Positions 1 through 64,000 of a stretch of 64,000 bases of DNA are shown here, piece by piece. Positions within the stretch are counted from its first letter, which is position 1; the number at the start of each line of letters is the position of its first letter. The position numbers and the translations under genes are program-made. Where the stretch lies: NCBI GenBank assembly GCA_016213105.1, contig JACRBN010000019.1, positions 124,001-188,000 on the forward strand. The letters are read 5' to 3'. The DNA is from Chloroflexota bacterium. GTDB lineage: Bacteria; Chloroflexota; Anaerolineae; Anaerolineales; Villigracilaceae. The notes beneath the pieces are model-generated. The model was not told the DNA's origin, made no database searches, and worked only from the letters and a program-made list of their open reading frames with translations.

Positions 1-411
1 GCAGAGATCGAACGGGCGGCGCGGGTGGCGGGCATCCACGATTTTATCGTCAGCTTACCCAACGGATACGACGCCCCGGTAGGGGAGCGCGGGGTCAACC
101 TTTCCGAGGGACAGAAGCAGCGCCTGTCGATTGCCCGCGCCCTGGTCAAGGATCCCGACATCCTGATCCTGGACGAACCCACCTCGGCGCTGGACAGCCT
201 GACCGAGAATGCCTTCGTCGAGGCGCTGGAGGGCATGACGAAGGGGCGCACAGTCTTCCTGATCGCCCATCGCCTGTCCACGGCGAAACATGCCGACCGG
301 ATTTTGGTGCTCAACGAGAAACGGCTGGTCGCCAGCGGTTCGCATCGTGAGTTGATGCAGGAGAGCGGGTATTACCGCAATTTGGTGGAGAACCAGCAGG
401 TGTTGGTTTAG
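1..411 (+). CDS. ABC transporter ATP-binding domain, exporter type (5' truncated)
   Basis: The first 136 residues visible are the C-terminal half of an ABC nucleotide-binding domain; the window edge removes the start. Seen: signature motif LSEGQ near residues 34-38, Walker B followed by DEPTSALD near 54-63, and an H-loop in IAHRLST. The context before the signature (GERGVNLSEGQ) is typical of exporter-type proteins in which a six-helix membrane domain is fused in front. No substrate can be inferred. Its stop codon overlaps the stop of the convergent VanZ-like gene. Confidence 0.9.
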   Translation, partial: AEIERAARVAGIHDFIVSLPNGYDAPVGERGVNLSEGQKQRLSIARALVKDPDILILDEPTSALDSLTENAFVEALEGMTKGRTVFLIAHRLSTAKHADRILVLNEKRLVASGSHRELMQESGYYRNLVENQQVLV

Positions 412-902
412 TGGGCTGCCGAGGCGGCCTTGGGGACTGCCTGTGCCCATTTATGAATTCCCCAAAAAATGAGGATTCCAATCAGGGCGGCCAGGCTGTC
501 CAGGAGGACATCCCAGCCTGATGTGGAGCGGCCCGGCGTCAAACCTTGGTGGAGTTCGTCCGTGAGTGCGTATAGAGCGCACAGGGTTTGGGCAAGGAGG
601 GGGGCGCTTTTTCGACCGAACAAGGCAAATAATGTTGAGAGGCCCAGGCAAAAGTACCCGATCCCATGCCCGACTTTGAGCCAGTCGATCTGTGGGGAAA
701 GCACGGGGGAGGCAGACTCGGAGGCGGGTGCGCTTTCTGTGGGGGCAGCCAGCGTGTTCACGGTCTCAGAGAAGGCATCGAAGGACTCGGCCACTTCATC
801 CCCAGGGGTGGCCGAAAACATGAAGATCATCACTGCAAAGAAGAGCGACGGGAGCCACTTCCACCAGCCCCGGCCACGGTCTGACAAGAAACGCATTGCC
901 AT
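408..902 (-). CDS. VanZ-like family membrane protein
   Basis: A 164-residue membrane protein with four hydrophobic segments (about residues 14-32, 75-95, 97-115, 130-150) and the VanZ-like motif region around ALTDELHQGLTPGRS with Asp/Glu-His-Gln, followed by GWDVLLDSLAALIG. VanZ-like proteins are small membrane proteins of mostly unknown role; the name comes from a teicoplanin resistance accessory protein, and resistance should not be inferred here. An AAGGA ribosome site sits just upstream of the start at 902; a second in-frame ATG is at 896. Convergent with the ABC gene, stops overlapping. Confidence 0.85.
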   Translation of the reverse strand: MAMRFLSDRGRGWWKWLPSLFFAVMIFMFSATPGDEVAESFDAFSETVNTLAAPTESAPASESASPVLSPQIDWLKVGHGIGYFCLGLSTLFALFGRKSAPLLAQTLCALYALTDELHQGLTPGRSTSGWDVLLDSLAALIGILIFWGIHKWAQAVPKAASAAH

Positions 903-975
903 TTTCCTTCAATTGTGGTTGAATTTACCATCTGGCCAATCGTACCAGCAATCCAACTAAACATCATAGCGTATC

Positions 976-3513
976 ATGGTTATTATTTCCCCTGAATATC
1001 TTGAAGATTTGAAATATATCCTCGAAAACAGCCTGCACCCGCAGCAGCTTGACGCGCACCCCTGGACCGCCAGCCCGATCATACAGGAGGTGGACGGGGA
1101 TTCAGCCGGTCCCGGCCGACGGTTGGTCCTGGCCATCAGCCAGCTCTTCGCGCAGATGATGCCCAGCACGCCGCCGAAGCGCGGCAAACGCCTGGATACC
1201 CGCTGGGGTGAGTTCGGCCTGCTGGCCGCGCAGTATTTTGCCCCGCTCCAGTATGGCGCACCCCCGCCCGCCTCATTGCGCGACGCCTGGGGACGCATCG
1301 ATGCGAGCATCCTGCTCTTCGTGTACGGGAAATCTCCCGAGGCGCTAACGCCCGCCGAAAAAGAGGCCTACAAGCTGGTCGGGGACGAACCCGAGGTGGG
1401 TCCGTCCAGTACGCTCAGCGACTGGCACCGCAAGGGCCTGATGCGCCTGGCGGAGATCATCCAGGCGCGCGAGAAATATTTGGGCGAGGCCGCATTCGCA
1501 GTTCCACCCTTGCAAAACGAGGAGATTGTGCAACCCGACATGAAACATGCGAACCCGCGGCGCACGCGCCGGATCCTGTGGGGGGGCATCCTGCTCCTTC
1601 TCTTGTTGCTAGCCGGCATTCTGACCGTGGGTGGCCTCAAAGCCCGCCGCGCTTACGAGTTGGCGCTGGTCCTGCGTCAGGATGTGCAGGAGGTTCAATC
1701 CTTGCGGACGTTGGATGCTACGCGCCTGGAACAGGCGCGCCAGGCAGGCCCGCTGCTTGCCAGACTACGGCAGGATTTTGACGCTCTGGAGGCCGAAGTC
1801 GGACCCTATCTGTGGATTGGTTCATGGCTGGGCTGGGTTCCTACCTACGGTGGTGACTTGGCTGCAGTGCAGGAACTAGTCTCTCTGGCAGACGGCCTGC
1901 TCGAAACGGCGAAGCTTTCCTATGATGCAGCCATGCCCATCCTTGAAGAGAACGAACGTTCCCATCTTGACCTACCCCGCCTGACCAGTGAACTGGTCGG
2001 GGCCCAGCCGCAATTGGCCGAGGTACAGGCGAGCCTTGACCGCGTGGTTGCGTCTCGTGATCATATTGCGGTGGGGAGCCTTTCTCCCGAAGTGCGGGTA
2101 ATTGTAGATGATGTGGACAGGATTATCTCCCTGTTGCAAGATGGGCTGTCCCTGGGAGTGGAACTGCCGCGCCTTTTGGGCGCCAGCGATGAAGGCCCCA
2201 AAACCTATCTTTTACTGGTGCAAAACGAGGATGAACTGCGCCCCACAGGGGGGTTCATTACGGCATCAGGCACTTTGTTGCTGCAGGACGGGCGGATGGG
2301 CAACCTGAATTTCTCGAACTCGGGGGATGCTGAAGATTGGACGAAACCTTATCCCATTGCGCCTTGGCAATTACAGGAATACATGGATACTCCTGTGTTG
2401 GTTCTACGGGACGCCAACTGGTTTACGCATTACCCAACTGCCGCGCAATATGCGGAATACCTGTATTCTCTCTCAAGTGATCATTCTGTGGATGGGGTGA
2501 TCGCCTTCGATCAGCACCTGTTGGTCATTCTGCTGGGCGTCACGGGTCCGCTTCAAGTGGATGGGGCAGATTATCCCGTCGATGCAGGAAATGTGATCTC
2601 CTACATGCGGGTGGCCAAGGTGCGATCGCCCGAAGAGGAAGGCTTGATGGATTGGGATAACAAAGCCTTTCTCAACAAGATCACTCGCGCATTACTGGAG
2701 AAAATCTTCAGCGATGACACGAATCTCGAAGATTTGGCACTGGCTGTTACCCAGGCCCTGAACGAGCACCACATCCTGGTACAGGTCGACAACCCAACGG
2801 TCAGTACTTTCCTGGCAAAGTATCTTTGGGACGGTGGTGTTCATCCATCAGATGGCGATTTCCTGATGGTAGTGGATACCAACGTCGGCTTCAACAAAAC
2901 CAATGCCGTGGTGACATCCAGCCTGGCCTATGAGGTTGATTTGAGACAGGTCAACTCACTAACCTCTGTTTTGACAGTTTTTCACAAAAACGACTCGGTG
3001 GGCATTGATGCGTGTAATCATCGAAACAAAGTCCGGGTGGCGGGCGAGGAGAAATATCCCATCCAGGACTGTTATTGGAACTACCTTCGAGTGTACACGC
3101 CCCAGGGCACTTTCCTGGTGAATTCCAAGCCTCAATCCATTCCAGCGGAATGGATGATCGGTCAAGCCAGTCCCCCGGCGCGGGTGGATGTTCTGGCCGA
3201 GAAAATCGAAGGGGTGCAGGGCTTTGGGACGATCCAGGTGGTGCCTGCCTCCTCCTCCCTGACCACTGAATTCCAATTCCTCCTGCCCCTGAGCGTGATG
3301 CAGGTGACCGAGGATGGCCAACTGGCCTATCGTCTCAAAGTGCAGAAACAGCCAGGGACGAGCGCCATTCCCATCACGATCCGCATCCACCTGCCCGAGG
3401 GGGCGCAGATCACCAAAATGCCGCCCGGCGCGACGGTGGACGAAACGGGCATCCTGATCCAAACCGACCTGCGACTGGATCTGCAGATAGAGATTATCTA
3501 TCGAATGCCATGA
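976..3513 (+). CDS. DUF4012 domain-containing membrane protein
   Basis: An 845-residue protein with a roughly 195-residue N-terminal cytoplasmic region, one strong transmembrane helix near residues 198-220, a coiled segment, then a large extracytoplasmic region containing the DUF4012 signature (LLLVQNEDELRPTGGFI near residues 412-428). Such proteins are common in Chloroflexota and Actinobacteria near cell-envelope polysaccharide genes, but the function is not established. The N-terminal region has no family I recognise. The first ATG at 976 has no convincing ribosome site, so the start is uncertain. A secreted repeat protein follows 79 bases downstream. Confidence 0.85.
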   Translation: MVIISPEYLEDLKYILENSLHPQQLDAHPWTASPIIQEVDGDSAGPGRRLVLAISQLFAQMMPSTPPKRGKRLDTRWGEFGLLAAQYFAPLQYGAPPPASLRDAWGRIDASILLFVYGKSPEALTPAEKEAYKLVGDEPEVGPSSTLSDWHRKGLMRLAEIIQAREKYLGEAAFAVPPLQNEEIVQPDMKHANPRRTRRILWGGILLLLLLLAGILTVGGLKARRAYELALVLRQDVQEVQSLRTLDATRLEQARQAGPLLARLRQDFDALEAEVGPYLWIGSWLGWVPTYGGDLAAVQELVSLADGLLETAKLSYDAAMPILEENERSHLDLPRLTSELVGAQPQLAEVQASLDRVVASRDHIAVGSLSPEVRVIVDDVDRIISLLQDGLSLGVELPRLLGASDEGPKTYLLLVQNEDELRPTGGFITASGTLLLQDGRMGNLNFSNSGDAEDWTKPYPIAPWQLQEYMDTPVLVLRDANWFTHYPTAAQYAEYLYSLSSDHSVDGVIAFDQHLLVILLGVTGPLQVDGADYPVDAGNVISYMRVAKVRSPEEEGLMDWDNKAFLNKITRALLEKIFSDDTNLEDLALAVTQALNEHHILVQVDNPTVSTFLAKYLWDGGVHPSDGDFLMVVDTNVGFNKTNAVVTSSLAYEVDLRQVNSLTSVLTVFHKNDSVGIDACNHRNKVRVAGEEKYPIQDCYWNYLRVYTPQGTFLVNSKPQSIPAEWMIGQASPPARVDVLAEKIEGVQGFGTIQVVPASSSLTTEFQFLLPLSVMQVTEDGQLAYRLKVQKQPGTSAIPITIRIHLPEGAQITKMPPGATVDETGILIQTDLRLDLQIEIIYRMP

Positions 3514-3592
3514 ATTCGGACAAAATCCGAAACCTGGTTTCTATCATGCAGGATAAAATAACGCCAGACTTATCCTAAAAGGAGGATGTTTC

Positions 3593-4669
3593 ATGAAAAA
3601 GTATATCCAGATTTTTGTTGCCCTCGCCGTGGTTGCAGCCGTGATTGGGCTTGCCCAGGGCGGAACCGCGTGGGCGAGCGGCCTGCCGCAGCAACTCAAG
3701 CAGCTGACCAACTCGGCTGAACCGGTCAAAGGGGTGAATCAGTCCCTGCTGGCCCCCCCGCCGATGCGGGTTGAAATTGGGGGCAGCGGCCTCTATAACG
3801 TCGGCGGCATCTGCCTCATGGACATCGAGTACCAGGGTACCAGCCTGAGCGATGTAGTCGACGCTGAAGTCCCAGTCGATGAGTCCAGCCAGGTTCCGTT
3901 TACCTACCCGGAGAACCTCATCTACCCAGGCTGTCATGTGGTGCATACCAAGGATGGCAAGGTAGTCGATCAGATTGCTCCCGAGGATGGCTCCTGGAAG
4001 GTATGCTTTGGTTCCAACCCCTACCTCGACCAGAAGATCTACTATTACCTGGATAATCCATCAGATGGCGTCAAGACTTGGACGGAAGTTCCCTCCACCC
4101 TGAGCTACCGTGATGGATACCTCTGCGCGGATGCCACCTACACTGGCGTCTATATGCCTTCAGGTAAAGTTACCCTGGATCCCGGCACTGGGCCTGGCAG
4201 CCAGGATCTCTTCCCCGGTGGGGATCCGGACGGTTCGATCCTGCCTCCGCCTGACCAGATTACTGTGACCGAATCCGGGACATATGCAGTCGGCGGCGTG
4301 TGCGCCATGATCATTCAGTACAATGTGCCCAACCTGTCGGACCAGATCTACGTTCAATATCCGACGGAGGATACGCTCCAGGTACCCTTCATGGATCCGC
4401 CAAATGAAGCGCTCTTCCTGCCAGGTTGTCACGTAGTCCATTACGCAAATTCTGAAATCCAGCCCGAGATGACCCCTGAGCAGGGAAGTTGGAAGATTTG
4501 CTTCGCCAATCGTCCCGATATGGATGTGACCATCTATCACTATCGCGATGATCTCAGCACCATCACCCCGCCGTGGCAGGCGCTGGAGACCACCATTGAA
4601 GGCGGCCTGGTTTGCGCCCCGCTGGCTGATTACTCCGCTGTGTACGCCCCGGCTGGCAAGGAACGCTAA
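3593..4669 (+). CDS. secreted protein with two tandem Cys-containing repeats
   Basis: A 358-residue protein with a clear signal peptide (residues 1 to about 28, ending near AWASG) and an AAAGGAGG-type ribosome site ahead of the ATG. The mature part consists of two diverged copies of a roughly 135-residue module (about 55-190 and 217-355). Both carry, in order, a Gly-rich start with GG(I/V)C, LSD, QVPF, PGCHVVH, GSWK(V/I)CF, a Tyr-rich YYY/YHY segment, and a final LCA/VCAP. The paired cysteines suggest disulphides outside the membrane. No family recognised; probably an envelope or surface protein. Not obviously an enzyme. Confidence 0.75.
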   Translation: MKKYIQIFVALAVVAAVIGLAQGGTAWASGLPQQLKQLTNSAEPVKGVNQSLLAPPPMRVEIGGSGLYNVGGICLMDIEYQGTSLSDVVDAEVPVDESSQVPFTYPENLIYPGCHVVHTKDGKVVDQIAPEDGSWKVCFGSNPYLDQKIYYYLDNPSDGVKTWTEVPSTLSYRDGYLCADATYTGVYMPSGKVTLDPGTGPGSQDLFPGGDPDGSILPPPDQITVTESGTYAVGGVCAMIIQYNVPNLSDQIYVQYPTEDTLQVPFMDPPNEALFLPGCHVVHYANSEIQPEMTPEQGSWKICFANRPDMDVTIYHYRDDLSTITPPWQALETTIEGGLVCAPLADYSAVYAPAGKER

Positions 4670-4730
4670 TTCGACCGTAAGTTATCTCCGACAGGGTGGA
4701 GGCGCAAGCCTTCACCCTGTCGCATTTAAG

Positions 4731-6209
4731 ATGCGACTTCCACAGAAACTGACCGCCCTCCTTCCACCGACAGCCCTGGCAGGGATTCTGCTGGGGTTCT
4801 ACCTGGATACTCTGGCTCCCGGCCTGACCTGGGCCAATTATGGCTCGGACGGCGGCGACCTGATCACGGCGGCGGCCACGGGCAGTGTGCCGCATCCCAG
4901 CGGGTACCCGCTCTACCTGCTGTTGGCGCGTCTGTTCCAGTTCCTGCCGTTTGGAACGCTGGCCTTCCGCACGAACCTGCTCTCGGCGCTGGCCGTGACC
5001 GCGGCGGTGGTGCTGGTCTACGGGCTGGCGGCGCGTTCGCTGTCGCTCGCGGATGGACGCCCGAACTGGGCGGCCGGCCTGGCTTCGGCGCTGGCCTTCG
5101 GCCTCGCGCCGCTGGTCTGGTCGCAGGCGGTCATCAGCGAAGTGTATGCCCTGCACATTCTGTTCGTTGTCATTATTTTGAATTTATCCTGCGGGGTTCG
5201 ACCTGACTATTTCACCCCGCGTCGACTCGATCTGGCCCTGGGGGTAACCTTCGGCCTCAGCCTCGGGAATCACGTCACCACGGTCCTGCTCCTGCCCCTG
5301 TTGTTTTCCGCCCTGCCTGACACATCCCGCCGTTTTGCGATCCTTCGCCGCCTCGCCTGGTTGACGGGAGCGGCCCTGCTGGTTTACCTGACCCTGCCCC
5401 TGCGCGCCTTCTTCGACCCGCCGATCAACTGGAACGATCCCGTCACGTGGCAGGGATTCGTCTCGCTGGTCTCGGGCGGGTTGTATCAGGGCAAGCTCCT
5501 GTCCCTCGCGCCGCTGGAGGTCTGGGAGCGGCTCCGTTCCGCAGCGGGACTATTGCTCGACCAGGCAGGCATCGTCGGCCTGGTGCTGGCCTGCCTGGGC
5601 CTGATCGTATTTTTCAAGCCGACCGCCCTGTATCGACATACCTTGTGGATTGCGGTGATCAACCTCGCCTTTGCGCTGGCTTACGGCACGCACGATTCGT
5701 TCGTGTACCTGATTCCGACCTGCCTGGGATTTGCGCTCTGGATCGGCATGGGGCTGGCGGGGATCCTCTCCGTGCTGCCCCCGCGCCTCGCGCGCCTGGG
5801 ACCTGCTTTGGGGCTGGGGCTGGCCGTCTTCCTGCTCCTGCTGGGATTTTCCCACCGCCCCCAGGTGGACGCCTCGCATGACCAGCGCGCGGAGGCCTTT
5901 GGCCGTCAGGTGCTGGCGCTGGCGCCGGCCGACGCGGTGATTTACGCCCGCGGCGACCGGGCGGTCTTCACGTTATGGTATTTCCACTTCGCCCTGCATG
6001 AACGCCCCGACGTGGCGGTGATTTCCTCTGAACTGTTGGGCTACGATTGGTACCAGGAGAATTTGGCTTCGACCTATCCCAACGTGCAATTGCCCGGGCC
6101 GATGTCCTTTGCCGAGCGCATGGCGGCCCTCAACCCCGGGCGGGCGGCCTGTTACGTGGAGTATATCGACAGCGCGCAGATCGCGTGCTATCCCGCTCAA
6201 GCTCCATAA
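4731..6209 (+). CDS. DUF2723 polytopic membrane protein (O-mannosyltransferase-like fold)
   Basis: About 492 residues with roughly ten to twelve hydrophobic helices. The N-terminal part has the DUF2723 pattern: an early loop with LAPGLTWANYGSDGGDL, then HPSGYPLY, then WSQAVISEVYAL. DUF2723 proteins resemble GT-C glycosyltransferases such as TMEM260. The acidic first loop (SDGGDL) and HPSGYP match that fold. The open frame continues upstream to 4548 but that part overlaps the previous gene; the ATG at 4731 begins a protein of family-like N-terminus. A bidirectional hairpin terminator follows at 6233. Confidence 0.8.
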   Translation: MRLPQKLTALLPPTALAGILLGFYLDTLAPGLTWANYGSDGGDLITAAATGSVPHPSGYPLYLLLARLFQFLPFGTLAFRTNLLSALAVTAAVVLVYGLAARSLSLADGRPNWAAGLASALAFGLAPLVWSQAVISEVYALHILFVVIILNLSCGVRPDYFTPRRLDLALGVTFGLSLGNHVTTVLLLPLLFSALPDTSRRFAILRRLAWLTGAALLVYLTLPLRAFFDPPINWNDPVTWQGFVSLVSGGLYQGKLLSLAPLEVWERLRSAAGLLLDQAGIVGLVLACLGLIVFFKPTALYRHTLWIAVINLAFALAYGTHDSFVYLIPTCLGFALWIGMGLAGILSVLPPRLARLGPALGLGLAVFLLLLGFSHRPQVDASHDQRAEAFGRQVLALAPADAVIYARGDRAVFTLWYFHFALHERPDVAVISSELLGYDWYQENLASTYPNVQLPGPMSFAERMAALNPGRAACYVEYIDSAQIACYPAQAP

Positions 6210-6232
6210 ACAAACCTGTCGCTGACTTGTAC

Positions 6233-6265
6233 AAAAACTCCCTGTCAAATGAGCAGGGAGTTTTT
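6233..6265. terminator. bidirectional intrinsic terminator
   Basis: Perfect 12-bp stem (AAAAACTCCCTG paired with CAGGGAGTTTTT) with a 9-base loop. It lies between the plus-strand DUF2723 gene and the minus-strand DUF5667 gene, with T runs in both directions. Confidence 0.85.
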
Positions 6266-6275
6266 GATTCATACG

Positions 6276-7331
6276 TTAGGGCTTGCCGCCCTGACCGCCA
6301 GGTGTGGGTTGGGGTGTGCCCAGGTTGCCGTTTCCGTTGTTGCCTGCGGTCGGCGGAGGGGTCTCCCGGTTCCCGTTACCGTTGCCGCCTGGAGTGGGTT
6401 GGGGCGTGCCTTGATTTCCATTGCCGTCCCAGTTGTCATCGTGCGTCGGAGCGGGGGTGGTCCCATTTTGCGGATTGCCGTTGCGCTGCTGCTGGCCCGA
6501 ACCGTCCAGGACGGGGGTGCAGGATCCCAGCGGGGTGGGGGAGGTCTCGGGGGTGCTGCTGGGGAACGGGGTGTCACCAGGGGTGGGAGTGTTCGTTGCG
6601 CCCGGAGTCTGGGTGAGGCGCAGCTGGTTTTGCTGCCGATACCCGTTGCGGAAGGCCTGCGGGTCATTGAGGCCGCCCTCGGCGGCGTGCAGTTGGGTGC
6701 GCAGCATGTCGCGCGTCTGCTGGAGGATCGGGTCACATTCGGCGCAGGCGCTGGTTTTCGCCTGGGTCATCAACTGTTCCTGGGCTTGCAATTGGGTGCT
6801 GATGCGGGACAGTACGGCGGTCATGGCGCCCTCGTCTAGGCTGGCGGCCAGTTGCAGGGCCTGCTGGATGCTTTCCCGGGCGCGGATCGTCAGGGCTTCG
6901 TTAGGCGCAAGGCCCTGGGAGGTCAGCGTAACCATTTCTTCCGCGCGGGTCTGGGCCTGTTCCATCAACAATTCGATCCTGCTGATGGGATTGGCCGTGA
7001 AGGCGAGTTGCGCCTCCTCGCTGGCCAGCTTGACCTGGTACAACGAGTCGGTGGGCAGGGCATCCTGCGCGGCAGCGACAGTGGCTCCGCCGCCGAATAA
7101 CAGGCCAATAAGGATGATGGAAGTGACGATCAGTTTCATGGTGAAGTTCTCCTTTTGTGGGAAGATGTTCCACCAACTCTGACGCGCTGCGCTGCGGGCG
7201 GATACGGCCTGGGCCAGGAATCGGCTGCGGGCGCGGGATGCCGCCTGAGGGTCCCGGGCGGGGACGGGTTTGAGGTCCTCCAACAGGGAAGCCAGTCGCG
7301 GGTCGAGTTCATCGTCTTTTTTCATGCTCAT
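6276..7331 (-). CDS. DUF5667 domain-containing protein, probable sigma-factor partner
   Basis: A 351-residue protein: about 65 residues of soluble N-terminus, a hydrophobic segment (about 66-88), a helical domain matching DUF5667 (about 90-215, containing TDSLYQVKLASEEAQLAF), and a 110-residue C-terminal tail rich in Thr-Pro and Gly-Asn repeats. The start overlaps the sigma-factor stop by ATGA, which implies translational coupling. In Chloroflexota and Actinobacteria proteins of this layout are often encoded next to ECF sigma factors; acting as a membrane anti-sigma factor is an inference, not shown. The low-complexity tail looks like an exposed linker. Confidence 0.75.
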   Translation of the reverse strand: MSMKKDDELDPRLASLLEDLKPVPARDPQAASRARSRFLAQAVSARSAARQSWWNIFPQKENFTMKLIVTSIILIGLLFGGGATVAAAQDALPTDSLYQVKLASEEAQLAFTANPISRIELLMEQAQTRAEEMVTLTSQGLAPNEALTIRARESIQQALQLAASLDEGAMTAVLSRISTQLQAQEQLMTQAKTSACAECDPILQQTRDMLRTQLHAAEGGLNDPQAFRNGYRQQNQLRLTQTPGATNTPTPGDTPFPSSTPETSPTPLGSCTPVLDGSGQQQRNGNPQNGTTPAPTHDDNWDGNGNQGTPQPTPGGNGNGNRETPPPTAGNNGNGNLGTPQPTPGGQGGKP

Positions 7332-7855
7332 GCCTCATCCAGTAATAATTGTTTCAATCTTGCCAGCGCGCGGTGCTGCAGGGACTTGACCGCGCCGAGC
7401 GGTTTGCGCAGGGCGCGCGCGATCTCATCGTTCTCCCAGCCTTCCAGGTATTTGAGCGCGATCACCTGCTGCTGGTCTTCGGTCAGTTCGCGCATGGCGG
7501 CGCGCATGTGACTTTGGCGCAGGTGCTGGCTGGCGCTCTCCTCGGTGTTTTCATCCAGCCGCAGGGATTCGCTGAGTTCCTCGGTGGGAGGCTGGCGGCG
7601 ATAGTGATCGGCGACGATGTTGTGCGCCGTGCGGAACAGGTAGGCTTGCAGATAATCACGCGGTCCCTTGTGTGCCTGCAGGGCTTTCAGGAAGCGGCTG
7701 AACGTTTCTGCCACGCAATCCTCGGCCGTACAGGCATCGCCGAGCAGCCGCATGGCGTAACGATACAGGCGCGGACTGTACAGGTCGTAAATTTCTGCCA
7801 GTGCCTGCGGGTCGAAGGAATGGGCCGACTGTAATAAATCCTGTTCGAGGGTCAC
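7328..7855 (-). CDS. RNA polymerase sigma factor, ECF (sigma-70 family)
   Basis: About 175 residues with region 2 (IYDLYSPRLYRYAMRLLGD, then AEDCVAETFSRFLKAL) and region 4 (LTEDQQQVIALKYLEGWENDEIA, then a recognition helix around GAVKSLQHRALARL), separated by a short linker as in ECF sigma factors. The frame stays open to 7951, but the upstream part is low-quality and overlaps the next gene; the GTG at 7855 starts just before the conserved sequence and was chosen for that reason. It overlaps the DUF5667 gene by four bases and follows the OB-like secreted gene by 56 bases. Confidence 0.85.
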   Translation of the reverse strand: MTLEQDLLQSAHSFDPQALAEIYDLYSPRLYRYAMRLLGDACTAEDCVAETFSRFLKALQAHKGPRDYLQAYLFRTAHNIVADHYRRQPPTEELSESLRLDENTEESASQHLRQSHMRAAMRELTEDQQQVIALKYLEGWENDEIARALRKPLGAVKSLQHRALARLKQLLLDEA

Positions 7856-7911
7856 GATGATTTCACTTTCTATGACGCTGGGGAAGGGTGGGGGATACGG
7901 GTGCTCCCGCG

Positions 7912-8367
7912 CTACTGGCTGGTTCCGCTGCCCCTGCCGCTGCCAGACCAAAGCGGCTGGCCCGTCTCGCTGCGGAAGGGGTAAACCTGACTGCGACCGG
8001 CGGGAGTGTCGAGGGTGACTGTGATGGCGCTGAACAGTCCATCCTCATCTGTGAAGCCGAGGATGGTGACGCCCTCGCCCACCTGCGGCGCGAAGCCGAT
8101 GGATTGTGCGTAGCGTGAACTGCCAAGTTGAACGTAGAGCGAGGTTCCGTCGTCGAGGCTCAGGGACAGGTCCTGGCCGTCGTAGCCGTTGACCCAGCCG
8201 TGCAGGCTGATTGGCGTTAGCGCGAGTTCCCCCTCCGCTCCGCCGTGGTTGCGCTGGCCCTGCCCACCTCTTTCGGTTTGCCATAGTCCCAGGGCGGAGA
8301 AGGCCGTAACGCCGCCGAAGATGACGGTCAACACGAGCAGGCCGAGGATTTTGGAGTTGATGCTCAT
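7912..8367 (-). CDS. secreted/membrane-anchored OB-like domain protein, paralogous to the DUF2202 C-terminus
   Basis: A 151-residue protein with an N-terminal membrane or signal segment (about 7-28) and a small beta domain (about 55-140). This domain is strongly similar to the last 90 residues of the DUF2202 protein at 9286: both have LDDG(T/S)(S/A)LYVQLG, RY(A/S)QSIGFAPQVGE, DLFSAITVTL-like text and YPFRSETGQPLWSG. It resembles DUF5666-type beta barrels, a weak assignment. The start overlaps the stop of the 4Fe-4S gene by ATGA, so both are probably made together at the membrane. Function unknown. Confidence 0.75.
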   Translation of the reverse strand: MSINSKILGLLVLTVIFGGVTAFSALGLWQTERGGQGQRNHGGAEGELALTPISLHGWVNGYDGQDLSLSLDDGTSLYVQLGSSRYAQSIGFAPQVGEGVTILGFTDEDGLFSAITVTLDTPAGRSQVYPFRSETGQPLWSGSGRGSGTSQ

Positions 8368-9212
8368 TCCATGCCTCCCAGGCCTAGCACCACCGTATCC
8401 TTCACGGGGCAGCAGGCCTCGGAGGTGCATTCCAGGCAGGTGATGCACTGATGGTCGCGGATGACCTTGTGTTTGCTGATGGGGATGTTCATCGGGCAGA
8501 GCGTGGAACAGGCCTGGCCCGGGCGGCAGGTGCCCTCGTTGCGGCGGATGGTGAAGAGGCGGAACAGGTTGGTGATGCCCAGCAGTGCCCCGAACGGGCA
8601 GGCGTATTTGCACCAGGGGCGCTCCATCACGAGGCTGAGCAGCAGGATCACTTCCAGGATGAGTAGGGCGGTGGGGGCCGCCTCTCCGCTCCAGAAGTTG
8701 AACAGGGCAAAATAGGGATCATACGATTTGAAGACAAGTTCAGCGCTGACGGCGGTGGCATACAGCACCCAGGCCAGTACGCCATAACGGGCGTAACGCA
8801 GCACCCGGTCGAGGCCGACGGGGATTAAGTGGTTGTAGCGTTTGGGGCCGAGCCAGTTGCGTCCCACCCTGCCGACCCATTCCTGGATCGTCCCCAGCGG
8901 GCAGACCCAGCCGCAGAAGACGGGGCCGAAGAACAGCGCCAGCAGCAGGATCAAATCCAGCAGGAGCACGGAGGAGACGCGCACCTGCTGGATCAGATTG
9001 TCGCTGGTGAGAAGTCCGTACATGCTTTCCACGCCGCCAAAGGGGCACAGGGCATGCAGCGAGGCGCCGGGTAAAAAGGAAATCCCGCCGCCGCTTTTGG
9101 ACAGGGTGTGATTGAGGCTGGTTAACGCGATCAAAATAAAAAAGAATAATTGCAAAACTTTGCGCGGCCAGATGTTGCGTTTGCGGAAAAGTTGGATTCT
9201 CGGCAGTTTCAT
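8364..9212 (-). CDS. 4Fe-4S membrane ferredoxin, NapH/NosR-like
   Basis: A 282-residue membrane protein with about five transmembrane helices. It shows two membrane-adjacent cysteine motifs, CGWVCP (near residue 99) and CKYACP (near residue 198), and a soluble C-terminus with two ferredoxin-type clusters (C-x5-C-x3-CP and C-x2-C-x2-C-x4-CP). This is the NapH/NosR/CcoG-like arrangement used to pass electrons across or along the membrane. The partner is unknown; the neighbours are a DUF2202 ferritin-like protein and an OB-like secreted protein. It follows the DUF2202 gene by about 70 bases and is translationally coupled to the gene downstream. Confidence 0.85.
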   Translation of the reverse strand: MKLPRIQLFRKRNIWPRKVLQLFFFILIALTSLNHTLSKSGGGISFLPGASLHALCPFGGVESMYGLLTSDNLIQQVRVSSVLLLDLILLLALFFGPVFCGWVCPLGTIQEWVGRVGRNWLGPKRYNHLIPVGLDRVLRYARYGVLAWVLYATAVSAELVFKSYDPYFALFNFWSGEAAPTALLILEVILLLSLVMERPWCKYACPFGALLGITNLFRLFTIRRNEGTCRPGQACSTLCPMNIPISKHKVIRDHQCITCLECTSEACCPVKDTVVLGLGGME

Positions 9213-9285
9213 GGGATCCTTCCTGCAAGGAAATGGTGACTGTCGCTCCCCAGGCGACAGTCACCGTATTCAAGTCATCGGAGGG

Positions 9286-10440
9286 TTACGGTCGGTTGCC
9301 GTTGCCTCCGTTGCCCTTGCCATTGCCGCCCGACCAAAGGGGCTGGCCCGTTTCGCTGCGGAAGGAATAAACCTGACCAGTGCTTCCGAGCGTGACCGTG
9401 ATGGCGCTGAACAGGTCCTGGTCGCCGTTGAAGCCGTAGACCGTGACCGTCTCGCCGACCTGCGGTGCGAAGCCGATGGACTGGCTGTAGCGTGAGTTGC
9501 CAAGCTGGACGTAGAGTGCGCTGCCGTCATCCAGGGTCAGGCTCAAGCCCATCTGGTCAAAGCTGACGACGGTGCCGTGGATGGTGGTCGCGCCCGTGAT
9601 ATCCGCCTGGGGCACGCCGTTGGTCGCAGACTGGTTGCCGGAGGCGGCATTGCCGCCCTGACCGTTACCGCCCTGTCCATTGCCGTTTGCCCCGCCGTTT
9701 CCGTGGCTGGATGCGCTGGCGAGAATGGTCTGGTACTGTTCAGCGCTCAGGTACTGCGGCTGGTAGGTTTCGCCGGTCTGGGTGAGCAGGGCGCTGGTAA
9801 AGGCTTGCAGGTGGCTGTAGGAGCCGCTCATCAGGTTGTTGTAAACCTGCTGGATGTCGGCATTGTCGGTCTGGGCCAGGCGGGTTTGCAGATCGAGGAT
9901 GTCGATCTCTTCGATGGCCGCGCCTACTTTCAATGCATCGGCGAGCGAGAGGCTGCCCTGGGCGGTCAGTTGGGTGTACAAGGCTTGCAGGTCCGGGTTG
10001 GTGAATTGACCGGGAGTCAGCGCGGGGTCGGCCAGGCCGTAGCGGTCGAGCAGGACTTGGATCTCATCCGTGTGCTTCTGTTCGCTGGCGGCGATGTTCT
10101 GGAAGGTCGGCTGGCTCCAGGTGGTGTACAGGAAGTTGTACACGTCGCCGGCCAGTTTCTCCTCCTCGCGCATGAAGAGCAGGGCGTCGGCTTCGTCGGC
10201 GCTCAGCTCGGAGGCGGGGATGTCCAGCACGGAGGTGCCGGTGCCGTTTCCGCCGTTGCCAGCGTTGCCATTGCCGTTCCCGTTTCCATTCCCATTTCCG
10301 TTGGCGGAAACAGACTGTGATTGGGCGTTAAGCGGATTGCTGCCCGGCGCGGCCATGGCAGAGTAGACGCTTGCGCCGATGGCGACCAGAAGTGTTGCGG
10401 CCAGGATCCCGGCCAGGATGGTTTTCAGTGATTTGAACAT
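9286..10440 (-). CDS. DUF2202 ferritin-like domain protein with OB-like C-terminal domain
   Basis: A 384-residue exported protein: signal peptide (1 to about 30), a Gly-Asn repeat linker (about 45-68), a ferritin-like DUF2202 helical domain (about 70-235) with potential metal ligands in REEEKLAGD, SEQKHTDE, EEIDI and SHLQAF, a second Gly-Asn-Gln linker, and a C-terminal beta domain shared with the protein at 7912. The ferritin-like fold suggests a di-metal site, possibly redox; no reaction is known for the family. It is the first gene of a minus-strand group with the 4Fe-4S protein, the paralogous OB-like protein, a sigma factor and DUF5667. Confidence 0.85.
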   Translation of the reverse strand: MFKSLKTILAGILAATLLVAIGASVYSAMAAPGSNPLNAQSQSVSANGNGNGNGNGNGNAGNGGNGTGTSVLDIPASELSADEADALLFMREEEKLAGDVYNFLYTTWSQPTFQNIAASEQKHTDEIQVLLDRYGLADPALTPGQFTNPDLQALYTQLTAQGSLSLADALKVGAAIEEIDILDLQTRLAQTDNADIQQVYNNLMSGSYSHLQAFTSALLTQTGETYQPQYLSAEQYQTILASASSHGNGGANGNGQGGNGQGGNAASGNQSATNGVPQADITGATTIHGTVVSFDQMGLSLTLDDGSALYVQLGNSRYSQSIGFAPQVGETVTVYGFNGDQDLFSAITVTLGSTGQVYSFRSETGQPLWSGGNGKGNGGNGNRP

Positions 10441-10806
10441 GGTTTTTTACCTCGTTTGTTTTTTTGTTTGAGTGGCTGCTTTCGTTCGCAACCTTGCCCG
10501 TATGATAGCGCGCCAATGTAAAGGGTTTATAAAGTTCCAGACAAGATTGTGCGAAATATGTGACATGGTCAGGCACAAAAAAACATCCCACGGAACCTGC
10601 CATTTAAAACTAAGACGCGGAAAGGCGCCGGCAGATATGCCTGGAAAAACTGCTGTTTCGATAAGTTCGGGCTTGCTTTCATTAAAGTCATTTGGTTCAT
10701 GTCCTGCCTTGGGAACCAGCCTTTATCAAACCTTTACATTATCTTTTCCCCAGCGCCAACATCCCTTGATTTAATGGGTCAGTCTTCATTACAGATCGGA
10801 GCATCC
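10441..10806. other. divergent intergenic region, about 366 bases
   Basis: Lies between the minus-strand DUF2202 gene and the plus-strand cytochrome b gene, so it must hold both promoters. A GAGG ribosome site for the DUF2202 gene lies near 10452. No convincing sigma-70 pair, operator, RNA gene or small ORF was seen. Confidence 0.6.
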
Positions 10807-12198
10807 ATGACTGAACCAACTTCCCGACCCTCCCTTTTCGAACGGATCCGCGCCCGCCTCGCACCGAATGAAATGCCCAGCGACGACCGCGGCCGCATGC
10901 GCATGGTGGTGGACAGCCTGATCCTGCACCTGCATCCCACCAAGGTGATCGTCACTTCCATGAACTGGACCTATAGCTGGGGCCTGGGCGGGCTGGCCGC
11001 CATGTTGATGGCGATCCTGGCGTTGACCGGGGTGGTGCTGCAAAACAACTACACGCCCGCCGCGCCGCAGGCTTATCTCGACATTCTCGAGATCAACTCG
11101 AACGTCTGGTTCGGGGAGTTGATCCGCAACCTGCATCATTGGAGCGCCAACTTGCTGATTGTGGTGGCGGTGCTGCATCTCATCCGCGTGTTTGTCACGG
11201 GCGCCTACCGTCCGCCGCGCGAGCTCAATTGGCTGATCGGCGTGGCCATGCTGCTGCTGACGCTGGGTGCCAACTTCACGGGCTATCTTCTGCCGTGGGA
11301 CCAACTGGCTTTCTGGGCCATCACGGTCGGGACGAGCATCCTCAGCTATGTGCCGCTGGTCGGCGGCTGGCTGAGCCAGCTCATCCTGGGCGGGCCTGAA
11401 GTCGGCGCGAACACCCTGCTCAACTTCTATGCCATGCACATCTCGCTCATCCCGCTGGCGATCTTCGGACTGATGTCCTATCACTTCTGGCGCGTCCGCA
11501 AGGATGGCGGCCTGACCCTGCCCAAAAGCGTCGACCAGGTGGAGGAACCCAAGCCCGAGCGTGTGACCACCATCCCGCACCTGGTGCGCCGTGAGTTGAT
11601 CTTTGCCCTGGGGTGGTTCGCCGTCCTGTTGATCTTTGCCATGTTCGTCCCCGCCCCGCTGGAAGGCATCGCCAACCCTGATGTCTCCCCGAACCCCGCC
11701 AAGGCGCCGTGGTACTTCATGGGCTTGCAGGAATTGCTGCTGCACTTCCACCCGCTGGTGGGCGCGATTGTCCTGCCGGGGCTGGCAGTGCTTGCCATCT
11801 TCCTGCTGCCCTTCTTCGACATAAACCTGAACAGCGTGGGGATTTACTTCCGTTCGCGGCGTGGACGCTCGATGACCCTGCTGGCGATGGGCCTGGCCCT
11901 GGCTGCCGCCCCGCTGTGGGTCGTGCTGGACGAGTTCGTGCTGAACTGGAGCGCCTGGCTTCCGACCTGGGACACGCTGCTCTCGAATGGCCTGATCCCA
12001 CTGGCGGTCATTTTCATCCCACTCATCCTGCTGGACGAGTGGACGGTCAAGACCTTCCACGCCGACACCGAGGAGCGCGTGCTGTTCATCGCCACCTTCC
12101 TCTTCACGGCCTTCGTCGTCCTGACCATCGTCGGCATCTTCTTCCGCGGGCCAGGCATGTCGCTCTATTGGCCGTGGGCCATGCCAGCCGCCCATTAA
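10807..12198 (+). CDS. cytochrome b of a bc-type complex, b6 and subunit IV fused
   Basis: A 463-residue membrane protein combining the N-terminal four-helix haem-binding part and a subunit IV-like part. Haem ligand histidines are visible in NLHHWSANLL with a following His in AVLHLIRVF, and in YAMHISLIP with SYHFWRVRK. The Qo-site motif corresponding to PEWY reads PWYF here (APWYFMGLQELL), a variant seen in several non-proteobacterial cytochromes b. The frame opens further upstream, but the ATG at 10807 has a GGAG site five bases away. It begins an operon with the Rieske protein and triheme cytochrome c and should oxidise quinol at the membrane. Confidence 0.93.
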   Translation: MTEPTSRPSLFERIRARLAPNEMPSDDRGRMRMVVDSLILHLHPTKVIVTSMNWTYSWGLGGLAAMLMAILALTGVVLQNNYTPAAPQAYLDILEINSNVWFGELIRNLHHWSANLLIVVAVLHLIRVFVTGAYRPPRELNWLIGVAMLLLTLGANFTGYLLPWDQLAFWAITVGTSILSYVPLVGGWLSQLILGGPEVGANTLLNFYAMHISLIPLAIFGLMSYHFWRVRKDGGLTLPKSVDQVEEPKPERVTTIPHLVRRELIFALGWFAVLLIFAMFVPAPLEGIANPDVSPNPAKAPWYFMGLQELLLHFHPLVGAIVLPGLAVLAIFLLPFFDINLNSVGIYFRSRRGRSMTLLAMGLALAAAPLWVVLDEFVLNWSAWLPTWDTLLSNGLIPLAVIFIPLILLDEWTVKTFHADTEERVLFIATFLFTAFVVLTIVGIFFRGPGMSLYWPWAMPAAH

Positions 12199-12240
12199 TG
12201 TCATTCTGAGCGACACAATTTGAAGTTTTAGGAATATCCC

Positions 12241-12726
12241 ATGACTGACACCCCTCTCGAACCCACCCGCCGCGACTTTCTCAAAATTGCCTGGGCCTTC
12301 TTTGGCGGACTGGCCCTGGTCGAAACCGCAGGCGTCTTCATTGCCTATCTGCAACCGCGCCTGGCCGAAGGCGAATTCGGCTCGGTCATTTCCGCTGGCC
12401 TGGTGGATGACTTCCCGCCCAACTCGGTCACGCACATTTCCAACGGACGCTTCTACGTGGTGCGCCTGGGCGACGGCGGTTTCATGGCCGTCTATCACCG
12501 CTGCACACACCTCGGCTGCACCGTCCCGTGGGACCCGGCCGCGCAGAAGTTCGTGTGTCCCTGCCACAATTCGCAGTTCGACCAGCAGGGCACGGTCGAG
12601 AATCCGCCCGCCCCGCGTCCGCTCGATCTGTTTGGCGTGAGCATCGAAAACGGCGAGGTCAAAGTGGACACGGGCGACCTGCGCCAGCGTCAGTCCTTCG
12701 AATCCGCCCAGGTCGTTTACCCGTAG
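12241..12726 (+). CDS. Rieske [2Fe-2S] iron-sulphur protein
   Basis: A 161-residue protein with a twin-arginine signal-anchor (TRRDFLK then a hydrophobic segment to about residue 38) and the two Rieske cluster boxes CTHLGC (near residue 88) and CPCHNSQFD (near 104), which give the Cys-His pairs binding the cluster. It carries electrons from quinol at cytochrome b to the cytochrome c. AGGAA lies about seven bases ahead of the ATG. Located 42 bases after cytochrome b. Confidence 0.95.
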   Translation: MTDTPLEPTRRDFLKIAWAFFGGLALVETAGVFIAYLQPRLAEGEFGSVISAGLVDDFPPNSVTHISNGRFYVVRLGDGGFMAVYHRCTHLGCTVPWDPAAQKFVCPCHNSQFDQQGTVENPPAPRPLDLFGVSIENGEVKVDTGDLRQRQSFESAQVVYP

Positions 12727-12727
12727 T

Positions 12728-12744
12728 GCAAATTGCCAATTTGC
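12728..12744. repeat. short palindrome GCAAATTGCCAATTTGC, copy 1
   Basis: A 17-base near-perfect palindrome straight after the Rieske stop codon. The same core occurs at 34694 and 37374, in each case just after a stop codon; none shows an adjacent T run. Confidence 0.8.
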
Positions 12745-12780
12745 GCAACAAAGGCGCCCAGGTAGTCTACCCGTAGCACA

Positions 12781-12870
12781 TCATTGCGAGGCCGAGCATA
12801 GCGAGCGCCGAAGCAATCGCTGTTATATGGAGATTGCTTCGGGCACAGACCGCCCCTCGCAACGACATCA
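12781..12870. repeat. dispersed ~90-bp palindromic element (GAAGCAATC family), copy 1
   Basis: Complementary ends (TTGCGAGG against CCTCGCAA) and a central inverted pair GAAGCAATC / GATTGCTTC. Lies between the Rieske and cytochrome c genes. Related copies are at 38887, 45203 and 55987, all between co-directional genes. Confidence 0.85.
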
Positions 12871-12884
12871 CACAAGGAAATCCC

Positions 12885-14204
12885 ATGAACAATCGCCCCC
12901 GACTCTTTGAAATCCTGGCTGGCCTGCTGGCGACGCAGTTCATCGTCTTTGGCCTGGCCATCTATATGCTCAACGAACCCACGCGCATCGTCGAAGCCCA
13001 GGCGCAGACTCTGTCGATTCAAATCGACGATGCCATGACGCTCTACGCCGAAAATTGCTCGGTCTGTCACGGCCTGGCGGGGGAGGGCATTGGCGCGACG
13101 CCTCCGCTCGACAATCCTGCCCTGCAAAGCATGGCCTACGATGATCTTGCCAAGACCATTGCGCGCGGCCGCTTCGACACCGCCATGCCCGCCTGGAGCA
13201 AGGAGGACGGCGGTCCGCTCAGCGATTATCAGATCTCGGAACTGGTGGCCCTGGTCCAATCGGGCGACTGGAATGCGACCCAGGACCGCGTCGTGAACCT
13301 GGGGCTGGCCCCGCTCGTCCCGTTCACCACGGAGCCTGATCCTGCCCTGCTGGCCGAGGTGGCGAAGCTCCCCGACGGCGCGACCCTGCAAACGGCCATC
13401 GGCATTTATGCCGCCAACTGCGTGGCCTGTCATGGCGCGGACGGACTGGGCACGGGCATCGCGCCCGCCCTCAACGATCCCGCTGTGCGCGAGAAAACCG
13501 CCGACGAACTGACCCGCACGGTCACATTCGGCAATCCTGGCACGCTGATGGCGGGCTGGGATAACACCCTGACCGCCGAAGAGATCGACGCGATGGTGAC
13601 CCTCGTCCTGCGCTGGGATGAGGTGCCCACGGGCATCCTGCCTGCGCCGGATGTGCCGATCCCCACCACGGCAGAGTCCATCGCCCTGGGCGCGGACCTG
13701 TTCTCGGCCAACTGCTCGCGCTGCCACGGTCCCGAGGGACAGGGCACGCCGCGCGCGCCTGCGCTCAACGTCAAGGCCTTCCTGACCGATACCAGCGACC
13801 AGGCCATCCAGCAGATCATCACGCAGGGCGTGCCTGGCACCGCCATGCCCACCTGGGGCGACCGCATGACCGAAGCGGATATCCAGGCCATCGTGGGCTT
13901 CATCCGCCAGTGGGAGCCGACCGCGCCCGAGGTGGCCGTTCCCACCCGCCCGGGTGGAGGCGGTCCGCCGTGGATGAGGAATACGACCAATGCCACCGCG
14001 TCTGGGAGCACGCAGCAAATGAACGCGAATGTCCAGGGCCAGGGGCAGGGACAGGGTCAGACCCAAACCCCAGCCTGGTGGCAGACCCTTGACTGGCGCA
14101 TCCTCCTGCTGATCACAGGCGGACTCTCGGTGGCCTTTACCTTGATCTTCATGGGCTACGAGGCCCTGCGGAACAAAAAACCGAAAGACGCGACTCCCTC
14201 ATAA
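12885..14204 (+). CDS. triheme cytochrome c
   Basis: A 439-residue protein with an N-terminal anchor (about 7-28), three cytochrome c domains each with a CxxCH motif (CSVCH near residue 58, CVACH near 180, CSRCH near 277) and following Met ligands in PAM/LM-type contexts (TAMPAWS, TLMAGWD, TAMPTWG), then a Gly-Gln linker and a C-terminal transmembrane helix (about 405-427). As the third gene after cytochrome b and Rieske it should replace cytochrome c1 as electron acceptor. The ATG at 12885 has AAGGAA about five bases upstream; the longer frame from 12834 lies in the palindromic repeat. Confidence 0.92.
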   Translation: MNNRPRLFEILAGLLATQFIVFGLAIYMLNEPTRIVEAQAQTLSIQIDDAMTLYAENCSVCHGLAGEGIGATPPLDNPALQSMAYDDLAKTIARGRFDTAMPAWSKEDGGPLSDYQISELVALVQSGDWNATQDRVVNLGLAPLVPFTTEPDPALLAEVAKLPDGATLQTAIGIYAANCVACHGADGLGTGIAPALNDPAVREKTADELTRTVTFGNPGTLMAGWDNTLTAEEIDAMVTLVLRWDEVPTGILPAPDVPIPTTAESIALGADLFSANCSRCHGPEGQGTPRAPALNVKAFLTDTSDQAIQQIITQGVPGTAMPTWGDRMTEADIQAIVGFIRQWEPTAPEVAVPTRPGGGGPPWMRNTTNATASGSTQQMNANVQGQGQGQGQTQTPAWWQTLDWRILLLITGGLSVAFTLIFMGYEALRNKKPKDATPS

Positions 14205-14210
14205 AACGGA

Positions 14211-14244
14211 ACCAGGCCCACGTCCAGATGGATGTGGGCCTGGT
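14211..14244 (+). terminator. terminator-like hairpin after the bc operon
   Basis: A 15-bp stem (ACCAGGCCCACGTCC against its complement with one G-T wobble) and a 4-base loop, a few bases after the cytochrome c stop. No clean T run follows, so termination may be partial. Confidence 0.65.
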
Positions 14245-14292
14245 GATTTGCGGTATCATAGCCCTGCAAACATCCCCTCCAAGGCAGGCAAC

Positions 14293-15726
14293 ATGACTCC
14301 TCTTGAACTTATCCTGGCACGCTTCGAACAACTCTCGGCTGTCCCGCGTGGGACGAAGAACGAGGCGGGACTCCGTCAATGGCTGACCGAATGGGCAGGC
14401 GGACGCGGACTTGAGTCACGCGTCGATTCGGTCGGGAATCTGATTGTCTATGTGCCTGCCAGCGCGGGGTATGAAGATCAACCTGCGCTCATCCTGCAGG
14501 GGCATCTCGACATGGTCTGCCAGAAGACGCCCGACTCGCCGCACGATTTCATGCGTGACCCGATCCACATCCTGCGCGATGGCGACTGGCTCAAGGCTGA
14601 CCGCACCACCCTCGGCGCGGACAACGGCATTGCCATCGCTTTGATGATGACCCTGGCTGAGGACGCGGGCGTGGCACATCCGCCGCTCGAATTGCTGCTG
14701 ACGATTGAGGAGGAGGTCAGCGGTGTGGGCGCGGATGAACTCGAACCGTCCAACCTGACGGGTAAAACCCTGCTCAACCTCGATTCGGAAACGGAAGGCG
14801 AGTTTACCATCGGGTCGGCAGGCGGAGGCTCGGTCTTCATCCACCTGCCTGTGACGTGGACTCCGCCCGTGTCGGAAGATGTAGCTTTTCTCCTGCGCGT
14901 GGATGGTTTGCAGGGCGGTCACTCGGGAGGCGACATCGCCAAGAATCGCGCCAACGCCAATAAGCTGTTGGCGCGTGTCCTTGATGACCTGCAGCGCGTG
15001 TTCCCGATTCGACTTGCGAGCATCAAGGGCGGATCGGCCCGTAATGCCATTCCGCGCGAGGCGGAGGCGGTCTTTGTGTGCGACGCGCAAATGTCTGTCC
15101 GCTGCCGTGAACTGGTGACGGCCTTCGAGAAGACCCTGCGCGCCGAGTATTCCGCCACCGAAAGCGGACTCGCGCTCTCGCTCGAAGTCATCGAGAAACC
15201 TATCCGCGCCATGAGCCTGTCTGAGACCCATACGGCGGTGCTGCTGCTGCTGGCCCTGCCGAACGGTGTCTCCGAGATGATTGCTGAGATTCCAGGGTTT
15301 GTGGAAACCTCCAGCAATATCGGCATCGTGGAGACACTTGAGGATGAAGTGCATATCATCAGCAATCATCGCAGCGCGGTCTTCACGCGGCTGGAGGCCA
15401 TCAACCGCCGCGTCGAGGCGCTGGCGCACCTGGCAGGCGCGCGCACGAATCGCAACAAGATGTTCCCGCCCTGGCAGGCCAACCTCGAATCGCCGCTGTT
15501 GAAGAAAGCTAGGACGGCCTACGAGACCTGCTTCGGCGCGCAGGCCAAGGTGGAGTTGACGCACGGCGGCCTGGAATGCGGCATCATCAGCGACCGCTGT
15601 GGCGGGCTGGATACGCTCTCCTGCGGCCCGACCATCGAGAATCCGCACTCGCCCGACGAGCGGCTGCACGTCCCGTCGGTGCAGAAAGTGTGGGACTTTT
15701 TGATCGTCCTGCTGGCCCTGCGGTAA
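14293..15726 (+). CDS. pepD: aminoacyl-histidine dipeptidase (M20C family, PepD-like)
   Basis: A 477-residue cytoplasmic metallopeptidase. Metal and catalytic residues are visible in order: GHLDMV (His, Asp), GADNGIA (bridging Asp), EEEVSGVGA (catalytic and ligand Glu), LLNLDSE (Asp), and HGGLECG near the C-terminus (His). The full length matches PepD. It would cleave dipeptides, with Xaa-His as the classic substrate. The ATG at 14293 starts the conserved sequence; the open frame from 14248 overlaps the hairpin region. Followed 12 bases later by a large regulator gene, but no functional link is evident. Confidence 0.9.
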   Translation: MTPLELILARFEQLSAVPRGTKNEAGLRQWLTEWAGGRGLESRVDSVGNLIVYVPASAGYEDQPALILQGHLDMVCQKTPDSPHDFMRDPIHILRDGDWLKADRTTLGADNGIAIALMMTLAEDAGVAHPPLELLLTIEEEVSGVGADELEPSNLTGKTLLNLDSETEGEFTIGSAGGGSVFIHLPVTWTPPVSEDVAFLLRVDGLQGGHSGGDIAKNRANANKLLARVLDDLQRVFPIRLASIKGGSARNAIPREAEAVFVCDAQMSVRCRELVTAFEKTLRAEYSATESGLALSLEVIEKPIRAMSLSETHTAVLLLLALPNGVSEMIAEIPGFVETSSNIGIVETLEDEVHIISNHRSAVFTRLEAINRRVEALAHLAGARTNRNKMFPPWQANLESPLLKKARTAYETCFGAQAKVELTHGGLECGIISDRCGGLDTLSCGPTIENPHSPDERLHVPSVQKVWDFLIVLLALR

Positions 15727-15738
15727 AATCAGCCCGTC

Positions 15739-18700
15739 ATGGGACAAATCTCCCCGCGCATCCTGCGTACCAAGATCATCCCCCCGCCGCGAAATTCGCG
15801 CACCCTGCCGCGTCCGCGCGTCAGCGCCGCGCTGCGGGAAGCCTTCGAGTACCGCCTGACCATTTTGCAGGCGGGCGCGGGCTATGGCAAGAGCACGGCG
15901 CTGGCCGAGCTGGCGGCGGAGATTCATCCGCTGGTCTGGTATCAGGTCAACGAGGAGGACAACGATCCGCTGGTCTTCCTGCTGCACCTGTTCCATGCGG
16001 TGCGCGAGGCGCTGCCTGAGTTGCCCGACCTGCCCATCCCGTTACTGGAAGTCTGGGACGGGGCGCAGGGCCCGCTGCCGTGGCGCGGCGTGCTCGACCA
16101 GTTCCTGAATGCGCTGAGCGCCCATGCAGACGGGCCGATCCTGTTCGTGATCGACGATGCGCACATCGTCACCGAGAGCGGCGAGGTGGCCCAAATCCTC
16201 GACCGCCTGATCGGGCTAGCGCCTGCCTCGGTTCACGTGCTGCTCTCGGGGCGGCCCACCATCAGCCTGCCGACGCTGGCGCGCTGGAAATCCCAGGGCG
16301 AGGCGCTGCTGCTTGACCAATCCATTTTGACCTTTACCGAGTCCGAAACCTCGGCCCTGTTCTCGGGTCGCTACGGCCTGGAGCTGACAGGCGAAGAGGT
16401 TGACTCGCTGCTGGGTTTTACCGAAGGTTGGGCCATCGCATTGCAGCTCATCTGGCAGAGCATCCGCAGTCAGAGTTCGGTCGGGCTGGAGTTTCCCGCG
16501 CACTGGCAGGCCGAGTCGCTGGACGCGCTCTTCGATGTGTTGACCCGTGAGGTCTTCGCCCGTCACCCCGCCGACATCCGCGACTTTTTGCTGGTGACCG
16601 CCACCCTGCGCGACCTGGCCCCCGAGGCCTGCGATGCGCTGCGTCTGTCCGCAGGCCGTCCCTCGGGTGACTCGGCCTCGATGCTGGCCTACCTGCGCCG
16701 CCAGGATTTGTTCGTGGTCGAGACTGCCGAAGGCTCCCTGCGCTATCATCACATCTTCCATAATTTCCTGCGCCAGCAGGCCAGGCCCGACGAGCGCCGC
16801 CAGTGGAACCGCGCCGCCGCCGATTATTTCCTCGCGCAGAAGAATCCCGAATCCGCGATTTATCATTTGCTGGATGCCCACGCCTGGGACGAGATGGCCG
16901 ACCTGTTGGATAGCTACGCCGCGACCCTGCTCTCCAGCGGACGCCTCGACACGCTGGCGACCTACATCGCTTCGCTGCCGCCCCTCAGCCTGCACGGACA
17001 TCCCATGCTGGTTTTTACGCTGGGAGAATTGGCCCGTTTACATTCCCGTTTTGACGAGGCCCTCGGCTGGTATCAACAGGCCGAGACCATCTGGCGTTCG
17101 CGCGGACAACAGGACGGCGTGGCCCGTTCCCTGCGCGGACAGGCGCGCGTCTACCTCGACACGGTCAATCCCGCTCAGGCCGAGCGCCTGCTCGAAGAAG
17201 CCATCCGCCTGAGCGACGGCTTCGAAGACCGTGAAGCCCAGGTACGTCTGTATGAACTTCTGGCCGAGAACAAGCTCAACTCGGGCCGTGTGGACGAGGC
17301 CGAGCGGCTGCGTCAGCGCGCCGATGATCTGCGCCTCGAAGGCCCGTCCAACGATCAGCTGCTCTTCCGCGTGCTGTTGCGCACGGGGCGTCTTAACGAG
17401 GCTCGCCGCGGGCTGGAGGAACACGCCGAAGCGGAGAAGCGCCAGCCCGTCCAGACTCCACGCGCGCATCGCGAGACGATGTTGATCCTCTCGCTGATCT
17501 ATTCCTTCCAGGGGCTGGGCGAGCGCGCCCATCAGGCCGCGCTCGAAGGCACGCGGCGCGGCGATGACCTCAAGTCGCCGTTCGTGACCGCGGTTGGATT
17601 CATGCGCCAGGGTCACGCGTTGATGTTGACGGGCGACCATTACGCCGACGCGCGTACGCAGTTCGAAAAGACCATCGAAATCAGCAACTCGCTTAATGTC
17701 TCACGCCTTTTGGTGGAAGCCAACTGGGGTCTGTGCCGCGCCTGCGGCTATCAGGGCGATTTGTCCCGCGCCCAGTCGCATGCCCAGCAGGCCATTGAGA
17801 TCGCAGCCCAGGCGGGTGACGAGTGGATTGCCTCCCTCACGCGCCTGACGATGGGCGCCAGCCTGATGCTGGCCTCGCGCTACGAGGCCGCCGAGGAATG
17901 GCTGGCGCGCGCGGTGCTGGGTTTTCAGGAATGCAGCGACCCGTTCGGGCTGGTTGCGTCGAGGCTGTGGTTGTGTTATGGTTGGCTCAAGCAGAAACAA
18001 TCCGACCGCCTCGAACGCCTGCTGCCCGAGGTGCTGTTCGCCTGCCGCGAGGGCGGCTACGGCTTCCTCTTCACGGGGCAGTCGTTATTGGGCGCGCCCG
18101 ACGAGCGCATCTTCACGCCGCTGCTGCTCCTGGCCCGTGAGAACGGCTGGGATGCGGCCTACGCCATCCGCCTGCTGGACGAGCTTGGCCTGGCGGGAGT
18201 GCAGATTCACCCTGGGTTCAGGCTGCGCGTCCAGGCGCTGGGCAGCTTCCAGGTTCAGCGCGGCGCGGACGTCATCCCGCCCAACGGCTGGCGGCGCGAG
18301 AAATCCCGTCAACTGTTCCAGTTGCTCATCACGCATCGTCATGCCCCGCTCGACCGCGACCAGATCTGTGAGGCCCTGTGGCCCGAGGCGGATCCCACTG
18401 TGGCCCAGCGCAATTTCAAGATCGCGCTCAACACGCTTTATCAGACGCTCGAACCTGAACGCGACTCGGGTGAGGATTCGGCCTTCGTCGTGCGCGACGG
18501 CTCAACCTACACCCTGCGTCCCCACGCCGACCTGTGGCTGGATTCCGAGCAATTTGAGAACGCGATCCGTGAGGCGGGCAAACCTACCTCCGATCCGCTG
18601 CCGCTGTTGGAGCAAGCCGTGGGCCTGTATCGCGGCGAGTACCTGCCCGACGCGCTCTACGAAAACTGGGCCATTGAGGAGCGGGAACGCCTGTCCACGC

Positions 18701-18966
18701 TCTTCCTCGAAGCCGCCGACCGCTTGAGCGAGTTGTACATCCAAAAGGAAAAGTTCAGCCTGTCCATTGACCTGTGCCAGCGCGTCCTGGCCCAGGATAA
18801 TTGCTGGGAGCGCGCCTACCGCCATCTGATGCTGGCCTATGACCGCATGGGCGACCGTGGACAGGTGGGCCGCACCTACCAGCGCTGTGTCCAGGTTCTA
18901 AAAGATGAACTGGATGTCTCGCCTTCGGCGGAGACGAGAACGTTGTACGAAAGATTGAAGGCGTAA
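15739..18966 (+). CDS. large MalT-type ATPase regulator with C-terminal winged helix and BTAD
   Basis: A 1075-residue STAND-type regulator. N-terminal P-loop (GAGYGKST, about 45-52) and Walker B-like FVIDDAH (about 137-143) form an ATPase like MalT/LuxR-LAL proteins. A long helical TPR-like region follows (about 400-820). The C-terminus has an OmpR-like winged helix (about 830-915, containing WRREKSRQLFQLL and LWPEAD) and a bacterial transcriptional activation domain (about 920-1070), as in AfsR/DnrI. It probably senses a small ligand or protein through the TPR region and activates transcription. Target genes cannot be named; the closest are the pepD and the island from 19499. Confidence 0.88.
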   Translation: MGQISPRILRTKIIPPPRNSRTLPRPRVSAALREAFEYRLTILQAGAGYGKSTALAELAAEIHPLVWYQVNEEDNDPLVFLLHLFHAVREALPELPDLPIPLLEVWDGAQGPLPWRGVLDQFLNALSAHADGPILFVIDDAHIVTESGEVAQILDRLIGLAPASVHVLLSGRPTISLPTLARWKSQGEALLLDQSILTFTESETSALFSGRYGLELTGEEVDSLLGFTEGWAIALQLIWQSIRSQSSVGLEFPAHWQAESLDALFDVLTREVFARHPADIRDFLLVTATLRDLAPEACDALRLSAGRPSGDSASMLAYLRRQDLFVVETAEGSLRYHHIFHNFLRQQARPDERRQWNRAAADYFLAQKNPESAIYHLLDAHAWDEMADLLDSYAATLLSSGRLDTLATYIASLPPLSLHGHPMLVFTLGELARLHSRFDEALGWYQQAETIWRSRGQQDGVARSLRGQARVYLDTVNPAQAERLLEEAIRLSDGFEDREAQVRLYELLAENKLNSGRVDEAERLRQRADDLRLEGPSNDQLLFRVLLRTGRLNEARRGLEEHAEAEKRQPVQTPRAHRETMLILSLIYSFQGLGERAHQAALEGTRRGDDLKSPFVTAVGFMRQGHALMLTGDHYADARTQFEKTIEISNSLNVSRLLVEANWGLCRACGYQGDLSRAQSHAQQAIEIAAQAGDEWIASLTRLTMGASLMLASRYEAAEEWLARAVLGFQECSDPFGLVASRLWLCYGWLKQKQSDRLERLLPEVLFACREGGYGFLFTGQSLLGAPDERIFTPLLLLARENGWDAAYAIRLLDELGLAGVQIHPGFRLRVQALGSFQVQRGADVIPPNGWRREKSRQLFQLLITHRHAPLDRDQICEALWPEADPTVAQRNFKIALNTLYQTLEPERDSGEDSAFVVRDGSTYTLRPHADLWLDSEQFENAIREAGKPTSDPLPLLEQAVGLYRGEYLPDALYENWAIEERERLSTLFLEAADRLSELYIQKEKFSLSIDLCQRVLAQDNCWERAYRHLMLAYDRMGDRGQVGRTYQRCVQVLKDELDVSPSAETRTLYERLKA

Positions 18967-18978
18967 TCAGCTTGTTTC

Positions 18979-19100
18979 GGTGGTCGAGTAGCCCCGAGCG
19001 TTCTTTGCGAGGGGCGTATCGAGACCACCAGTTTTTTGAAGACTTTTGTTGACATGGGTGGTCTCGATACGGCGGAAGAACGCCGCCTACTCGACCACCC
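18979..19100. repeat. dispersed GGTGGTCGAGTAG inverted repeat, copy 1
   Basis: Begins GGTGGTCGAGTAG and ends CTACTCGACCACC, with inner inverted GTATCGAGACCACC / GGTGGTCTCGATAC. A second copy with the same ends lies at 25974. No open frame inside. Confidence 0.85.
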
Positions 19101-19148
19101 GAGTAATCTTGTAACTCCCCCGTGACCATCCCCTGCTATGCTTGGGCC

Positions 19149-19343
19149 ATGAAGCCCGACGTCCCGCCTATCATCTCCTCCTTCGTCATCCGCTTTGTGG
19201 TGGAAGACACCTCGGACGAAGGCGGGACTCGCTCCGCCTACCGTGGCGCCATCCGCCACGTGCAAAGCGCGGAGGTTTTGAACTTTAATGACTGGCAGGA
19301 AGCCCAGGAGTTCATCCGCCGCTTTGTGCCGATTGAGAACTAG
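19149..19343 (+). CDS. small protein of unknown function, 64 residues
   Basis: A 64-residue soluble protein starting at the ATG at 19149. It has an alternating beta-like opening (SFVIRFVVED), a basic mid region with YRGAIRHVQSAE, and an amphipathic helix ending in EAQEFIRRFVP. No family recognised. It is separated from the regulator by a repeat and from the KAS III-like gene by a region of small inverted repeats. The amino-acid composition looks like a real protein, but expression is unproven. Confidence 0.55.
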   Translation: MKPDVPPIISSFVIRFVVEDTSDEGGTRSAYRGAIRHVQSAEVLNFNDWQEAQEFIRRFVPIEN

Positions 19344-19349
19344 AATACG

Positions 19350-19490
19350 GAGCGCGGACTTTAGTCCGCCAAGTTGCAGACTGAAGTCTGCACTCCGCAT
19401 CCATAAGATTTGGACTCCAAAGTCTCCTGACTTTGGAGTCTTGTAACCAACATACCGCCAACGCCTGAAGACGTTGGACTCCTCAACTGG
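19350..19490. repeat. cluster of short inverted repeats
   Basis: Several small palindromic modules built on words such as GACTTTAGTC, GACTGAAGTC and ACTCCAAAGTC/GACTTTGGAGT. Similar words occur at 28193-28250 and 59317-59365. No gene seen here. Confidence 0.65.
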
Positions 19491-19498
19491 AAGGTCTC

Positions 19499-20497
19499 AT
19501 GCGCAACGTAAAAATTCTATCCACGGGCAGTTATGTCCCTGAACGTGTCGTCACCAACGCCGAGGTCGACGCCCTGATGGGCGAATCGACCAGCGAGTGG
19601 CTGCTGACCAATGTCGGCATCAAAGAGCGCCGCTGGATGGCGCCCGAGCAGGTCACCTCGGACTTGATCGTCGAGGCCTCGAAGAAGGCCCTCGAACGCG
19701 CGGGCATCACCGCCGCCGACCTCGACCTGATCATTGTCTCGACCGATACGCCCGACTATCTCTCGCCCAGCACATCCATTGTGGTGCAATACAAACTCGG
19801 CGCGGAAAAGGCGGGCTGCTACGACGTCAACTCGGCCTGCGCGGGCTGGGTCACGGCCGTGGATCAGGGCGCCAAGTACCTGATGACCGAGCCGACCATG
19901 AAGTACATCCTCGTCGCGGGCGGATACGGCATGAGCCGCTTCATCGACTTCAAAGACAAGAAGACTGCCAACCTGTTCGCCGATGGGGCGGGGGTGGTCG
20001 TGTTGGGTGTGGGCGAGGAGCCAGGCTTCCTGGGCAGCAACCTGCTGGCGGTCGGATCGTTCCACGACGCGCTGGGCATCTACACAGGCGGCACCTTCCG
20101 CCCCTGCACGCCTGAGAACATGGCCCAGTTCGGCGGCCCCAAGGTGGAGTTCGTCAAGAAATTCCCCAAGACCTTCAACACCGAATACTGGCCCAAGCTG
20201 ATGCAGGGCGCGCTCGACAAGGCAGGCCTGACCTTCGATGACGTCGATCATTACTTCTTCACTCAATTGAATCTGCGCACCATCGAATTTATGATGGACT
20301 TGCTCAAGCAGCCCATCGAAAAGACTCACTGGGTCATGGACAAGTGGGGCTACACAGGCTCCCCGTGCGTGATCATGGCCCTCGATGATGCCATCGCCCA
20401 GGGCAAGGGCCCCAAGCCAGGCGACGTGATCCTCTTCTGCGCCAGCGGCGGCGGCATCACGATGGCGTCGTCGGTGTGGAAGTGGACGGCGAAATAG
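19499..20497 (+). CDS. KAS III-like (FabH family) thiolase-fold protein lacking catalytic His and Asn
   Basis: A 332-residue thiolase-fold protein aligning over its full length with beta-ketoacyl-ACP synthase III. The active-site Cys is present (NSACAGW, Cys114). Where FabH has PHQANLR the protein has FTQLNLR, giving Thr255 in place of His; where FabH has HGNTS it has WGYTG, giving Tyr285 in place of Asn. The remaining glycine-rich C-terminus (ASGGGITMASS) is normal. Without His and Asn, malonyl decarboxylation is unlikely; an acyl-transfer, acyl-binding or HMG-CoA-synthase-like role is possible. First gene of the acyl-CoA and transporter island. Confidence 0.85.
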   Translation: MRNVKILSTGSYVPERVVTNAEVDALMGESTSEWLLTNVGIKERRWMAPEQVTSDLIVEASKKALERAGITAADLDLIIVSTDTPDYLSPSTSIVVQYKLGAEKAGCYDVNSACAGWVTAVDQGAKYLMTEPTMKYILVAGGYGMSRFIDFKDKKTANLFADGAGVVVLGVGEEPGFLGSNLLAVGSFHDALGIYTGGTFRPCTPENMAQFGGPKVEFVKKFPKTFNTEYWPKLMQGALDKAGLTFDDVDHYFFTQLNLRTIEFMMDLLKQPIEKTHWVMDKWGYTGSPCVIMALDDAIAQGKGPKPGDVILFCASGGGITMASSVWKWTAK

Positions 20498-20500
20498 GAA

Positions 20501-20527
20501 CAGTGTGTAGTGGGAAGTGGGTAGAGG
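20501..20527 (+). repeat. left arm of inverted repeat around the four-helix-bundle gene
   Basis: Matches the complement of the right arm at 20907-20933 at 22 of 27 positions. The same family (TAGTGGGAAGTGGG words) appears without a gene inside at 29040, 30625 and 33897. Confidence 0.75.
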
Positions 20528-20528
20528 C

Positions 20529-20894
20529 ATGACCGAGACTGTGCGGAGTTACCGCGAGTTGATCGTTTGGCAGAAAGGGATTGAGTTGGTCAAGATGGTA
20601 TATGGGCTGACTCAATCCTTTCCAAAGTCCGAGATATACGGGCTGTCCAGCCAGATGCAGCGCGCGGCTGTGTCCATTCCCTCCAACATCGCCGAGGGAC
20701 AGGGACGCCAGCATACAGGTGAATTCCGCCAATTCCTCCACATTGCGCTTGGCTCCGCTGCTGAACTCGATACCCAACTCGTTGTCGCTGTGGAACTCGG
20801 CTACTCCACTTCTGAAAATGCAAAACCGCTTTTTGATTTAATTCTCGAAATCCGCAAAATGACCTACTCCCTCATCAACAAACTCCCGCGTTGA
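20529..20894 (+). CDS. four-helix bundle protein (23S rRNA intervening-sequence protein family)
   Basis: A 121-residue all-helical protein with the family pattern: Y-R-E-L-x-VWQKGIELV near the start, PKSEIYGLSSQMQRAAVSIPSNIAEGQGR in the middle (about 36-64), and a C-terminal helix. Members are encoded inside intervening sequences of 23S rRNA or scattered in genomes; relatives assist diversity-generating retroelements. Here no rRNA or reverse transcriptase is nearby. The gene is bracketed by inverted repeats and interrupts an otherwise metabolic gene cluster, which suggests it was inserted as a unit. The ATG at 20529 starts the conserved part. Confidence 0.88.
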   Translation: MTETVRSYRELIVWQKGIELVKMVYGLTQSFPKSEIYGLSSQMQRAAVSIPSNIAEGQGRQHTGEFRQFLHIALGSAAELDTQLVVAVELGYSTSENAKPLFDLILEIRKMTYSLINKLPR

Positions 20895-20906
20895 CGCTCT
20901 TACTCC

Positions 20907-20933
20907 CCACCACCCACTTTCCACTCCCCACTG
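20907..20933 (-). repeat. right arm of inverted repeat around the four-helix-bundle gene
   Basis: Complementary to 20501-20527 (22 of 27). Its outer end runs into the GGAGG ribosome site of the next gene. Confidence 0.75.
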
Positions 20934-20943
20934 GAGGTTTTTC

Positions 20944-22452
20944 ATGTACACCTTCGACCTTCTCGCCAAACAAGCCGACCTGCGGCCAGACAAGATCGCC
21001 CTGGTCGACCCGAACACCAATCGTGAGTTCAGCTATGCCCAGTTCAACGAACGGGCCAGCCGATTTGCCGAGTTCATGCGCTCGGAGTGGAAGATTCAGC
21101 CTGGGGAGCGGGTCTCGATCCTGACGCCCAATGGCACGGATTACTTCGAGGTGCTGTATGCCTGCTCGAAGATCGGCGCCATTCTCGTGCCGCTCAACTG
21201 GCGGCTGGCTGTGCCCGAGCTGCAAGCCATCCTGGCGGACAGCACTCCGCGCGCGTTGATCTACGACACCGCCCACGCCGAGACCGCCAAAACCATCGCG
21301 GGCGACATGTTCACGCTGCCGCTCACCCCAGGCGTATGCGCGGATGGAAATTACGAAGCCGCACTGGCTTCCGCTTCGGGCAAGTCCATTGTCATGCCTG
21401 CCCGCCCGCTGGACGAATGCTGGTATCTGCTCTACACCGCAGGGACGACAGGCCGCGCCAAGGGCGTCATCCAGACCTATGGCATGGTGCTGTACAACCA
21501 CCTCAACATTGGCCCTGCCATCGACCTGACCTCGCGGGACACCACGCTGAACCTGCTGCCTGTCTTCCACACGGGCGGCAACAATATGTACACCAACCCA
21601 ACCTTTATTGCGGGTGGGACGGCCATCGTGCCGCGCGCCTTCGACGTGGTTCAGTCCATGCACCTGCTGTCCACGCGTGTGACGGCCTTCTTCGGCGTGC
21701 CAGCCATGTACCTGTTCATGAGTCAGCATCTCGATTTCGACAAGACTGATTTCTCACACATGCGCTCATGGGCCTGCGGCGGCGCGCCCATGCCGCTCAG
21801 CTTGTTGGAGTTGTACGAGAAGCGCGGCATCATGATCCAGCAGGGCTTCGGCATGACCGAGACTGGCCCGACCGTTTTCCTCGTGGATGAGGCGTACGCG
21901 GTCAGCAAGTCGGGCTCGGTGGGCAAGCCCCAGCCGTGGGTGGATGTGCGCATCGTCGACCGTGAAGGTGCGGATGTGCCCGTCGGCGAGATGGGCGAGC
22001 TGCTCATCAAAGGCCCTGGTGTGACGCCTGGTTACTGGCAGCTGCCCGAGATTACGAAGAATTCCTTCGAGGACGGCTGGCTGCACTCGGGCGACGTCTC
22101 GCGCCGCGACGAGGACGGCTACTACTACATCGTCGACCGCTGGAAGGACATGTTCATCTCAGGCGGCGAGAACGTCTATCCCGCCGAGGTCGAGAATGTG
22201 CTGTTCTCGAATCCCGCTGTGGCCGAGGCGGCCATCATCGGCGTAAAGGATGAAAAGTGGGGCGAGGTCGGGCGAGCCATCGTGGCGCTCAAGCCCAATC
22301 AAACGCTAAGCGAGCAGGAAGTGATCGACTTCTGCAAGGAACGCCTGGCCAAATACAAGGTGCCCAAGTCGGTGGTGTTCATCAATGCTTTGCCGCGCAA
22401 CGCGGCGGGCAAAGTGCTCAAGACCGACCTGCGCAAACAGTACGGCGCATAA
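20944..22452 (+). CDS. AMP-binding acyl-CoA ligase 1
   Basis: A 502-residue adenylate-forming enzyme. Seen: the P-loop YTAGTTGRAKG (about 164-174), in which the usual Pro before Lys is Ala172; the A5-type QGFGMTETGP; the hinge region with W-L-H-SGDV and YYIVDRWKDMFISGGENVYPAEVE; and the C-terminal lysine in NAAGKVLKTDLRKQ. These place it among medium/long-chain acyl-CoA synthetases. It would activate a carboxylic acid with ATP and CoA. A GGAGG site lies about eight bases ahead of the start. The MaoC gene begins at the base after its stop. Confidence 0.88.
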   Translation: MYTFDLLAKQADLRPDKIALVDPNTNREFSYAQFNERASRFAEFMRSEWKIQPGERVSILTPNGTDYFEVLYACSKIGAILVPLNWRLAVPELQAILADSTPRALIYDTAHAETAKTIAGDMFTLPLTPGVCADGNYEAALASASGKSIVMPARPLDECWYLLYTAGTTGRAKGVIQTYGMVLYNHLNIGPAIDLTSRDTTLNLLPVFHTGGNNMYTNPTFIAGGTAIVPRAFDVVQSMHLLSTRVTAFFGVPAMYLFMSQHLDFDKTDFSHMRSWACGGAPMPLSLLELYEKRGIMIQQGFGMTETGPTVFLVDEAYAVSKSGSVGKPQPWVDVRIVDREGADVPVGEMGELLIKGPGVTPGYWQLPEITKNSFEDGWLHSGDVSRRDEDGYYYIVDRWKDMFISGGENVYPAEVENVLFSNPAVAEAAIIGVKDEKWGEVGRAIVALKPNQTLSEQEVIDFCKERLAKYKVPKSVVFINALPRNAAGKVLKTDLRKQYGA

Positions 22453-22863
22453 ATGGAAACCATGAAGCTTCCCACGCTGGGACAGGTCATCACGCACCAG
22501 CGCACCTTCACCCAGCAGGATTTCAACACCTTCGCCCAACTGAGCGGCGACGACAACCCGATCCACGTCGACCCTGTCTTTTCGGCGGCCACGCGCTTCG
22601 GGCGCACGGTCTCACACGGCATGTTGCTGTACGGCGTGATCTGCGGTGTGCTCAGCGCGCACTTCCCGTCGGCGCGGCAGGTGGAGCAGGAACTGCTTTT
22701 CCCGAATCCCACCTACGCGGGCGAGGAGATCACCGTCAGGTTGGAAGTGACCGAGGTGCTGGCCGACCAGGCTCAGGCGCGGATCCAGACCACCATCCAG
22801 CGTACGGACGGAGTCACCACCTGCGAGGGGCGGATGCTCATCCAATGGAAGGCGGCGTCATGA
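22453..22863 (+). CDS. MaoC-like (R)-specific enoyl-CoA hydratase
   Basis: A 136-residue single hot-dog domain with the hydratase-2 motif GDDNPIHVD (Asp33, His38) followed by GRTVSHGML. This is the catalytic pattern of (R)-enoyl-CoA hydratases such as PhaJ. It would add water to a 2-enoyl-CoA. The ATG directly follows the ligase stop, and the stop overlaps the next start by ATGA, so the two MaoC-fold proteins are probably made in equal amounts and may pair. Confidence 0.88.
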   Translation: METMKLPTLGQVITHQRTFTQQDFNTFAQLSGDDNPIHVDPVFSAATRFGRTVSHGMLLYGVICGVLSAHFPSARQVEQELLFPNPTYAGEEITVRLEVTEVLADQAQARIQTTIQRTDGVTTCEGRMLIQWKAAS

Positions 22864-23249
22864 CGAGCTACAAAGGCCTGACCGTTGGGCAGCGCGCCAG
22901 CTCGACGCGCGTTTTCTCTGCTGATGAGGTCGCCGCCTACACCGCCCTGACGGGTGACTCCAGTTTTGACGCGGGCTGCGTGCCTGGCCCCATGCTGGGC
23001 GGCATGATCTCCGACTTGCTTGGAACCAAACTGCCTGGGCGCGGTACAATGTGGTTAAAACAACGCTATAGTTTTCAAAAGCCCGCTCATATCGGCGAAG
23101 CCATTACCGCCTCTGTGGAAATCGTCCGCATTCGCGCGGACAAGGATTTGGTCAACCTGGACATCACCTGCATGGACGCATTGGGGCAGGTGGTGTGCAC
23201 GGGTGAAACTCTTGTGCTGGTGGCAGACCTCGAGTCTGCAAGGAATTGA
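22860..23249 (+). CDS. MaoC-fold protein lacking the catalytic His, probable partner subunit
   Basis: A 129-residue hot-dog protein aligned in length and order with its upstream neighbour: it keeps Asp33 in TGDSSFDAG but the position of the catalytic His is not His and the NP-x-H text is lost. Later text (PGPMLGGMISDLLG, then WLKQRYSFQKPAHIGEAI) matches the fold. Some enoyl-CoA hydratases, such as the steroid side-chain enzyme ChsH1-ChsH2, use one active and one degenerate hot-dog subunit; that model fits the four-base overlap. Alternatively it is a thioesterase-like binder. Its own activity is doubtful. Confidence 0.75.
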   Translation: MTSYKGLTVGQRASSTRVFSADEVAAYTALTGDSSFDAGCVPGPMLGGMISDLLGTKLPGRGTMWLKQRYSFQKPAHIGEAITASVEIVRIRADKDLVNLDITCMDALGQVVCTGETLVLVADLESARN

Positions 23250-23251
23250 AG

Positions 23252-24784
<1,533 letters not shown>

Positions 24785-24787
24785 GCC

Positions 24788-25963
24788 ATGTTAAAACGGC
24801 TGACCAATCTATTCGGCGCGCCCAAAAAGAAGACAGGCCCCCTGCGCGAGGAATTGCGCATCGGCGTGATCGCCAGCCTGTCGGGGCAGACTGCGTTCTA
24901 CGGCCTGACGGGCGTGCGCGGATTCCAGATGGGCATCGAATTTGCCACGGACGCGTCCTGGCAGGTGGGCGGGCGCGACATCCGCCTGATCCTGGAGGAT
25001 GATTACGGCGATCCCGCCGTCGGCCTGGAAAAGGCCCAAAAGCTGGTCAATGAAACCCACGTCCACCTGTTGCAGGGCTGCACCTCCAGCGCGGTCACGG
25101 TCAAGATTGCGCACGAGTACAAGGGTTTGAATTGTGTCTTCATGGTGGCGGTCGCCGCCACGGACGTGCTGACGGGCGAATGGTTCAATCCGCTGGTCTT
25201 CCGCACCGCCTCCTCGACCATGCAGGATGCCATGGCGGGCGCGAAGTACGTGGTGGAACATCTGGGCAAACGCGTCTATCTGTTCTCCGCCGATTACATC
25301 TGGGGACACCAGATCCGCGCGGCCTGGTGGAAGCTGATCACCGAGAACGGCGGCGAGGTGGCGGGCGATTTGATGGCCCGTCCCACCGAAACCGATTTCA
25401 CGCCGTATTTCGACGAGATTCGAGCCGCCAAACCCGACGTGCTCGTCCCATCCTGGGCGGGCGCAGGCACGGCGCAATTGCTGCTGCAACTGAAGGAAAG
25501 CGGCCTGACCCGAACCTGCAAGATCGCAGGCGGCCTGGCCGATCACAGCGTGCTGGCCGAGGCGGGCGGGGCCGCAGAGGGCATGATCTGCACGGTCAAG
25601 TATTTCCACGATTTCCCGAAGAACCTGGTCAACGACTGGCTGACGGCCCGTCACATGGAGCGCTTTGGCGAACCGCCCGATGTGTTCACCGAAAGTGGAT
25701 TCTCCTCGGGCGTGGCCCTGGTCAGGGCCTTGCAGAAGACCCGCGGCGTCACTGATGCAGACCCATTGGTGCAGACCCTCGAAGGTATGAGCTTCGCCGC
25801 CCCGAAAGGCACGTACACGATTCGCGCGGAGGATCACCAGACGCTCCAGCCGATGTACCTGGCGGAACTTGTCTCCGTGCCTGGCGTGAAAGCCTGTGAG
25901 CCACGCCTGATCCGTGAGGTCTCGGCGGAGGAATCCGCTCCGCCTGTGCTGCGTGCGAAGTAA
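24788..25963 (+). CDS. LIV-type ligand-binding protein without a visible export signal
   Basis: A 391-residue type I periplasmic-binding-fold protein of the branched-chain amino-acid-binding family (IGVIASLSGQTAFYG at about 26-40; ETDFTPYFDEIRAAKPDVL mid-protein; GTYTIRAEDHQTLQPMYL near the end). Unlike the lipoprotein at 31589, the N-terminus (LKRLTNLFGAPKKKTG) has no hydrophobic signal core and no lipobox Cys. It may stay in the cytoplasm as a ligand sensor, as AmiC does in Pseudomonas, or the start may be misjudged. The ATG is three bases after the ligase 2 stop, which leaves no room for a longer N-terminus without overlap. Confidence 0.85.
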   Translation: MLKRLTNLFGAPKKKTGPLREELRIGVIASLSGQTAFYGLTGVRGFQMGIEFATDASWQVGGRDIRLILEDDYGDPAVGLEKAQKLVNETHVHLLQGCTSSAVTVKIAHEYKGLNCVFMVAVAATDVLTGEWFNPLVFRTASSTMQDAMAGAKYVVEHLGKRVYLFSADYIWGHQIRAAWWKLITENGGEVAGDLMARPTETDFTPYFDEIRAAKPDVLVPSWAGAGTAQLLLQLKESGLTRTCKIAGGLADHSVLAEAGGAAEGMICTVKYFHDFPKNLVNDWLTARHMERFGEPPDVFTESGFSSGVALVRALQKTRGVTDADPLVQTLEGMSFAAPKGTYTIRAEDHQTLQPMYLAELVSVPGVKACEPRLIREVSAEESAPPVLRAK

Positions 25964-25973
25964 GGTTAAAAAA

Positions 25974-26124
25974 GGTGGTCGAGTAGCCCCGAGTGTTTTT
26001 CGAGGGGCGTATCGAGACCACGTTTGCCTCTAAAACAAAGTATTTTTGTTTATTGGTGGTCTCGATACGGCGGCGGTTGAGTAGCGTTCTAGGGGTATCG
26101 AAACCCGCCGCTTACTCGACCACC
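25974..26124. repeat. dispersed GGTGGTCGAGTAG inverted repeat, copy 2
   Basis: Same outer ends as the copy at 18979 (GGTGGTCGAGTAG and CTCGACCACC), with a longer interior. The spacer 25964-26205 contains this and a small palindrome built on GGAGTCAGGC; no gene. Confidence 0.85.
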
Positions 26125-26205
26125 AGCGTATCGCTGAAATACATTCATCGTTAAATTGGAGTCAGGCGGCGCTGCCTGACTCCATCAACTCACAAGGAGA
26201 GAATT

Positions 26206-27267
26206 ATGCCTACTGTTCCAACCCTGACTGGTATTACCTCGAAAATGGTGGATACCCCGCGCCTGAAGATGCACGTGCTCTTCAGCGGCCCCGAAGATGG
26301 CACGCCCGTCCTGTTCCTGCACGGCAACGCCTCCTCGGCCACCTACTGGGAGGAGATCATGCTCAAACTGCCCGCTGGCTTCCGCGGCATTGCGCCCGAC
26401 CTGCGCGGCTACGGCGACACCGACGACCAGTTGATCGATGCCACTCGCGGTATGGGCGATTGGATCGATGACCTGTTCGGCCTGCTGGATGCGCTCAAGG
26501 TCGAGAAGACCCACGCCGTCGGCCATTCCATGGGCGGGACGCTGGTGTTTGGTCTCGTTTCGGCGGCTTCCGCCCGCATCCTGAGCGGGACGGTCGTCAA
26601 CCCTGGCTCGCCCTACGGCTTCGGCGGCTCGAAGGGCCTGGACGGCAAACCCTGCTACGACGACTGCGCGGGCTCGGGCGGCGGCGTCGTCAATCCCAAT
26701 TTCCCCAAGCTGATGGCGGCGGGCGACCGCTCCAGCGACGACCCGCAGGCCTCGCCGCGCGTCGTGATGAACAGCTTCTACTGGAAGCCGCCTTTCGTCC
26801 CCGCCCGCGAAGAGGACTTGCTCTCCTCGCTGATGACCGAAAAGGTCGGCGACCAGAAATATCCTGGCGATTTCGTTCCCTCGGGCAACTGGCCCAACGT
26901 CGCGCCTGGCAAGTTCGGCCCGATCAATGCGCTTTCGCCCAAATACGTCGGCGACAGCGTGGACAAGTTCATCGCCGCCTCGCCCAAGCCGCCCATGCTG
27001 TGGGTGCGCGGCGACTCGGACATGATCGTCTCGGATAACTCCTTCTTCGACTTGGGCACGCTCGGCAAGCTGGGCTACGTCCCTGGCTGGCCTGGTGAGG
27101 AAGTCTATCCGCCCCAGCCGATGGTCGGCCAGACCCGCAGCGTCCTCGATCAGTACACGGCGCAGGGCGGCTCCTACGAGGAAGTCGTCATCGCCGACAC
27201 GGGCCACACTCCCTACGTGGAAAAGCCCGAAGAGTTCATGGCAGCCCTCGCCAAAGTTTTGAAGTAA
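26206..27267 (+). CDS. alpha/beta hydrolase 1
   Basis: A 353-residue alpha/beta hydrolase with oxyanion text LHGNASS (about 45-51), nucleophile elbow GHSMGG (Ser near 108), acid GDSDMIV (about 268-274) and catalytic His in DTGHTPYVEKPEEF near the end. It is longer than typical 270-residue relatives because of a cap insertion (about 130-240) rich in Gly, Pro and Asp. No signal peptide, so it is probably cytoplasmic. The substrate is unknown; an ester, lactone or diketone is plausible given the CoA ligases nearby. A ribosome site AAGGAGAG lies ahead of the ATG. Confidence 0.85.
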   Translation: MPTVPTLTGITSKMVDTPRLKMHVLFSGPEDGTPVLFLHGNASSATYWEEIMLKLPAGFRGIAPDLRGYGDTDDQLIDATRGMGDWIDDLFGLLDALKVEKTHAVGHSMGGTLVFGLVSAASARILSGTVVNPGSPYGFGGSKGLDGKPCYDDCAGSGGGVVNPNFPKLMAAGDRSSDDPQASPRVVMNSFYWKPPFVPAREEDLLSSLMTEKVGDQKYPGDFVPSGNWPNVAPGKFGPINALSPKYVGDSVDKFIAASPKPPMLWVRGDSDMIVSDNSFFDLGTLGKLGYVPGWPGEEVYPPQPMVGQTRSVLDQYTAQGGSYEEVVIADTGHTPYVEKPEEFMAALAKVLK

Positions 27268-27280
27268 CCCCCGAATTGCT

Positions 27281-27317
27281 CCTCCCCCCATTTTCGCTCT
27301 TTGAAAATGGGGGGAGG
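27281..27317. terminator. perfect 15-bp hairpin after hydrolase 1
   Basis: CCTCCCCCCATTTTC pairs exactly with GAAAATGGGGGGAGG around a 7-base loop. No T run follows, so it may act as an RNA stabiliser or belong to a repeat family rather than terminate. Confidence 0.6.
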
Positions 27318-27388
27318 TCGGGAGGGGGGCGGGGTGTAACTGTCTTGTAACAACAATACGTTATTCTTCCACCAACAGGATGCTCTGT

Positions 27389-28189
27389 ATGTCTCAAATC
27401 CATGCCAACGGCACCACCCTCTACTACGAACTCCACGGCCCTGAAAATGCTCCGCTGTTGGTGCTCAACAACGGCATCATCATGAACGCGGCCACCAGTT
27501 GGGCGTTTCAAACCACGACGTTGGCGAAACACTACCGCATCTTGCAATATGATTGTCGTGGACAGGGGCAGTCAGAGCATCCTGGTGGTTCCTACACAAT
27601 GGAAATGCACGCCGATGATCTGGCGGCCCTGCTGACGGTGCTCGGGTACGAAAAAGCCCATATTGCGGGAATTTCCTACGGCGGCGAGGTGGCCCAGGCC
27701 TTCGCGCTGAAATACCCCGCGCGGACGCTCAGCCTGATCCTGGCCGACACGGTCAGCGAGGTGGGCGCGGAACTGCGCATCATCGTCGACTCGTGGCTGG
27801 ATTCGGCGCGGGCGGCGAACTCGGACGCCTTCTTCAACGCCACCGTCCCGATGAATTTCTCACCCGCGTTCATCACCGCCAACCCCGCCCTGCTGGCCGA
27901 CGCCAAAAAACGCTACACGCTGTTGGATTATCCAGCCGTCGTCCGCTTGTGCGAGTGCTTCCTGGATGTGAACTTTACTGCCCGCCTGGGCGAGATCCAG
28001 TGCCCGACCTGCATCCTCGTTGGCGGCGCGGATTTGTTGAAGGGCCCAGCTTACGCCTCGATTTTGAAAGCGGGCATCCGCCAGGCGGAAATGCACATCC
28101 TGCAGGGAGCGGGTCACGCCTCCTGTTGGGAAAGACCACAGGAGTTCAACACAATAATTCTGGGTTTTCTGGCCAAACAAATATCTTGA
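27389..28189 (+). CDS. alpha/beta hydrolase 2
   Basis: A 266-residue alpha/beta hydrolase. Seen: HG-type oxyanion region near LVLNNGI, nucleophile elbow GISYGG (Ser near 97), acid in GGADLLKG, and His in GAGHASCWERP near 246. It resembles 3-oxoadipate enol-lactonase and meta-cleavage product hydrolases in overall length and order, but assignment to either is not safe. Two in-frame ATGs are close (27380 and 27389); AGGA spaced eight bases from the second favours 27389. Confidence 0.85.
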   Translation: MSQIHANGTTLYYELHGPENAPLLVLNNGIIMNAATSWAFQTTTLAKHYRILQYDCRGQGQSEHPGGSYTMEMHADDLAALLTVLGYEKAHIAGISYGGEVAQAFALKYPARTLSLILADTVSEVGAELRIIVDSWLDSARAANSDAFFNATVPMNFSPAFITANPALLADAKKRYTLLDYPAVVRLCECFLDVNFTARLGEIQCPTCILVGGADLLKGPAYASILKAGIRQAEMHILQGAGHASCWERPQEFNTIILGFLAKQIS

Positions 28190-28272
28190 AACCTGTAGTC
28201 ACGACTTTGGTCGTGGCAGAGCGACTGAAGGCGACTAAAGTCGCTACTACCATCATAAAAAGGAAAATCATC

Positions 28273-29037
28273 ATGCGTATGAAAGATAAGGTTGTGCTCG
28301 TGACAGGCGGCGCGGCAGGCATCGGAAAAGCCACCGCACTGCGCTTTGCTGAAGAGGGCGCGAAGGTCGTGATCTGTGACCTGAACGAAGCTGTCGGCCA
28401 GGAAACCGTCAAGCTGCTGGGCGAGGGCGCTGCCTTCTACAAGGTCAACGTCGCCAGCCGCGCGGATGTGCAGGCCTGGATCGATGAAGTGGCCGCCAAG
28501 TACGGCCGCATCGACGTGATCGTCAACAACGCGGGCATCCTGCGCGACGGCCAGCTGATCAAGTTCAAGGAAGGCCAGTTGGTTGGGCAGATGGCCGAAG
28601 CCGATTTTGACCTGGTCATCTCTGTCAACCTCAAGGGCGTCTTCAACTGCACGCAGGCGGTCGCTCCTGTGATGGCCAAACAGGGCGGCGGCGTGATCCT
28701 GAACGCCACCTCCATCGTCGGCCTGGACGGCAACTTCGGTCAGACCAACTATGTTGCGACCAAGTCGGGCGTGATCGGCATGACCAAGGTCTGGTCGCGC
28801 GAGTTGGGCAAGTTCAACATCCGCGTCAACGCGGTTGCGCCTGGCTTCACCGCCACCGAGATGGTGACTGCCATGCCCGAGAAGGTGCTGGATGGCATGA
28901 AGTCCCGCACGCCGCTGGGTCGCCTGGGCGATCCGCGTGACATCGCCAACGCCTACCTGTTCCTCGCCTCGGACGAGGCCTCCTTCATCACAGGCGAAAC
29001 CCTGCGCGTGGACGGCGGCATCGTGGTTGGAACGTAA
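28273..29037 (+). CDS. short-chain dehydrogenase/reductase (FabG-like)
   Basis: A 254-residue classical SDR: nucleotide-binding TGGAAGIGKA (about 11-20), NNAG at about 91-94, a catalytic Ser in NATSIVG, YVATK (Tyr and Lys about 162-166), and the C-terminal LRVDGGIVVG. The Asp after the second beta strand (VICDLNE) suggests NAD(H) preference. It would reduce or oxidise a 3-hydroxy/3-keto acyl thioester or a related alcohol. The frame runs far upstream, but the ATG at 28273 follows an AAAAGGAAAA site and begins the conserved fold. Confidence 0.9.
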   Translation: MRMKDKVVLVTGGAAGIGKATALRFAEEGAKVVICDLNEAVGQETVKLLGEGAAFYKVNVASRADVQAWIDEVAAKYGRIDVIVNNAGILRDGQLIKFKEGQLVGQMAEADFDLVISVNLKGVFNCTQAVAPVMAKQGGGVILNATSIVGLDGNFGQTNYVATKSGVIGMTKVWSRELGKFNIRVNAVAPGFTATEMVTAMPEKVLDGMKSRTPLGRLGDPRDIANAYLFLASDEASFITGETLRVDGGIVVGT

Positions 29038-29039
29038 AG

Positions 29040-29112
29040 CAGTTATCAGCGGGCAGTGGGTGGTGGATAGCTTCGCCTCCCACTGCCACTACCTACTGTA
29101 CACTTCCCACTC
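29040..29112. repeat. TAGTGGG/CCCACTA inverted repeat, empty copy
   Basis: Arms with GCAGTGGGTGGTGGATAG and CTACCTACTG words facing each other with a short spacer. Same family as the arms around the gene at 20529. It abuts the start of the next ligase, which lacks a clear ribosome site. Confidence 0.7.
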
Positions 29113-29114
29113 TT

Positions 29115-30644
29115 ATGATTGACATCCTCGCTACTCGTGCTAATTTAACTCCCAACCGTGAGGCCTTGTATGACACCACGAGCGGGGTGCGTTATACGTT
29201 CGCACAGCTCAACGAACGCGCCAATCGAGCCGCGAATTTTTTGCGTGAAAAGTACGATGTCCAGAAGGGGGAGCGTGTGTCCATTCTGGCGCACAACAGC
29301 ATTGCTTATGTGGATTTATTGTTTGGACTGGGGAAGATCGGTGCTGTCCTCGCTCCGCTGAACTGGAGATTGACCAGCCGCGAGCTGACCTACATCGTCA
29401 ACGACTGCCAGCCCAAGGTGCTGATCGTCGGCCCCGAGTTCGTGTCCGTGTATGAGGAGATGTGCGCCGAGACCCATGTGCAGCATCTCATCTCGCTCGA
29501 AGGAGCAAACCTCCCAGGTGCTGACTCCTACGAAGGATCGCTGGAGCAGGCCCCGGCATCCGAGCCGCAACGGCCCTTCCTTGAAGCGGACGATGCCTAT
29601 TGCATCCTCTACACTTCGGGAACGACGGGGCGTCCCAAGGGCGCCATCCTCCCACACCGCCAGGTCTTGTGGAACGCCATCAACACGGTCATCTCGTGGG
29701 GCTTGAGCGAGAAGGATGTTTCACCGATTTTGACGCCCATGTTCCATTCGGGCGGGTTGTTCGTTTTTCTTGTCCCATTATTCTATGCGGGTGGACGGAT
29801 TGTGATGGCCCGCAGTTTTGATCCCGATGCTTCGCTGGATTTGATCGTGAGCGAGCGCTGCACGGTCATCCTGGGTGTGCCGACCCTGTTCCAGGTGTGG
29901 ATGAATTCGCCGAAGTTCGAAAAGACCGATTTCAGCCATGTACACTTTTTCATCAGCGGCGGCGCACCCTGTCCGCCTTCGTTGATCGAGGCATGGAACG
30001 AGTCCAAGGGCATTGCGATGCGCCAGGGCTACGGCCTGACCGAGGTGGGCGTCAACTGCTTCTCGATGACCGACGAGGATGCGCTGCGCAAGATGGGCTC
30101 GGTGGGGAAGCCGATCTTCCACAGCCGAATGCGCCTTGTGGATGTCGACGGCAACGATGTGCCCACAGGCCAGACCGGCGAATTGCTCATCGCCGGGCCG
30201 CACGTCTGCGCGGGCTATTGGAATCGCCCTGAGGCAACGGCTGAGTCATTACGCGACGGATGGTTCCACACAGGCGACATGGCCCGCCAGGACGAGGAAG
30301 GCTACTTCTATATCGCGGGCCGCTTCAAGGATATGATCATCAGCGGTGGCGAGAACGTCTATGCCGCCGAGGTGGAAGCCGTGTTCCGTGAGCATGCCGC
30401 CGTGGCCGATGCCGCGCTGATCGGCCAGCCCGATGAGAAATGGGGCGAGGTCGGTTTGATGATCGTGGCTTGCAAGCCAGGCCAGTCCGTGAACGCCGAG
30501 GAACTGCTGAAGTTCTGCGCAGGGCGCCTGGCGAAGTACAAGATCCCGAAGAAAGTCCAGTTTGTGGACGCGCTGCCGTATTCGCCGTATGGCAAGGTGA
30601 TTAAGGCGGAGTTGCGGAAACAGTGGATAGTTGATGGTGGATAG
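29115..30644 (+). CDS. AMP-binding acyl-CoA ligase 3
   Basis: A 509-residue acyl-CoA synthetase with a canonical P-loop YTSGTTGRPKG (about 163-173), QGYGLTEVG, the hinge FYIAGRFKDMIISGGENVYAAEVE and the C-terminal lysine in SPYGKVIKAELRKQ. Compared with ligases 1 and 2 this has the standard Pro-Lys in the P-loop. It probably activates a related substrate or a later intermediate. No good ribosome site precedes the ATG at 29115; an intergenic repeat ends three bases before it. Confidence 0.88.
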   Translation: MIDILATRANLTPNREALYDTTSGVRYTFAQLNERANRAANFLREKYDVQKGERVSILAHNSIAYVDLLFGLGKIGAVLAPLNWRLTSRELTYIVNDCQPKVLIVGPEFVSVYEEMCAETHVQHLISLEGANLPGADSYEGSLEQAPASEPQRPFLEADDAYCILYTSGTTGRPKGAILPHRQVLWNAINTVISWGLSEKDVSPILTPMFHSGGLFVFLVPLFYAGGRIVMARSFDPDASLDLIVSERCTVILGVPTLFQVWMNSPKFEKTDFSHVHFFISGGAPCPPSLIEAWNESKGIAMRQGYGLTEVGVNCFSMTDEDALRKMGSVGKPIFHSRMRLVDVDGNDVPTGQTGELLIAGPHVCAGYWNRPEATAESLRDGWFHTGDMARQDEEGYFYIAGRFKDMIISGGENVYAAEVEAVFREHAAVADAALIGQPDEKWGEVGLMIVACKPGQSVNAEELLKFCAGRLAKYKIPKKVQFVDALPYSPYGKVIKAELRKQWIVDGG

Positions 30645-30703
30645 TGTGTAGTGGAGCGTGGACATTTTTTCTGCCCACTTCCCACTATCCACTGCCCACT
30701 GGA
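30625..30703. repeat. TAGTGGG/CCCACTA inverted repeat, empty copy
   Basis: Arms GTGGATAGTGTGTAGTGG and CCCACTATCCACTG around a T-rich centre. The left arm overlaps the last codons of ligase 3 and the right arm runs into the GGAGG site of the next gene. Confidence 0.75.
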
Positions 30704-30709
30704 GGTAGT

Positions 30710-31513
30710 ATGCCGAAAGTACAATCCAACAACATCGAACTCTACTACGAGATCCACGGCGCGGGCCAAGCGCTGGTGCTGATCTCGGGGCTGGGATATC
30801 CGCTCTGGCAGTGGCACAAGATGGTGCCGTTCCTGGCGGAGAATTTCCAGGTCATCACCTTTGACAATCGTGGGGTGGGGCAGAGTGACAAGCCTGCGGG
30901 GCCGTACACCGCGCAGATGCTGGCTGCCGACACCGCTGGGCTGCTGGATGCGTTGGGGATCGAAAAGGCTGTTATCATGGGTCACTCGATGGGGGGCTTT
31001 ATTGCGCAGGCCCTGGCACTCGATTTTCCGCAGAAGGTCGAGAAGCTGATCCTGTGTTCCACCAACTTCGGCGGGCCGCACCACGTTCCCGTCACACCCG
31101 AGGCGATGAAGGTTCTCTCCGATGTTTCCACCGACGCTGTGACGCGTTTCAAAAACGGATTGGTCGTAAGCACGGCGACGGGCTGGGCGGAGAAGAATCC
31201 CGAGATGATCGAGACCTGGCTCCAGTGGCGCATCGCGAACCCGATCGAGTCGGTGCCCTATCAGGCGCAGATGATGATCGGGCTGGGGCTGATGCCCGAG
31301 GCTGCGGCCTTCGAATCGAAGCTTTCCAGGATCGAGGTTCCGACCTTGATCCTGTTTGGCGAGCACGACAAGGTAGTTCCACCCGCAAACGCTTCCCTTT
31401 TAGCGGAAAAGATCGCAGGAAGCCAGGTAAAGATATTTCCCGACGCGGGGCATTTCTTCCCGATGGAAATCGCGGAAGCCGCCTCGCGCGCTGTCGTCGA
31501 GTTTGCAAAATAG
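30710..31513 (+). CDS. alpha/beta hydrolase 3
   Basis: A 267-residue alpha/beta hydrolase with HG replaced region ISGLGYP, nucleophile elbow GHSMGGF (Ser near 95), acid in FGEHDKVVP (about 216-224) and His in DAGHFFPME near 246. The order and length match 3-oxoadipate enol-lactonase-like enzymes, but the substrate is unknown. The ATG at 30710 has a GGAGG site five bases upstream. It precedes the lipoprotein binding protein by 75 bases. Confidence 0.87.
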   Translation: MPKVQSNNIELYYEIHGAGQALVLISGLGYPLWQWHKMVPFLAENFQVITFDNRGVGQSDKPAGPYTAQMLAADTAGLLDALGIEKAVIMGHSMGGFIAQALALDFPQKVEKLILCSTNFGGPHHVPVTPEAMKVLSDVSTDAVTRFKNGLVVSTATGWAEKNPEMIETWLQWRIANPIESVPYQAQMMIGLGLMPEAAAFESKLSRIEVPTLILFGEHDKVVPPANASLLAEKIAGSQVKIFPDAGHFFPMEIAEAASRAVVEFAK

Positions 31514-31588
31514 GAGGCCCCCCGACCTAAAGAACCGTCCGTTTTCAACAGTAGTTCAACTAACAAACCTAACAGGAGAAGAAATCAA

Positions 31589-32986
31589 ATGAAGCTGTTC
31601 CGCACGTTCGCCTTTGTGTTGGTTGCCATGTCCCTGATTTTGGCCGCCTGCGCCCCCGCCGCCACCCCCACCGCTGCCCCGACCGAAGCTCCCGCCACTG
31701 AGGCCCCCGCGACCGAGGTTGCCACCGAGGCTCCCACCGCCGCCCCGACCGAAGTTCCCGCCGCTGGCCTGACCTGCGCCGAACCCGTCAAGGTTGGCCT
31801 GATCACCGACGCCTCGGGCGCGCTCGCCATCTACGGCGCGCACATCCTGCGCTCCTTCATGCTCGGCATGGAATATGCCACGGGTGCTCCTGGTTCCGCT
31901 GGTGACAAGTTCGATTTCACCCAGACCCAGGAAAACGTCTTCAGGATCGACGACTGCGAGATCCAGGTTTTCGTCCGCGATGATGCCAGCACCCCTGACA
32001 ATACCGCCACCATCGCCCGCGAACTGATCGATGTTCAGAAGGTCAACATCCTCGTCGGCACCGTCTCCTCGGGCGCCACCGCCACCCTGCAAGGCATTGC
32101 TCTCGAAAGCAAGATTCCGCTGATCGTGGCCCCCGCCGCCGCCAACGACATCACGGGTGTCAACTTCAACGAGTACACCTTCCGCACCAGCCGCAATAAC
32201 TACCAGGACGCCATCAACGAGTGCAAGGCGCTCACCCAGCAGTACACCAAGTTCGTCCAGATCGCCCCTGACTATGCGTTTGGCCGCGGCTCCGCTGCCG
32301 CCTTCCGCGATGCCTGCTCGCTCGACGGCGCTGAATTCGTCGCTGACGACATCTTCGCCCCGCTGGACACCACCGACTTCACCCCGTACATGGAGCAGAT
32401 CGCTGACTCCGGCGCGGAAGCCTACATCGTGACCTGGGCTGGCGGCGGATTCGTGTCCCTCATGCAGGCCGCTGCTGACCAGGGCGTGACCGATACCATG
32501 TCCCTCGGCGCGACCTTCATCGACAACGCCCTGATGCCGACCTTCTTCGCGAATGCCGTTGGCACCACCGCGGGCATCCTGTATCACTACAGCGCCCCGA
32601 AGAATCCCATCAACGACTTCCTCAAGGAACAGGACAAGGCCCGCTACGGTGTGATGCCCGATCTGTTCGATGCGGATGGCATGAACGCCGCCATCATGCT
32701 TGTGGAAGCCATCAAGGCCACCAACGGTGACGTCAGTGGCGACGCGCTCAAGACCGCCATGGAAGGCATGACCTTCGAAGGCCCGAAGGGCACCGTCTAC
32801 ATCCGCCCCGAGGATCATGTTGCCATCCAGGATATGTACATCCTCAAGCTCGTCAGCGTGACCGATCCGGATGCCAACTACTACGAGTATGTCGACACCA
32901 CCCGCCCCGAACCGCCCTGCCTCCTGCCCGAGACCCTCAAGGACCGCTGCGGCGACCTGCCCTACGGCAGCCTGAGCGGACAGTAA
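31589..32986 (+). CDS. LIV-type substrate-binding lipoprotein
   Basis: A 465-residue binding protein of the branched-chain amino-acid family. A lipoprotein signal peptide ends at a lipobox LILAAC (Cys near 21), followed by a 45-residue Ala-Pro-Thr-Glu linker and then two Rossmann-like lobes (VGLITDASGALAIYG; DTTDFTPYMEQI; YIRPEDHVAIQDMYI). It is the extracytoplasmic partner of LivG/F/H/M downstream. The family binds branched-chain amino acids, amides, aromatic acids or similar; the neighbouring ligases make an organic acid plausible. A hairpin terminator follows, which may raise its level over the other subunits. Confidence 0.92.
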   Translation: MKLFRTFAFVLVAMSLILAACAPAATPTAAPTEAPATEAPATEVATEAPTAAPTEVPAAGLTCAEPVKVGLITDASGALAIYGAHILRSFMLGMEYATGAPGSAGDKFDFTQTQENVFRIDDCEIQVFVRDDASTPDNTATIARELIDVQKVNILVGTVSSGATATLQGIALESKIPLIVAPAAANDITGVNFNEYTFRTSRNNYQDAINECKALTQQYTKFVQIAPDYAFGRGSAAAFRDACSLDGAEFVADDIFAPLDTTDFTPYMEQIADSGAEAYIVTWAGGGFVSLMQAAADQGVTDTMSLGATFIDNALMPTFFANAVGTTAGILYHYSAPKNPINDFLKEQDKARYGVMPDLFDADGMNAAIMLVEAIKATNGDVSGDALKTAMEGMTFEGPKGTVYIRPEDHVAIQDMYILKLVSVTDPDANYYEYVDTTRPEPPCLLPETLKDRCGDLPYGSLSGQ

Positions 32987-33001
32987 TTCCGTAATACAAT
33001 G

Positions 33002-33036
33002 AATCCCTGAGAGCCTGTTGGTTCTCGGGGATTTTT
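33002..33036 (+). terminator. intrinsic terminator after the binding-protein gene
   Basis: A 14-bp stem with two wobble pairs (AATCCCTGAGAGCC / GGTTCTCGGGGATT), a 4-base loop TGTT and a T5 tract. Partial termination here would favour binding protein over permease. Confidence 0.8.
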
Positions 33037-33045
33037 CCCAATACC

Positions 33046-33107
33046 GACCACAGACCATGGATGGTGGACCATCAGACCAGGTCCACTGTCCATGGTCAAC
33101 GGTCAAG
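33046..33107. repeat. GGTCCATGGTC-type repeat
   Basis: Interspersed words ACCATGG, GGTGGACC, GGTCCAC and CCATGGTC forming imperfect inverted repeats between the terminator and livG. No gene. Confidence 0.55.
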
Positions 33108-33120
33108 ACTGGAAGGCGCC

Positions 33121-33891
33121 ATGAACACCGATATTATTCTGGAAGCCAAAAAACTCACCAAACAATTCGGCGCGCTGGTTGCGGTGGACGATGTCAGCAT
33201 CCAGGTCCGCAGGAATTCATTACACGCCATTATCGGCCCAAATGGAGCGGGGAAAACCACATTTTTCAATTTGTTGAGCGGCAATCTCGAGCCGACCAGC
33301 GGCCACGTCATTTTCAAGGGTCGTGACATCACCCACCAGCCTGTCCATCGCACCATCCATTTTGGCATGGGACGTTCCTTCCAGATCACCAACATCTTTC
33401 CCAGCCTGACCGTCTTCGAGAATGTCCGACTGGCCGCCCAGGCGCTGGGCGGGGACAATTTCAAGTTCTGGCAGGCCGCTTCTCATTTCAAGAAATATGA
33501 AGACCGTACCTGGCAGGTCATCGAAAAGGTCGGCTTGAAGGAGCGCGCCTACACGCCCGCCCGCACCCTTCCGCACGGCGATCAGCGCAAACTGGAATTG
33601 GGCATGATCCTGGCCCCCGATCCAGAGGTGCTGCTGCTCGACGAACCTACCGCGGGCATGGCCTCCGAACAGGTGCCCGAGCTGATCGCCCTGATCCAGG
33701 ATATCCAGAAGGCGGGCGACAAAACCGTCATGCTGGTCGAGCACAATATGAACGTGGTCATGAGCGTCTCGGACGCCATCACGGTCATGCATCAGGGCAA
33801 GGTGCTCGCCGAGGGTACCCCGTCCCAGATCGCCGCCAACAAGGAAGTCCAAACCGCCTATTTGGGCGGGTTGTATGAGTTGAATGTGTAA
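33121..33891 (+). CDS. livG: branched-chain-type ABC transporter ATPase, LivG
   Basis: A 256-residue ABC ATPase with Walker A GPNGAGKTT (about 38-46), a LivG-type signature LPHGDQRKLELG, Walker B LLLDEPTAGM and switch His in VEHNM. The long insert between Walker A and the signature (FKGRDITHQPVHRTIHFGM onward) is typical of LivG rather than LivF. It drives uptake with LivF and the two permeases. The ATG at 33121 begins the conserved sequence; upstream codons lie in a repeat. Confidence 0.92.
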   Translation: MNTDIILEAKKLTKQFGALVAVDDVSIQVRRNSLHAIIGPNGAGKTTFFNLLSGNLEPTSGHVIFKGRDITHQPVHRTIHFGMGRSFQITNIFPSLTVFENVRLAAQALGGDNFKFWQAASHFKKYEDRTWQVIEKVGLKERAYTPARTLPHGDQRKLELGMILAPDPEVLLLDEPTAGMASEQVPELIALIQDIQKAGDKTVMLVEHNMNVVMSVSDAITVMHQGKVLAEGTPSQIAANKEVQTAYLGGLYELNV

Positions 33892-33896
33892 GACAG

Positions 33897-33971
33897 TGGG
33901 CAGTTGGTAGTGAATAGTGGTCAGTAAAGCACCTCTACCCACTATTCACTTTCCACTTTCCACTACCCACT
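33897..33971. repeat. TAGTGGG/CCCACTA inverted repeat, empty copy
   Basis: Arms CAGTGGGCAGTTGGTAGTG and CACTACCCACTG with a short centre, between livG and livF. Same family as at 20501, 29040 and 30625. Confidence 0.75.
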
Positions 33972-33984
33972 GAACTGAGGCCTC

Positions 33985-34689
33985 ATGGAATATATCCTCG
34001 ACGTCCAGAACATCCATACCTTTATCGGCCAGTATCACATCCTGCAGGGGGTGGACGTGCGCGTGCCGAAAGGCTCGATCGTGGCCCTGCTGGGACGCAA
34101 CGGCGCTGGCAAGACCACCACACTCAAGTCCATCCTTGGGCTGACGCCGCCCCGCGAGGGCAGGGTCACGTATGAGGGCCGCGATGTGCAGGGCATGCGT
34201 TCTTTCGACATTGCGGCGCTGGGCATCGGGTTCGTCCCCGAGCACCGCGCCATCTTCCGCGACCTGACCGTCGAGGAGAACCTCAAGATCGCCGAGCGCG
34301 TCAAGGGCGACTACCTGCGCAAACGCGACTTCATCTATGAACTCTTTCCCGACCTCAAACGCCTGATCGCCCTGCCGGGCACCAGCCTCTCGGGCGGGCA
34401 GCAGCAGATGCTGGCCATCGCCCGCGCGCTGGTGGCCGACAATCGCCTTCTGTTGATCGACGAACCCAGCGAAGGCCTGGCGCCCGTCATCATCGAACAC
34501 ATGATGTCGGCCATCCGCCAGCTTTCGAAGGAATCGACTGTCATCCTGGTCGAACAGAACTTCCTGGTTGCCAGCCAGTTGGCGGAGTACTACGTCATCA
34601 TCGAGGAAGGCCGATCCGTCAAATCGGGCGCGATGAAGGAACTGGTCAACGACAAGGCCGCCATCCATCGTTATTTGGGAGCCGCGTAG
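33985..34689 (+). CDS. livF: branched-chain-type ABC transporter ATPase, LivF
   Basis: A 234-residue ABC ATPase with Walker A GRNGAGKTT (about 38-46), Q-loop region, signature LSGGQQQM, Walker B LLIDEPSEGLAP and switch His replaced by Gln in VEQNF, as is usual for LivF. Length and motif order match LivF. Follows livG after a repeat-containing spacer and precedes livH. Confidence 0.93.
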   Translation: MEYILDVQNIHTFIGQYHILQGVDVRVPKGSIVALLGRNGAGKTTTLKSILGLTPPREGRVTYEGRDVQGMRSFDIAALGIGFVPEHRAIFRDLTVEENLKIAERVKGDYLRKRDFIYELFPDLKRLIALPGTSLSGGQQQMLAIARALVADNRLLLIDEPSEGLAPVIIEHMMSAIRQLSKESTVILVEQNFLVASQLAEYYVIIEEGRSVKSGAMKELVNDKAAIHRYLGAA

Positions 34690-34693
34690 TAGC

Positions 34694-34710
34694 GCAAATT
34701 GCCAATTTGC
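34694..34710. repeat. short palindrome GCAAATTGCCAATTTGC, copy 2
   Basis: Same core as at 12728 and 37374, here extended by GC on each side. Lies just after the livF stop and before livH. Confidence 0.8.
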
Positions 34711-34729
34711 GCAACGTGAGAAAAACCTT

Positions 34730-36277
34730 ATGAACACATTCCTCCGCAAAAATCTCGTGCTCCTGATTACCATTGCCGTGCTGACGGGGCTCTTCGCCGC
34801 CGCCGCACAGGGTATGGAAAAAAAGGATTTCGTCATCACCCTGCTGCGCGGCCTCTCCGTCGGTTCGCTGACCTTCCTGGTCGCCTCGGGCTTTTCGCTC
34901 ATCTTCGGCCTGCTCGACGTACTCAACCTGGCGCACGGTACGCTCTTCATGATCGGCGCCTACATCGGCTGGACGGTCTTCGTTCGCCCCGATACCTTCG
35001 TGGATTTGCTGACGCCCTTTGCGCTGATCCTCTGCGGCTTCGCCCTGCGGGAGCTTTATCCGCTCGTCTCTGGAGCCTGGCTTGGCTCCGCTCGAATCAG
35101 GCGTTTCCTGCCCTGGATCCTGATCCTCGTCTCGTTCCTGCTCCTCAGCTACATCCTGCCGCGTTATCCGGTGGCCTCCTGGAACGTGGAAGATTACGGG
35201 CTGAGTCCCATCTCCTATGCCTTCAACGCCGACCAGGGCAACCGCCTGCCGTCCCCCGTTGTAACCTTTGACAAAATCCCGCCCATCCTCGCCATTGGCG
35301 GCTTGCTGCTGGCCAGCCTGATCGGCGCCTTCGGCCTGTCCCTGTTTGGCGGCGAAGGCCAGCAGAAGCCGCGCCTCACGTGGAAGAGCTTCGTCGGCGC
35401 TGGAATCCTGCTGCTCGTGGCCGTGATTGGCCTGGTCTTCAACGATGGCCTGACGAACTTCATGCTCAAACTTGACAGCAATTGGCTGTTCTTGCTGTCC
35501 ATCCTGGTCGCCACATTGAGCGGAGCGGGGTTGGGCGCGCTGATGGAATCGGTTCTCATCCGCCCGCTGTACAGCCGTCCGATCTACCAGTTGATGCTCA
35601 CGCTGGGCATGAGCGCCATCGGCATCGAAATGGTGCGCTCCATCTGGGGCCGCCCCGAGTTCGTCATGCCCAAGCCTTCCTTCTTCGACGGAACGGGCGA
35701 GGGCTGTCCCGCCACCACGTTCGCGGATTGGTGGTCTCATCACTGTTCTACCATCCTGTTGCTGGACGGGCGCGTGCGTGTCTACAACGAAATCTTCATC
35801 CCGTTGGTCGGGCTGGTCGTGCTGATCGCCGTGTGGATGCTGCTCCAGCGCACGCGGCTGGGCATGGTCATCCGCGCGGGCGTGCAGGACCGTGAAATGG
35901 TCGAGGCGCTGGGCATCAACGTGCGGCGCGTCTTCACCATGGTCTTTGCCCTGGGCGTGGGATTGGCCGCCCTGGGCGGCATCCTGGCCGCGCCCTCGAT
36001 GGGCCTCTCCAACGCGATGGGCGAGACGCTCTTCCTCAACGCGCTGATCGCGCTGGCCATCGGCGGCCTGACCAATTATCCAGGCGCGGCGCTCGGCTCG
36101 GTGCTGGTGGGACTCATCCAGCAGTTCATCATCAAATACGGGCAGATCGGCATCCCCATTCCGTTCACCGACATCATCTTCAAGCCCACGCCGCCGCTGG
36201 TGCCCGCCTCCACGGTGCTGTTGATGGTCATCATCCTGCTCATCCTGCCCAACGGGCTGCTTGGCAAAAAGGAGTAA
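34730..36277 (+). CDS. livH: branched-chain-type ABC permease, LivH, with a large insertion
   Basis: A 515-residue permease, against about 290-310 for usual LivH. The ends match the family: SVGSLTFLVASGFSLIFGLLDVLNLAHGTLFMIGAY near the start and GALMESVLIRPLYSRPIYQLMLTLG, then ALGINVRRVF and the GGLTNYPGAALGSVLVG end. About 170 residues between (roughly 90-260) add several extra hydrophobic helices (for instance FLPWILILVSFLLLSYIL) and a charged loop; a further loop around EFVMPKPSFF is also long. The insertion keeps the frame and lacks signs of degeneration. It forms the channel with LivM. Confidence 0.9.
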   Translation: MNTFLRKNLVLLITIAVLTGLFAAAAQGMEKKDFVITLLRGLSVGSLTFLVASGFSLIFGLLDVLNLAHGTLFMIGAYIGWTVFVRPDTFVDLLTPFALILCGFALRELYPLVSGAWLGSARIRRFLPWILILVSFLLLSYILPRYPVASWNVEDYGLSPISYAFNADQGNRLPSPVVTFDKIPPILAIGGLLLASLIGAFGLSLFGGEGQQKPRLTWKSFVGAGILLLVAVIGLVFNDGLTNFMLKLDSNWLFLLSILVATLSGAGLGALMESVLIRPLYSRPIYQLMLTLGMSAIGIEMVRSIWGRPEFVMPKPSFFDGTGEGCPATTFADWWSHHCSTILLLDGRVRVYNEIFIPLVGLVVLIAVWMLLQRTRLGMVIRAGVQDREMVEALGINVRRVFTMVFALGVGLAALGGILAAPSMGLSNAMGETLFLNALIALAIGGLTNYPGAALGSVLVGLIQQFIIKYGQIGIPIPFTDIIFKPTPPLVPASTVLLMVIILLILPNGLLGKKE

Positions 36278-36280
36278 AGC

Positions 36281-37348
36281 ATGACGCAGACAACCCACTC
36301 CCGCCTGCCTGGCTTCTTCACGAAAAACCGCACCGCGCTGATTACCCTGCTGGTGCTCGTGCTGCTGCCCTTCATCGTCGGTCTGTTCGACGGCGCTTCG
36401 CCCGCGACGGTCTTCGTCAATGGCAGTGGACAATCCAAGTTCATCCAGGGCCTGGCCATTGAGATCTTCATCCTGGCGCTCTACGCCTTGAGTTTCGACG
36501 TGATCTTCGGCATCACGGGCATGCTTTCCTTCGGCCATTCCATGTTCTACGCCGTCGGCGCCTACCTGACGGGCATTGCGCTGAAGAGTTTCCAACTTGA
36601 CCTGCTGCCGACCTTCGGCCTGGTGATGCTGGCCGCCGTCGTGCAGGCCCTGCTCTTTGGCATCGTCCTGCCGCGCGTCAAGGGCATCACCTTTGCGCTG
36701 GTCACGCTGGGAATGGCCTCTGTGTTTCACATCGTGGTCATGTCGAGTGAGGCGGGACCCTACACGGGCGCGGACGTGGGCCTGCAGGGCATGGTCGTGC
36801 CCGCCTTCATCAGCCCCGCCAATGAACGCCTGCGTTTTTATTTCGCGGCGCTGATCATCCTGGTGCTGGTGTATTTGCTGTACAAGCGCTTCATCACCTC
36901 GCCCACCGGCCGCGTCTGCATCGCCATCCGCGAGAACGAAGGCCGCGCGCGCATGCTGGGTTACAACACCTTCACCTTCAAACTGACCGCGCTGATGCTC
37001 TCCTCCTTCACGGCGGCGCTGGCGGGTTTCATGCACGCGCTGTACCAGCCCATCGTCAGCCCCAATGTTGCCAGCATGGGCTTCACCGTCACGGCGCTGT
37101 TGATCGTGCTGATCGGCGGCGTGGGCACGCTGGAAGGCGCCCTGGTCGGCGCGCTGGTTTATCGCCTGCTCGACTTCGGCCTGCGGCGCTACATCGGCGA
37201 GAGCGCTAGCTTTATCAACGGCGCCATCTACGTGGCCTTCGTGCTCTTCGTGCCCTACGGCATCGTCGGCACCTGGCGTATGAAATCCCTGCAGATCAAA
37301 CAAGGCTGGGAGCGATTGACAGGCATGTTGGTCAAGTCCGCGAAGTAG
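36281..37348 (+). CDS. livM: branched-chain-type ABC permease, LivM
   Basis: A 355-residue permease with about nine helices and LivM-type motifs: DVIFGITGMLSFGHSMFYAVGAY near 75-97, LRFYFAALIILVLVY, the cytoplasmic coupling segment GRVCIAIRENEGRARMLGYN, and GGVGTLEGALVGALVY. It partners with the extended LivH. The ATG is three bases after the livH stop. Last gene of the island; a palindrome and a strong terminator follow. Confidence 0.92.
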   Translation: MTQTTHSRLPGFFTKNRTALITLLVLVLLPFIVGLFDGASPATVFVNGSGQSKFIQGLAIEIFILALYALSFDVIFGITGMLSFGHSMFYAVGAYLTGIALKSFQLDLLPTFGLVMLAAVVQALLFGIVLPRVKGITFALVTLGMASVFHIVVMSSEAGPYTGADVGLQGMVVPAFISPANERLRFYFAALIILVLVYLLYKRFITSPTGRVCIAIRENEGRARMLGYNTFTFKLTALMLSSFTAALAGFMHALYQPIVSPNVASMGFTVTALLIVLIGGVGTLEGALVGALVYRLLDFGLRRYIGESASFINGAIYVAFVLFVPYGIVGTWRMKSLQIKQGWERLTGMLVKSAK

Positions 37349-37373
37349 TGTGCTGGCAAGTTAAAACGGTAGG

Positions 37374-37390
37374 GCAAATTGCCAATTTGC
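37374..37390. repeat. short palindrome GCAAATTGCCAATTTGC, copy 3
   Basis: Third copy of the 17-base core, after the livM stop and just ahead of the intrinsic terminator. Confidence 0.8.
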
Positions 37391-37404
37391 CCCACGACTT
37401 ACCT

Positions 37405-37432
37405 GGCCGCGCGAACAGCGCGGCCTTTTTTT
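37405..37432 (+). terminator. strong intrinsic terminator after livM
   Basis: Perfect 8-bp GC stem (GGCCGCGC / GCGCGGCC), 5-base loop GAACA and a run of seven T. Confidence 0.92.
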
Positions 37433-37503
37433 GCCTCGGTCGCGTCACAGACGTGACCTACTTGTAGTATATTCGGATAAATCGATCGGACGTGGAGATG
37501 GAT

Positions 37504-38448
37504 ATGACCCTGAATACCTTTCTCAAACTCGACCCCGCCTACCGCGACTACGTCTGGGGCGGGGAAAAATTGCGCCCTGGATTTAATCCCACCGCCGAAG
37601 CCTGGGTGGTCTGGGAAAATGACCCCATCCTGACAGGCCCGCTGAAGGGCCTGACCCTGGGGCAGGCTGCCGCGCAATATGGCGAATCCCTGCTGGGAGC
37701 GCGTCCCGTTTCCCGCACGGGGACACGTTTCCCGCTGCTGGTCAAATTGCTTGACTGCGCCCAGTGGCTGTCCCTGCAGGTGCATCCCGACGACAAGCTG
37801 GCCCTCGAATTGGAGGGTCCCAACCAATTCGGCAAGACCGAGGCCTGGCACATCCTGGACTCTGAACCTGACGCGAAGTTGATCGCGGGTCTCAAGCCGA
37901 ACACGTCTGCGGATACCGTCGCCGAAGCCATCCGCAACCAGACCGTGATCGAGCACGTGCAATATGCTGCTGTGGGGCAGGGCGACACGATCTTCATGCC
38001 CGCAGGGACACTGCACGCGCTGGGACCTGGACTGCTGGTGTACGAGGTGCAGCAAACCTCAGACTGGACCTACCGCGTCTACGACTGGGGCCGTCCGCAA
38101 ACGGAGACGCGCCGCCTGCACATCGAGAAGTCGATTCGCGCCACGCGGCCTGATTTCACAGCGCCCATCGTCCCCATGCCCGCCTGCGGCGATGGCGCGT
38201 GTCATATGCTGGCCCAGTGTGACTATTTCACGCTGGATATGTTATGCGCGGCCTCCCGCGCCATTGAGCTCGACACGCGCGGCGAATCCTTCCACGCCAT
38301 CACGCTTATCGAAGGCAGAGCCGCCCTCGTGGCTGGCGATGAACGCGTGGAGCTGGAGAAATTCCAAACCGCGGTGGTGCCCGCCAGCCTGGGCGCGTAT
38401 CGCTTCGAGCCGCAGATGTCCTGCCGCGCACTGAAATCAAGCGTGTAA
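37504..38448 (+). CDS. manA: mannose-6-phosphate isomerase, class I
   Basis: A 314-residue cupin-fold isomerase of the short bacterial type I group. Zinc ligands are visible in SLQVHPDD (Gln, His near 92-95), the Glu in GKTEAWHIL and the His in PAGTLHALGPG; the active-site region EVQQTSDWTYRVYDWGR is present. It interconverts mannose-6-phosphate and fructose-6-phosphate, feeding GDP-mannose or mannose use. Two ATGs (37498, 37504) are in frame; GGAG spaced six bases favours the second. Stands alone between a terminator and the hyp genes. Confidence 0.92.
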   Translation: MTLNTFLKLDPAYRDYVWGGEKLRPGFNPTAEAWVVWENDPILTGPLKGLTLGQAAAQYGESLLGARPVSRTGTRFPLLVKLLDCAQWLSLQVHPDDKLALELEGPNQFGKTEAWHILDSEPDAKLIAGLKPNTSADTVAEAIRNQTVIEHVQYAAVGQGDTIFMPAGTLHALGPGLLVYEVQQTSDWTYRVYDWGRPQTETRRLHIEKSIRATRPDFTAPIVPMPACGDGACHMLAQCDYFTLDMLCAASRAIELDTRGESFHAITLIEGRAALVAGDERVELEKFQTAVVPASLGAYRFEPQMSCRALKSSV

Positions 38449-38487
38449 CCAGCACGCTTGAGGGCGGGTGCTTTATTTCTGCAATAT

Positions 38488-38503
38488 TGTGATATTTATC
38501 ACA
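38488..38503. promoter_or_regulatory. CRP/FNR-family type palindrome upstream of hypA
   Basis: Perfect TGTGA-N6-TCACA (TGTGATATTTATCACA) in an AT-rich spacer, 38 bases before the hypA start. The pattern matches the half-sites bound by CRP and several CRP/FNR relatives. The regulator is not in the window. Confidence 0.6.
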
Positions 38504-38540
38504 TATAAAATTCGGACAAAAAGAGTAAAATAACTTCATC

Positions 38541-38882
38541 ATGCATGAGCTTTCCGTCACCCAATCCCTTCTGAAGATCGCCCTGGACCACGCCGAAAAA
38601 GCCAATGCCCAGCGTATCACCGACCTGCACATTGTGATGGGCGAGCTTTCCAGCATGGTGGATGATTCGATCCAGTTCTACTGGGAACTGATCGCCAGGG
38701 ACACCATCGCGGAAAAGGCGGCGCTTCACTTCCGCCGCGTGCCTGCCGAGCTGCAGTGCATGACCTGTTTTCACAAATATCATCCCACCGACCAGGAACT
38801 GGTTTGTCCGCAGTGCGGCGGGGTGGGCGCGAAGATCATCGCGGGCGAAGAGTTCGCGCTTGAGTCCATAGATGTAGAATGA
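38541..38882 (+). CDS. hypA: hydrogenase nickel-insertion protein HypA
   Basis: A 113-residue protein beginning MHELSV, where His2 binds nickel, and carrying a zinc site of two Cys pairs (CMTC near 73 and CPQC near 92). It delivers nickel to NiFe hydrogenase together with HypB. First gene of hypABFCDE; a CRP/FNR-type site lies upstream. A ~90-bp palindromic repeat separates it from hypB. Confidence 0.95.
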   Translation: MHELSVTQSLLKIALDHAEKANAQRITDLHIVMGELSSMVDDSIQFYWELIARDTIAEKAALHFRRVPAELQCMTCFHKYHPTDQELVCPQCGGVGAKIIAGEEFALESIDVE

Positions 38883-38886
38883 ACAT

Positions 38887-38968
38887 GTCGTTGCGAGGAG
38901 CGTTCTGTGCGACGAAGCAATCTCATGTTACACGGGGATTGCTTCGGGCTTTGCCCTCGCAATGACAT
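38887..38968. repeat. dispersed ~90-bp palindromic element (GAAGCAATC family), copy 2
   Basis: Complementary ends GTCGTTGCGAGG / CCTCGCAATGAC and inner GAAGCAATC / GATTGCTTC. Fills the hypA-hypB spacer. Confidence 0.88.
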
Positions 38969-38979
38969 TAAGGAGTTTT

Positions 38980-39639
38980 ATGCCTACCAATATCCCCATC
39001 GTTGAAAACATCCTGAACGCCAATGACCGCCTGGCTGAGGAGAACCGCGCCCGCATCGATGCGGCAGGGGTCTTCTCCATCAACATCCTGGCCTCGCCGG
39101 GCGCGGGCAAGACTTCGCTGATCGAGCAGACCCTGCCCCTGCTGAAAGGCAAATTGCGCGTGGCCGCCATCGACGGCGATATCGCCACGTCGATCGACGC
39201 CGACCGCGCCGCTGCGGCGGGAGCGGGCGCCGCCATTCAGATCAACACGGGCGGCGACTGCCACCTGGATGCCGTCATGCTGCGCGGCGCGCTCGAACAA
39301 CTCGACCTGACCCAGTTCGACCTGCTGATCGTCGAGAACGTCGGCAACCTGGTCTGCCCCGCCAACTTCAAGCTGGGCACGCACAAGACTGTGCTGGTGG
39401 CTTCGGTCCCCGAAGGCGACGACAAGCCCTACAAGTACCCTGGCACCTACCGCGGCGTGGACGCGCTGGTCATCAACAAGATCGACCTGCTGCCCTACGT
39501 CAACTTCCGCATGGACTACTTTCAGCAGGGCGTGCAGGTGCTCAACCCGGGCGTCACCACCTTCCCGCTCTCCTGTCGCACAGGCGAAGGCCTGGACGCG
39601 TGGGTGGAGTGGCTGATCGCAAATTCACGAAAGGCATGA
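38980..39639 (+). CDS. hypB: hydrogenase nickel GTPase HypB
   Basis: A 219-residue GTPase with P-loop SPGAGKTSL (about 30-38), the metal-site Cys-His in GGDCHLDAVML, and NKIDLLPY as the guanine-specific motif. It lacks the His-rich stretch and the N-terminal CxxCGC nickel motif of some HypB proteins. It hydrolyses GTP to drive nickel transfer with HypA. AGGAG precedes the ATG at 38980. Confidence 0.95.
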   Translation: MPTNIPIVENILNANDRLAEENRARIDAAGVFSINILASPGAGKTSLIEQTLPLLKGKLRVAAIDGDIATSIDADRAAAAGAGAAIQINTGGDCHLDAVMLRGALEQLDLTQFDLLIVENVGNLVCPANFKLGTHKTVLVASVPEGDDKPYKYPGTYRGVDALVINKIDLLPYVNFRMDYFQQGVQVLNPGVTTFPLSCRTGEGLDAWVEWLIANSRKA

Positions 39640-39666
39640 TTGGTAATTACCAATTCCCAGTTCCCA

Positions 39667-41982
39667 ATGCAGGCCGCGCGCATCCATATCTCGGGCATCG
39701 TGCAAGGGGTCGGTTTCCGACCCTTTGTCTATAACCTTGCCACGCGCCTGGGGGTGAAAGGCTGGGTCAACAACACATCGGCTGGCGTGGATATTCACGC
39801 GGAAGGGGATGAGGCGGCCCTGCAAGCCTTCATCGAAAAGCTGTCGAGCGAGAAACCTGCGCTGGCGGTGATCGACCAGTTCACGGTGCGGGAAATTGCG
39901 CCAGAGCAATTTACAACCTTTGACATTCAACATTCGACTGCCATCGCAGGCGCGTTCCAGCCGATCTCGCCCGATGTGACCATCTGCCCCGACTGTCTGC
40001 GCGAACTCTTCGACCCGTCCGACCGCCGCTATCGTTATCCGTTCATCAACTGCACCAACTGCGGGCCGCGCTTCACCATCATCAAGGATATCCCCTATGA
40101 CCGTCCCAAGACGACCATGGCGGGCTTTCCGCTGTGTGCGGATTGCGAAAAAGAATACAAGGACCCGACCAATAGAAGGTTTCATGCCCAGCCTGTCGCA
40201 TGTTCTGTTTGTGGTCCACATATTTGGCTGGAATCACACAACACGCAACACGCAACAAACGAAGACGCCATGATCGAAACCCAACGCCTGCTTGCCGAAG
40301 GAAAGATCGTTGCCATTAAGGGGCTGGGTGGATTCCACCTGGCCTGCGATGCGACCAACGCGAGCGCCGTGTCTGAGCTGCGCGCCCGCAAGCTGCGCGT
40401 GGACAAGCCCTTCGCGCTGATGATGCCCGACCTGGAGACGGTCGAACGGCATTGTTTCATCAGCGATGATGAACGCGAATTGCTGCAATCCACCGCACGG
40501 CCGATTGTGCTGCTCAAGCGCAAACCCGAATCGAACATCGTCGAAGAAGTCTCGCCCAAACAGCAATGGCTGGGGGTCATGCTACCTTACACGCCGCTGC
40601 ATTATTTACTCTTTGTAGATTCAAATGTTGAACGTTTAACGTTTAACGTTTCCCCTTTGGTTTTGACGAGTGGAAATCTCAGCGAAGAACCCATCGCCAC
40701 CGACAACGATGACGCGCGAAAGCGCTTATCCAAACTTGCCGACGCTTTCCTCATGCACAATCGAGATATTCACATTCGGTGTGACGACTCGGTCGTGCGT
40801 GTCTTTGAAGACAATCGTAAATCGACAATCGAAAATCGTAAATCAATCTATCCCATCCGCCGTTCGCGCGGGTATTCTCCCTTTCCAGTGAAATTGCCCT
40901 TCGATGTTCCGCAACTTCTCGCGGCTGGCTCGGAATTGAAGAACACTTTCTGCATCACCAACGGCAATTACGCCTTCCTGAGTCACCACATCGGCGACAT
41001 GGAAAATTATGAGACGCTGCAATCCTTCGAGCAGGGCGTGGAGCATTTTGAAAAACTCTTCCGCGTAAAGCCCGTCGCGATTGCGCACGACATGCACCCG
41101 AATTACCTGGCCACGCGTTACGCGCTCGAACGCGCCGAGCGCGAAGGCCTGCCGCTGATTGCGGTGCAGCATCATCATGCCCACGTCGCGGCCTGCATGG
41201 CCGAGCATGGACTGAATGAACCCGTCATCGGCGTATCGTTCGATGGCACGGGCTACGGCGAGGATGGCGCCATCTGGGGTGGGGAGATTCTGGTGGCGGA
41301 TTATGCATCCTATCAACGTGCAGCCCACCTGGAATATTTCCCGCTCCCAGGCGGGGACGCGGCTATCAAGCGGCCCGCCCGCACGGCCCTGGCCCTGCTC
41401 TGGAGTCTCGGCCTGGACTGGGACGAACGCCTCGCGCCTGTGACGGAATTCTGCGCGGAAGACCAGGTCACGTTGCGGGTGCAGTTGGAGAAGAAGATCA
41501 ACACGCCGCAGACCTCCAGCGTGGGCCGTCTGTTCGATGCGGCGGCGGCGCTGGCAGGGGTGCGGCAGCGAGTCAACTATGAGGGGCAGGCCGCCATCGA
41601 GTTCGAGGCTTTGGCGGATGAGGCCGAGGCGGGGGGGTATCCGTTCGAGCTGAGTCAGGCTCGGGTCCAGACGCGAAGCGCGGTGGAAGCCCTCGTCGCG
41701 GATGTGCTGGCGGGCGTCCCGCTTCCCAAAATCTCCGCCCGTTTCCACAATGGCATCGCAAACGTCTTGCGTGTAGTCGCTCTGGAAATTAAGGGGCAGA
41801 CTGGGATCCAAAAAGTGGTTCTGTCGGGCGGAGTCTGGCAGAATATCACACTATTACGACGAACTTTATCACTGTTGGGAAGTGACGGTTTCAAAGTATA
41901 CATACATCGAGAGGTTCCGACGAACGACGGTGGGCTTTCGTTGGGGCAGGCCGCCATCGCGGCATCCAGATTGAGAGGTTGA
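39667..41982 (+). CDS. hypF: carbamoyltransferase HypF
   Basis: A 771-residue enzyme that makes the thiocarbamate on HypE for the hydrogenase cyanide ligands. Domains: acylphosphatase (VQGVGFRPFVY, about 12-22), zinc-finger-like pairs (CPDC, CTNC, CADC, CSVC, about 108-182), YrdC-like domain (about 195-370) and the Kae1-like domain with QHHHAH and FDGTGYGEDG. Start: ATG at 39667 has no ribosome site, and a repeat-like spacer precedes it; a TTG at 39640 is also possible. Three AT-rich simple-sequence stretches inside (40235-40260, 40624-40652, 40810-40848) encode text unusual for the family; see findings. Confidence 0.93.
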   Translation: MQAARIHISGIVQGVGFRPFVYNLATRLGVKGWVNNTSAGVDIHAEGDEAALQAFIEKLSSEKPALAVIDQFTVREIAPEQFTTFDIQHSTAIAGAFQPISPDVTICPDCLRELFDPSDRRYRYPFINCTNCGPRFTIIKDIPYDRPKTTMAGFPLCADCEKEYKDPTNRRFHAQPVACSVCGPHIWLESHNTQHATNEDAMIETQRLLAEGKIVAIKGLGGFHLACDATNASAVSELRARKLRVDKPFALMMPDLETVERHCFISDDERELLQSTARPIVLLKRKPESNIVEEVSPKQQWLGVMLPYTPLHYLLFVDSNVERLTFNVSPLVLTSGNLSEEPIATDNDDARKRLSKLADAFLMHNRDIHIRCDDSVVRVFEDNRKSTIENRKSIYPIRRSRGYSPFPVKLPFDVPQLLAAGSELKNTFCITNGNYAFLSHHIGDMENYETLQSFEQGVEHFEKLFRVKPVAIAHDMHPNYLATRYALERAEREGLPLIAVQHHHAHVAACMAEHGLNEPVIGVSFDGTGYGEDGAIWGGEILVADYASYQRAAHLEYFPLPGGDAAIKRPARTALALLWSLGLDWDERLAPVTEFCAEDQVTLRVQLEKKINTPQTSSVGRLFDAAAALAGVRQRVNYEGQAAIEFEALADEAEAGGYPFELSQARVQTRSAVEALVADVLAGVPLPKISARFHNGIANVLRVVALEIKGQTGIQKVVLSGGVWQNITLLRRTLSLLGSDGFKVYIHREVPTNDGGLSLGQAAIAASRLRG

Positions 41983-41983
41983 T

Positions 41984-42241
41984 ATGTGTTTAGGCGTACC
42001 TGGAAAGATCGTTGAGATGTACGAAAAGGGCGGGCTGCACATGGCCAAAGTGGACTTTGGCGGAGTCTTCCGCGAGGCCTGCCTGGATTATGTGCCCGAA
42101 GCGCAGGTGGGGGAGTATTGCATCATCCACGTGGGTTTTGCGATCAGCTTGTTGAGCGAGTCGGAAGCGCTGGAAACGCTCGACCTACTGCGGCAGATTG
42201 GCAGCTTCGAAGAAGAATTGGGGCCTGAGCCGACCCCATGA
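41984..42241 (+). CDS. hypC: hydrogenase maturation protein HypC
   Basis: An 85-residue OB-fold chaperone starting MCLGVPGKI, with the essential Cys2. It carries the Fe(CN)2CO group with HypD and hands it to the hydrogenase large subunit. It begins one base after the hypF stop and overlaps hypD by four bases. Confidence 0.96.
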
Positions 42242-43329
42242 AGTATGTCACCGAATATCGCGATGCGGCGCTGGTGAAGGGCGTGATCGAGGAGATCCGC
42301 CGCACCGTGACGCATCCGTGGACGATGATGGAAATCTGCGGCGGACAGACGCATGCCATCGTGCGGCATGGCATCGACCAGTTGCTGCCGCCCGAGATCG
42401 AGTTGGTGCATGGACCAGGCTGCCCCGTGTGCGTGACGCCGCTGGAACTGATCAACAAGGCGCTGGCGATTGCCTCGCGTCCCGAGGTGATCTTCTGCTC
42501 GTACGGCGACATGCTGCGCGTGCCTGGTTCGCAGCGCGACCTGTTCTCGGTCAAGGCGCAGGGTGGGGATGTGCGCGTGGTCTATTCGCCGCTGGATGCG
42601 GTGGCGTTGGCGCAGAAGCATCCCGACAAGCAGGTGGTCTTCTTTGCGATTGGATTCGAGACGACCGCGCCGCCCAACGTGATGAGTGTCTTGCAGGCGC
42701 AGCGCCTTGGTTTAAAGAATTTTTCGATTTTGGTTTCGCACGTGCGCGTGCCGCCTGCGATTAACGCTATTCTTAGCTCGCCGCATAACCGCGTGCAGGG
42801 ATTCCTGCTGGCGGGTCACGTCAACGCCGTGATGGGGTATCACGAATATCCAGCGCTGGTGGAGAAGTTCCAGATCCCGATGGTGATCACGGGTTTCGAG
42901 CCTCTCGACATCGTGCAGGGCATCCTGACCACGGTGCAATTGCTCGAAGCGGGCAAGGTCGAGGTGGCCAATGCCTATCAGCGCGCGGTGACCTTCGACG
43001 GGCTGAAGCCCGCCCAGGCCGCGATCCACAAGGTCTTCATGGAATGTGACCGCAAGTGGCGTGGCATCGGCATGATTCCGATGAGCGGCTGGTGCCTGCG
43101 GCCCGAGTTTGATGCGTTCAACGCCGAGAAACGCTTTGACGTGGGCGACATCCACGCGGAAGAGTCGCCGCTGTGCATCGCGGGACAAATATTGCAAGGG
43201 CTGAAGAAGCCGCACGATTGTCCCGCCTTTGGCAAACAATGCACGCCCGAAAATCCGCTGGGCGCGACGATGGTCTCGTCCGAGGGCGCGTGCGCGGCGT
43301 ATTATAAATATAAGAGAGTAGAGGAATAG
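42238..43329 (+). CDS. hypD: hydrogenase maturation protein HypD
   Basis: A 363-residue protein with the family Cys motifs CGGQTHAI (near 36), [10 protein letters not shown] (near 62) and the iron-sulphur cysteines in the C-terminal part (including CAAYYKY). It assembles the iron-cyanide/carbonyl group with HypC and HypE. The ATG overlaps the hypC stop. The last codons and stop lie in one arm of an AGAGAGTAGAG inverted repeat. Confidence 0.95.
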
Positions 43330-43363
43330 AGAGTGGTAACTGCTCTCTACTCTCTATTCTCTG
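43306..43363. repeat. AGAGAGTAGAG inverted repeat between hypD and hypE
   Basis: Arm AGAGAGTAGAGG-AATAGAGAG overlaps the end of hypD, and CTCTCTACTCTCTATTCTCTG faces it across a few bases. Long hairpin possible in the mRNA. Confidence 0.7.
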
Positions 43364-43375
43364 CATTGAGGTCTC

Positions 43376-44443
<1,068 letters not shown>

Positions 44444-44460
44444 TCTCATCCACTTGAATC

Positions 44461-44495
44461 AAAAGCGCTCACGAGTGTTTCGTGGGCGCTTTTTT
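44461..44495. terminator. bidirectional intrinsic terminator between hypE and kdpE
   Basis: A 13-base stem AAAAGCGCTCACG with its complement (one wobble), 7-base loop, T run on the plus strand and A run ahead for the minus strand. Confidence 0.85.
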
Positions 44496-44504
44496 ATTGG
44501 GATG

Positions 44505-45191
44505 TCATCCCTTGAGCCGATAGCCGACTCCAGGCTCGGTGTGGATGTAGGTGGGCCTGGCAGGGTCGGGTTCGATCTTGCGGCGCAGGTTGCTGATGTT
44601 GACGCGCAGGATGTGCATCTCGCTTTCGTAGGCCGTACCCCAGACCTGCCTGAGCAGGTGATGATGGGTGATGACCTTGCCCGCGTTTTGCATCAACAGC
44701 CGCAGGATCTCGTATTCTGTGGGGGTCAGCGTGATCTGGTCTCCGTCCACGCTCACGATGCGGCGGGAGATGTCCATGTGCAGGCCGCCGACTTGCAGGA
44801 TGGGTTCGTCGGGCTTGCTGGTCAGCCGCCTCAATGCGACGCGCATGCGCGCCATCAGTTCGCCTGTGCCGAAGGGTTTGGTCAGGTAATCGTCCGCGCC
44901 GGCGTCGAGGGCGGCGATTTTGTCCTGTTCAGCTTCGCGCACGGAAAGGATGATGATGGGAATCTGCGACCATTCGCGCAACTGGCGCGTGACCTCGATA
45001 CCGTCGATGTCGGGCAGGCCCAGGTCGAGGATGATGATGTCGGGGCGATCCGCGATGACGGCGTTGAGCGCCTCCTGTCCGCTGGCGGCTTCGTAGATGG
45101 TGAATCCCTGCGCGCTGAGGGCGGCGCGTAAATAGCGTCGGATGGGGGGTTCGTCGTCCACGACAAGGATGCGCTGGTTGGAGTCGGCCAT
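44505..45191 (-). CDS. kdpE: response regulator, KdpE-like (OmpR family) 1
   Basis: A 228-residue regulator: receiver domain with acidic pair DDE near 12-14, phosphorylated Asp in ILDLGLPD (near 54) and Lys in LTKPFG, and an OmpR winged helix (about 130-228; LTPTEYEILRLLMQNAGKVITHHHLL). Length and text match KdpE. Its partner kinase KdpD is immediately upstream on the same strand, with a palindromic repeat in between. A close paralogue is at 50929. Start chosen at the ATG 45191; the longer frame is repeat sequence. Confidence 0.9.
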   Translation of the reverse strand: MADSNQRILVVDDEPPIRRYLRAALSAQGFTIYEAASGQEALNAVIADRPDIIILDLGLPDIDGIEVTRQLREWSQIPIIILSVREAEQDKIAALDAGADDYLTKPFGTGELMARMRVALRRLTSKPDEPILQVGGLHMDISRRIVSVDGDQITLTPTEYEILRLLMQNAGKVITHHHLLRQVWGTAYESEMHILRVNISNLRRKIEPDPARPTYIHTEPGVGYRLKG

Positions 45192-45202
45192 TGTTTCCTG
45201 TT

Positions 45203-45290
45203 TCGTTGCGAGGAGCGCCCTTCCTTTTGCCCGAAGCAATCTCATAAGGAGATTGCTTCGTCGGGAAGAGCACCCTCCTCGCAATGACAT
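45203..45290. repeat. dispersed ~90-bp palindromic element (GAAGCAATC family), copy 3
   Basis: Ends TTGCGAGGAGCG / CCTCCTCGCAA and inner GAAGCAATCTC / GAGATTGCTTC. Lies exactly between the kdpD stop and the kdpE start. Confidence 0.88.
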
Positions 45291-47938
45291 CAACTTAAAG
45301 GCAATTCAATCGTGATCACCGTCCCGCCGTTTTCGCGGGCGCGTGCATGAATCGTACCACGATGCGCCTCGACGATGCCTTTGCTGATCGAAAGTCCCAG
45401 CCCCGTGCCGCTGACACTCTCGGGGCGCTGGACGCGGTAGAACTTGTCGAAGACGCGGGACAGGTCGTCGGGCGGGATGCCCACCCCTCGGTCCGCGACG
45501 TGGATGTGGACGGTTTCCTCCCGCAGTTCGGCGGAGACCTCAATGGCCGAGTCGGCGGGGGAATATTTGACGGCATTGTCCAGCACGTTGACAAGCACCT
45601 GGGTCATCAGGGTAAAGTCCATCGGCGCGAGCGGGAAGTCGGCGGGGATATTCACCTGGATATTTCGATTCGCCAGGCGCGGCCCCAGTTGTTCGAGCGC
45701 GGTGCCGACGAGATCCTGAATATCCTCCAACTCAAGGTGGAGTTTGATGGCGCCGCTTTCGATGCGCGTCATGTTGAGCAGGTTGCCGACCAAACGGTTA
45801 AGGCGCTCCGATTCGTTGTGGGCGTTTTCGATCAGGGCGCGGCGGGATGTATCATCGAGCGTGTCATTGTTGTCGTCGAGGGCGCTGAGCGCGCCCGTGA
45901 TCGCAACCAGCGGCGTGCGCAGATCGTGCGAGATCGAGTTGAGCAGGGCCGTTTGCAGCTTTTCGGTGGCCTGTAACAGTTCGGCCTGCTGCGCCTGTTC
46001 GGCCAGACTGGCGCGTTCGATGGCAAGCGCCGCCTGGTTCGAGAACGCGGCCAGGGTTTGACGCTGCTCGGGGGTGAGGAAACTGCCCAGTTCCTTTGGG
46101 CGAATTCCCAGCACCCCCACCAATCCATTGGCGGTCTTGAGCGGCTGGCAGCGCAGGGAGGCGGCTGGCAATGTATCCGTGCCGCGGCCTGCGGGCTGGT
46201 CGTGCTCGAAAGCCCAGGCGGCCACGGCCAGTTCGTTCTCGCCGGGCTGGTAGCCGGGCGAACTGGCGAATGGGCGGATATGACCGTTTTCGGGCAGGAA
46301 AATGGCAACCTCGCGGCCAAAGGCATGACCGATGTTCGCGATGATGATCTGCGAAACATCCGCGAGGTCGGTTGCGGAGGTCAGGTCGCGGCCGAGGTTG
46401 TAGAGGGCGGAGGTTTGCGCCTCGCGTCGGATCGCGGCTTCGGCCTGTTCGCGGCCCTGGGCGGTCAGCGAACTGATCACCAGGCTGACGACCAAAAGCA
46501 TCGAAAAAGTGATGAGGTATTGTGTGTCGCTGACTGCAAGGGTGAGATAAGGGGGAACCAGGAAAAAGTCGAAGGCCAGCACGCCCGCGATTGCGGCCAG
46601 CAGCGACGGGCCGCGGCCAAGGTAGATGGCCGAGATGACCACCGAAGCCAGATAAAGCATGACCAGGTTGGCGGGCTCAAGGTTGCCGCGGACAACAATC
46701 CCCAGCAGCGTGGAAAGGGCAACCAGGCCGATGCTGGAGAGATAGCGTCCAATCGGGCGATGCGGCTGCCAGTCGGATGGGATGATGGGTTTGCCGAGGC
46801 CTGTTTGCGCGCTGATGACGTATACATCGATGTCGCCGCTGGCGTAGATGAGCTGGTCGACGACGGAGCCCTTGATGATCTCCTGCCAGCGCGGTTTGAG
46901 CGGTTTTCCGATGACGACCTTCGTGATGTTGTTTCTTCGGGCGTAATCGAGCACCACCTCATGGATGGAGCGTCCCGCCAGGGTCAGGGATTTCGCTCCC
47001 AGTTCCTCGGCCAATTGCAGGGTGCGGCCGATGCGTTCGCGATTGGCGGGATTATTCTCGGGTTTTGAGGCGATCTCCACGTAGACGGCGACCCACTCCG
47101 CGTTGAGTTCGTCGGCCAGCCTGCGCGTGGTGCGCACCAGTTTTTCGGCCAGCGGATTGGGGCTGATGCACACCAGCAGGCGTTCCCCCGCCGCCCAGGG
47201 ACCGGAGATCGCGCGCGTCTGCATGTACGAGCGCATCTGATCGTCCACGCGTTCAGCGGCGCGCCGCAGGGACATCTCGCGCAGGGCGGTCAGATTGCCC
47301 TTGCGGAAGAATTTTTGCAGGGCGCGGCTGGCCTGTTCGGGGATGTAGACCTTGCCCTCCTGCAAACGCACCAGTAATTCGTCGGGGGGCAGGTCGATGA
47401 CTTCGATCTCGGAGGCTTCGTCGATCACGCGGTCGGGGATGGTTTCCCGCACGATGACGCCCGTGACTTGCGCGACGATATCGTTCAGGCTTTCGAGATG
47501 CTGGATGTTGAGCGTGGTGTACACATCGATGCCCGCGTCGAGGATTTCCTCCACATCCTGAAAGCGTTTGGGATGGCGCGAACCGGGCGCGTTGGTGTGG
47601 GCGAACTCGTCGACCAGCACCAGTTGCGGGCGGCGGCGGATAACCGCGTCCACGTCGAGTTCGGTCAGGGTCACGTTGTGATATTCGGCCTGTTTGCGCG
47701 GCAGGACCTCATGCCCCGCCAAAAGTTCCTCGGTTTCCGCGCGCTTGTGCGTTTCGATGTAGCCGACCACCACGTCCCAGCCCTGCTCCTTGCGTTGATG
47801 GGCAGCTTCGAGCATGGCGTAGGTTTTACCCACGCCAGCCACATAGCCGAGGAAGATCTTCAGTTTCCCGCGCTGCGTCTCTTCAGATTCGACATGTTTG
47901 AGCAGTTCGTCAGGATCAGGACGCAATTCCATTTTCAT
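45290..47938 (-). CDS. kdpD: potassium sensor histidine kinase KdpD
   Basis: An 882-residue full-length KdpD. Domains in order: KdpD domain with Walker A GYVAGVGKTY (near 29-38) and DEFAHTNAPGS (near 109); universal-stress-like domain (about 250-370); four DUF4118 transmembrane helices (about 395-490); GAF-like domain (about 510-650); HisKA with the His in SISHDLRTPL (near 670); and HATPase with NAVKYSP and GTGLGLSISKGIV. It phosphorylates KdpE under potassium limitation or salt stress. The ATG at 47938 and a second at 47932 are both possible. Encoded ahead of kdpE on the minus strand. Confidence 0.94.
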   Translation of the reverse strand: MKMELRPDPDELLKHVESEETQRGKLKIFLGYVAGVGKTYAMLEAAHQRKEQGWDVVVGYIETHKRAETEELLAGHEVLPRKQAEYHNVTLTELDVDAVIRRRPQLVLVDEFAHTNAPGSRHPKRFQDVEEILDAGIDVYTTLNIQHLESLNDIVAQVTGVIVRETIPDRVIDEASEIEVIDLPPDELLVRLQEGKVYIPEQASRALQKFFRKGNLTALREMSLRRAAERVDDQMRSYMQTRAISGPWAAGERLLVCISPNPLAEKLVRTTRRLADELNAEWVAVYVEIASKPENNPANRERIGRTLQLAEELGAKSLTLAGRSIHEVVLDYARRNNITKVVIGKPLKPRWQEIIKGSVVDQLIYASGDIDVYVISAQTGLGKPIIPSDWQPHRPIGRYLSSIGLVALSTLLGIVVRGNLEPANLVMLYLASVVISAIYLGRGPSLLAAIAGVLAFDFFLVPPYLTLAVSDTQYLITFSMLLVVSLVISSLTAQGREQAEAAIRREAQTSALYNLGRDLTSATDLADVSQIIIANIGHAFGREVAIFLPENGHIRPFASSPGYQPGENELAVAAWAFEHDQPAGRGTDTLPAASLRCQPLKTANGLVGVLGIRPKELGSFLTPEQRQTLAAFSNQAALAIERASLAEQAQQAELLQATEKLQTALLNSISHDLRTPLVAITGALSALDDNNDTLDDTSRRALIENAHNESERLNRLVGNLLNMTRIESGAIKLHLELEDIQDLVGTALEQLGPRLANRNIQVNIPADFPLAPMDFTLMTQVLVNVLDNAVKYSPADSAIEVSAELREETVHIHVADRGVGIPPDDLSRVFDKFYRVQRPESVSGTGLGLSISKGIVEAHRGTIHARARENGGTVITIELPLS

Positions 47939-47991
47939 TACCTATTGTATTCCAATATGTTCGCGAATCATCAGTGACCTATAAAGAAGGA

Positions 47992-48020
47992 GGGCTGCGC
48001 GAAGGTGTATCGCACAGCCC
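47992..48020 (-). terminator. terminator-like hairpin after the KimA-like permease gene
   Basis: An 11-base stem with one wobble (GGGCTGCGCGA / TCGCACAGCCC) and 7-base loop, just beyond the permease stop on the minus strand; a weak T-rich tail follows in that direction. Confidence 0.65.
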
Positions 48021-48028
48021 ATTCTTGA

Positions 48029-49849
48029 TCAGTCTCTTTCCTGTGGGGCAGTTTCCGTTTGTTTTGGACTGCCGCCAAGTTTTGGCTGCGGCTTGTCGAG
48101 ATATTGCTCCAGCAGCGAGGGCGCTTCGGGGTGATCCACGTGCAGGGCGTGGTCATAGTCGCCTGCCTCCACTGGCGGGTCAAAGCGGACTGGGCGTCGG
48201 ACGCCGAAGAGTTCGAAGAATTTTGTGACTCCCATCAACACGGTATAACGATATTCCTGCATTCGGAGCGACTGCCACTCGACAATGGAAGCCATTGCGC
48301 CCTGCACCCGCGCCTTGTCACGCACGATGCGGTGGATTTGCTTGGGATCGCGGAAACCGATTGGCGAGATGAGCATGGCGTTGGCGGCGAGAACCAAAAC
48401 CGCAAAGGAGATCAACACCATCCAGCCGCCCTCCTGCCATTTGCCAGCGATCTGTCCGACGAAGACAATTGCAGCCAGCGCTGCCGCAACCGATGCGGCA
48501 AACGCGCCCCATTTTCGTTTTGCCCCTGTGTAATGTTCAAGGACATGCCTGCGGATGGCGAGTCCCATGACCATGATCGGCATGAACACACCCACGCCGT
48601 AGAATGGCACAGCCACCGAGGTTTGTCCACGCACAAGGAGCATGATGATAATCGTTGCCGCAAAACCAATCGTTACGGAGCGGGTAAAGGTTCCCTGTGC
48701 GTTTCGATAGACAATGAATTCGGGAAGTTCGCCGATTGCCACGTCACGCCATTCGGTGGCTTGCAAATCCTGAAACGCCGTCATGGAAGCAGCGGACAGC
48801 AATGCCACTGCCAGGATTTGATACACCCAGAACAAAATCTCACCGCCAGGCAATTGGGTAAAGCCGATGTAGGCGAGATTGCCGACGAGGGTGCGTCCCA
48901 GTGTGCCGTCGAAGACATTGAAGCGGATGGCGAAGAAGGTCAGCATGAAGGTGGTCAGCCCGCCGTAGAACAGGAACGAGGTCTGGACGAAACGCCCAAT
49001 TCCAGCCTTGCCGCTGTAGAAATCCCACAACCCCTTGAGTTTCGGATAATGCTTCTTTCCCCATTTGACGATGCTGGCGTCTTCGTTGATAACGAACTGG
49101 ATGCCGTTGGACATGGCTTCCAAACCCGTCAGCGCAACCAGACCTTTCATGGAGGCTGTCAACAGGTGGAAGAGCGCCTGACTAAAGGAGACCTGCTTGA
49201 TGGTCTCTGCGACTTCCACAGCCGCAACGCCGCGCACGTTGGCATAAATCAAACCGCCAGCCATGAGCAGGGTCATCAGAACGAAGATTCCCAGCAGGGT
49301 AAAAACGATTTGCGCCGATTCGCCGCGTCCGCGGATGGTGAGGTACCAGGTGATTGCCGCCAGTATCCCGCCGATCAGGAAATGCCAGAACCAGTTCGTG
49401 CCGTAGAGTCCAAGCACCGAAAGCAACTGGTCGCCGCCCGAAAGCGCGGAGACGACGATGGTGAAAATGTAGTCCTGAATCAACACGACCGCCACGACCA
49501 GACTCAAACCTGGCGTCAGGTAGCGCATGGACGCGGTGTACGATCCGCCGCCTTCATTGAAAATTCCCAGCGAGTACATGTATAAAAAGCCAAATACGAT
49601 GTTGGCAACACTGATGATCGCCGCCGCAACGTAGCCCCATTCCTGAATGCCGTAGGGATGCAGGGCATGCATCATCTCGCCTGTTGCGTAGAAGTAGGAT
49701 GTGAAGTAGTCCACACCAAATAGCGCCACGGCTGCAAGCAAGCCGATTTGTCCCGCGCCGTGTATGTGAGCGCTTTCCTCCTTTTCAACGGGTGAGGCTT
49801 TGTATGCTAGAAATACAATTACGATGAGGATACCAATCGAAAATAGCAT
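48029..49849 (-). CDS. KimA/KUP-like APC-superfamily permease, probable potassium importer
   Basis: A 606-residue permease with about twelve helices. Landmarks resemble Bacillus KimA (607 residues): NEGGGSYTASMRYL in the first half, LTGLEAMSNGI, SAASMTAFQDLQATEW and PFYGVGVFMPIMVMGLAI. It lacks the longer USP-like tail of KimA, ending in a short acidic and Pro-rich segment. APC relatives carry amino acids, so that is the alternative; position between two KdpE-type systems favours potassium. It follows the unknown 353-residue gene by 21 bases. No riboswitch-like structure was seen upstream. Confidence 0.75.
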   Translation of the reverse strand: MLFSIGILIVIVFLAYKASPVEKEESAHIHGAGQIGLLAAVALFGVDYFTSYFYATGEMMHALHPYGIQEWGYVAAAIISVANIVFGFLYMYSLGIFNEGGGSYTASMRYLTPGLSLVVAVVLIQDYIFTIVVSALSGGDQLLSVLGLYGTNWFWHFLIGGILAAITWYLTIRGRGESAQIVFTLLGIFVLMTLLMAGGLIYANVRGVAAVEVAETIKQVSFSQALFHLLTASMKGLVALTGLEAMSNGIQFVINEDASIVKWGKKHYPKLKGLWDFYSGKAGIGRFVQTSFLFYGGLTTFMLTFFAIRFNVFDGTLGRTLVGNLAYIGFTQLPGGEILFWVYQILAVALLSAASMTAFQDLQATEWRDVAIGELPEFIVYRNAQGTFTRSVTIGFAATIIIMLLVRGQTSVAVPFYGVGVFMPIMVMGLAIRRHVLEHYTGAKRKWGAFAASVAAALAAIVFVGQIAGKWQEGGWMVLISFAVLVLAANAMLISPIGFRDPKQIHRIVRDKARVQGAMASIVEWQSLRMQEYRYTVLMGVTKFFELFGVRRPVRFDPPVEAGDYDHALHVDHPEAPSLLEQYLDKPQPKLGGSPKQTETAPQERD

Positions 49850-49870
49850 GTTGTTTACCTTCCAAAAAAA

Positions 49871-50932
49871 TTACGACTGAAAAGCCGTTTCGAGGGCTTT
49901 CAGTTGAGCAAGTAAATGTCTGCGGGTGGATGAATTCAGGCGCGTGTCCTGTGCAACCTTGGCTTGTTCGCCTTGTGCGGCGCGGACGACGAACGCGGGC
50001 ACGAACAGGATGCGCCCGGCGGGGATGATCTCCAGTTTGGAGGTTTCCATCTCTAAAGTCTGGTCGTCAAAATAGGAGAGGGTGATGCTCAGCCCGCGAT
50101 TCAGGGATTGCTTCTCCACCCGCTCCTTGATCCTGTGGATGATTTCCCGTGTGTTGAAATTTGCCAGCGCCCGTCCCTGGTAGACCAATTGCCCCAGAAT
50201 CCCATAGCGCTTCTGCTGGTATTCCGCGATGGCGGTGACATAAGGCGCAAGCGACAGGGCGCGGTGCAGGATCGTCACATACTGCTGCATGGAGCGAATG
50301 TGCGCCTCGGCCTCCGTCACGGAACCGACCAGCAGTTTTCCCTGGTCATCGAAAGCCACCCATTGCGGCAGGAAGAACTTCCGCGCGGCTGGGACGAAGG
50401 GGGTCTGCACCTCGCCGCGTCCGCCTTCGCTGCCATCCTCGACGATTGCGTCGCTGACTTGCGTGATGGCGGATTCAGGCGCATCGTCACCGCTAGGAAT
50501 ACTTGGGATTTGTTCATCGCCATCCGCGCGGTACGTCACCATGCGGCCCGCTGGGAGCATGGTGTTAACCAGGTGCATTGCTGCGGCAAAGCGCAGCAGC
50601 CCCGCGCTGACGGCGATTTCCTGGCTGGCCGATTTCTCCAACTCGTTCAGTCGCCGCATCAGCAGTTCACGCGTGTCGCGCTGCAGGAAGCCGCCAAGCG
50701 TGTTTTGTCTCTGGGCCTCGGGGATGTTGACCAGCGCGTTCTGTCCGTCCCGGGATGTCACCACGCGGTCAGGCAGGGAAAAATGCACCTGCGACGTTTT
50801 CGATATCAGCGCATCGGCGATGACCTGCGCCTGGCCTTCGAAAAAACGCTGAACGATGACAGGCTGGATATTGAACAACGCCTTTTGCTGTTCATATTCC
50901 TGTATCAAATGTGGAACCATATTATTTGTCAT
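49871..50932 (-). CDS. unknown 353-residue cytoplasmic protein linked to a KdpE paralogue and permease
   Basis: No family recognised. The protein is soluble, without signal peptide or membrane helices: a helical N-terminal third with many Gln and charged residues, an acidic linker (about 138-165, rich in Asp, Glu, Ser), then PAARKFFLPQWVAFDDQGKLLVG and a helical and beta C-terminal part ending in a Lys/Arg-Leu helix. Its ATG overlaps the stop of the upstream response regulator by four bases and the permease starts 21 bases downstream, so the three are almost surely one operon. A role in controlling potassium uptake is inferred from this only. Confidence 0.7.
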   Translation of the reverse strand: MTNNMVPHLIQEYEQQKALFNIQPVIVQRFFEGQAQVIADALISKTSQVHFSLPDRVVTSRDGQNALVNIPEAQRQNTLGGFLQRDTRELLMRRLNELEKSASQEIAVSAGLLRFAAAMHLVNTMLPAGRMVTYRADGDEQIPSIPSGDDAPESAITQVSDAIVEDGSEGGRGEVQTPFVPAARKFFLPQWVAFDDQGKLLVGSVTEAEAHIRSMQQYVTILHRALSLAPYVTAIAEYQQKRYGILGQLVYQGRALANFNTREIIHRIKERVEKQSLNRGLSITLSYFDDQTLEMETSKLEIIPAGRILFVPAFVVRAAQGEQAKVAQDTRLNSSTRRHLLAQLKALETAFQS

Positions 50933-51636
50933 ATTTTTTCGATTTCCTTGAGCCGATAACCGACGCCCGGCTCGGTGATGATGTGCTGCGGCCTCAATGG
51001 ATCGCTCTCGATCTTGTGTCGCAGATTGCTGATATTGACTCTAAGAAGATGGGCATCCGCCTCATAATTCCCGCCCCACACTTCCCTGATCAATTGCTGA
51101 TGGGTGAGGACTTTTCCCGCATGATTCACGAGTATTTTCAGGATGTTGTATTCGGTTGGCGTGAGGGTGACGGGCCGTTCATTGACCAGTACCTCGCGCT
51201 TAATAAAATTGACCGACAAACCGTTGTTCTGATAAACCGCGGATTCCGTCTCGGGCTTGTTGGAACGCCGCAGGGCGACCCGAATCCGCGCCAGCAGCTC
51301 ACTCGTGCCGAAGGGTTTGGTGAGGTAATCGTCCGCGCCCGCGTCGAGGGCGGCGACCTTATCCTGTTCGCTGTCCCGAACCGAGATGACGATGACGGGC
51401 ACGTCGGTCCACTCGCGCAGGCGGCGGGTCACTTCCGTGCCGTCCATGTCGGGCAATCCCAGGTCCAGGATGATCAGGTCGGGACGGTTGAGCGCCGCGA
51501 TTTGGATTGCCTCCCCGCCATTTTCCGCTTCCAAAATGGTGTAGCGATTCCCCAACGATGCGTTCAAAAAACGCCGTATGGGACGTTCATCGTCCACGAC
51601 CAGGATTTTCAAAGGGAGGTCTGAAAGGGTCGACAT
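50929..51636 (-). CDS. response regulator, KdpE-like (OmpR family) 2
   Basis: A 235-residue OmpR-family regulator closely similar to the KdpE at 44505: receiver with DDE, Asp in ILDLGLPDMDGTEV, YLTKPFGTSELLARI, and a winged helix with LTPTEYNILKILVNHAGKVLTHQQLI. No own histidine kinase is adjacent, so KdpD at 45290 is the likely donor. It is followed by the unknown 353-residue gene (four-base overlap) and the KimA-like permease. Two TCAAGAA-type direct repeats lie just upstream of its start. Start chosen at ATG 51636 rather than the preceding TTG. Confidence 0.9.
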   Translation of the reverse strand: MSTLSDLPLKILVVDDERPIRRFLNASLGNRYTILEAENGGEAIQIAALNRPDLIILDLGLPDMDGTEVTRRLREWTDVPVIVISVRDSEQDKVAALDAGADDYLTKPFGTSELLARIRVALRRSNKPETESAVYQNNGLSVNFIKREVLVNERPVTLTPTEYNILKILVNHAGKVLTHQQLIREVWGGNYEADAHLLRVNISNLRHKIESDPLRPQHIITEPGVGYRLKEIEKI

Positions 51637-51646
51637 CAATGCGCCA

Positions 51647-51664
51647 TCAAGAAAGCATCAAGAA
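51647..51664. promoter_or_regulatory. direct-repeat site A (TCAAGAA-N4-TCAAGAA), upstream of response regulator 2
   Basis: Two exact TCAAGAA heptamers with 11-base spacing, 11 bases before the regulator start. Candidate OmpR-family (KdpE-like) operator. Confidence 0.55.
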
Positions 51665-51722
51665 CGATGGACATTCTATGTTTGGGCGTGTCAATTTAGG
51701 CGCAAGAAATGCCCCCTGCGCG

Positions 51723-51740
51723 TCAAGAAAGTGTCAAGAA
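51723..51740. promoter_or_regulatory. direct-repeat site B (TCAAGAA-N4-TCAAGAA), upstream of response regulator 2
   Basis: Two exact TCAAGAA heptamers at 11-base spacing, about 87 bases before the regulator start. On the minus strand it reads TTCTTGA-N4-TTCTTGAC, which also resembles a -35 box. Confidence 0.6.
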
Positions 51741-51838
51741 AGACTCTGGAGTCGGACAGCTTGCTGTCCGATTGATCTCAACCCATCAGCGCCCACAGGG
51801 GCAGGTGATCGGATGGACTCCAGAATCGTGAAATCCGA

Positions 51839-52012
51839 TTACTGGCTGGCCCAGGATTTATACAGAAAGAACGCATTCGCCCAAACGAGCAGGAAGAGCA
51901 TCAATAGCTGGTGCTGGAATGCGCTCAGATTCAAAAACGAAGCGCCGATGATGCCTGCCAGCGGCGAATAAGTTATGACCTGCTCGATGACTCGAATGGG
52001 TTTTTTCTGCAT
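51839..52012 (-). CDS. small membrane protein, 57 residues
   Basis: An unlisted 57-residue frame: a basic N-terminus (QKKPIRVIEQ), then two hydrophobic stretches (about 14-28 and 36-51) split by an LSAFQHQ turn. AAGGTG lies seven bases ahead of the ATG. It is the last frame of the kdp group after the DUF4118-GAF gene, and two direct-repeat operator candidates lie directly upstream. No family recognised; it could be a small accessory subunit of a K+ transporter. Confidence 0.6.
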   Translation of the reverse strand: MQKKPIRVIEQVITYSPLAGIIGASFLNLSAFQHQLLMLFLLVWANAFFLYKSWASQ

Positions 52013-52055
52013 GTTTCATCACCTTTTTGACGCTACCAGTTTATTCAGTTGCGCG

Positions 52056-52073
52056 TCAAAAAGGGGACAAGAA
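52056..52073. promoter_or_regulatory. direct-repeat site C (TCAAAAA-N4-ACAAGAA)
   Basis: Heptamers related to site A with the same 11-base spacing, 44 bases before the small membrane-protein gene. Confidence 0.5.
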
Positions 52074-52087
52074 GCGGCCGAATCGAG

Positions 52088-52105
52088 TCAAGACATTGTC
52101 AAGAG
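52088..52105. promoter_or_regulatory. direct-repeat site D (TCAAGAC-N4-TCAAGAG)
   Basis: Same spacing, 15 bases beyond site C, upstream of the small membrane-protein gene. Confidence 0.5.
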
Positions 52106-52120
52106 CAGGTCATTTTCTCT

Positions 52121-52867
52121 TCATTTTGCGCCGGCTTGCGGCAATGTTCCCCTTGCATTTTGTTCCATTTCAAGAGACTGGGTGCGTTCGAAGGCTCGCG
52201 CGGCCTGGGAGGCAAAATTTTGGAGCAGATGGCTGCCCTCCGCCGGCAGATCCGAAAATTCGCCGCGCCATATTTGGATCTCACCCACCAGCCCCCAGGC
52301 ATTCAAAATCGGGAGAACCCGGTCGGGTTGTCCTTTTTCGGCAATGCCGCGCGTTTCACTGACCGCAATACGCGGCGCTTGCTTCGACTGTTGGAAGGTC
52401 ACATTGACCTGCGAGGCCTGAAAAAGCTGCCTGACGTAACCGGCGATGGTACGCGCCACGGCGTCCTGGGTGCGCAGGTTGGCGAGCGCGGAACTCAACT
52501 CATACATGAAGGTAGCTTCACGCGCCCTGGACAGGCTGTCCTGGATGCGCCCAACCACCACAATGGCAATCGTGAAAAATATGACGAGCACCAGCCAGCC
52601 TTCCAGGCTGCCGACCGCGAAGGTGTAAAAGGGCGGGATGAACAGGAAGTCGAAGCACAGGGCGGCCGTCAATGCGGCGCTGACGCCCGACGCCTGGCTC
52701 CATTTGCTGGCGCTCCAGGCAATCGGCGCGAGATACAGCAGGCCGATGACCGCTTCTCCGAGCACATCCCTGCCGATCAGCCACATGGGGATGGTCATGG
52801 CCAAGACGGTCAGCATGCCGCGCAGTCCATTGGTTAACATGGTTGGCGTGAGTTTGATTTTCGTCAT
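52121..52867 (-). CDS. kinase-less KdpD-like protein (DUF4118 membrane domain plus GAF)
   Basis: A 248-residue protein matching only the middle of KdpD: a four-helix DUF4118 domain (about 12-105, with LLYLAPIAWSASKWSQ and LCFDFLFIPPFYTF) and a GAF-like domain (about 125-235). It lacks the N-terminal KdpD ATPase domain, USP domain, HisKA and HATPase. The end is a clean stop and AAGGAGC precedes the ATG, so it looks like a working short gene rather than decay. It sits after kdpC and might modulate KdpD by dimerising or sensing ions. Alternatively it is a remnant of a second kdpD. Confidence 0.8.
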   Translation of the reverse strand: MTKIKLTPTMLTNGLRGMLTVLAMTIPMWLIGRDVLGEAVIGLLYLAPIAWSASKWSQASGVSAALTAALCFDFLFIPPFYTFAVGSLEGWLVLVIFFTIAIVVVGRIQDSLSRAREATFMYELSSALANLRTQDAVARTIAGYVRQLFQASQVNVTFQQSKQAPRIAVSETRGIAEKGQPDRVLPILNAWGLVGEIQIWRGEFSDLPAEGSHLLQNFASQAARAFERTQSLEMEQNARGTLPQAGAK

Positions 52868-52895
52868 GAGTTTGCTCCTTTCGAATGGGAGGCCG

Positions 52896-53465
52896 TTATT
52901 CCAGGCCGTCCAAGGCAAGATTGAGTTTTAATACGTTGACGCGCGGCTCGCCCAGAATGCCGAACTGGCGGCCTTCGGTGTACTCCTCCACCAGGGCGCG
53001 CACCTGTGCTTCGCCCAACCCGCGGGCGGATGCCACACGATGGACCTGGTACAACGCTGCGGCGACGCTAATGTGTGGGTCAAGTCCGCTGCCCGAAGCA
53101 GTCACCAGGTCGACGGGAATCGGGAGCGTGTTGGTCGGGTCGGCGGCCTTGAGCGCTTCGATGCGCGCCTGCACGGCCTGGAGTAAATCGGGATTCATCG
53201 GCCCATAGTTGGAGCCTGACGACGCCGCCGCGTTGTATCCAGCCGCGGAGGGGCGGCCCCAAAAGTATTTCGGATCATCGAACTGCTGGCCGATCCATTC
53301 CGAGCCACGGGCCTGGCCGTCGATGACGACGAGGCTGCCGTTGGCCTGGTGCGGAAAGACGAGTTGCGCGATGCCAGTCACCACGAGCGGATAGATCACA
53401 CCCGTGATGACGGTCAGGATCAGCAGCATAAAAAACGCGGGGCGGAGTTGGGATTTCATTTTCAT
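52896..53465 (-). CDS. kdpC: potassium-transporting ATPase subunit KdpC
   Basis: A 189-residue KdpC with one N-terminal membrane helix (about 10-33, [18 protein letters not shown]) and the soluble domain with [19 protein letters not shown] and a C-terminal [12 protein letters not shown]. It stabilises the KdpFABC complex. The first ATG overlaps the stop of the 131-residue gene by four bases; a second ATG six bases on is better spaced from AAGGA. Confidence 0.95.
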
Positions 53466-53857
53466 TCCTTCTTCGAATCTTGCGCGGTTTCCTCCACCGG
53501 GGTGAAGTCCGCGTCGATAAAGTCCATTTCGAACGTATTGCCCAGGGTGCCTTTCAACTCCGACTCGGGGAGTTGAAGCATCGGGCGTTGGGCGGCCTCC
53601 GCCATCTGGCGCGGAGGGATGCGCGTCACGATGACCGATCCGTAATACTGCCTCCGCTCCGCGGCCGACAGGGACCTGGAATTCGCGCTGAGCCAGAGGT
53701 GTACCAATCCAAAGACGGCCAGGAGAATTCCGATTTGCACGGCCTGATGTCCACGCTCGGAAAGTTCAAGGCGGTGCTCCAGCAGAAACAGTACGACCAG
53801 CAGCGGCAGGGTCAGATACAACTGCCACCATTTGGGGCGGACGTTGATGCGCGACAT
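53462..53857 (-). CDS. unknown 131-residue membrane protein between kdpB and kdpC
   Basis: Two hydrophobic helices (about 11-27 and 40-58) followed by a 70-residue soluble tail with acidic C-terminus. AGGAG lies seven bases before the ATG. It begins nine bases after kdpB and overlaps kdpC by ATGA, so it is translated with the pump. No family recognised. Usual kdp operons have kdpB directly followed by kdpC, so this is an extra, perhaps lineage-specific, component. Confidence 0.75.
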
Positions 53858-53866
53858 AAGAATCTC

Positions 53867-55969
53867 CTATACCAGTCGAAGCGCAACCAGCAGCATGTCG
53901 ATCAGCTTGATGCCGATGAACGGGGCGATTAATCCGCCCAAACCGTAGATCAACAGGTTGTCGCGCAGCAACTGCGCCCCACCGACGGCGCGATACGGCA
54001 CGCCGCGCAAGGCCAGCGGGATCAAGGCAATGATGATGAGCGCATTGAAGATCACCGCCGACAGGATGGCGCTCTCGGGTGTGGCCAGCCGCATGAAGTT
54101 CAACGTGTTCAGGACGGGATACGTCGATGCGAACGCGGCAGGGATGATCGCGAAATACTTCGCCACATCATTGGCAATGCTGAAGGTGGTCAGCGCGCCG
54201 CGCGTCATCAGCAATTGTTTGCCGATCTCCACGATCTCGATCAGTTTGGTCGGGTTGCTGTCCAGGTCGATCATGTTGGCGGCTTCGCGCGCGGGCTGGG
54301 TGCCCGTGTTCATCGCCACGGCCACGTCGGCCTGGGCCAGCGCGGGCGCATCGTTCGTGCCGTCGCCCGTCATCGCCACCAGTTTGCCGCCCGCCTGATG
54401 TTCGCGGATCAACTTCAGCTTGGCCTCGGGTGTGGCCTGCGCCAGGAAGTCGTCCACGCCCGCCTCGGCGGCGATGGCGGCCGCGGTTAGCGGGTTGTCG
54501 CCCGTGATCATCACGGTCTTGATGCCCATCTTGCGCAACTGCGCGAAGCGTTCCTTGATCCCGCCCTTGACGATGTCCTTCAAGTGGATGACGCCCAGCG
54601 CGTGACTGTTGCGCGATACCACCAGCGGCGTGCCGCCCATGCGCGCGATATTTTCCACGGCGGGTCTCAAGTCAGAGGGAACGCCATTATTATTGGAATG
54701 GATTATCTCGATCATCGTATCGGGCGCGCCCTTGCGGATGGCGGTGCCGTCAAAGTCGACTCCGCTCATGCGGGTCTGGGCGGTGAACGGGATGAAGTGC
54801 ATCCCCTCGGGCGCTTCGTCGCTGGACCCCATGCTGCGTCCGCGCAACCCGAATTTTTCCTTGGCGAGGACGACGATCGAGCGGCCCTCGGGCGTTTCAT
54901 CCGCCAGGGAAGCGAGCTGCGCGGCTTCCGCCAGCTCGTATGCGTCGACGCCGTTGACAGGGATGAATTCCACCGCCTGGCGGTTGCCGAGCGTGATCGT
55001 GCCCGTCTTGTCGAGCAGCAGCACGTCCACGTCGCCGGCGGCCTCCACGGCGCGGCCCGACATGGCGATGACGTTGCGCTGGATCATGCGGTCCATGCCC
55101 GCGATGCCGATGGCCGAGAGCAGTCCGCCAATCGTGGTCGGGATCAAACACACCAGCAGCGCCACCAATACGGTGATCGTGATCGCAGTCCCTTTCCCAG
55201 CGGCGCCGACGCTGTAGAGCGAGTAGGGCAGGAGCGTGGCGCACACGACCAGGAAGATGATGGTGAAGCCCGCCAGCAAAATGTTGAGCGCAATCTCGTT
55301 GGGCGTCTTCTGACGCTTGGCGCCTTCGACCATGCTGATCATGCGGTCGAGGAAGCCCTCGCCAGGGTCGGCGCTGACGCGGACGATGAGCCAGTCCGAG
55401 AGCAGGCGCGTGCCGCCCGTGACCGCCGAACGGTCGCCGCCCGCCTCGCGCACCACGGGAGCGGATTCACCCGTCACCGCGCTTTCGTCCACCGAGGCGA
55501 TGCCCGCCGCGATCTCGCCGTCCGCGGGCAGTATGTCGCCCGCTTCGACCAGATATAGATCGTTCCTGCGCAGCGCCGTGGATGAAACCACTTCCACGTT
55601 GGAGAGGGTGGCCTGAACATCCCTGGCTTCGCCGCGCACTTTCCTGGCGGGGGTATCCTTCCGCGCCTTACGCAGCGACTCGGCCTGAGCCTTGCCGCGC
55701 CCCTCGGCCACCGCCTCGGAGAAATTTGCGAATAGGACGGTGAACCACAGCCAGAGCGCGATGGCGCCGATGAAGCCTGTCGGAGCTTCGCCCTGTCCGA
55801 GCAGGGCCTGGATCCACAAGACGGTGGTCAGCAGGCTGCCGACTTCCACCACGAACATGACGGGGTTTCGCACCATCGCGCGCGGGTCGAGCTTGATAAA
55901 GGATTCCACGACGGCGCGCTGATACATCTCGCGGCGGACTGTAGTTACTTTTTTCGTTTGAATTGTCAT
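53867..55969 (-). CDS. kdpB: potassium-transporting P-type ATPase KdpB
   Basis: A 700-residue P-type ATPase. Seen: TGES in the actuator domain, phosphorylation motif DKTGT (near 325), nucleotide-binding text and [15 protein letters not shown] near the hinge, with membrane helices at about 30-85, 240-300 and 600-700. It hydrolyses ATP to power potassium uptake through KdpA. Start chosen at ATG 55969; the longer frame to 56050 is palindromic repeat. Preceded by that repeat and followed by the 131-residue gene. Confidence 0.96.
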
Positions 55970-55986
55970 TTTTACTTTCTCGTATA

Positions 55987-56080
55987 TCATTGCGAGGAGC
56001 GACCATAGGGAGCGATGAAGCAATCTCCTGTTATCTTGAGGTTGCTTCATCTTCGCTTTGCTCCTCCTCGCAACGACATC
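55987..56080. repeat. dispersed ~90-bp palindromic element (GAAGCAATC family), copy 4
   Basis: Ends ATTGCGAGGAGCGA / CTCCTCGCAACGAC; inner GAAGCAATCTC / GAGGTTGCTTC. It occupies the kdpA-kdpB spacer and touches the kdpA stop. Confidence 0.88.
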
Positions 56081-57812
56081 ACATTCCGAAGATCATCAAG
56101 TGCTCGACGATCGGTCCCAGCGCCAGGGCGGGGATGAAGCTCAACGCGCCGACGATCATGATGACGCCGATCAGCCAGGCCACGAAGAGCGGAGTATGCG
56201 TGGGCAGCGTGCCACTGCTGGCAGGAACCTTCTTCTTGCGGGCGAGCGATCCTGCAATCGCCAGCGCGGGCACGATCAACCAGTAACGCGCAAAGAACAT
56301 GCAGATGCCCAGGGCGATGTTGTAGAAGGGATTGTTCGCGCCCAACCCCGCGAAGGCCGAGCCATTGTTATTGGCCGCGGAGGAAAAGGCGTACAGCACT
56401 TCGCTGAAGCCGTGCGGGCCGCCCGTGTTCCAGATGGTCGCCAGTCCCAGCGGATTCACCACCGCAATGGCCGTTCCGACCTTCGCCAGCAGGATGGGAA
56501 TCAACAGCATGAGCGCCGCCATCTTCATCTCGTAGACTTCGATCTTTTTGCCCAGGTATTCGGGCGTGCGTCCCACCATCAGGCCTGCGATGAAGACCGC
56601 CACGATGACGAAGCCCAGCATCCCATACAGGCCCGAGCCGACGCCGCCGAAGATGATCTCGCCCAATTGCATCATGAACAACGGAACCATCCCGCCGAGC
56701 GGCATGTACGAGTCGTGCATCGAGTTGACCGAGCCGTTCGAGGCGGCGGTCGTAGCCGTGGCCCACAGCGCGGAGTTGGCGATCCCAAAGCGGAGCTCCT
56801 TGCCTTCCATGTTGCCGCCCGGGTTGAGGTGGGTCTGTGTTTGATCCACGCCCATTGCAGTGAAGGCGGGGTTGCCGCCCTGCTCCGCCCAAACCGCCAG
56901 CGATAGAAAGGCCGCGAAGATCAATGTCATGGTAATCAGGATCGCCCAGCCCTGGCGTGTGTCCCCGACCATTTTGCCGAAGGTGTAACACAGCGCAGCG
57001 GGAATCAGGAGAATGGACAGCATCTCGATGAAGTTCGAGAAGGGTGTGGGGTTTTCGAGCGGATGCGCGGAGTTGACGTTGAAGAATCCGCCGCCATTGG
57101 TGCCCAGTTGCTTAATGGCGATCTGCGATGCGGCAGGACCGACTGCAATCATCTGGTCGGTCGCACTGGTCGTGGCTTGAAGCGGCAGGATGGCCTTGTA
57201 TTCGCTGAATGTCTGCGCCACGCCCTGCGAGACGAGCGCCAGCGCCACCATCAGCGAAAGCGGCAGGAGGATGTAGAGCGTACTGCGCGTCAAATCGACC
57301 CAGAAATTGCCAATCCCTTTGGCGGTGTGACGGACAATGCCGCGAATCAACGCAACCAACACGGCCATGCCCGTTGCGGCTGAGACGAAGTTCTGCACCG
57401 TCAGGCCGAGCATCTGCGTGAGATAGCTCATGGTTGTCTCGCCGCCGTAGCCCTGCCAGTTGGTATTGGACGCAAAACTGACCGCCGTATTCCAAGCCGA
57501 ATCCGCGCTGACGGGACCCAGTCCCTGCGGGTTGAACGGCAGGACAGCCTGGAAACGCTGCAAGAGGTAAACCGCCAGCAGGCCAAACGCGTTGAACAAA
57601 ATCACGGCCACAGCGTATGTTTTCCAACTCATATCCTCACCAGGGTTGACGCCAGAGAGGCGGTACATGAATCGTTCCACGGGACCCAATACGGGTTCCA
57701 GGAAGGTGCGCTCGCCCTGATAGACCTTCGCCATGAAGGTCCCAAGCGGTTTGACCAGCGCCAGTAGAACCACCAGGTACAAAATTATTTGAAGCCAGCC
57801 ATAGAGATTCAT
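56079..57812 (-). CDS. kdpA: potassium-transporting ATPase channel subunit KdpA
   Basis: A 577-residue membrane protein with about ten helices and the four filter-like segments; [14 protein letters not shown] is the clearest (near residues 240-253). It forms the potassium-selective pore of KdpFABC. ATG 57812 overlaps the kdpF stop by two bases and has GGAG eight bases away, so it was preferred to the GTG at 57821. Confidence 0.96.
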
Positions 57813-57901
57813 CCGAACCACTCCGGTTTGAGCAGGGCCAAAACAAGGTAGATCAACAGGGCCAGGGTGATCCCGCCTGTGATGAGATAAAGGGCGTTCA
57901 T
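57809..57901 (-). CDS. kdpF: KdpF, 30-residue lipid-like subunit
   Basis: A 30-residue single-helix protein ending in [12 protein letters not shown], the typical KdpF end (LxxxLLKPExF). Starts with MNALYLITGG. It stabilises the KdpFABC complex. It overlaps kdpA at the stop and the upstream 32-residue frame at the start, so all three are coupled. Confidence 0.9.
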   Translation of the reverse strand: MNALYLITGGITLALLIYLVLALLKPEWFG

Positions 57902-57996
57902 TTGCCTTCCTCCATCAAACGTTCACAGACGCCGATCAAGCCATACGTCGCGGCGAGGAACAGCAGCGTCAGTCCGATAAAAATCAAGTCATTCAT
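57898..57996 (-). CDS. 32-residue membrane peptide at the head of the kdp operon
   Basis: A single-helix protein (IGLTLLFLAATYGLIG) ending in a charged tail CERLMEEGK, preceded by a perfect GGAGG site. Its stop overlaps the kdpF start. Similar tiny helix-plus-CERL frames ahead of kdpF are, to my memory, found in other bacteria; the function is unknown. It opens the operon that continues with kdpF, A, B, the 131-residue gene and kdpC. Confidence 0.7.
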   Translation of the reverse strand: MNDLIFIGLTLLFLAATYGLIGVCERLMEEGK

Positions 57997-58034
57997 GGGA
58001 ACCTCCAATCGAACCCAGTGTATGGTGTTGTCGG

Positions 58035-58052
58035 TCAAAAAATGGACAAGAA
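58035..58052. promoter_or_regulatory. direct-repeat site E (TCAAAAA-N4-ACAAGAA), kdp promoter region
   Basis: Same spacing and near-identical to site C, 39 bases upstream of the first kdp gene. The complement contains TTTTTTGACC, which could include a -35. Confidence 0.55.
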
Positions 58053-58066
58053 GAAGGGGTGGAACG

Positions 58067-58084
58067 TCAAGAAAGTATAAAAAT
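58067..58084. promoter_or_regulatory. direct-repeat site F (TCAAGAA-N4-TAAAAAT), kdp promoter region
   Basis: One exact TCAAGAA and a degenerate second half at 11-base spacing, 71 bases upstream of the first kdp gene and before the his promoter. Confidence 0.45.
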
Positions 58085-58101
58085 CGAAGTGCGCAAATTT
58101 C

Positions 58102-58130
58102 TTGCCAAATCCACTCCCCGTTGGTATACT
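58102..58130 (+). promoter_or_regulatory. sigma-70 promoter of the his operon
   Basis: TTGCCA (58102-58107) and TATACT (58125-58130) with 17-base spacing. The start site would lie near 58137, a few bases before the leader peptide ATG. Confidence 0.8.
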
Positions 58131-58140
58131 GCCGCCCAAT

Positions 58141-58242
58141 ATGAACACCCGTTTCGCTGTTACGCACAGGCATCACCATCATCCCATTCAACCCCCGCAT
58201 GGCCGGGAGGTTTATGTGCGTGTACCTGCTGTAGGCGGATAA
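58141..58242 (+). CDS. his operon leader peptide (33 residues, His-rich)
   Basis: A 33-residue frame starting a few bases after the predicted transcription start. It has six histidines, five within residues 9-14 (H-R-H-H-H-H) and one at residue 20, encoded in a window directly before hisG. This is the layout of the E. coli his leader. Translation speed through the His codons reports charged tRNA-His. Its codons overlap one strand of an RNA hairpin that competes with an anti-terminator; see the next entry. No ribosome site is visible, as the start would be near the 5' end of the RNA. Confidence 0.82.
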   Translation: MNTRFAVTHRHHHHPIQPPHGREVYVRVPAVGG

Positions 58243-58293
58243 CAGGAACCCATATTTCACCTCATCAAACCCCGACCATGGTCGGGGTTTTTT
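58161..58293 (+). promoter_or_regulatory. his transcription attenuator
   Basis: Three mutually exclusive pairings are visible. Segment 58161-58168 (TACGCACA) pairs with 58215-58222 (TGTGCGTG). Segment 58198-58213 (CATGGCCGGGAGGTTT) can pair with 58267-58280 (AAACCCCGACCATG). The latter also pairs with 58280-58293 to form the terminator. A ribosome stalled at the His codons would free 58198-58213 to block the terminator. This is ordinary his attenuation and is inferred from base pairing. Confidence 0.75.
58267..58293 (+). terminator. attenuator terminator before hisG
   Basis: Near-perfect palindrome AAACCCCGACC / GGTCGGGGTTT with a two-base AT centre and a T6 run, 24 bases before hisG. Confidence 0.9.
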
Positions 58294-58316
58294 GTTATCT
58301 CAATCAAGGAATGATC

Positions 58317-59333
58317 ATGACTTCACCGACAAACATCCGACTCTCTCTTCCCTCCAAGGGACGCCTCATGGATGACTCGCTCGACTTCCTGGCCGAGTGC
58401 GGCCTTCCTGTGCAAAAGCTTAACCCGCGCCAGTATCAGGCGAAGATGCCTGCCCTGCCCGAACTGACCGTTCTCTTCCAACGCCCCAGCGACATCGTGG
58501 TCAGCGTCCGCCAGGGCAGCGTGGATTTTGGCATCACAGGCATCGATGTGCTCGAAGAAAAGCGCGGCGAGGATGGCGAGATCATCGTCCTGCATGACGA
58601 ACTTGGCTATGGTGGCTGCGCACTCATGCTCGCCGTCCCCGAAGCGTGGACGGACGTCACCGACCTCCAGTCGTTGAGAACCTGCGCGGCGAGTCTCGAC
58701 CGTCCGCTGCGGGTGGCGACGAAGTTCCCGGTCCTCACCGAACGCTTCCTCAACGGGCAGAACATCCCGCACGCGCTCATCGCCGCCGAAGGGACTCTCG
58801 AAACCGCGCCCACCATCGGCTATGCCGACATCATCTCAGACCTCGTATCTTCAGGCCAGACGCTACAAGACAATCGCCTGCGCGCCCTGGGTGACGGGGT
58901 CATCCAGGCTTCGCAGGCCGCGCTGATTGCAAATCGAAAGTCCCTGCAAACGAATCCGCGGACGCTGGAGATGGCGCGCCGCCTGCTCGAATACATCGAA
59001 GCGCACATGCGCGCGAAGGAAAATCTGCTGGTGATTGCCAACATGCGCGGGGAGAGTCCCGAAATGATCGCCTCCAAATTGTTTGCCGAAACCTCCGTCG
59101 GCGGATTGCAGGGGCCGACCATCAGCCCCATCGTGACGCGCGAGTCGAATCAGGGCTGGCATTCCGTCAGTGTAGTGGTGCAGCGCAGCCGTTTGCCGCA
59201 AGCCATCACCGAATTGCGCAGCATCGGCGGAAGCGGCATCATTGTCTCGCCTGTGACCTACATCTTCGAAGAAGAACCTCCGCGTTACACGGCCATGCTG
59301 ACGGAGTTGAAAACTGGAGTCAAAAGTCTCTGA
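58317..59333 (+). CDS. hisG: ATP phosphoribosyltransferase HisG (long form)
   Basis: A 338-residue HisG that starts with LSLPSKGRL and includes the C-terminal regulatory ACT-like domain (about 220-330, SVSVVVQRSRLPQAITELRSIGGSGI). It catalyses the first and feedback-controlled step of histidine synthesis from ATP and PRPP; the long form does not need HisZ. AAGGA is six bases before the ATG at 58317; ATG 58311 is directly against it. First structural gene behind the attenuator. Confidence 0.95.
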   Translation: MTSPTNIRLSLPSKGRLMDDSLDFLAECGLPVQKLNPRQYQAKMPALPELTVLFQRPSDIVVSVRQGSVDFGITGIDVLEEKRGEDGEIIVLHDELGYGGCALMLAVPEAWTDVTDLQSLRTCAASLDRPLRVATKFPVLTERFLNGQNIPHALIAAEGTLETAPTIGYADIISDLVSSGQTLQDNRLRALGDGVIQASQAALIANRKSLQTNPRTLEMARRLLEYIEAHMRAKENLLVIANMRGESPEMIASKLFAETSVGGLQGPTISPIVTRESNQGWHSVSVVVQRSRLPQAITELRSIGGSGIIVSPVTYIFEEEPPRYTAMLTELKTGVKSL

Positions 59334-59383
59334 CTTTTGACAACGACAGGAGCCATTGGACTCCGTCATATCAAAGGCGCCTC

Positions 59384-60475
59384 ATGCAAATCCGAACCCA
59401 CCTCGAATCCCTCCCGCCCTACACCCCTATCGAGCCATTTGAAATTCTCTCCGCTCGGATCGGACGTGAACCTTCGCAGATCGTCAAACTCGACGCGAAC
59501 GAAAATCCGTATGGCGTTCTGCCCGCTGTCCGCAAGGCGCTGGCAGAGATGGACTTCCCGCACATCTACCCCGACCCTGAGTCGCGCGCCTTGCGCAAGT
59601 CGCTTGTGGAATTTACGGGCGTCCCCGCTGACTATCTCATGGCTGGTGCAGGCGCGGACGAATTGCTCGACCTGCTCATGCGCGTCTTTCTTGAGCCGAA
59701 CGAGTGCATTCTCTCCTGCCCGCCGACCTTTGGCATGTATCCCTTCGACGCAGAGTTGAACGCCGCACTTTGTATCGAAGTCTCGCGCAACGCCGACTTC
59801 TCACTCGACATGCCAGCCATCCGCAAAGCCGTTGATGAACACAAACCGAAACTGCTCTTCATCGCTTCGCCCAACAACCCCGACGGCTCTTTGATCCCCG
59901 CCGATGTGATGGATGAATTGCTCTCGCTTCCGCTGTTGGTGGTGCTCGATGAAGCCTACATTGAATTTGCAGGCGAGAATCTTGGTGCGAGTCTCAGCCG
60001 AATCCGCGATGTGCCGCAGCGTGAGAATCTCGTCGTATTGCGCACGTTCAGCAAATGGGCTGGGTTGGCGGGTCTGCGCATTGGCTATGGCGCGTTTCCC
60101 AAGTGGCTCATGCCCACCCTGTGGAAGTCCAAGCAGCCGTACAATGTCAACGTTGCGGCGAGCGTTGCCGCGCAAGCTTCACTGGCGAATGTGGATGAGT
60201 TGAAGATGCTGGTCGAAAAACTCAAGGATGAAAGAACCCGCCTCTTCTCCGCGCTGAGGGCGGTTCCGTATCTCAAGCCGTATCCTACGCAATCGAACTT
60301 TATCCTCTGCCAAGTGAACGGACGTGACGCCGCCGAGTTGAAAGCCAAGTTGGCGCAAGAATTCGGAGTCTTCATCCGCTACTTCAACAAACCTGGGCTG
60401 AGAGATCATATCCGTATTAGCGTGGGGCGTCCGAATGATACGGATGTGTTGATTGAGGCGTTGAAATGGTTATAA
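59384..60475 (+). CDS. hisC: histidinol-phosphate aminotransferase HisC
   Basis: A 363-residue fold-type I aminotransferase. PLP lysine in TFSKWAGLAGLR (near 227); Asn in IASPNNPDGS and Asp-x-Ala-Tyr in LDEAYIEF are visible. It converts imidazole-acetol phosphate to histidinol phosphate. In many bacteria hisD lies between hisG and hisC; it is not here. A short repeat-like spacer precedes the ATG and is followed by hisB. Confidence 0.95.
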   Translation: MQIRTHLESLPPYTPIEPFEILSARIGREPSQIVKLDANENPYGVLPAVRKALAEMDFPHIYPDPESRALRKSLVEFTGVPADYLMAGAGADELLDLLMRVFLEPNECILSCPPTFGMYPFDAELNAALCIEVSRNADFSLDMPAIRKAVDEHKPKLLFIASPNNPDGSLIPADVMDELLSLPLLVVLDEAYIEFAGENLGASLSRIRDVPQRENLVVLRTFSKWAGLAGLRIGYGAFPKWLMPTLWKSKQPYNVNVAASVAAQASLANVDELKMLVEKLKDERTRLFSALRAVPYLKPYPTQSNFILCQVNGRDAAELKAKLAQEFGVFIRYFNKPGLRDHIRISVGRPNDTDVLIEALKWL

Positions 60476-60477
60476 GG

Positions 60478-60538
60478 TTCAACGTTGAAAGTTGAAGGTT
60501 CTTAACCTGCAACCTTAAACCTTCAACCTGTAACCAAA
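60478..60538. repeat. GTTGAAGGTT inverted repeat between hisC and hisB
   Basis: Arms with AACGTTGAAAGTTGAAGGTT and AACCTTCAACCTGTAACC around a short AACCTGC centre. Simple-sequence words of the type also found elsewhere in the window. Confidence 0.65.
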
Positions 60539-60547
60539 GGAGCAACC

Positions 60548-61135
60548 ATGAGAACTTCAGAAGTATCCCGTCAAACGAATGAAACACAAATTGAAATTAA
60601 ATTGAATTTGGATGGCACAGGCAAGCACGAGATTTCCACGGGCGTGGGGTTTCTCGACCACATGTTGACCCATCTTGCTGTGCATGGTCTCTTTGACCTG
60701 ACCGTCAAAGCCCAAGGCGATTTGCATATTGACGTCCATCACACGGTGGAGGATGTTGCACTGGCATTGGGTCAAGCTTTCGACAAGGCGTTGGGCGACC
60801 GCAAGGGAATTGTCCGAATGGGCGATAGTTTTGCGCCAATGGATGAGACTCTCGCGCACGTCGCAATGGACTTGTCGGGGCGTCCGTATGCGGTGGTGCA
60901 TGTCGAGTGGCACACGCTGTATGTGGGAAATATCCCTGTGACGCTGTTCCCGCATTTCTTCGAGTCATTTGCGGTGCAGGCACGTTGCAATCTCCATGCC
61001 CGCGTTTTGTACGGACGTGATGACCATCATCAAGCCGAAGCCTTGTTCAAAGCCTGGGCGCGCGCGTTGGATGCGTCCACGCAGTTTGACCCGCGGCGCA
61101 GCGGGACAATCCCTTCGACAAAAGGCTATTTGTAA
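60548..61135 (+). CDS. hisB: imidazoleglycerol-phosphate dehydratase HisB
   Basis: A 195-residue monofunctional HisB. Metal ligand His and Glu are visible in [27 protein letters not shown] and [11 protein letters not shown] preceded by DDHHQAEA. It dehydrates imidazoleglycerol phosphate. No histidinol-phosphatase domain is present. AAAGGAGC precedes the ATG. Confidence 0.96.
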
Positions 61136-61296
61136 CTTGCAACGCCGAAGGCGTGAAATGATTATAGATTTTGAAATAAAGACGAATCAACCCCGAAGGG
61201 GTGTTATATGATGACCTATGCTATGTCATCCCTTCGGGATTTGAAATTGGTGTGCCGAAAATTCTAGAATCATTCCATCCCTTCGGGATTGGTAGA
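61136..61296. repeat. CCCCGAAGGGG / CCCTTCGGGAT repeat cluster between hisB and hisH
   Basis: Three GC-rich words, CCCCGAAGGGGTG, ATCCCTTCGGGAT and ATCCCTTCGGGATT, in an AT-rich spacer. No gene seen in 61136-61306. Confidence 0.7.
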
Positions 61297-61306
61297 AAGG
61301 AAGTTT

Positions 61307-61918
61307 ATGAAAGAAATCGTATTGATAGATGCAGGCACAGGCAATTTACGCTCTGTGCAAAAGGCATTAGAAAATGTTGGCGCGAGCGTAGAACGAACGG
61401 ATGACCTACAGAAAGTTTTGAATGCAAAGAAAGTTGTATTACCTGGTGTGGGCGCATTCGGTGATTTTATGGATGGCATGAAAGCGATGGGGCTTGATGA
61501 TGCCGTGAAGCAAGTCGTTTCGCGCGGTGTGCCGATGTTGGGAATATGCGTCGGGATGCAAGCCTTGTTCGAAATCGGTGAAGAGATGGGCGATCACGAA
61601 GGCTTGGGTCTGTTACGCGGCACGGTGGTGAAGTTTGCAGATACGCTTTCGGTGAAGATTCCGCACACGGGGTGGAATCAACTCAAGGTTAAGAATGAAG
61701 CGCTGCTCTTCGATCAAATCCAAGATGGAGCGTATGTCTATTTTAATCACTCGTTTTATTGTCAGGCGGGCGATCCGTCGGATGTGATCGCGGAAGTGGA
61801 CTATGGCATTCGCTATGCGTGCGCGGTGCGGCGCGAGAATGTGTTTGGCGTGCAGTTTCACCCTGAGAAAAGTCAGGCGGTGGGGCTGCGCATTTTGAAA
61901 AATTTTGTGGAGGCGTGA
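61307..61918 (+). CDS. hisH: imidazole glycerol phosphate synthase glutaminase subunit HisH
   Basis: A 203-residue glutaminase with nucleophile Cys in GICVGMQALFE (near 82), GVGAFGDFM near the start, and His-Glu in FHPEKSQ near the end. It supplies ammonia to HisF. AAAGGAAG precedes the ATG. The stop overlaps the hisA start by one base. Confidence 0.96.
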   Translation: MKEIVLIDAGTGNLRSVQKALENVGASVERTDDLQKVLNAKKVVLPGVGAFGDFMDGMKAMGLDDAVKQVVSRGVPMLGICVGMQALFEIGEEMGDHEGLGLLRGTVVKFADTLSVKIPHTGWNQLKVKNEALLFDQIQDGAYVYFNHSFYCQAGDPSDVIAEVDYGIRYACAVRRENVFGVQFHPEKSQAVGLRILKNFVEA

Positions 61919-62631
61919 TGTTTACGATCTATCCCGCGATCGATCTACGCGGCGGCAAAGTGGTGCGTTTGAAAGAGGGCGACCCTGCGCGGATGACTTC
62001 TTATAGTGATGATCCAGCCGAGACGGCGAAGCGTTGGATCAATGCTGGCGCGACTTGGCTGCATGTGGTGAATCTCGATGGTGCGTTCGGTGAAAGTGAT
62101 CATGCGAATCGTGATGCGCTTGAGTCGATTTTGAAACTCGGTGCGCGTGTACAGTTCGGCGGCGGGATGCGCTCGCTTGAGTCGATTGAGGCGGCGTTGT
62201 CGTTGGGTGTGAGCCGCGTAATCCTTGGAACGATTGCAGTTGAGCAGCCTGAGATTGTACGCGATGCATTGACTCGTTTTGGTGCGGAATATATCGCCGT
62301 TGGAATCGATGCCCGCGATGGGCTCGTGCGGACTCGCGGTTGGAAAGATAACAGCGGCGTGCCTGCACTTGACCTCGCGCTTCAAATGTCTTCGTTTGGG
62401 CTTGCCACCGTTATCTTTACCGATGTCAGCCGCGACGGTTTGGGCAGTGGGTTGAACATCCCCGCGACGCAAGAGCTATCTGAGCAGAGCGGGCTGGATG
62501 TGATCGCTTCTGGCGGCGTGCATACCATCGACGATGTGAAGGCGGCGAAGGATGAAGGGCTGGCAGGCTGTATCATCGGACGGGCGTTGTATGACAGGAC
62601 GGTTGATTTGGAAGAGGCATTAAATCTTTAA
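61918..62631 (+). CDS. hisA: ProFAR isomerase HisA
   Basis: A 237-residue beta/alpha-barrel protein with the general base Asp in YPAIDLRGGK (near 8) and the second Asp in IFTDVSRDG (near 165). Phosphate-binding GG motifs GGGMRS and ASGGV are present. It isomerises ProFAR to PRFAR. ATG 61918 was chosen over the GTG three bases earlier because a GGAGG site is properly spaced. Confidence 0.95.
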   Translation: MFTIYPAIDLRGGKVVRLKEGDPARMTSYSDDPAETAKRWINAGATWLHVVNLDGAFGESDHANRDALESILKLGARVQFGGGMRSLESIEAALSLGVSRVILGTIAVEQPEIVRDALTRFGAEYIAVGIDARDGLVRTRGWKDNSGVPALDLALQMSSFGLATVIFTDVSRDGLGSGLNIPATQELSEQSGLDVIASGGVHTIDDVKAAKDEGLAGCIIGRALYDRTVDLEEALNL

Positions 62632-62634
62632 ACA

Positions 62635-62735
62635 CGAAGGGCACACGTGTGCCTGTGGCTCAGTGCAGGCAAAGTACACAAAGGGGAAAAGGTCTTAAAG
62701 GTTTTCCTTCGTGACCTTCGTGTCCTTTGTGTTTA
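62635..62735. repeat. ACACGAAGG / CCTTCGTG repeat between hisA and hisF
   Basis: Words ACACGAAGGGCACACG, ACACAAAGGGG, CTTCGTGACCTTCGTG and GTCCTTTGTG facing one another. A shorter relative is at 63824-63850. Confidence 0.65.
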
Positions 62736-62749
62736 AGAAGGAGTTTGAA

Positions 62750-63508
62750 ATGTTAGCAAAACGAATTATCCCTTGTTTGGATATCAAAGATGGGCGCGTG
62801 GTGAAGGGCGTGAACTTTGTGAACTTGCGCGATGCAGGCGACCCCGTGGAGCAGGCGCGTCTGTACGATGAGCAAGGTGCAGACGAGTTGGTCTTTCTCG
62901 ATATATCTGCGACCCATGAAGGACGCAAGACCACCTTGGAGTTGGTCAGCCGCGTGGCAGAGACGGTCTTCATGCCGTTGACCGTCGGCGGCGGAATTCG
63001 CGAGGTGGAAGATATGCGCAATCTGTTGTTGGCTGGCGCGGACAAAGTCAGCGTCAACTCGGCGGCGGTGAAGCGACCTGAGCTGCTTTCCGAAGGCGCG
63101 AGTCGCTTTGGGGCGCAGTGCATTGTGTTGGCAATTGATGCGCGTCGCAATGGGTCAAGTTGGGAAGTGTATGTGGCGGGCGGACGTACTCCCACAGGTA
63201 TGGATGCGGTCGAGTGGGCAGTCCGTGGTGTGGAGTTGGGCGCAGGCGAAATTCTACTCACCAGCATGGACGCCGATGGCACACTCGCGGGGTATGACTT
63301 GGAACTGACGAGTATCATCTCGAACATGGTCTCTGTGCCTGTCATCGCTTCGGGCGGGGCGGGGACTCCCAGTCACTTTGCGGATGTACTCACCAAAGGC
63401 ATGGCGGATGCGGCGCTGGCTGCGTCACTGTTTCATGATGGGAAGTTGAGAATTCCTGAGTTGAAGCGGGAGTTGGCGGGGTGGGGCGTGCCTGTCAGAC
63501 AAGGATGA
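62750..63508 (+). CDS. hisF: imidazole glycerol phosphate synthase cyclase subunit HisF
   Basis: A 252-residue beta/alpha-barrel cyclase with Asp in [13 protein letters not shown] (near 11) and [13 protein letters not shown] (Asp near 176). It makes IGP and AICAR from PRFAR with HisH-derived ammonia. GAAGGAG precedes the ATG. HisI begins four bases after its stop. Confidence 0.96.
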
Positions 63509-63511
63509 ATT

Positions 63512-63823
63512 ATGAAGGATGAAATTAAGTTCGATGCAAATGGATTGATACCAGCAATCGTTCAGGACTCAGAGACAAAAGAGGTGTTGATGATGGCGTG
63601 GATGAATGCTGAGTCTCTGCGGTTGACTATTGAAAAAGGCGAGACGGTGTTCTGGTCACGCAGCCGCAAGGAGATTTGGCACAAGGGTGCGACATCAGGC
63701 AATGTGCAGAAAGTGGTCGAAGTCCGCGTGGATTGTGATGCCGATACGCTGTTGGTACTGGTCGAGCCTGCGGGTCCGGCCTGCCATACGGGCGAGCGGA
63801 CGTGTTTTTATAGAACCTTCTAA
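63512..63823 (+). CDS. hisI: phosphoribosyl-AMP cyclohydrolase HisI
   Basis: A 103-residue monofunctional HisI. Metal-binding residues are in VDCDADTLL (Asp-Cys-Asp-Asp) and the Cys-His pair in [13 protein letters not shown]. It opens the purine ring of PR-AMP. No HisE domain is fused; HisE is a separate gene directly downstream. Confidence 0.95.
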
Positions 63824-63850
63824 ACACAAAGGACACCCTTCGTGTTTAAG
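63824..63850. repeat. ACACAAAGG / CTTCGTG short repeat between hisI and hisE
   Basis: Words ACACAAAGGACACC and CTTCGTGTTTAAG, shared with the spacer at 62635. Confidence 0.6.
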
Positions 63851-63866
63851 AAATTGGAGAATCAAA

Positions 63867-64000
63867 ATGAGCATCCAATGGCTGTTTGACGTCATTCAAG
63901 ATCGAAAGAATCATCCCAGCGAGAAGTCATACACGACGAGTCTTTTCAATGAAGGTTTGCCGAAGATCGCGCAGAAGGTTGGAGAGGAAGGCACGGAGGT
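63867..64000 (+). CDS. hisE: phosphoribosyl-ATP pyrophosphatase HisE (3' truncated by the window)
   Basis: The first 44 codons are present. Seen: LFDVIQDRK near the start, SYTTSLFNEGLPKIAQKVGEEGTEV, matching the MazG-like HisE with its EExxE metal-binding helix beginning at the window edge. It hydrolyses PR-ATP to PR-AMP. The ATG has a weak GGAGA site upstream. Confidence 0.93.
   Translation, partial: MSIQWLFDVIQDRKNHPSEKSYTTSLFNEGLPKIAQKVGEEGTE

Follow-up and report, generated by a model that had tools for sequence, protein, structure and literature searches.

A KimA-like permease gene and its constant neighbour P353 beside a Kdp system in Chloroflexota: a candidate detached subunit of a domain-less K+ importer

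Across the genomes surveyed here, the constant partner of the orphan protein P353 (353 residues) is a KimA-like permease and not a KdpE-type regulator, and the permease belongs to a form without the cytosolic c-di-AMP domain of KimA. In the window (the whole stretch of 64,000 nucleotides that was analysed), both genes follow a second kdpE-like gene, kdpE2, beside a Kdp system (Table 1). On the best reading of this arrangement, the importer is KimA-like, domain-less and controlled in the KdpDE manner, and P353 is its detached subunit, with a regulatory (or assembly) role. We give even chances to the unit encoding a KdpDE-controlled KimA-type K+/H+ symporter in which regulation falls to a separate protein, namely P353.

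Table 1. Features of the P353-permease unit and its Kdp neighbourhood, in window coordinates.
Feature	Position	Strand	Remarks
KdpE1	44505..45191	-	
KdpD	45290..47938	-	full length; probable kinase for KdpE2
Intrinsic-terminator-like hairpin	47992..48020	-	11 pairs; between permease and kdpD
KimA-like permease	48029..49849	-	606 aa; short conserved C-terminal tail; KimA K+/H+ residues kept, KimA cytosolic c-di-AMP domain absent
P353	49871..50932	-	orphan, 353 aa, predicted soluble; family searches without a credible match, fold searches without a confident one
KdpE2	50929..51636	-	OmpR-type response regulator, 235 aa; best NCBIfam match KdpE, 253.9 bits
Direct-repeat box CTTGAnnnnnnCTTGA	51647..51662	-	immediately upstream of kdpE2
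Direct-repeat box CTTGACACTTTCTTGA	51723..51738	-	87 nt upstream of kdpE2
57-aa hydrophobic ORF	51839..52012	-	conserved; precedes kdpE2
Direct-repeat box	52088..52103	-	upstream of the 57-aa ORF
kdpC	52896..53465	-	
kdpB	53867..56050	-	
KdpA	56079..57821	-	
kdpF	57809..57901	-	named by eye
Weaker box	58067..58082	-	165 nt upstream of kdpF, ~245 nt upstream of kdpA

The gene order proposed by the sequence-only reading is borne out on the minus strand (51636-48029): kdpE2 overlaps the P353 gene by 4 nt (ATGA), and the permease gene follows after 21 nt. KdpE2 combines a receiver domain (PF00072) with an OmpR-type DNA-binding domain (PF00486); its score against the NCBIfam KdpE model NF007820 lies below the cut-off of 325 bits, and this is still the best match by E-value of the 107 families listed. 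The same order with the 4-nt overlap is found in the loci L002 and L003 and twice in L004, and L001 has the order too, its called ORF being longer; such recurrence shows that the order is not chance. Each of the eight KdpE2-permease modules seen has a relative of the 57-aa ORF ahead of kdpE2; for both modules of L004 the match is weak (E ~1e-6 to 1e-5). The adjoining Kdp system is indeed complete, as had been suggested, with kdpF, kdpA, kdpB, kdpC, kdpD and kdpE1 all found.

The unit also carries its own terminator-like hairpin and its own regulator boxes, in agreement with the earlier description of it as self-contained. Terminator-like sites number 17 in the region and 8.5 in shuffled sequences, and the hairpin behind the permease has the most pairs; similar hairpins were seen by eye in L001 and L003. 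The 16-mer CTTGACACTTTCTTGA recurs 73-84 nt upstream of kdpE2 in L001, L003 and L089. Over 41 loci (L022 and L092 being one contig), 21 exact box matches were counted against 1.2 expected from mononucleotide shuffling, 16 of them before kdpE2 and three before kdpA. With a matrix built from 17 boxes (two left out, one each from L003 and L089, and L028 omitted for its short upstream sequence), the score of the kdpF-upstream box was reached by none of 200 dinucleotide shuffles. The KdpE of Escherichia coli recognizes 6-bp direct repeats 5 bp apart (PMC3264566, in excerpt). No ydaO-type c-di-AMP riboswitch was matched in positions 40000-64000 at E-values up to 1. Cross-talk from KdpD to KdpE2 is plausible, since the same type of box stands before kdpFABC and KdpE2 shares 61% identity with KdpE1 and, by eye, a nearly identical recognition helix. 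On this view, low K+ or osmotic stress would activate KdpD, which would phosphorylate KdpE1 and probably KdpE2; binding of these regulators to the CTTGAC direct repeats would then turn on kdpFABC together with the 57-aa ORF-kdpE2-P353-permease unit. The boxes common to both suggest a single KdpE regulon joining a primary pump to a secondary importer.

The name KimA-like, proposed from the sequence, holds for the permease, whose membrane domain is of the LeuT-type APC class and closest to KimA by sequence and structure comparison. Bacillus subtilis KimA is its sole match among PDB sequences (E 3.6e-16 with the single sequence, 9e-23 with a profile), and the top three structural matches of its model are all KimA (PDB 6s3k, 8b70 and 8b71; best E 1.3e-13). 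By counting along the alignment of 26 permeases (A2), the columns of KimA D36, Y43, D117, Y118, T121, S125, E233 and Y377 are invariant, that of N237 is nearly so, and that of T230 holds T or S; the window equivalents of D36, Y43, T121, T230, Y377 and E233 are D47, Y54, T130, T241, Y417 and E244. The roles of these KimA residues in K+ coordination and proton coupling are described in PMC6994465 and PMC10284832 (both in excerpt), and the window protein would accordingly be expected to import K+ with protons. On the other hand, the c-di-AMP domain (KimA 462-606) has no counterpart in the permease: the alignment ends at KimA 450, and past the last membrane helix the model consists of helices and disorder. 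The c-di-AMP contact R337 of KimA is replaced by E in all 26 aligned permeases (E377 in the window protein), and some KUP members without that residue are still inhibited according to the KimA paper (PMC6994465 or PMC10284832, in excerpt). By eye, permeases with a fused KimA-type domain also have E at this position, which counts against the subunit reading of P353. With the cytosolic c-di-AMP domain absent from its sequence, the permease is best called KimA-like and not KimA proper.

P353 had been described as an unrecognised soluble protein, and it remains an orphan by searches of Pfam, NCBIfam and PDB sequences, none of which gave a credible match; its solubility is a prediction. Scanning of 34 members (alignment A1) returned stray matches in one or two members each, the best at E 0.0049. 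Structure prediction, proposed with the sequence-only reading, yielded a good AlphaFold model (pLDDT 85), in which each half is laid out as helix pair, beta strands and helix pair, around a disordered linker at ~152-178. With the whole-protein model as query, no confident structural match was obtained from the PDB by Foldseek (best E 0.88) or by VIA (best Z 5.6, over 72 residues), nor among viral models (best E 0.54). An internal duplication, an idea taken from the secondary structure, was discarded, as profile comparison of the halves gave ~1% probability over 32 columns. A match in the genome G016 (E 2.6e-4) disappeared in a profile search and was dropped as chance; the ORF concerned, which we take to be of the ATP synthase delta type, looked unrelated. 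Outside the phylum, P353 was searched by eight-residue query patterns only, and distant relatives elsewhere are possible.

A permease of this subfamily directly follows 43 of the 46 testable distinct P353 genes (from 53 rows left after removing genes with identical last 100 residues; seven rows ending <300 nt from the locus end are uncounted, three of them the cut copies L097_4270, L102_3763 and L132_2). Among 396 genomes of the class, 23 carry P353 and 23 the permease: 20 have both, three the permease alone, three P353 alone and 370 neither. The P353 genes without a found permease are those of G467 and G489, at contig ends, and of G728, a distant relative by its N-terminal part only. Conversely, for the 51 distinct permeases with at least 1 kb upstream (six of 57 with less are uncounted), P353 is directly upstream in 43 and directly downstream in three; three have no adjacent P353, although each of their genomes encodes P353 elsewhere, and two are fused-domain forms. 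Other neighbours, labelled by BLAST against our own reference set (other gene types appearing as unlabelled) and still including some cut copies, are less regular: of 34 testable rows (L097_4270 and L102_3763 among them), 20 show a KdpE-like regulator in the 3.5 kb upstream and 16 a kinase gene in the 5 kb upstream, and a P-type ATPase gene, often with TrkA-type genes, lies within 3 kb downstream in 26 of 39. These figures make the permease the constant partner: the homologues stand mainly beside it and not beside unrelated genes, and of the expectation that they always neighbour both KdpE-like and permease genes, only the permease part stood.

The same counts weigh on two other roles for P353, both of which we judge improbable. 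P353 might act on the regulator, sensing K+ or stress and controlling KdpE2 or KdpD, and lie near the permease because they share an operon; the 4-nt overlaps with kdpE2 would suit this role, but a KdpE-like gene is a much less regular neighbour than the permease, and KdpE2-permease units without adjacent P353 exist (L088 and L089). Equally, P353 might be an enzyme or ion-handling protein for a wider module with the P-type ATPase and TrkA pair and not for the permease specifically, as the frequent downstream ATPase could suggest, along with L013, where P353 is followed by the ATPase in a locus without a permease (its genome has permeases elsewhere); yet the window, L001-L004 and L027 keep P353 and permease with no such ATPase within 3 kb, and the searches with P353 gave no enzyme family and no confident fold.

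The proposal of a cytoplasmic regulator of the permease can be kept and sharpened: P353 accompanies those permeases that lack the KimA cytosolic domain. In two related genomes (G255 and G160), the permease is fused to a cytosolic domain of KimA type (matching KimA 472-604 in G255, E 4.8e-15), and no P353 was found at E 1e-5. Made just ahead of the permease, P353 would bind its cytoplasmic face and gate or stabilise it, doing the job of the fused c-di-AMP-binding domain of ordinary KimA. Against a subunit, this either-or exchange comes from one lineage and could have run in either direction, three genomes have P353 with no permease of the subfamily found, and the permeases of L088, L089 and L101 (downstream side cut in L101) have neither the KimA domain nor an adjacent P353, though P353 is encoded elsewhere in their genomes. 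Production just ahead of the permease, the three loci with one P353 between two permeases, and the three genomes with P353 only elsewhere would also suit an assembly, folding or membrane-insertion factor without a gating role; we consider this unlikely, if a good deal less far-fetched than the roles above, as complementarity with the fused domain, seen in one lineage only, fits a regulatory part better. In its fullest form, the subunit reading would make P353 a non-homologous detached replacement of the c-di-AMP-sensing domain. P353 proteins would then form a new fold family of regulatory subunits for K+ importers, docking on the permease cytoplasmic face and answering c-di-AMP, K+ or another cue, and one lineage would have exchanged them for the fused domain; this we advance tentatively, as more probably wrong than right.

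The history of the exchange was approached through trees. The fused-domain forms are nested in the membrane-domain tree (92/97, 85/89 and 98/97, from a bootstrap that had not settled), but the AU test does not reject a tree in which the short forms make up one clade and the fused-domain forms are basal (p 0.41), and the idea that the latter are clearly derived was abandoned. They are basal in the whole-length tree, in our view because of the shared domain columns. Joint movement of the fused domain with both TrkA genes was likewise set aside: in a quick tree that carried a long-branch warning, TrkA1 of the fused-domain locus falls with its counterparts from two ordinary KimA loci and alone supports it, while TrkA2 is closest to those of P353 loci (63-64% to L041 and L001, against 57% to the ordinary KimA locus L094). 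Evidence of co-evolution between P353 and permease by distance matrix was weak and unconvincing. Over 40 pairs, P353 was uncorrelated with the permease membrane part (r 0.06); given that part, r was 0.19 for the tail (p 0.086), 0.24 for the tail helices (p 0.047) and 0.11 for the conserved tail motif (p 0.20), and these weak correlations lend little support to docking through the tail. In L003 and L041 closely similar permeases go with unlike P353 proteins, so the partners seem to recombine.

KimA-type importers are controlled via a domain of the transporter itself. The same can be taken from the excerpts of PMC10284832 and PMC6994465. At the level of titles and abstract openings, nothing was recognised in the literature on KimA in Chloroflexota or on such a partner protein. 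If the subunit reading is true, K+ uptake would be controlled in a new manner, through a separate partner whose fold is unmatched, and P353 would receive the first role for its family; the natural fused-domain relatives make replacement directly testable.

With regard to known systems, the closest in fold and in K+-site and proton-coupling residues is KimA of B. subtilis, a K+/H+ symporter of the KUP family; the permease differs in being 20-21% identical, in lacking the cytosolic c-di-AMP domain, in the R337 to E change, in a predicted helix at 2-18 and in the separate orphan protein encoded upstream. The source genome itself also has a c-di-AMP synthase domain and an ordinary full-length KimA with the cytosolic domain (L094, E 6.5e-138), which is followed by two TrkA-type genes, and TrkA pairs also occur in many P353 loci; this KimA is of the same superfamily and 25% identical to the permease, and no P353 occurs in its 12-kb locus. 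To our knowledge, the standard kdp regulon is without a second KdpE, a secondary importer and an orphan protein. The present locus resembles KdpDE-kdpFABC in its KdpE-like KdpE2, in boxes of two half-sites as for E. coli KdpE and in adjoining kdpFABC and kdpDE, and differs from it in that a second KdpE stands here beside a secondary importer and an orphan protein.

The three-gene layout proposed in the sequence-only reading is borne out: in the window (C17:124001-188000 of a 5.4 Mb host genome in 28 contigs), the 3' end of kdpE2 overlaps the start of P353 (ATGA), and 21 nt separate P353 from the permease gene. A second P353-permease pair lies on contig C28 of the same genome, and searching 84,980 species genomes by sequence pattern brought up 30 loci with P353 relatives, 29 of them named as Chloroflexota members and one labelled uncultured bacterium only (some placed by tree). 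After duplicate removal, 53 P353 rows remained; of the 46 that have 300 nt or more of downstream sequence, 43 have the permease as the next gene on their strand. A P-type ATPase comes next in two, L013 (its genome has permease genes elsewhere) and L126 (the permease precedes P353), and in one a second P353 follows, with the permease directly after that copy. In the reverse count (57 distinct permeases, of which 51 have 1 kb or more of upstream sequence), P353 is directly upstream in 43 and directly downstream in L005, L010 and L016; L088, L089 and L101 lack an adjacent P353 and have one elsewhere in their genomes (G248, G028, G686), and the remaining two, L090 and L091, are fused-domain permeases, i.e., forms carrying a KimA-type cytosolic domain. 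Among the 396 genomes of the host's class (cut-offs E <= 1e-100 for the permease, E <= 1e-5 for P353), 23 have the permease, 23 have P353, 20 both and 370 neither (Fisher 1.4e-27, genomes treated as independent and kinship ignored). The permease-only genomes are G160 and G255, with the fused-domain form, and G669, where a contig end cuts the permease; P353 occurs by itself in G467 and G489, at contig ends, and in G728, where a 211-aa ORF covers just the N-terminal part of P353.

What stays constant is the pair of P353 and the domain-less permease, around which the regulator, ATPase and TrkA genes differ between loci. The expectation that P353 relatives would neighbour both permease and KdpE-like genes held for the permease, and a KdpE-like regulator lies within 3.5 kb upstream in only 20/34 rows; a kinase gene is found within 5 kb upstream in 16/34. 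A P-type ATPase follows within 3 kb downstream of P353 in 26/39 rows, is of the calcium or sodium-potassium pump type (Pfam for L009, PDB sequence for L039) and often precedes TrkA-type genes; it may handle Na+ or Ca2+ within the same ion module. Members tested of a second orphan family have no Pfam match and a hydrophobic C-terminus (by eye). Two closely similar permeases, L003:11093-12913 and L041:7234-9051, have clearly different P353 neighbours, a pattern suggestive of gene conversion among paralogous loci.

Features of the window and of other loci
Feature	Location	Strand	Remark
131-aa orphan	53857-53462	-	between kdpB and kdpC; likewise in L001, L002, L041
Short DUF4118 protein	52918-52121	-	between kdpC and kdpE2 unit; like KdpD membrane part, without kinase; also in L001-L003, L088, L089
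57-aa hydrophobic ORF	52012-51839	-	precedes kdpE2; outside the span of the sequence-only reading
P-type ATPase behind permease	L009:12924-15758, L039:12368-15199		similar in many loci
Orphan family, ~240 aa	L039:8532-9257, L041:10207-11142, L016:7143-7853; L027, L028, L090, L091, L124, L129		upstream of P353 or permease; also in P353-less loci
211-aa ORF	L130:1435-2070		mainly P353 N-terminal part; short locus without permease

The description of P353 as unrecognised also stands, with no credible match in Pfam (sole row E 0.091), NCBIfam or PDB sequences; scanning 34 family members gave only sporadic hits, none shared by more than two of them (best E 0.0049). Column identity in their alignment averages 64%, and conservation is strong in the C-terminal half. 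The AlphaFold2 model (mean pLDDT 85.3, pTM 0.81, linker 152-178 of low confidence) found no Foldseek match at E < 0.5 in PDB or viral models, and its best VIA match reached Z 5.6 over 72 residues, a level rated common by the tool. The predicted fold is unmatched, short of proof as new.

Because P353 and the fused KimA domain show complementary presence, the sequences point to P353 as a putative detached control part of the permease. The G255 permease matches KimA 472-604 (E 4.8e-15), the G160 domain is 79% identical to it, and neither genome yielded P353 (E <= 1e-5). Among the matches listed (23 of 25), the G255 domain is 29-55% identical to ordinary Chloroflexota KimA, with no short permease. 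The conserved tail motif of short permeases is absent from both fused forms (by eye), and an AU test on fused versus short forms (p 0.41) is compatible with basal fused forms. TrkA1 of these loci groups with that of ordinary KimA loci, but TrkA2 is closest to the copies in P353 loci, so there is only partial support for the domain having been transferred together with the TrkA genes. Against a detached control part, P353 and permease show no clear sequence co-evolution, partners seem to recombine, the exchange is seen in a single lineage, domain-less permeases without adjacent P353 exist, and the R337 change is present even in fused-domain permeases. The main rival is that P353 is an assembly factor of the permease.

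KdpE1 and KdpE2 share 61% identity and are almost the same (by eye) along what we take to be the recognition helix. Without mismatch, the box CTTGAnnnnnnCTTGA occurs three times in the window, always within 51647-52103, before kdpE2 and the 57-aa ORF; with one mismatch there are 8, which is unexceptional (6/100 shuffles reach 8). Exact matches in 41 loci number 21 against 1.2 expected (mononucleotide shuffling), of which 16 precede kdpE2 (L001-L004, L088, L089), 3 precede kdpA and 2 lie elsewhere; none precedes kdpE2 in the second L004 module, nor, one L029 site excepted, was any found upstream in other P353 loci. A kdpE2-box matrix scored above at least 96.5% of 200 dinucleotide shuffles before kdpF/kdpA in 9/9 operons tested, six with the site 243-254 nt before kdpA. 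Relatives of the 57-aa ORF precede kdpE2 in eight modules (window, L001-L003, L088, L089 and both L004 modules, which lie outside a kdp locus and whose copies are only weakly similar). The kdpE2 strand shows no sigma-70-like promoter immediately upstream of that gene. An 11-pair hairpin lies 3' of the window permease (similar in L001 and L003, by eye), so that kdpD-kdpE1 would probably form a unit separate from kdpE2-P353-permease. The E. coli KdpE target comprises two 6-bp direct repeats 5 bp apart (PMC3264566), and the kdpE2 boxes have the same two-repeat layout.

The window permease lacks a Pfam match; KimA of B. subtilis is its sole match among PDB sequences, and the top three structural matches of its model are all KimA structures, in agreement with its earlier assignment. 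Distinct near-full-length ORFs of the subfamily (51) measure 584-709 aa in 49 cases, and 749 and 751 aa in two; the L095 match (G553:C155) spans one in-frame TGA (search table). The KimA residues with assigned roles in K+ and H+ handling or gating, D36, Y43, D117, Y118, T121, S125, T230, E233, N237 and Y377 (PMC6994465, PMC10284832), are identical in the profile alignment (D47, Y54, D126, Y127, T130, S134, T241, E244, N248, Y417). KimA R337 is E377 in the window permease, and the cytosolic domain, which in KimA binds c-di-AMP (PMC10284832), is absent: the profile alignment stops at KimA 450, and the model has helices and disorder in its place.
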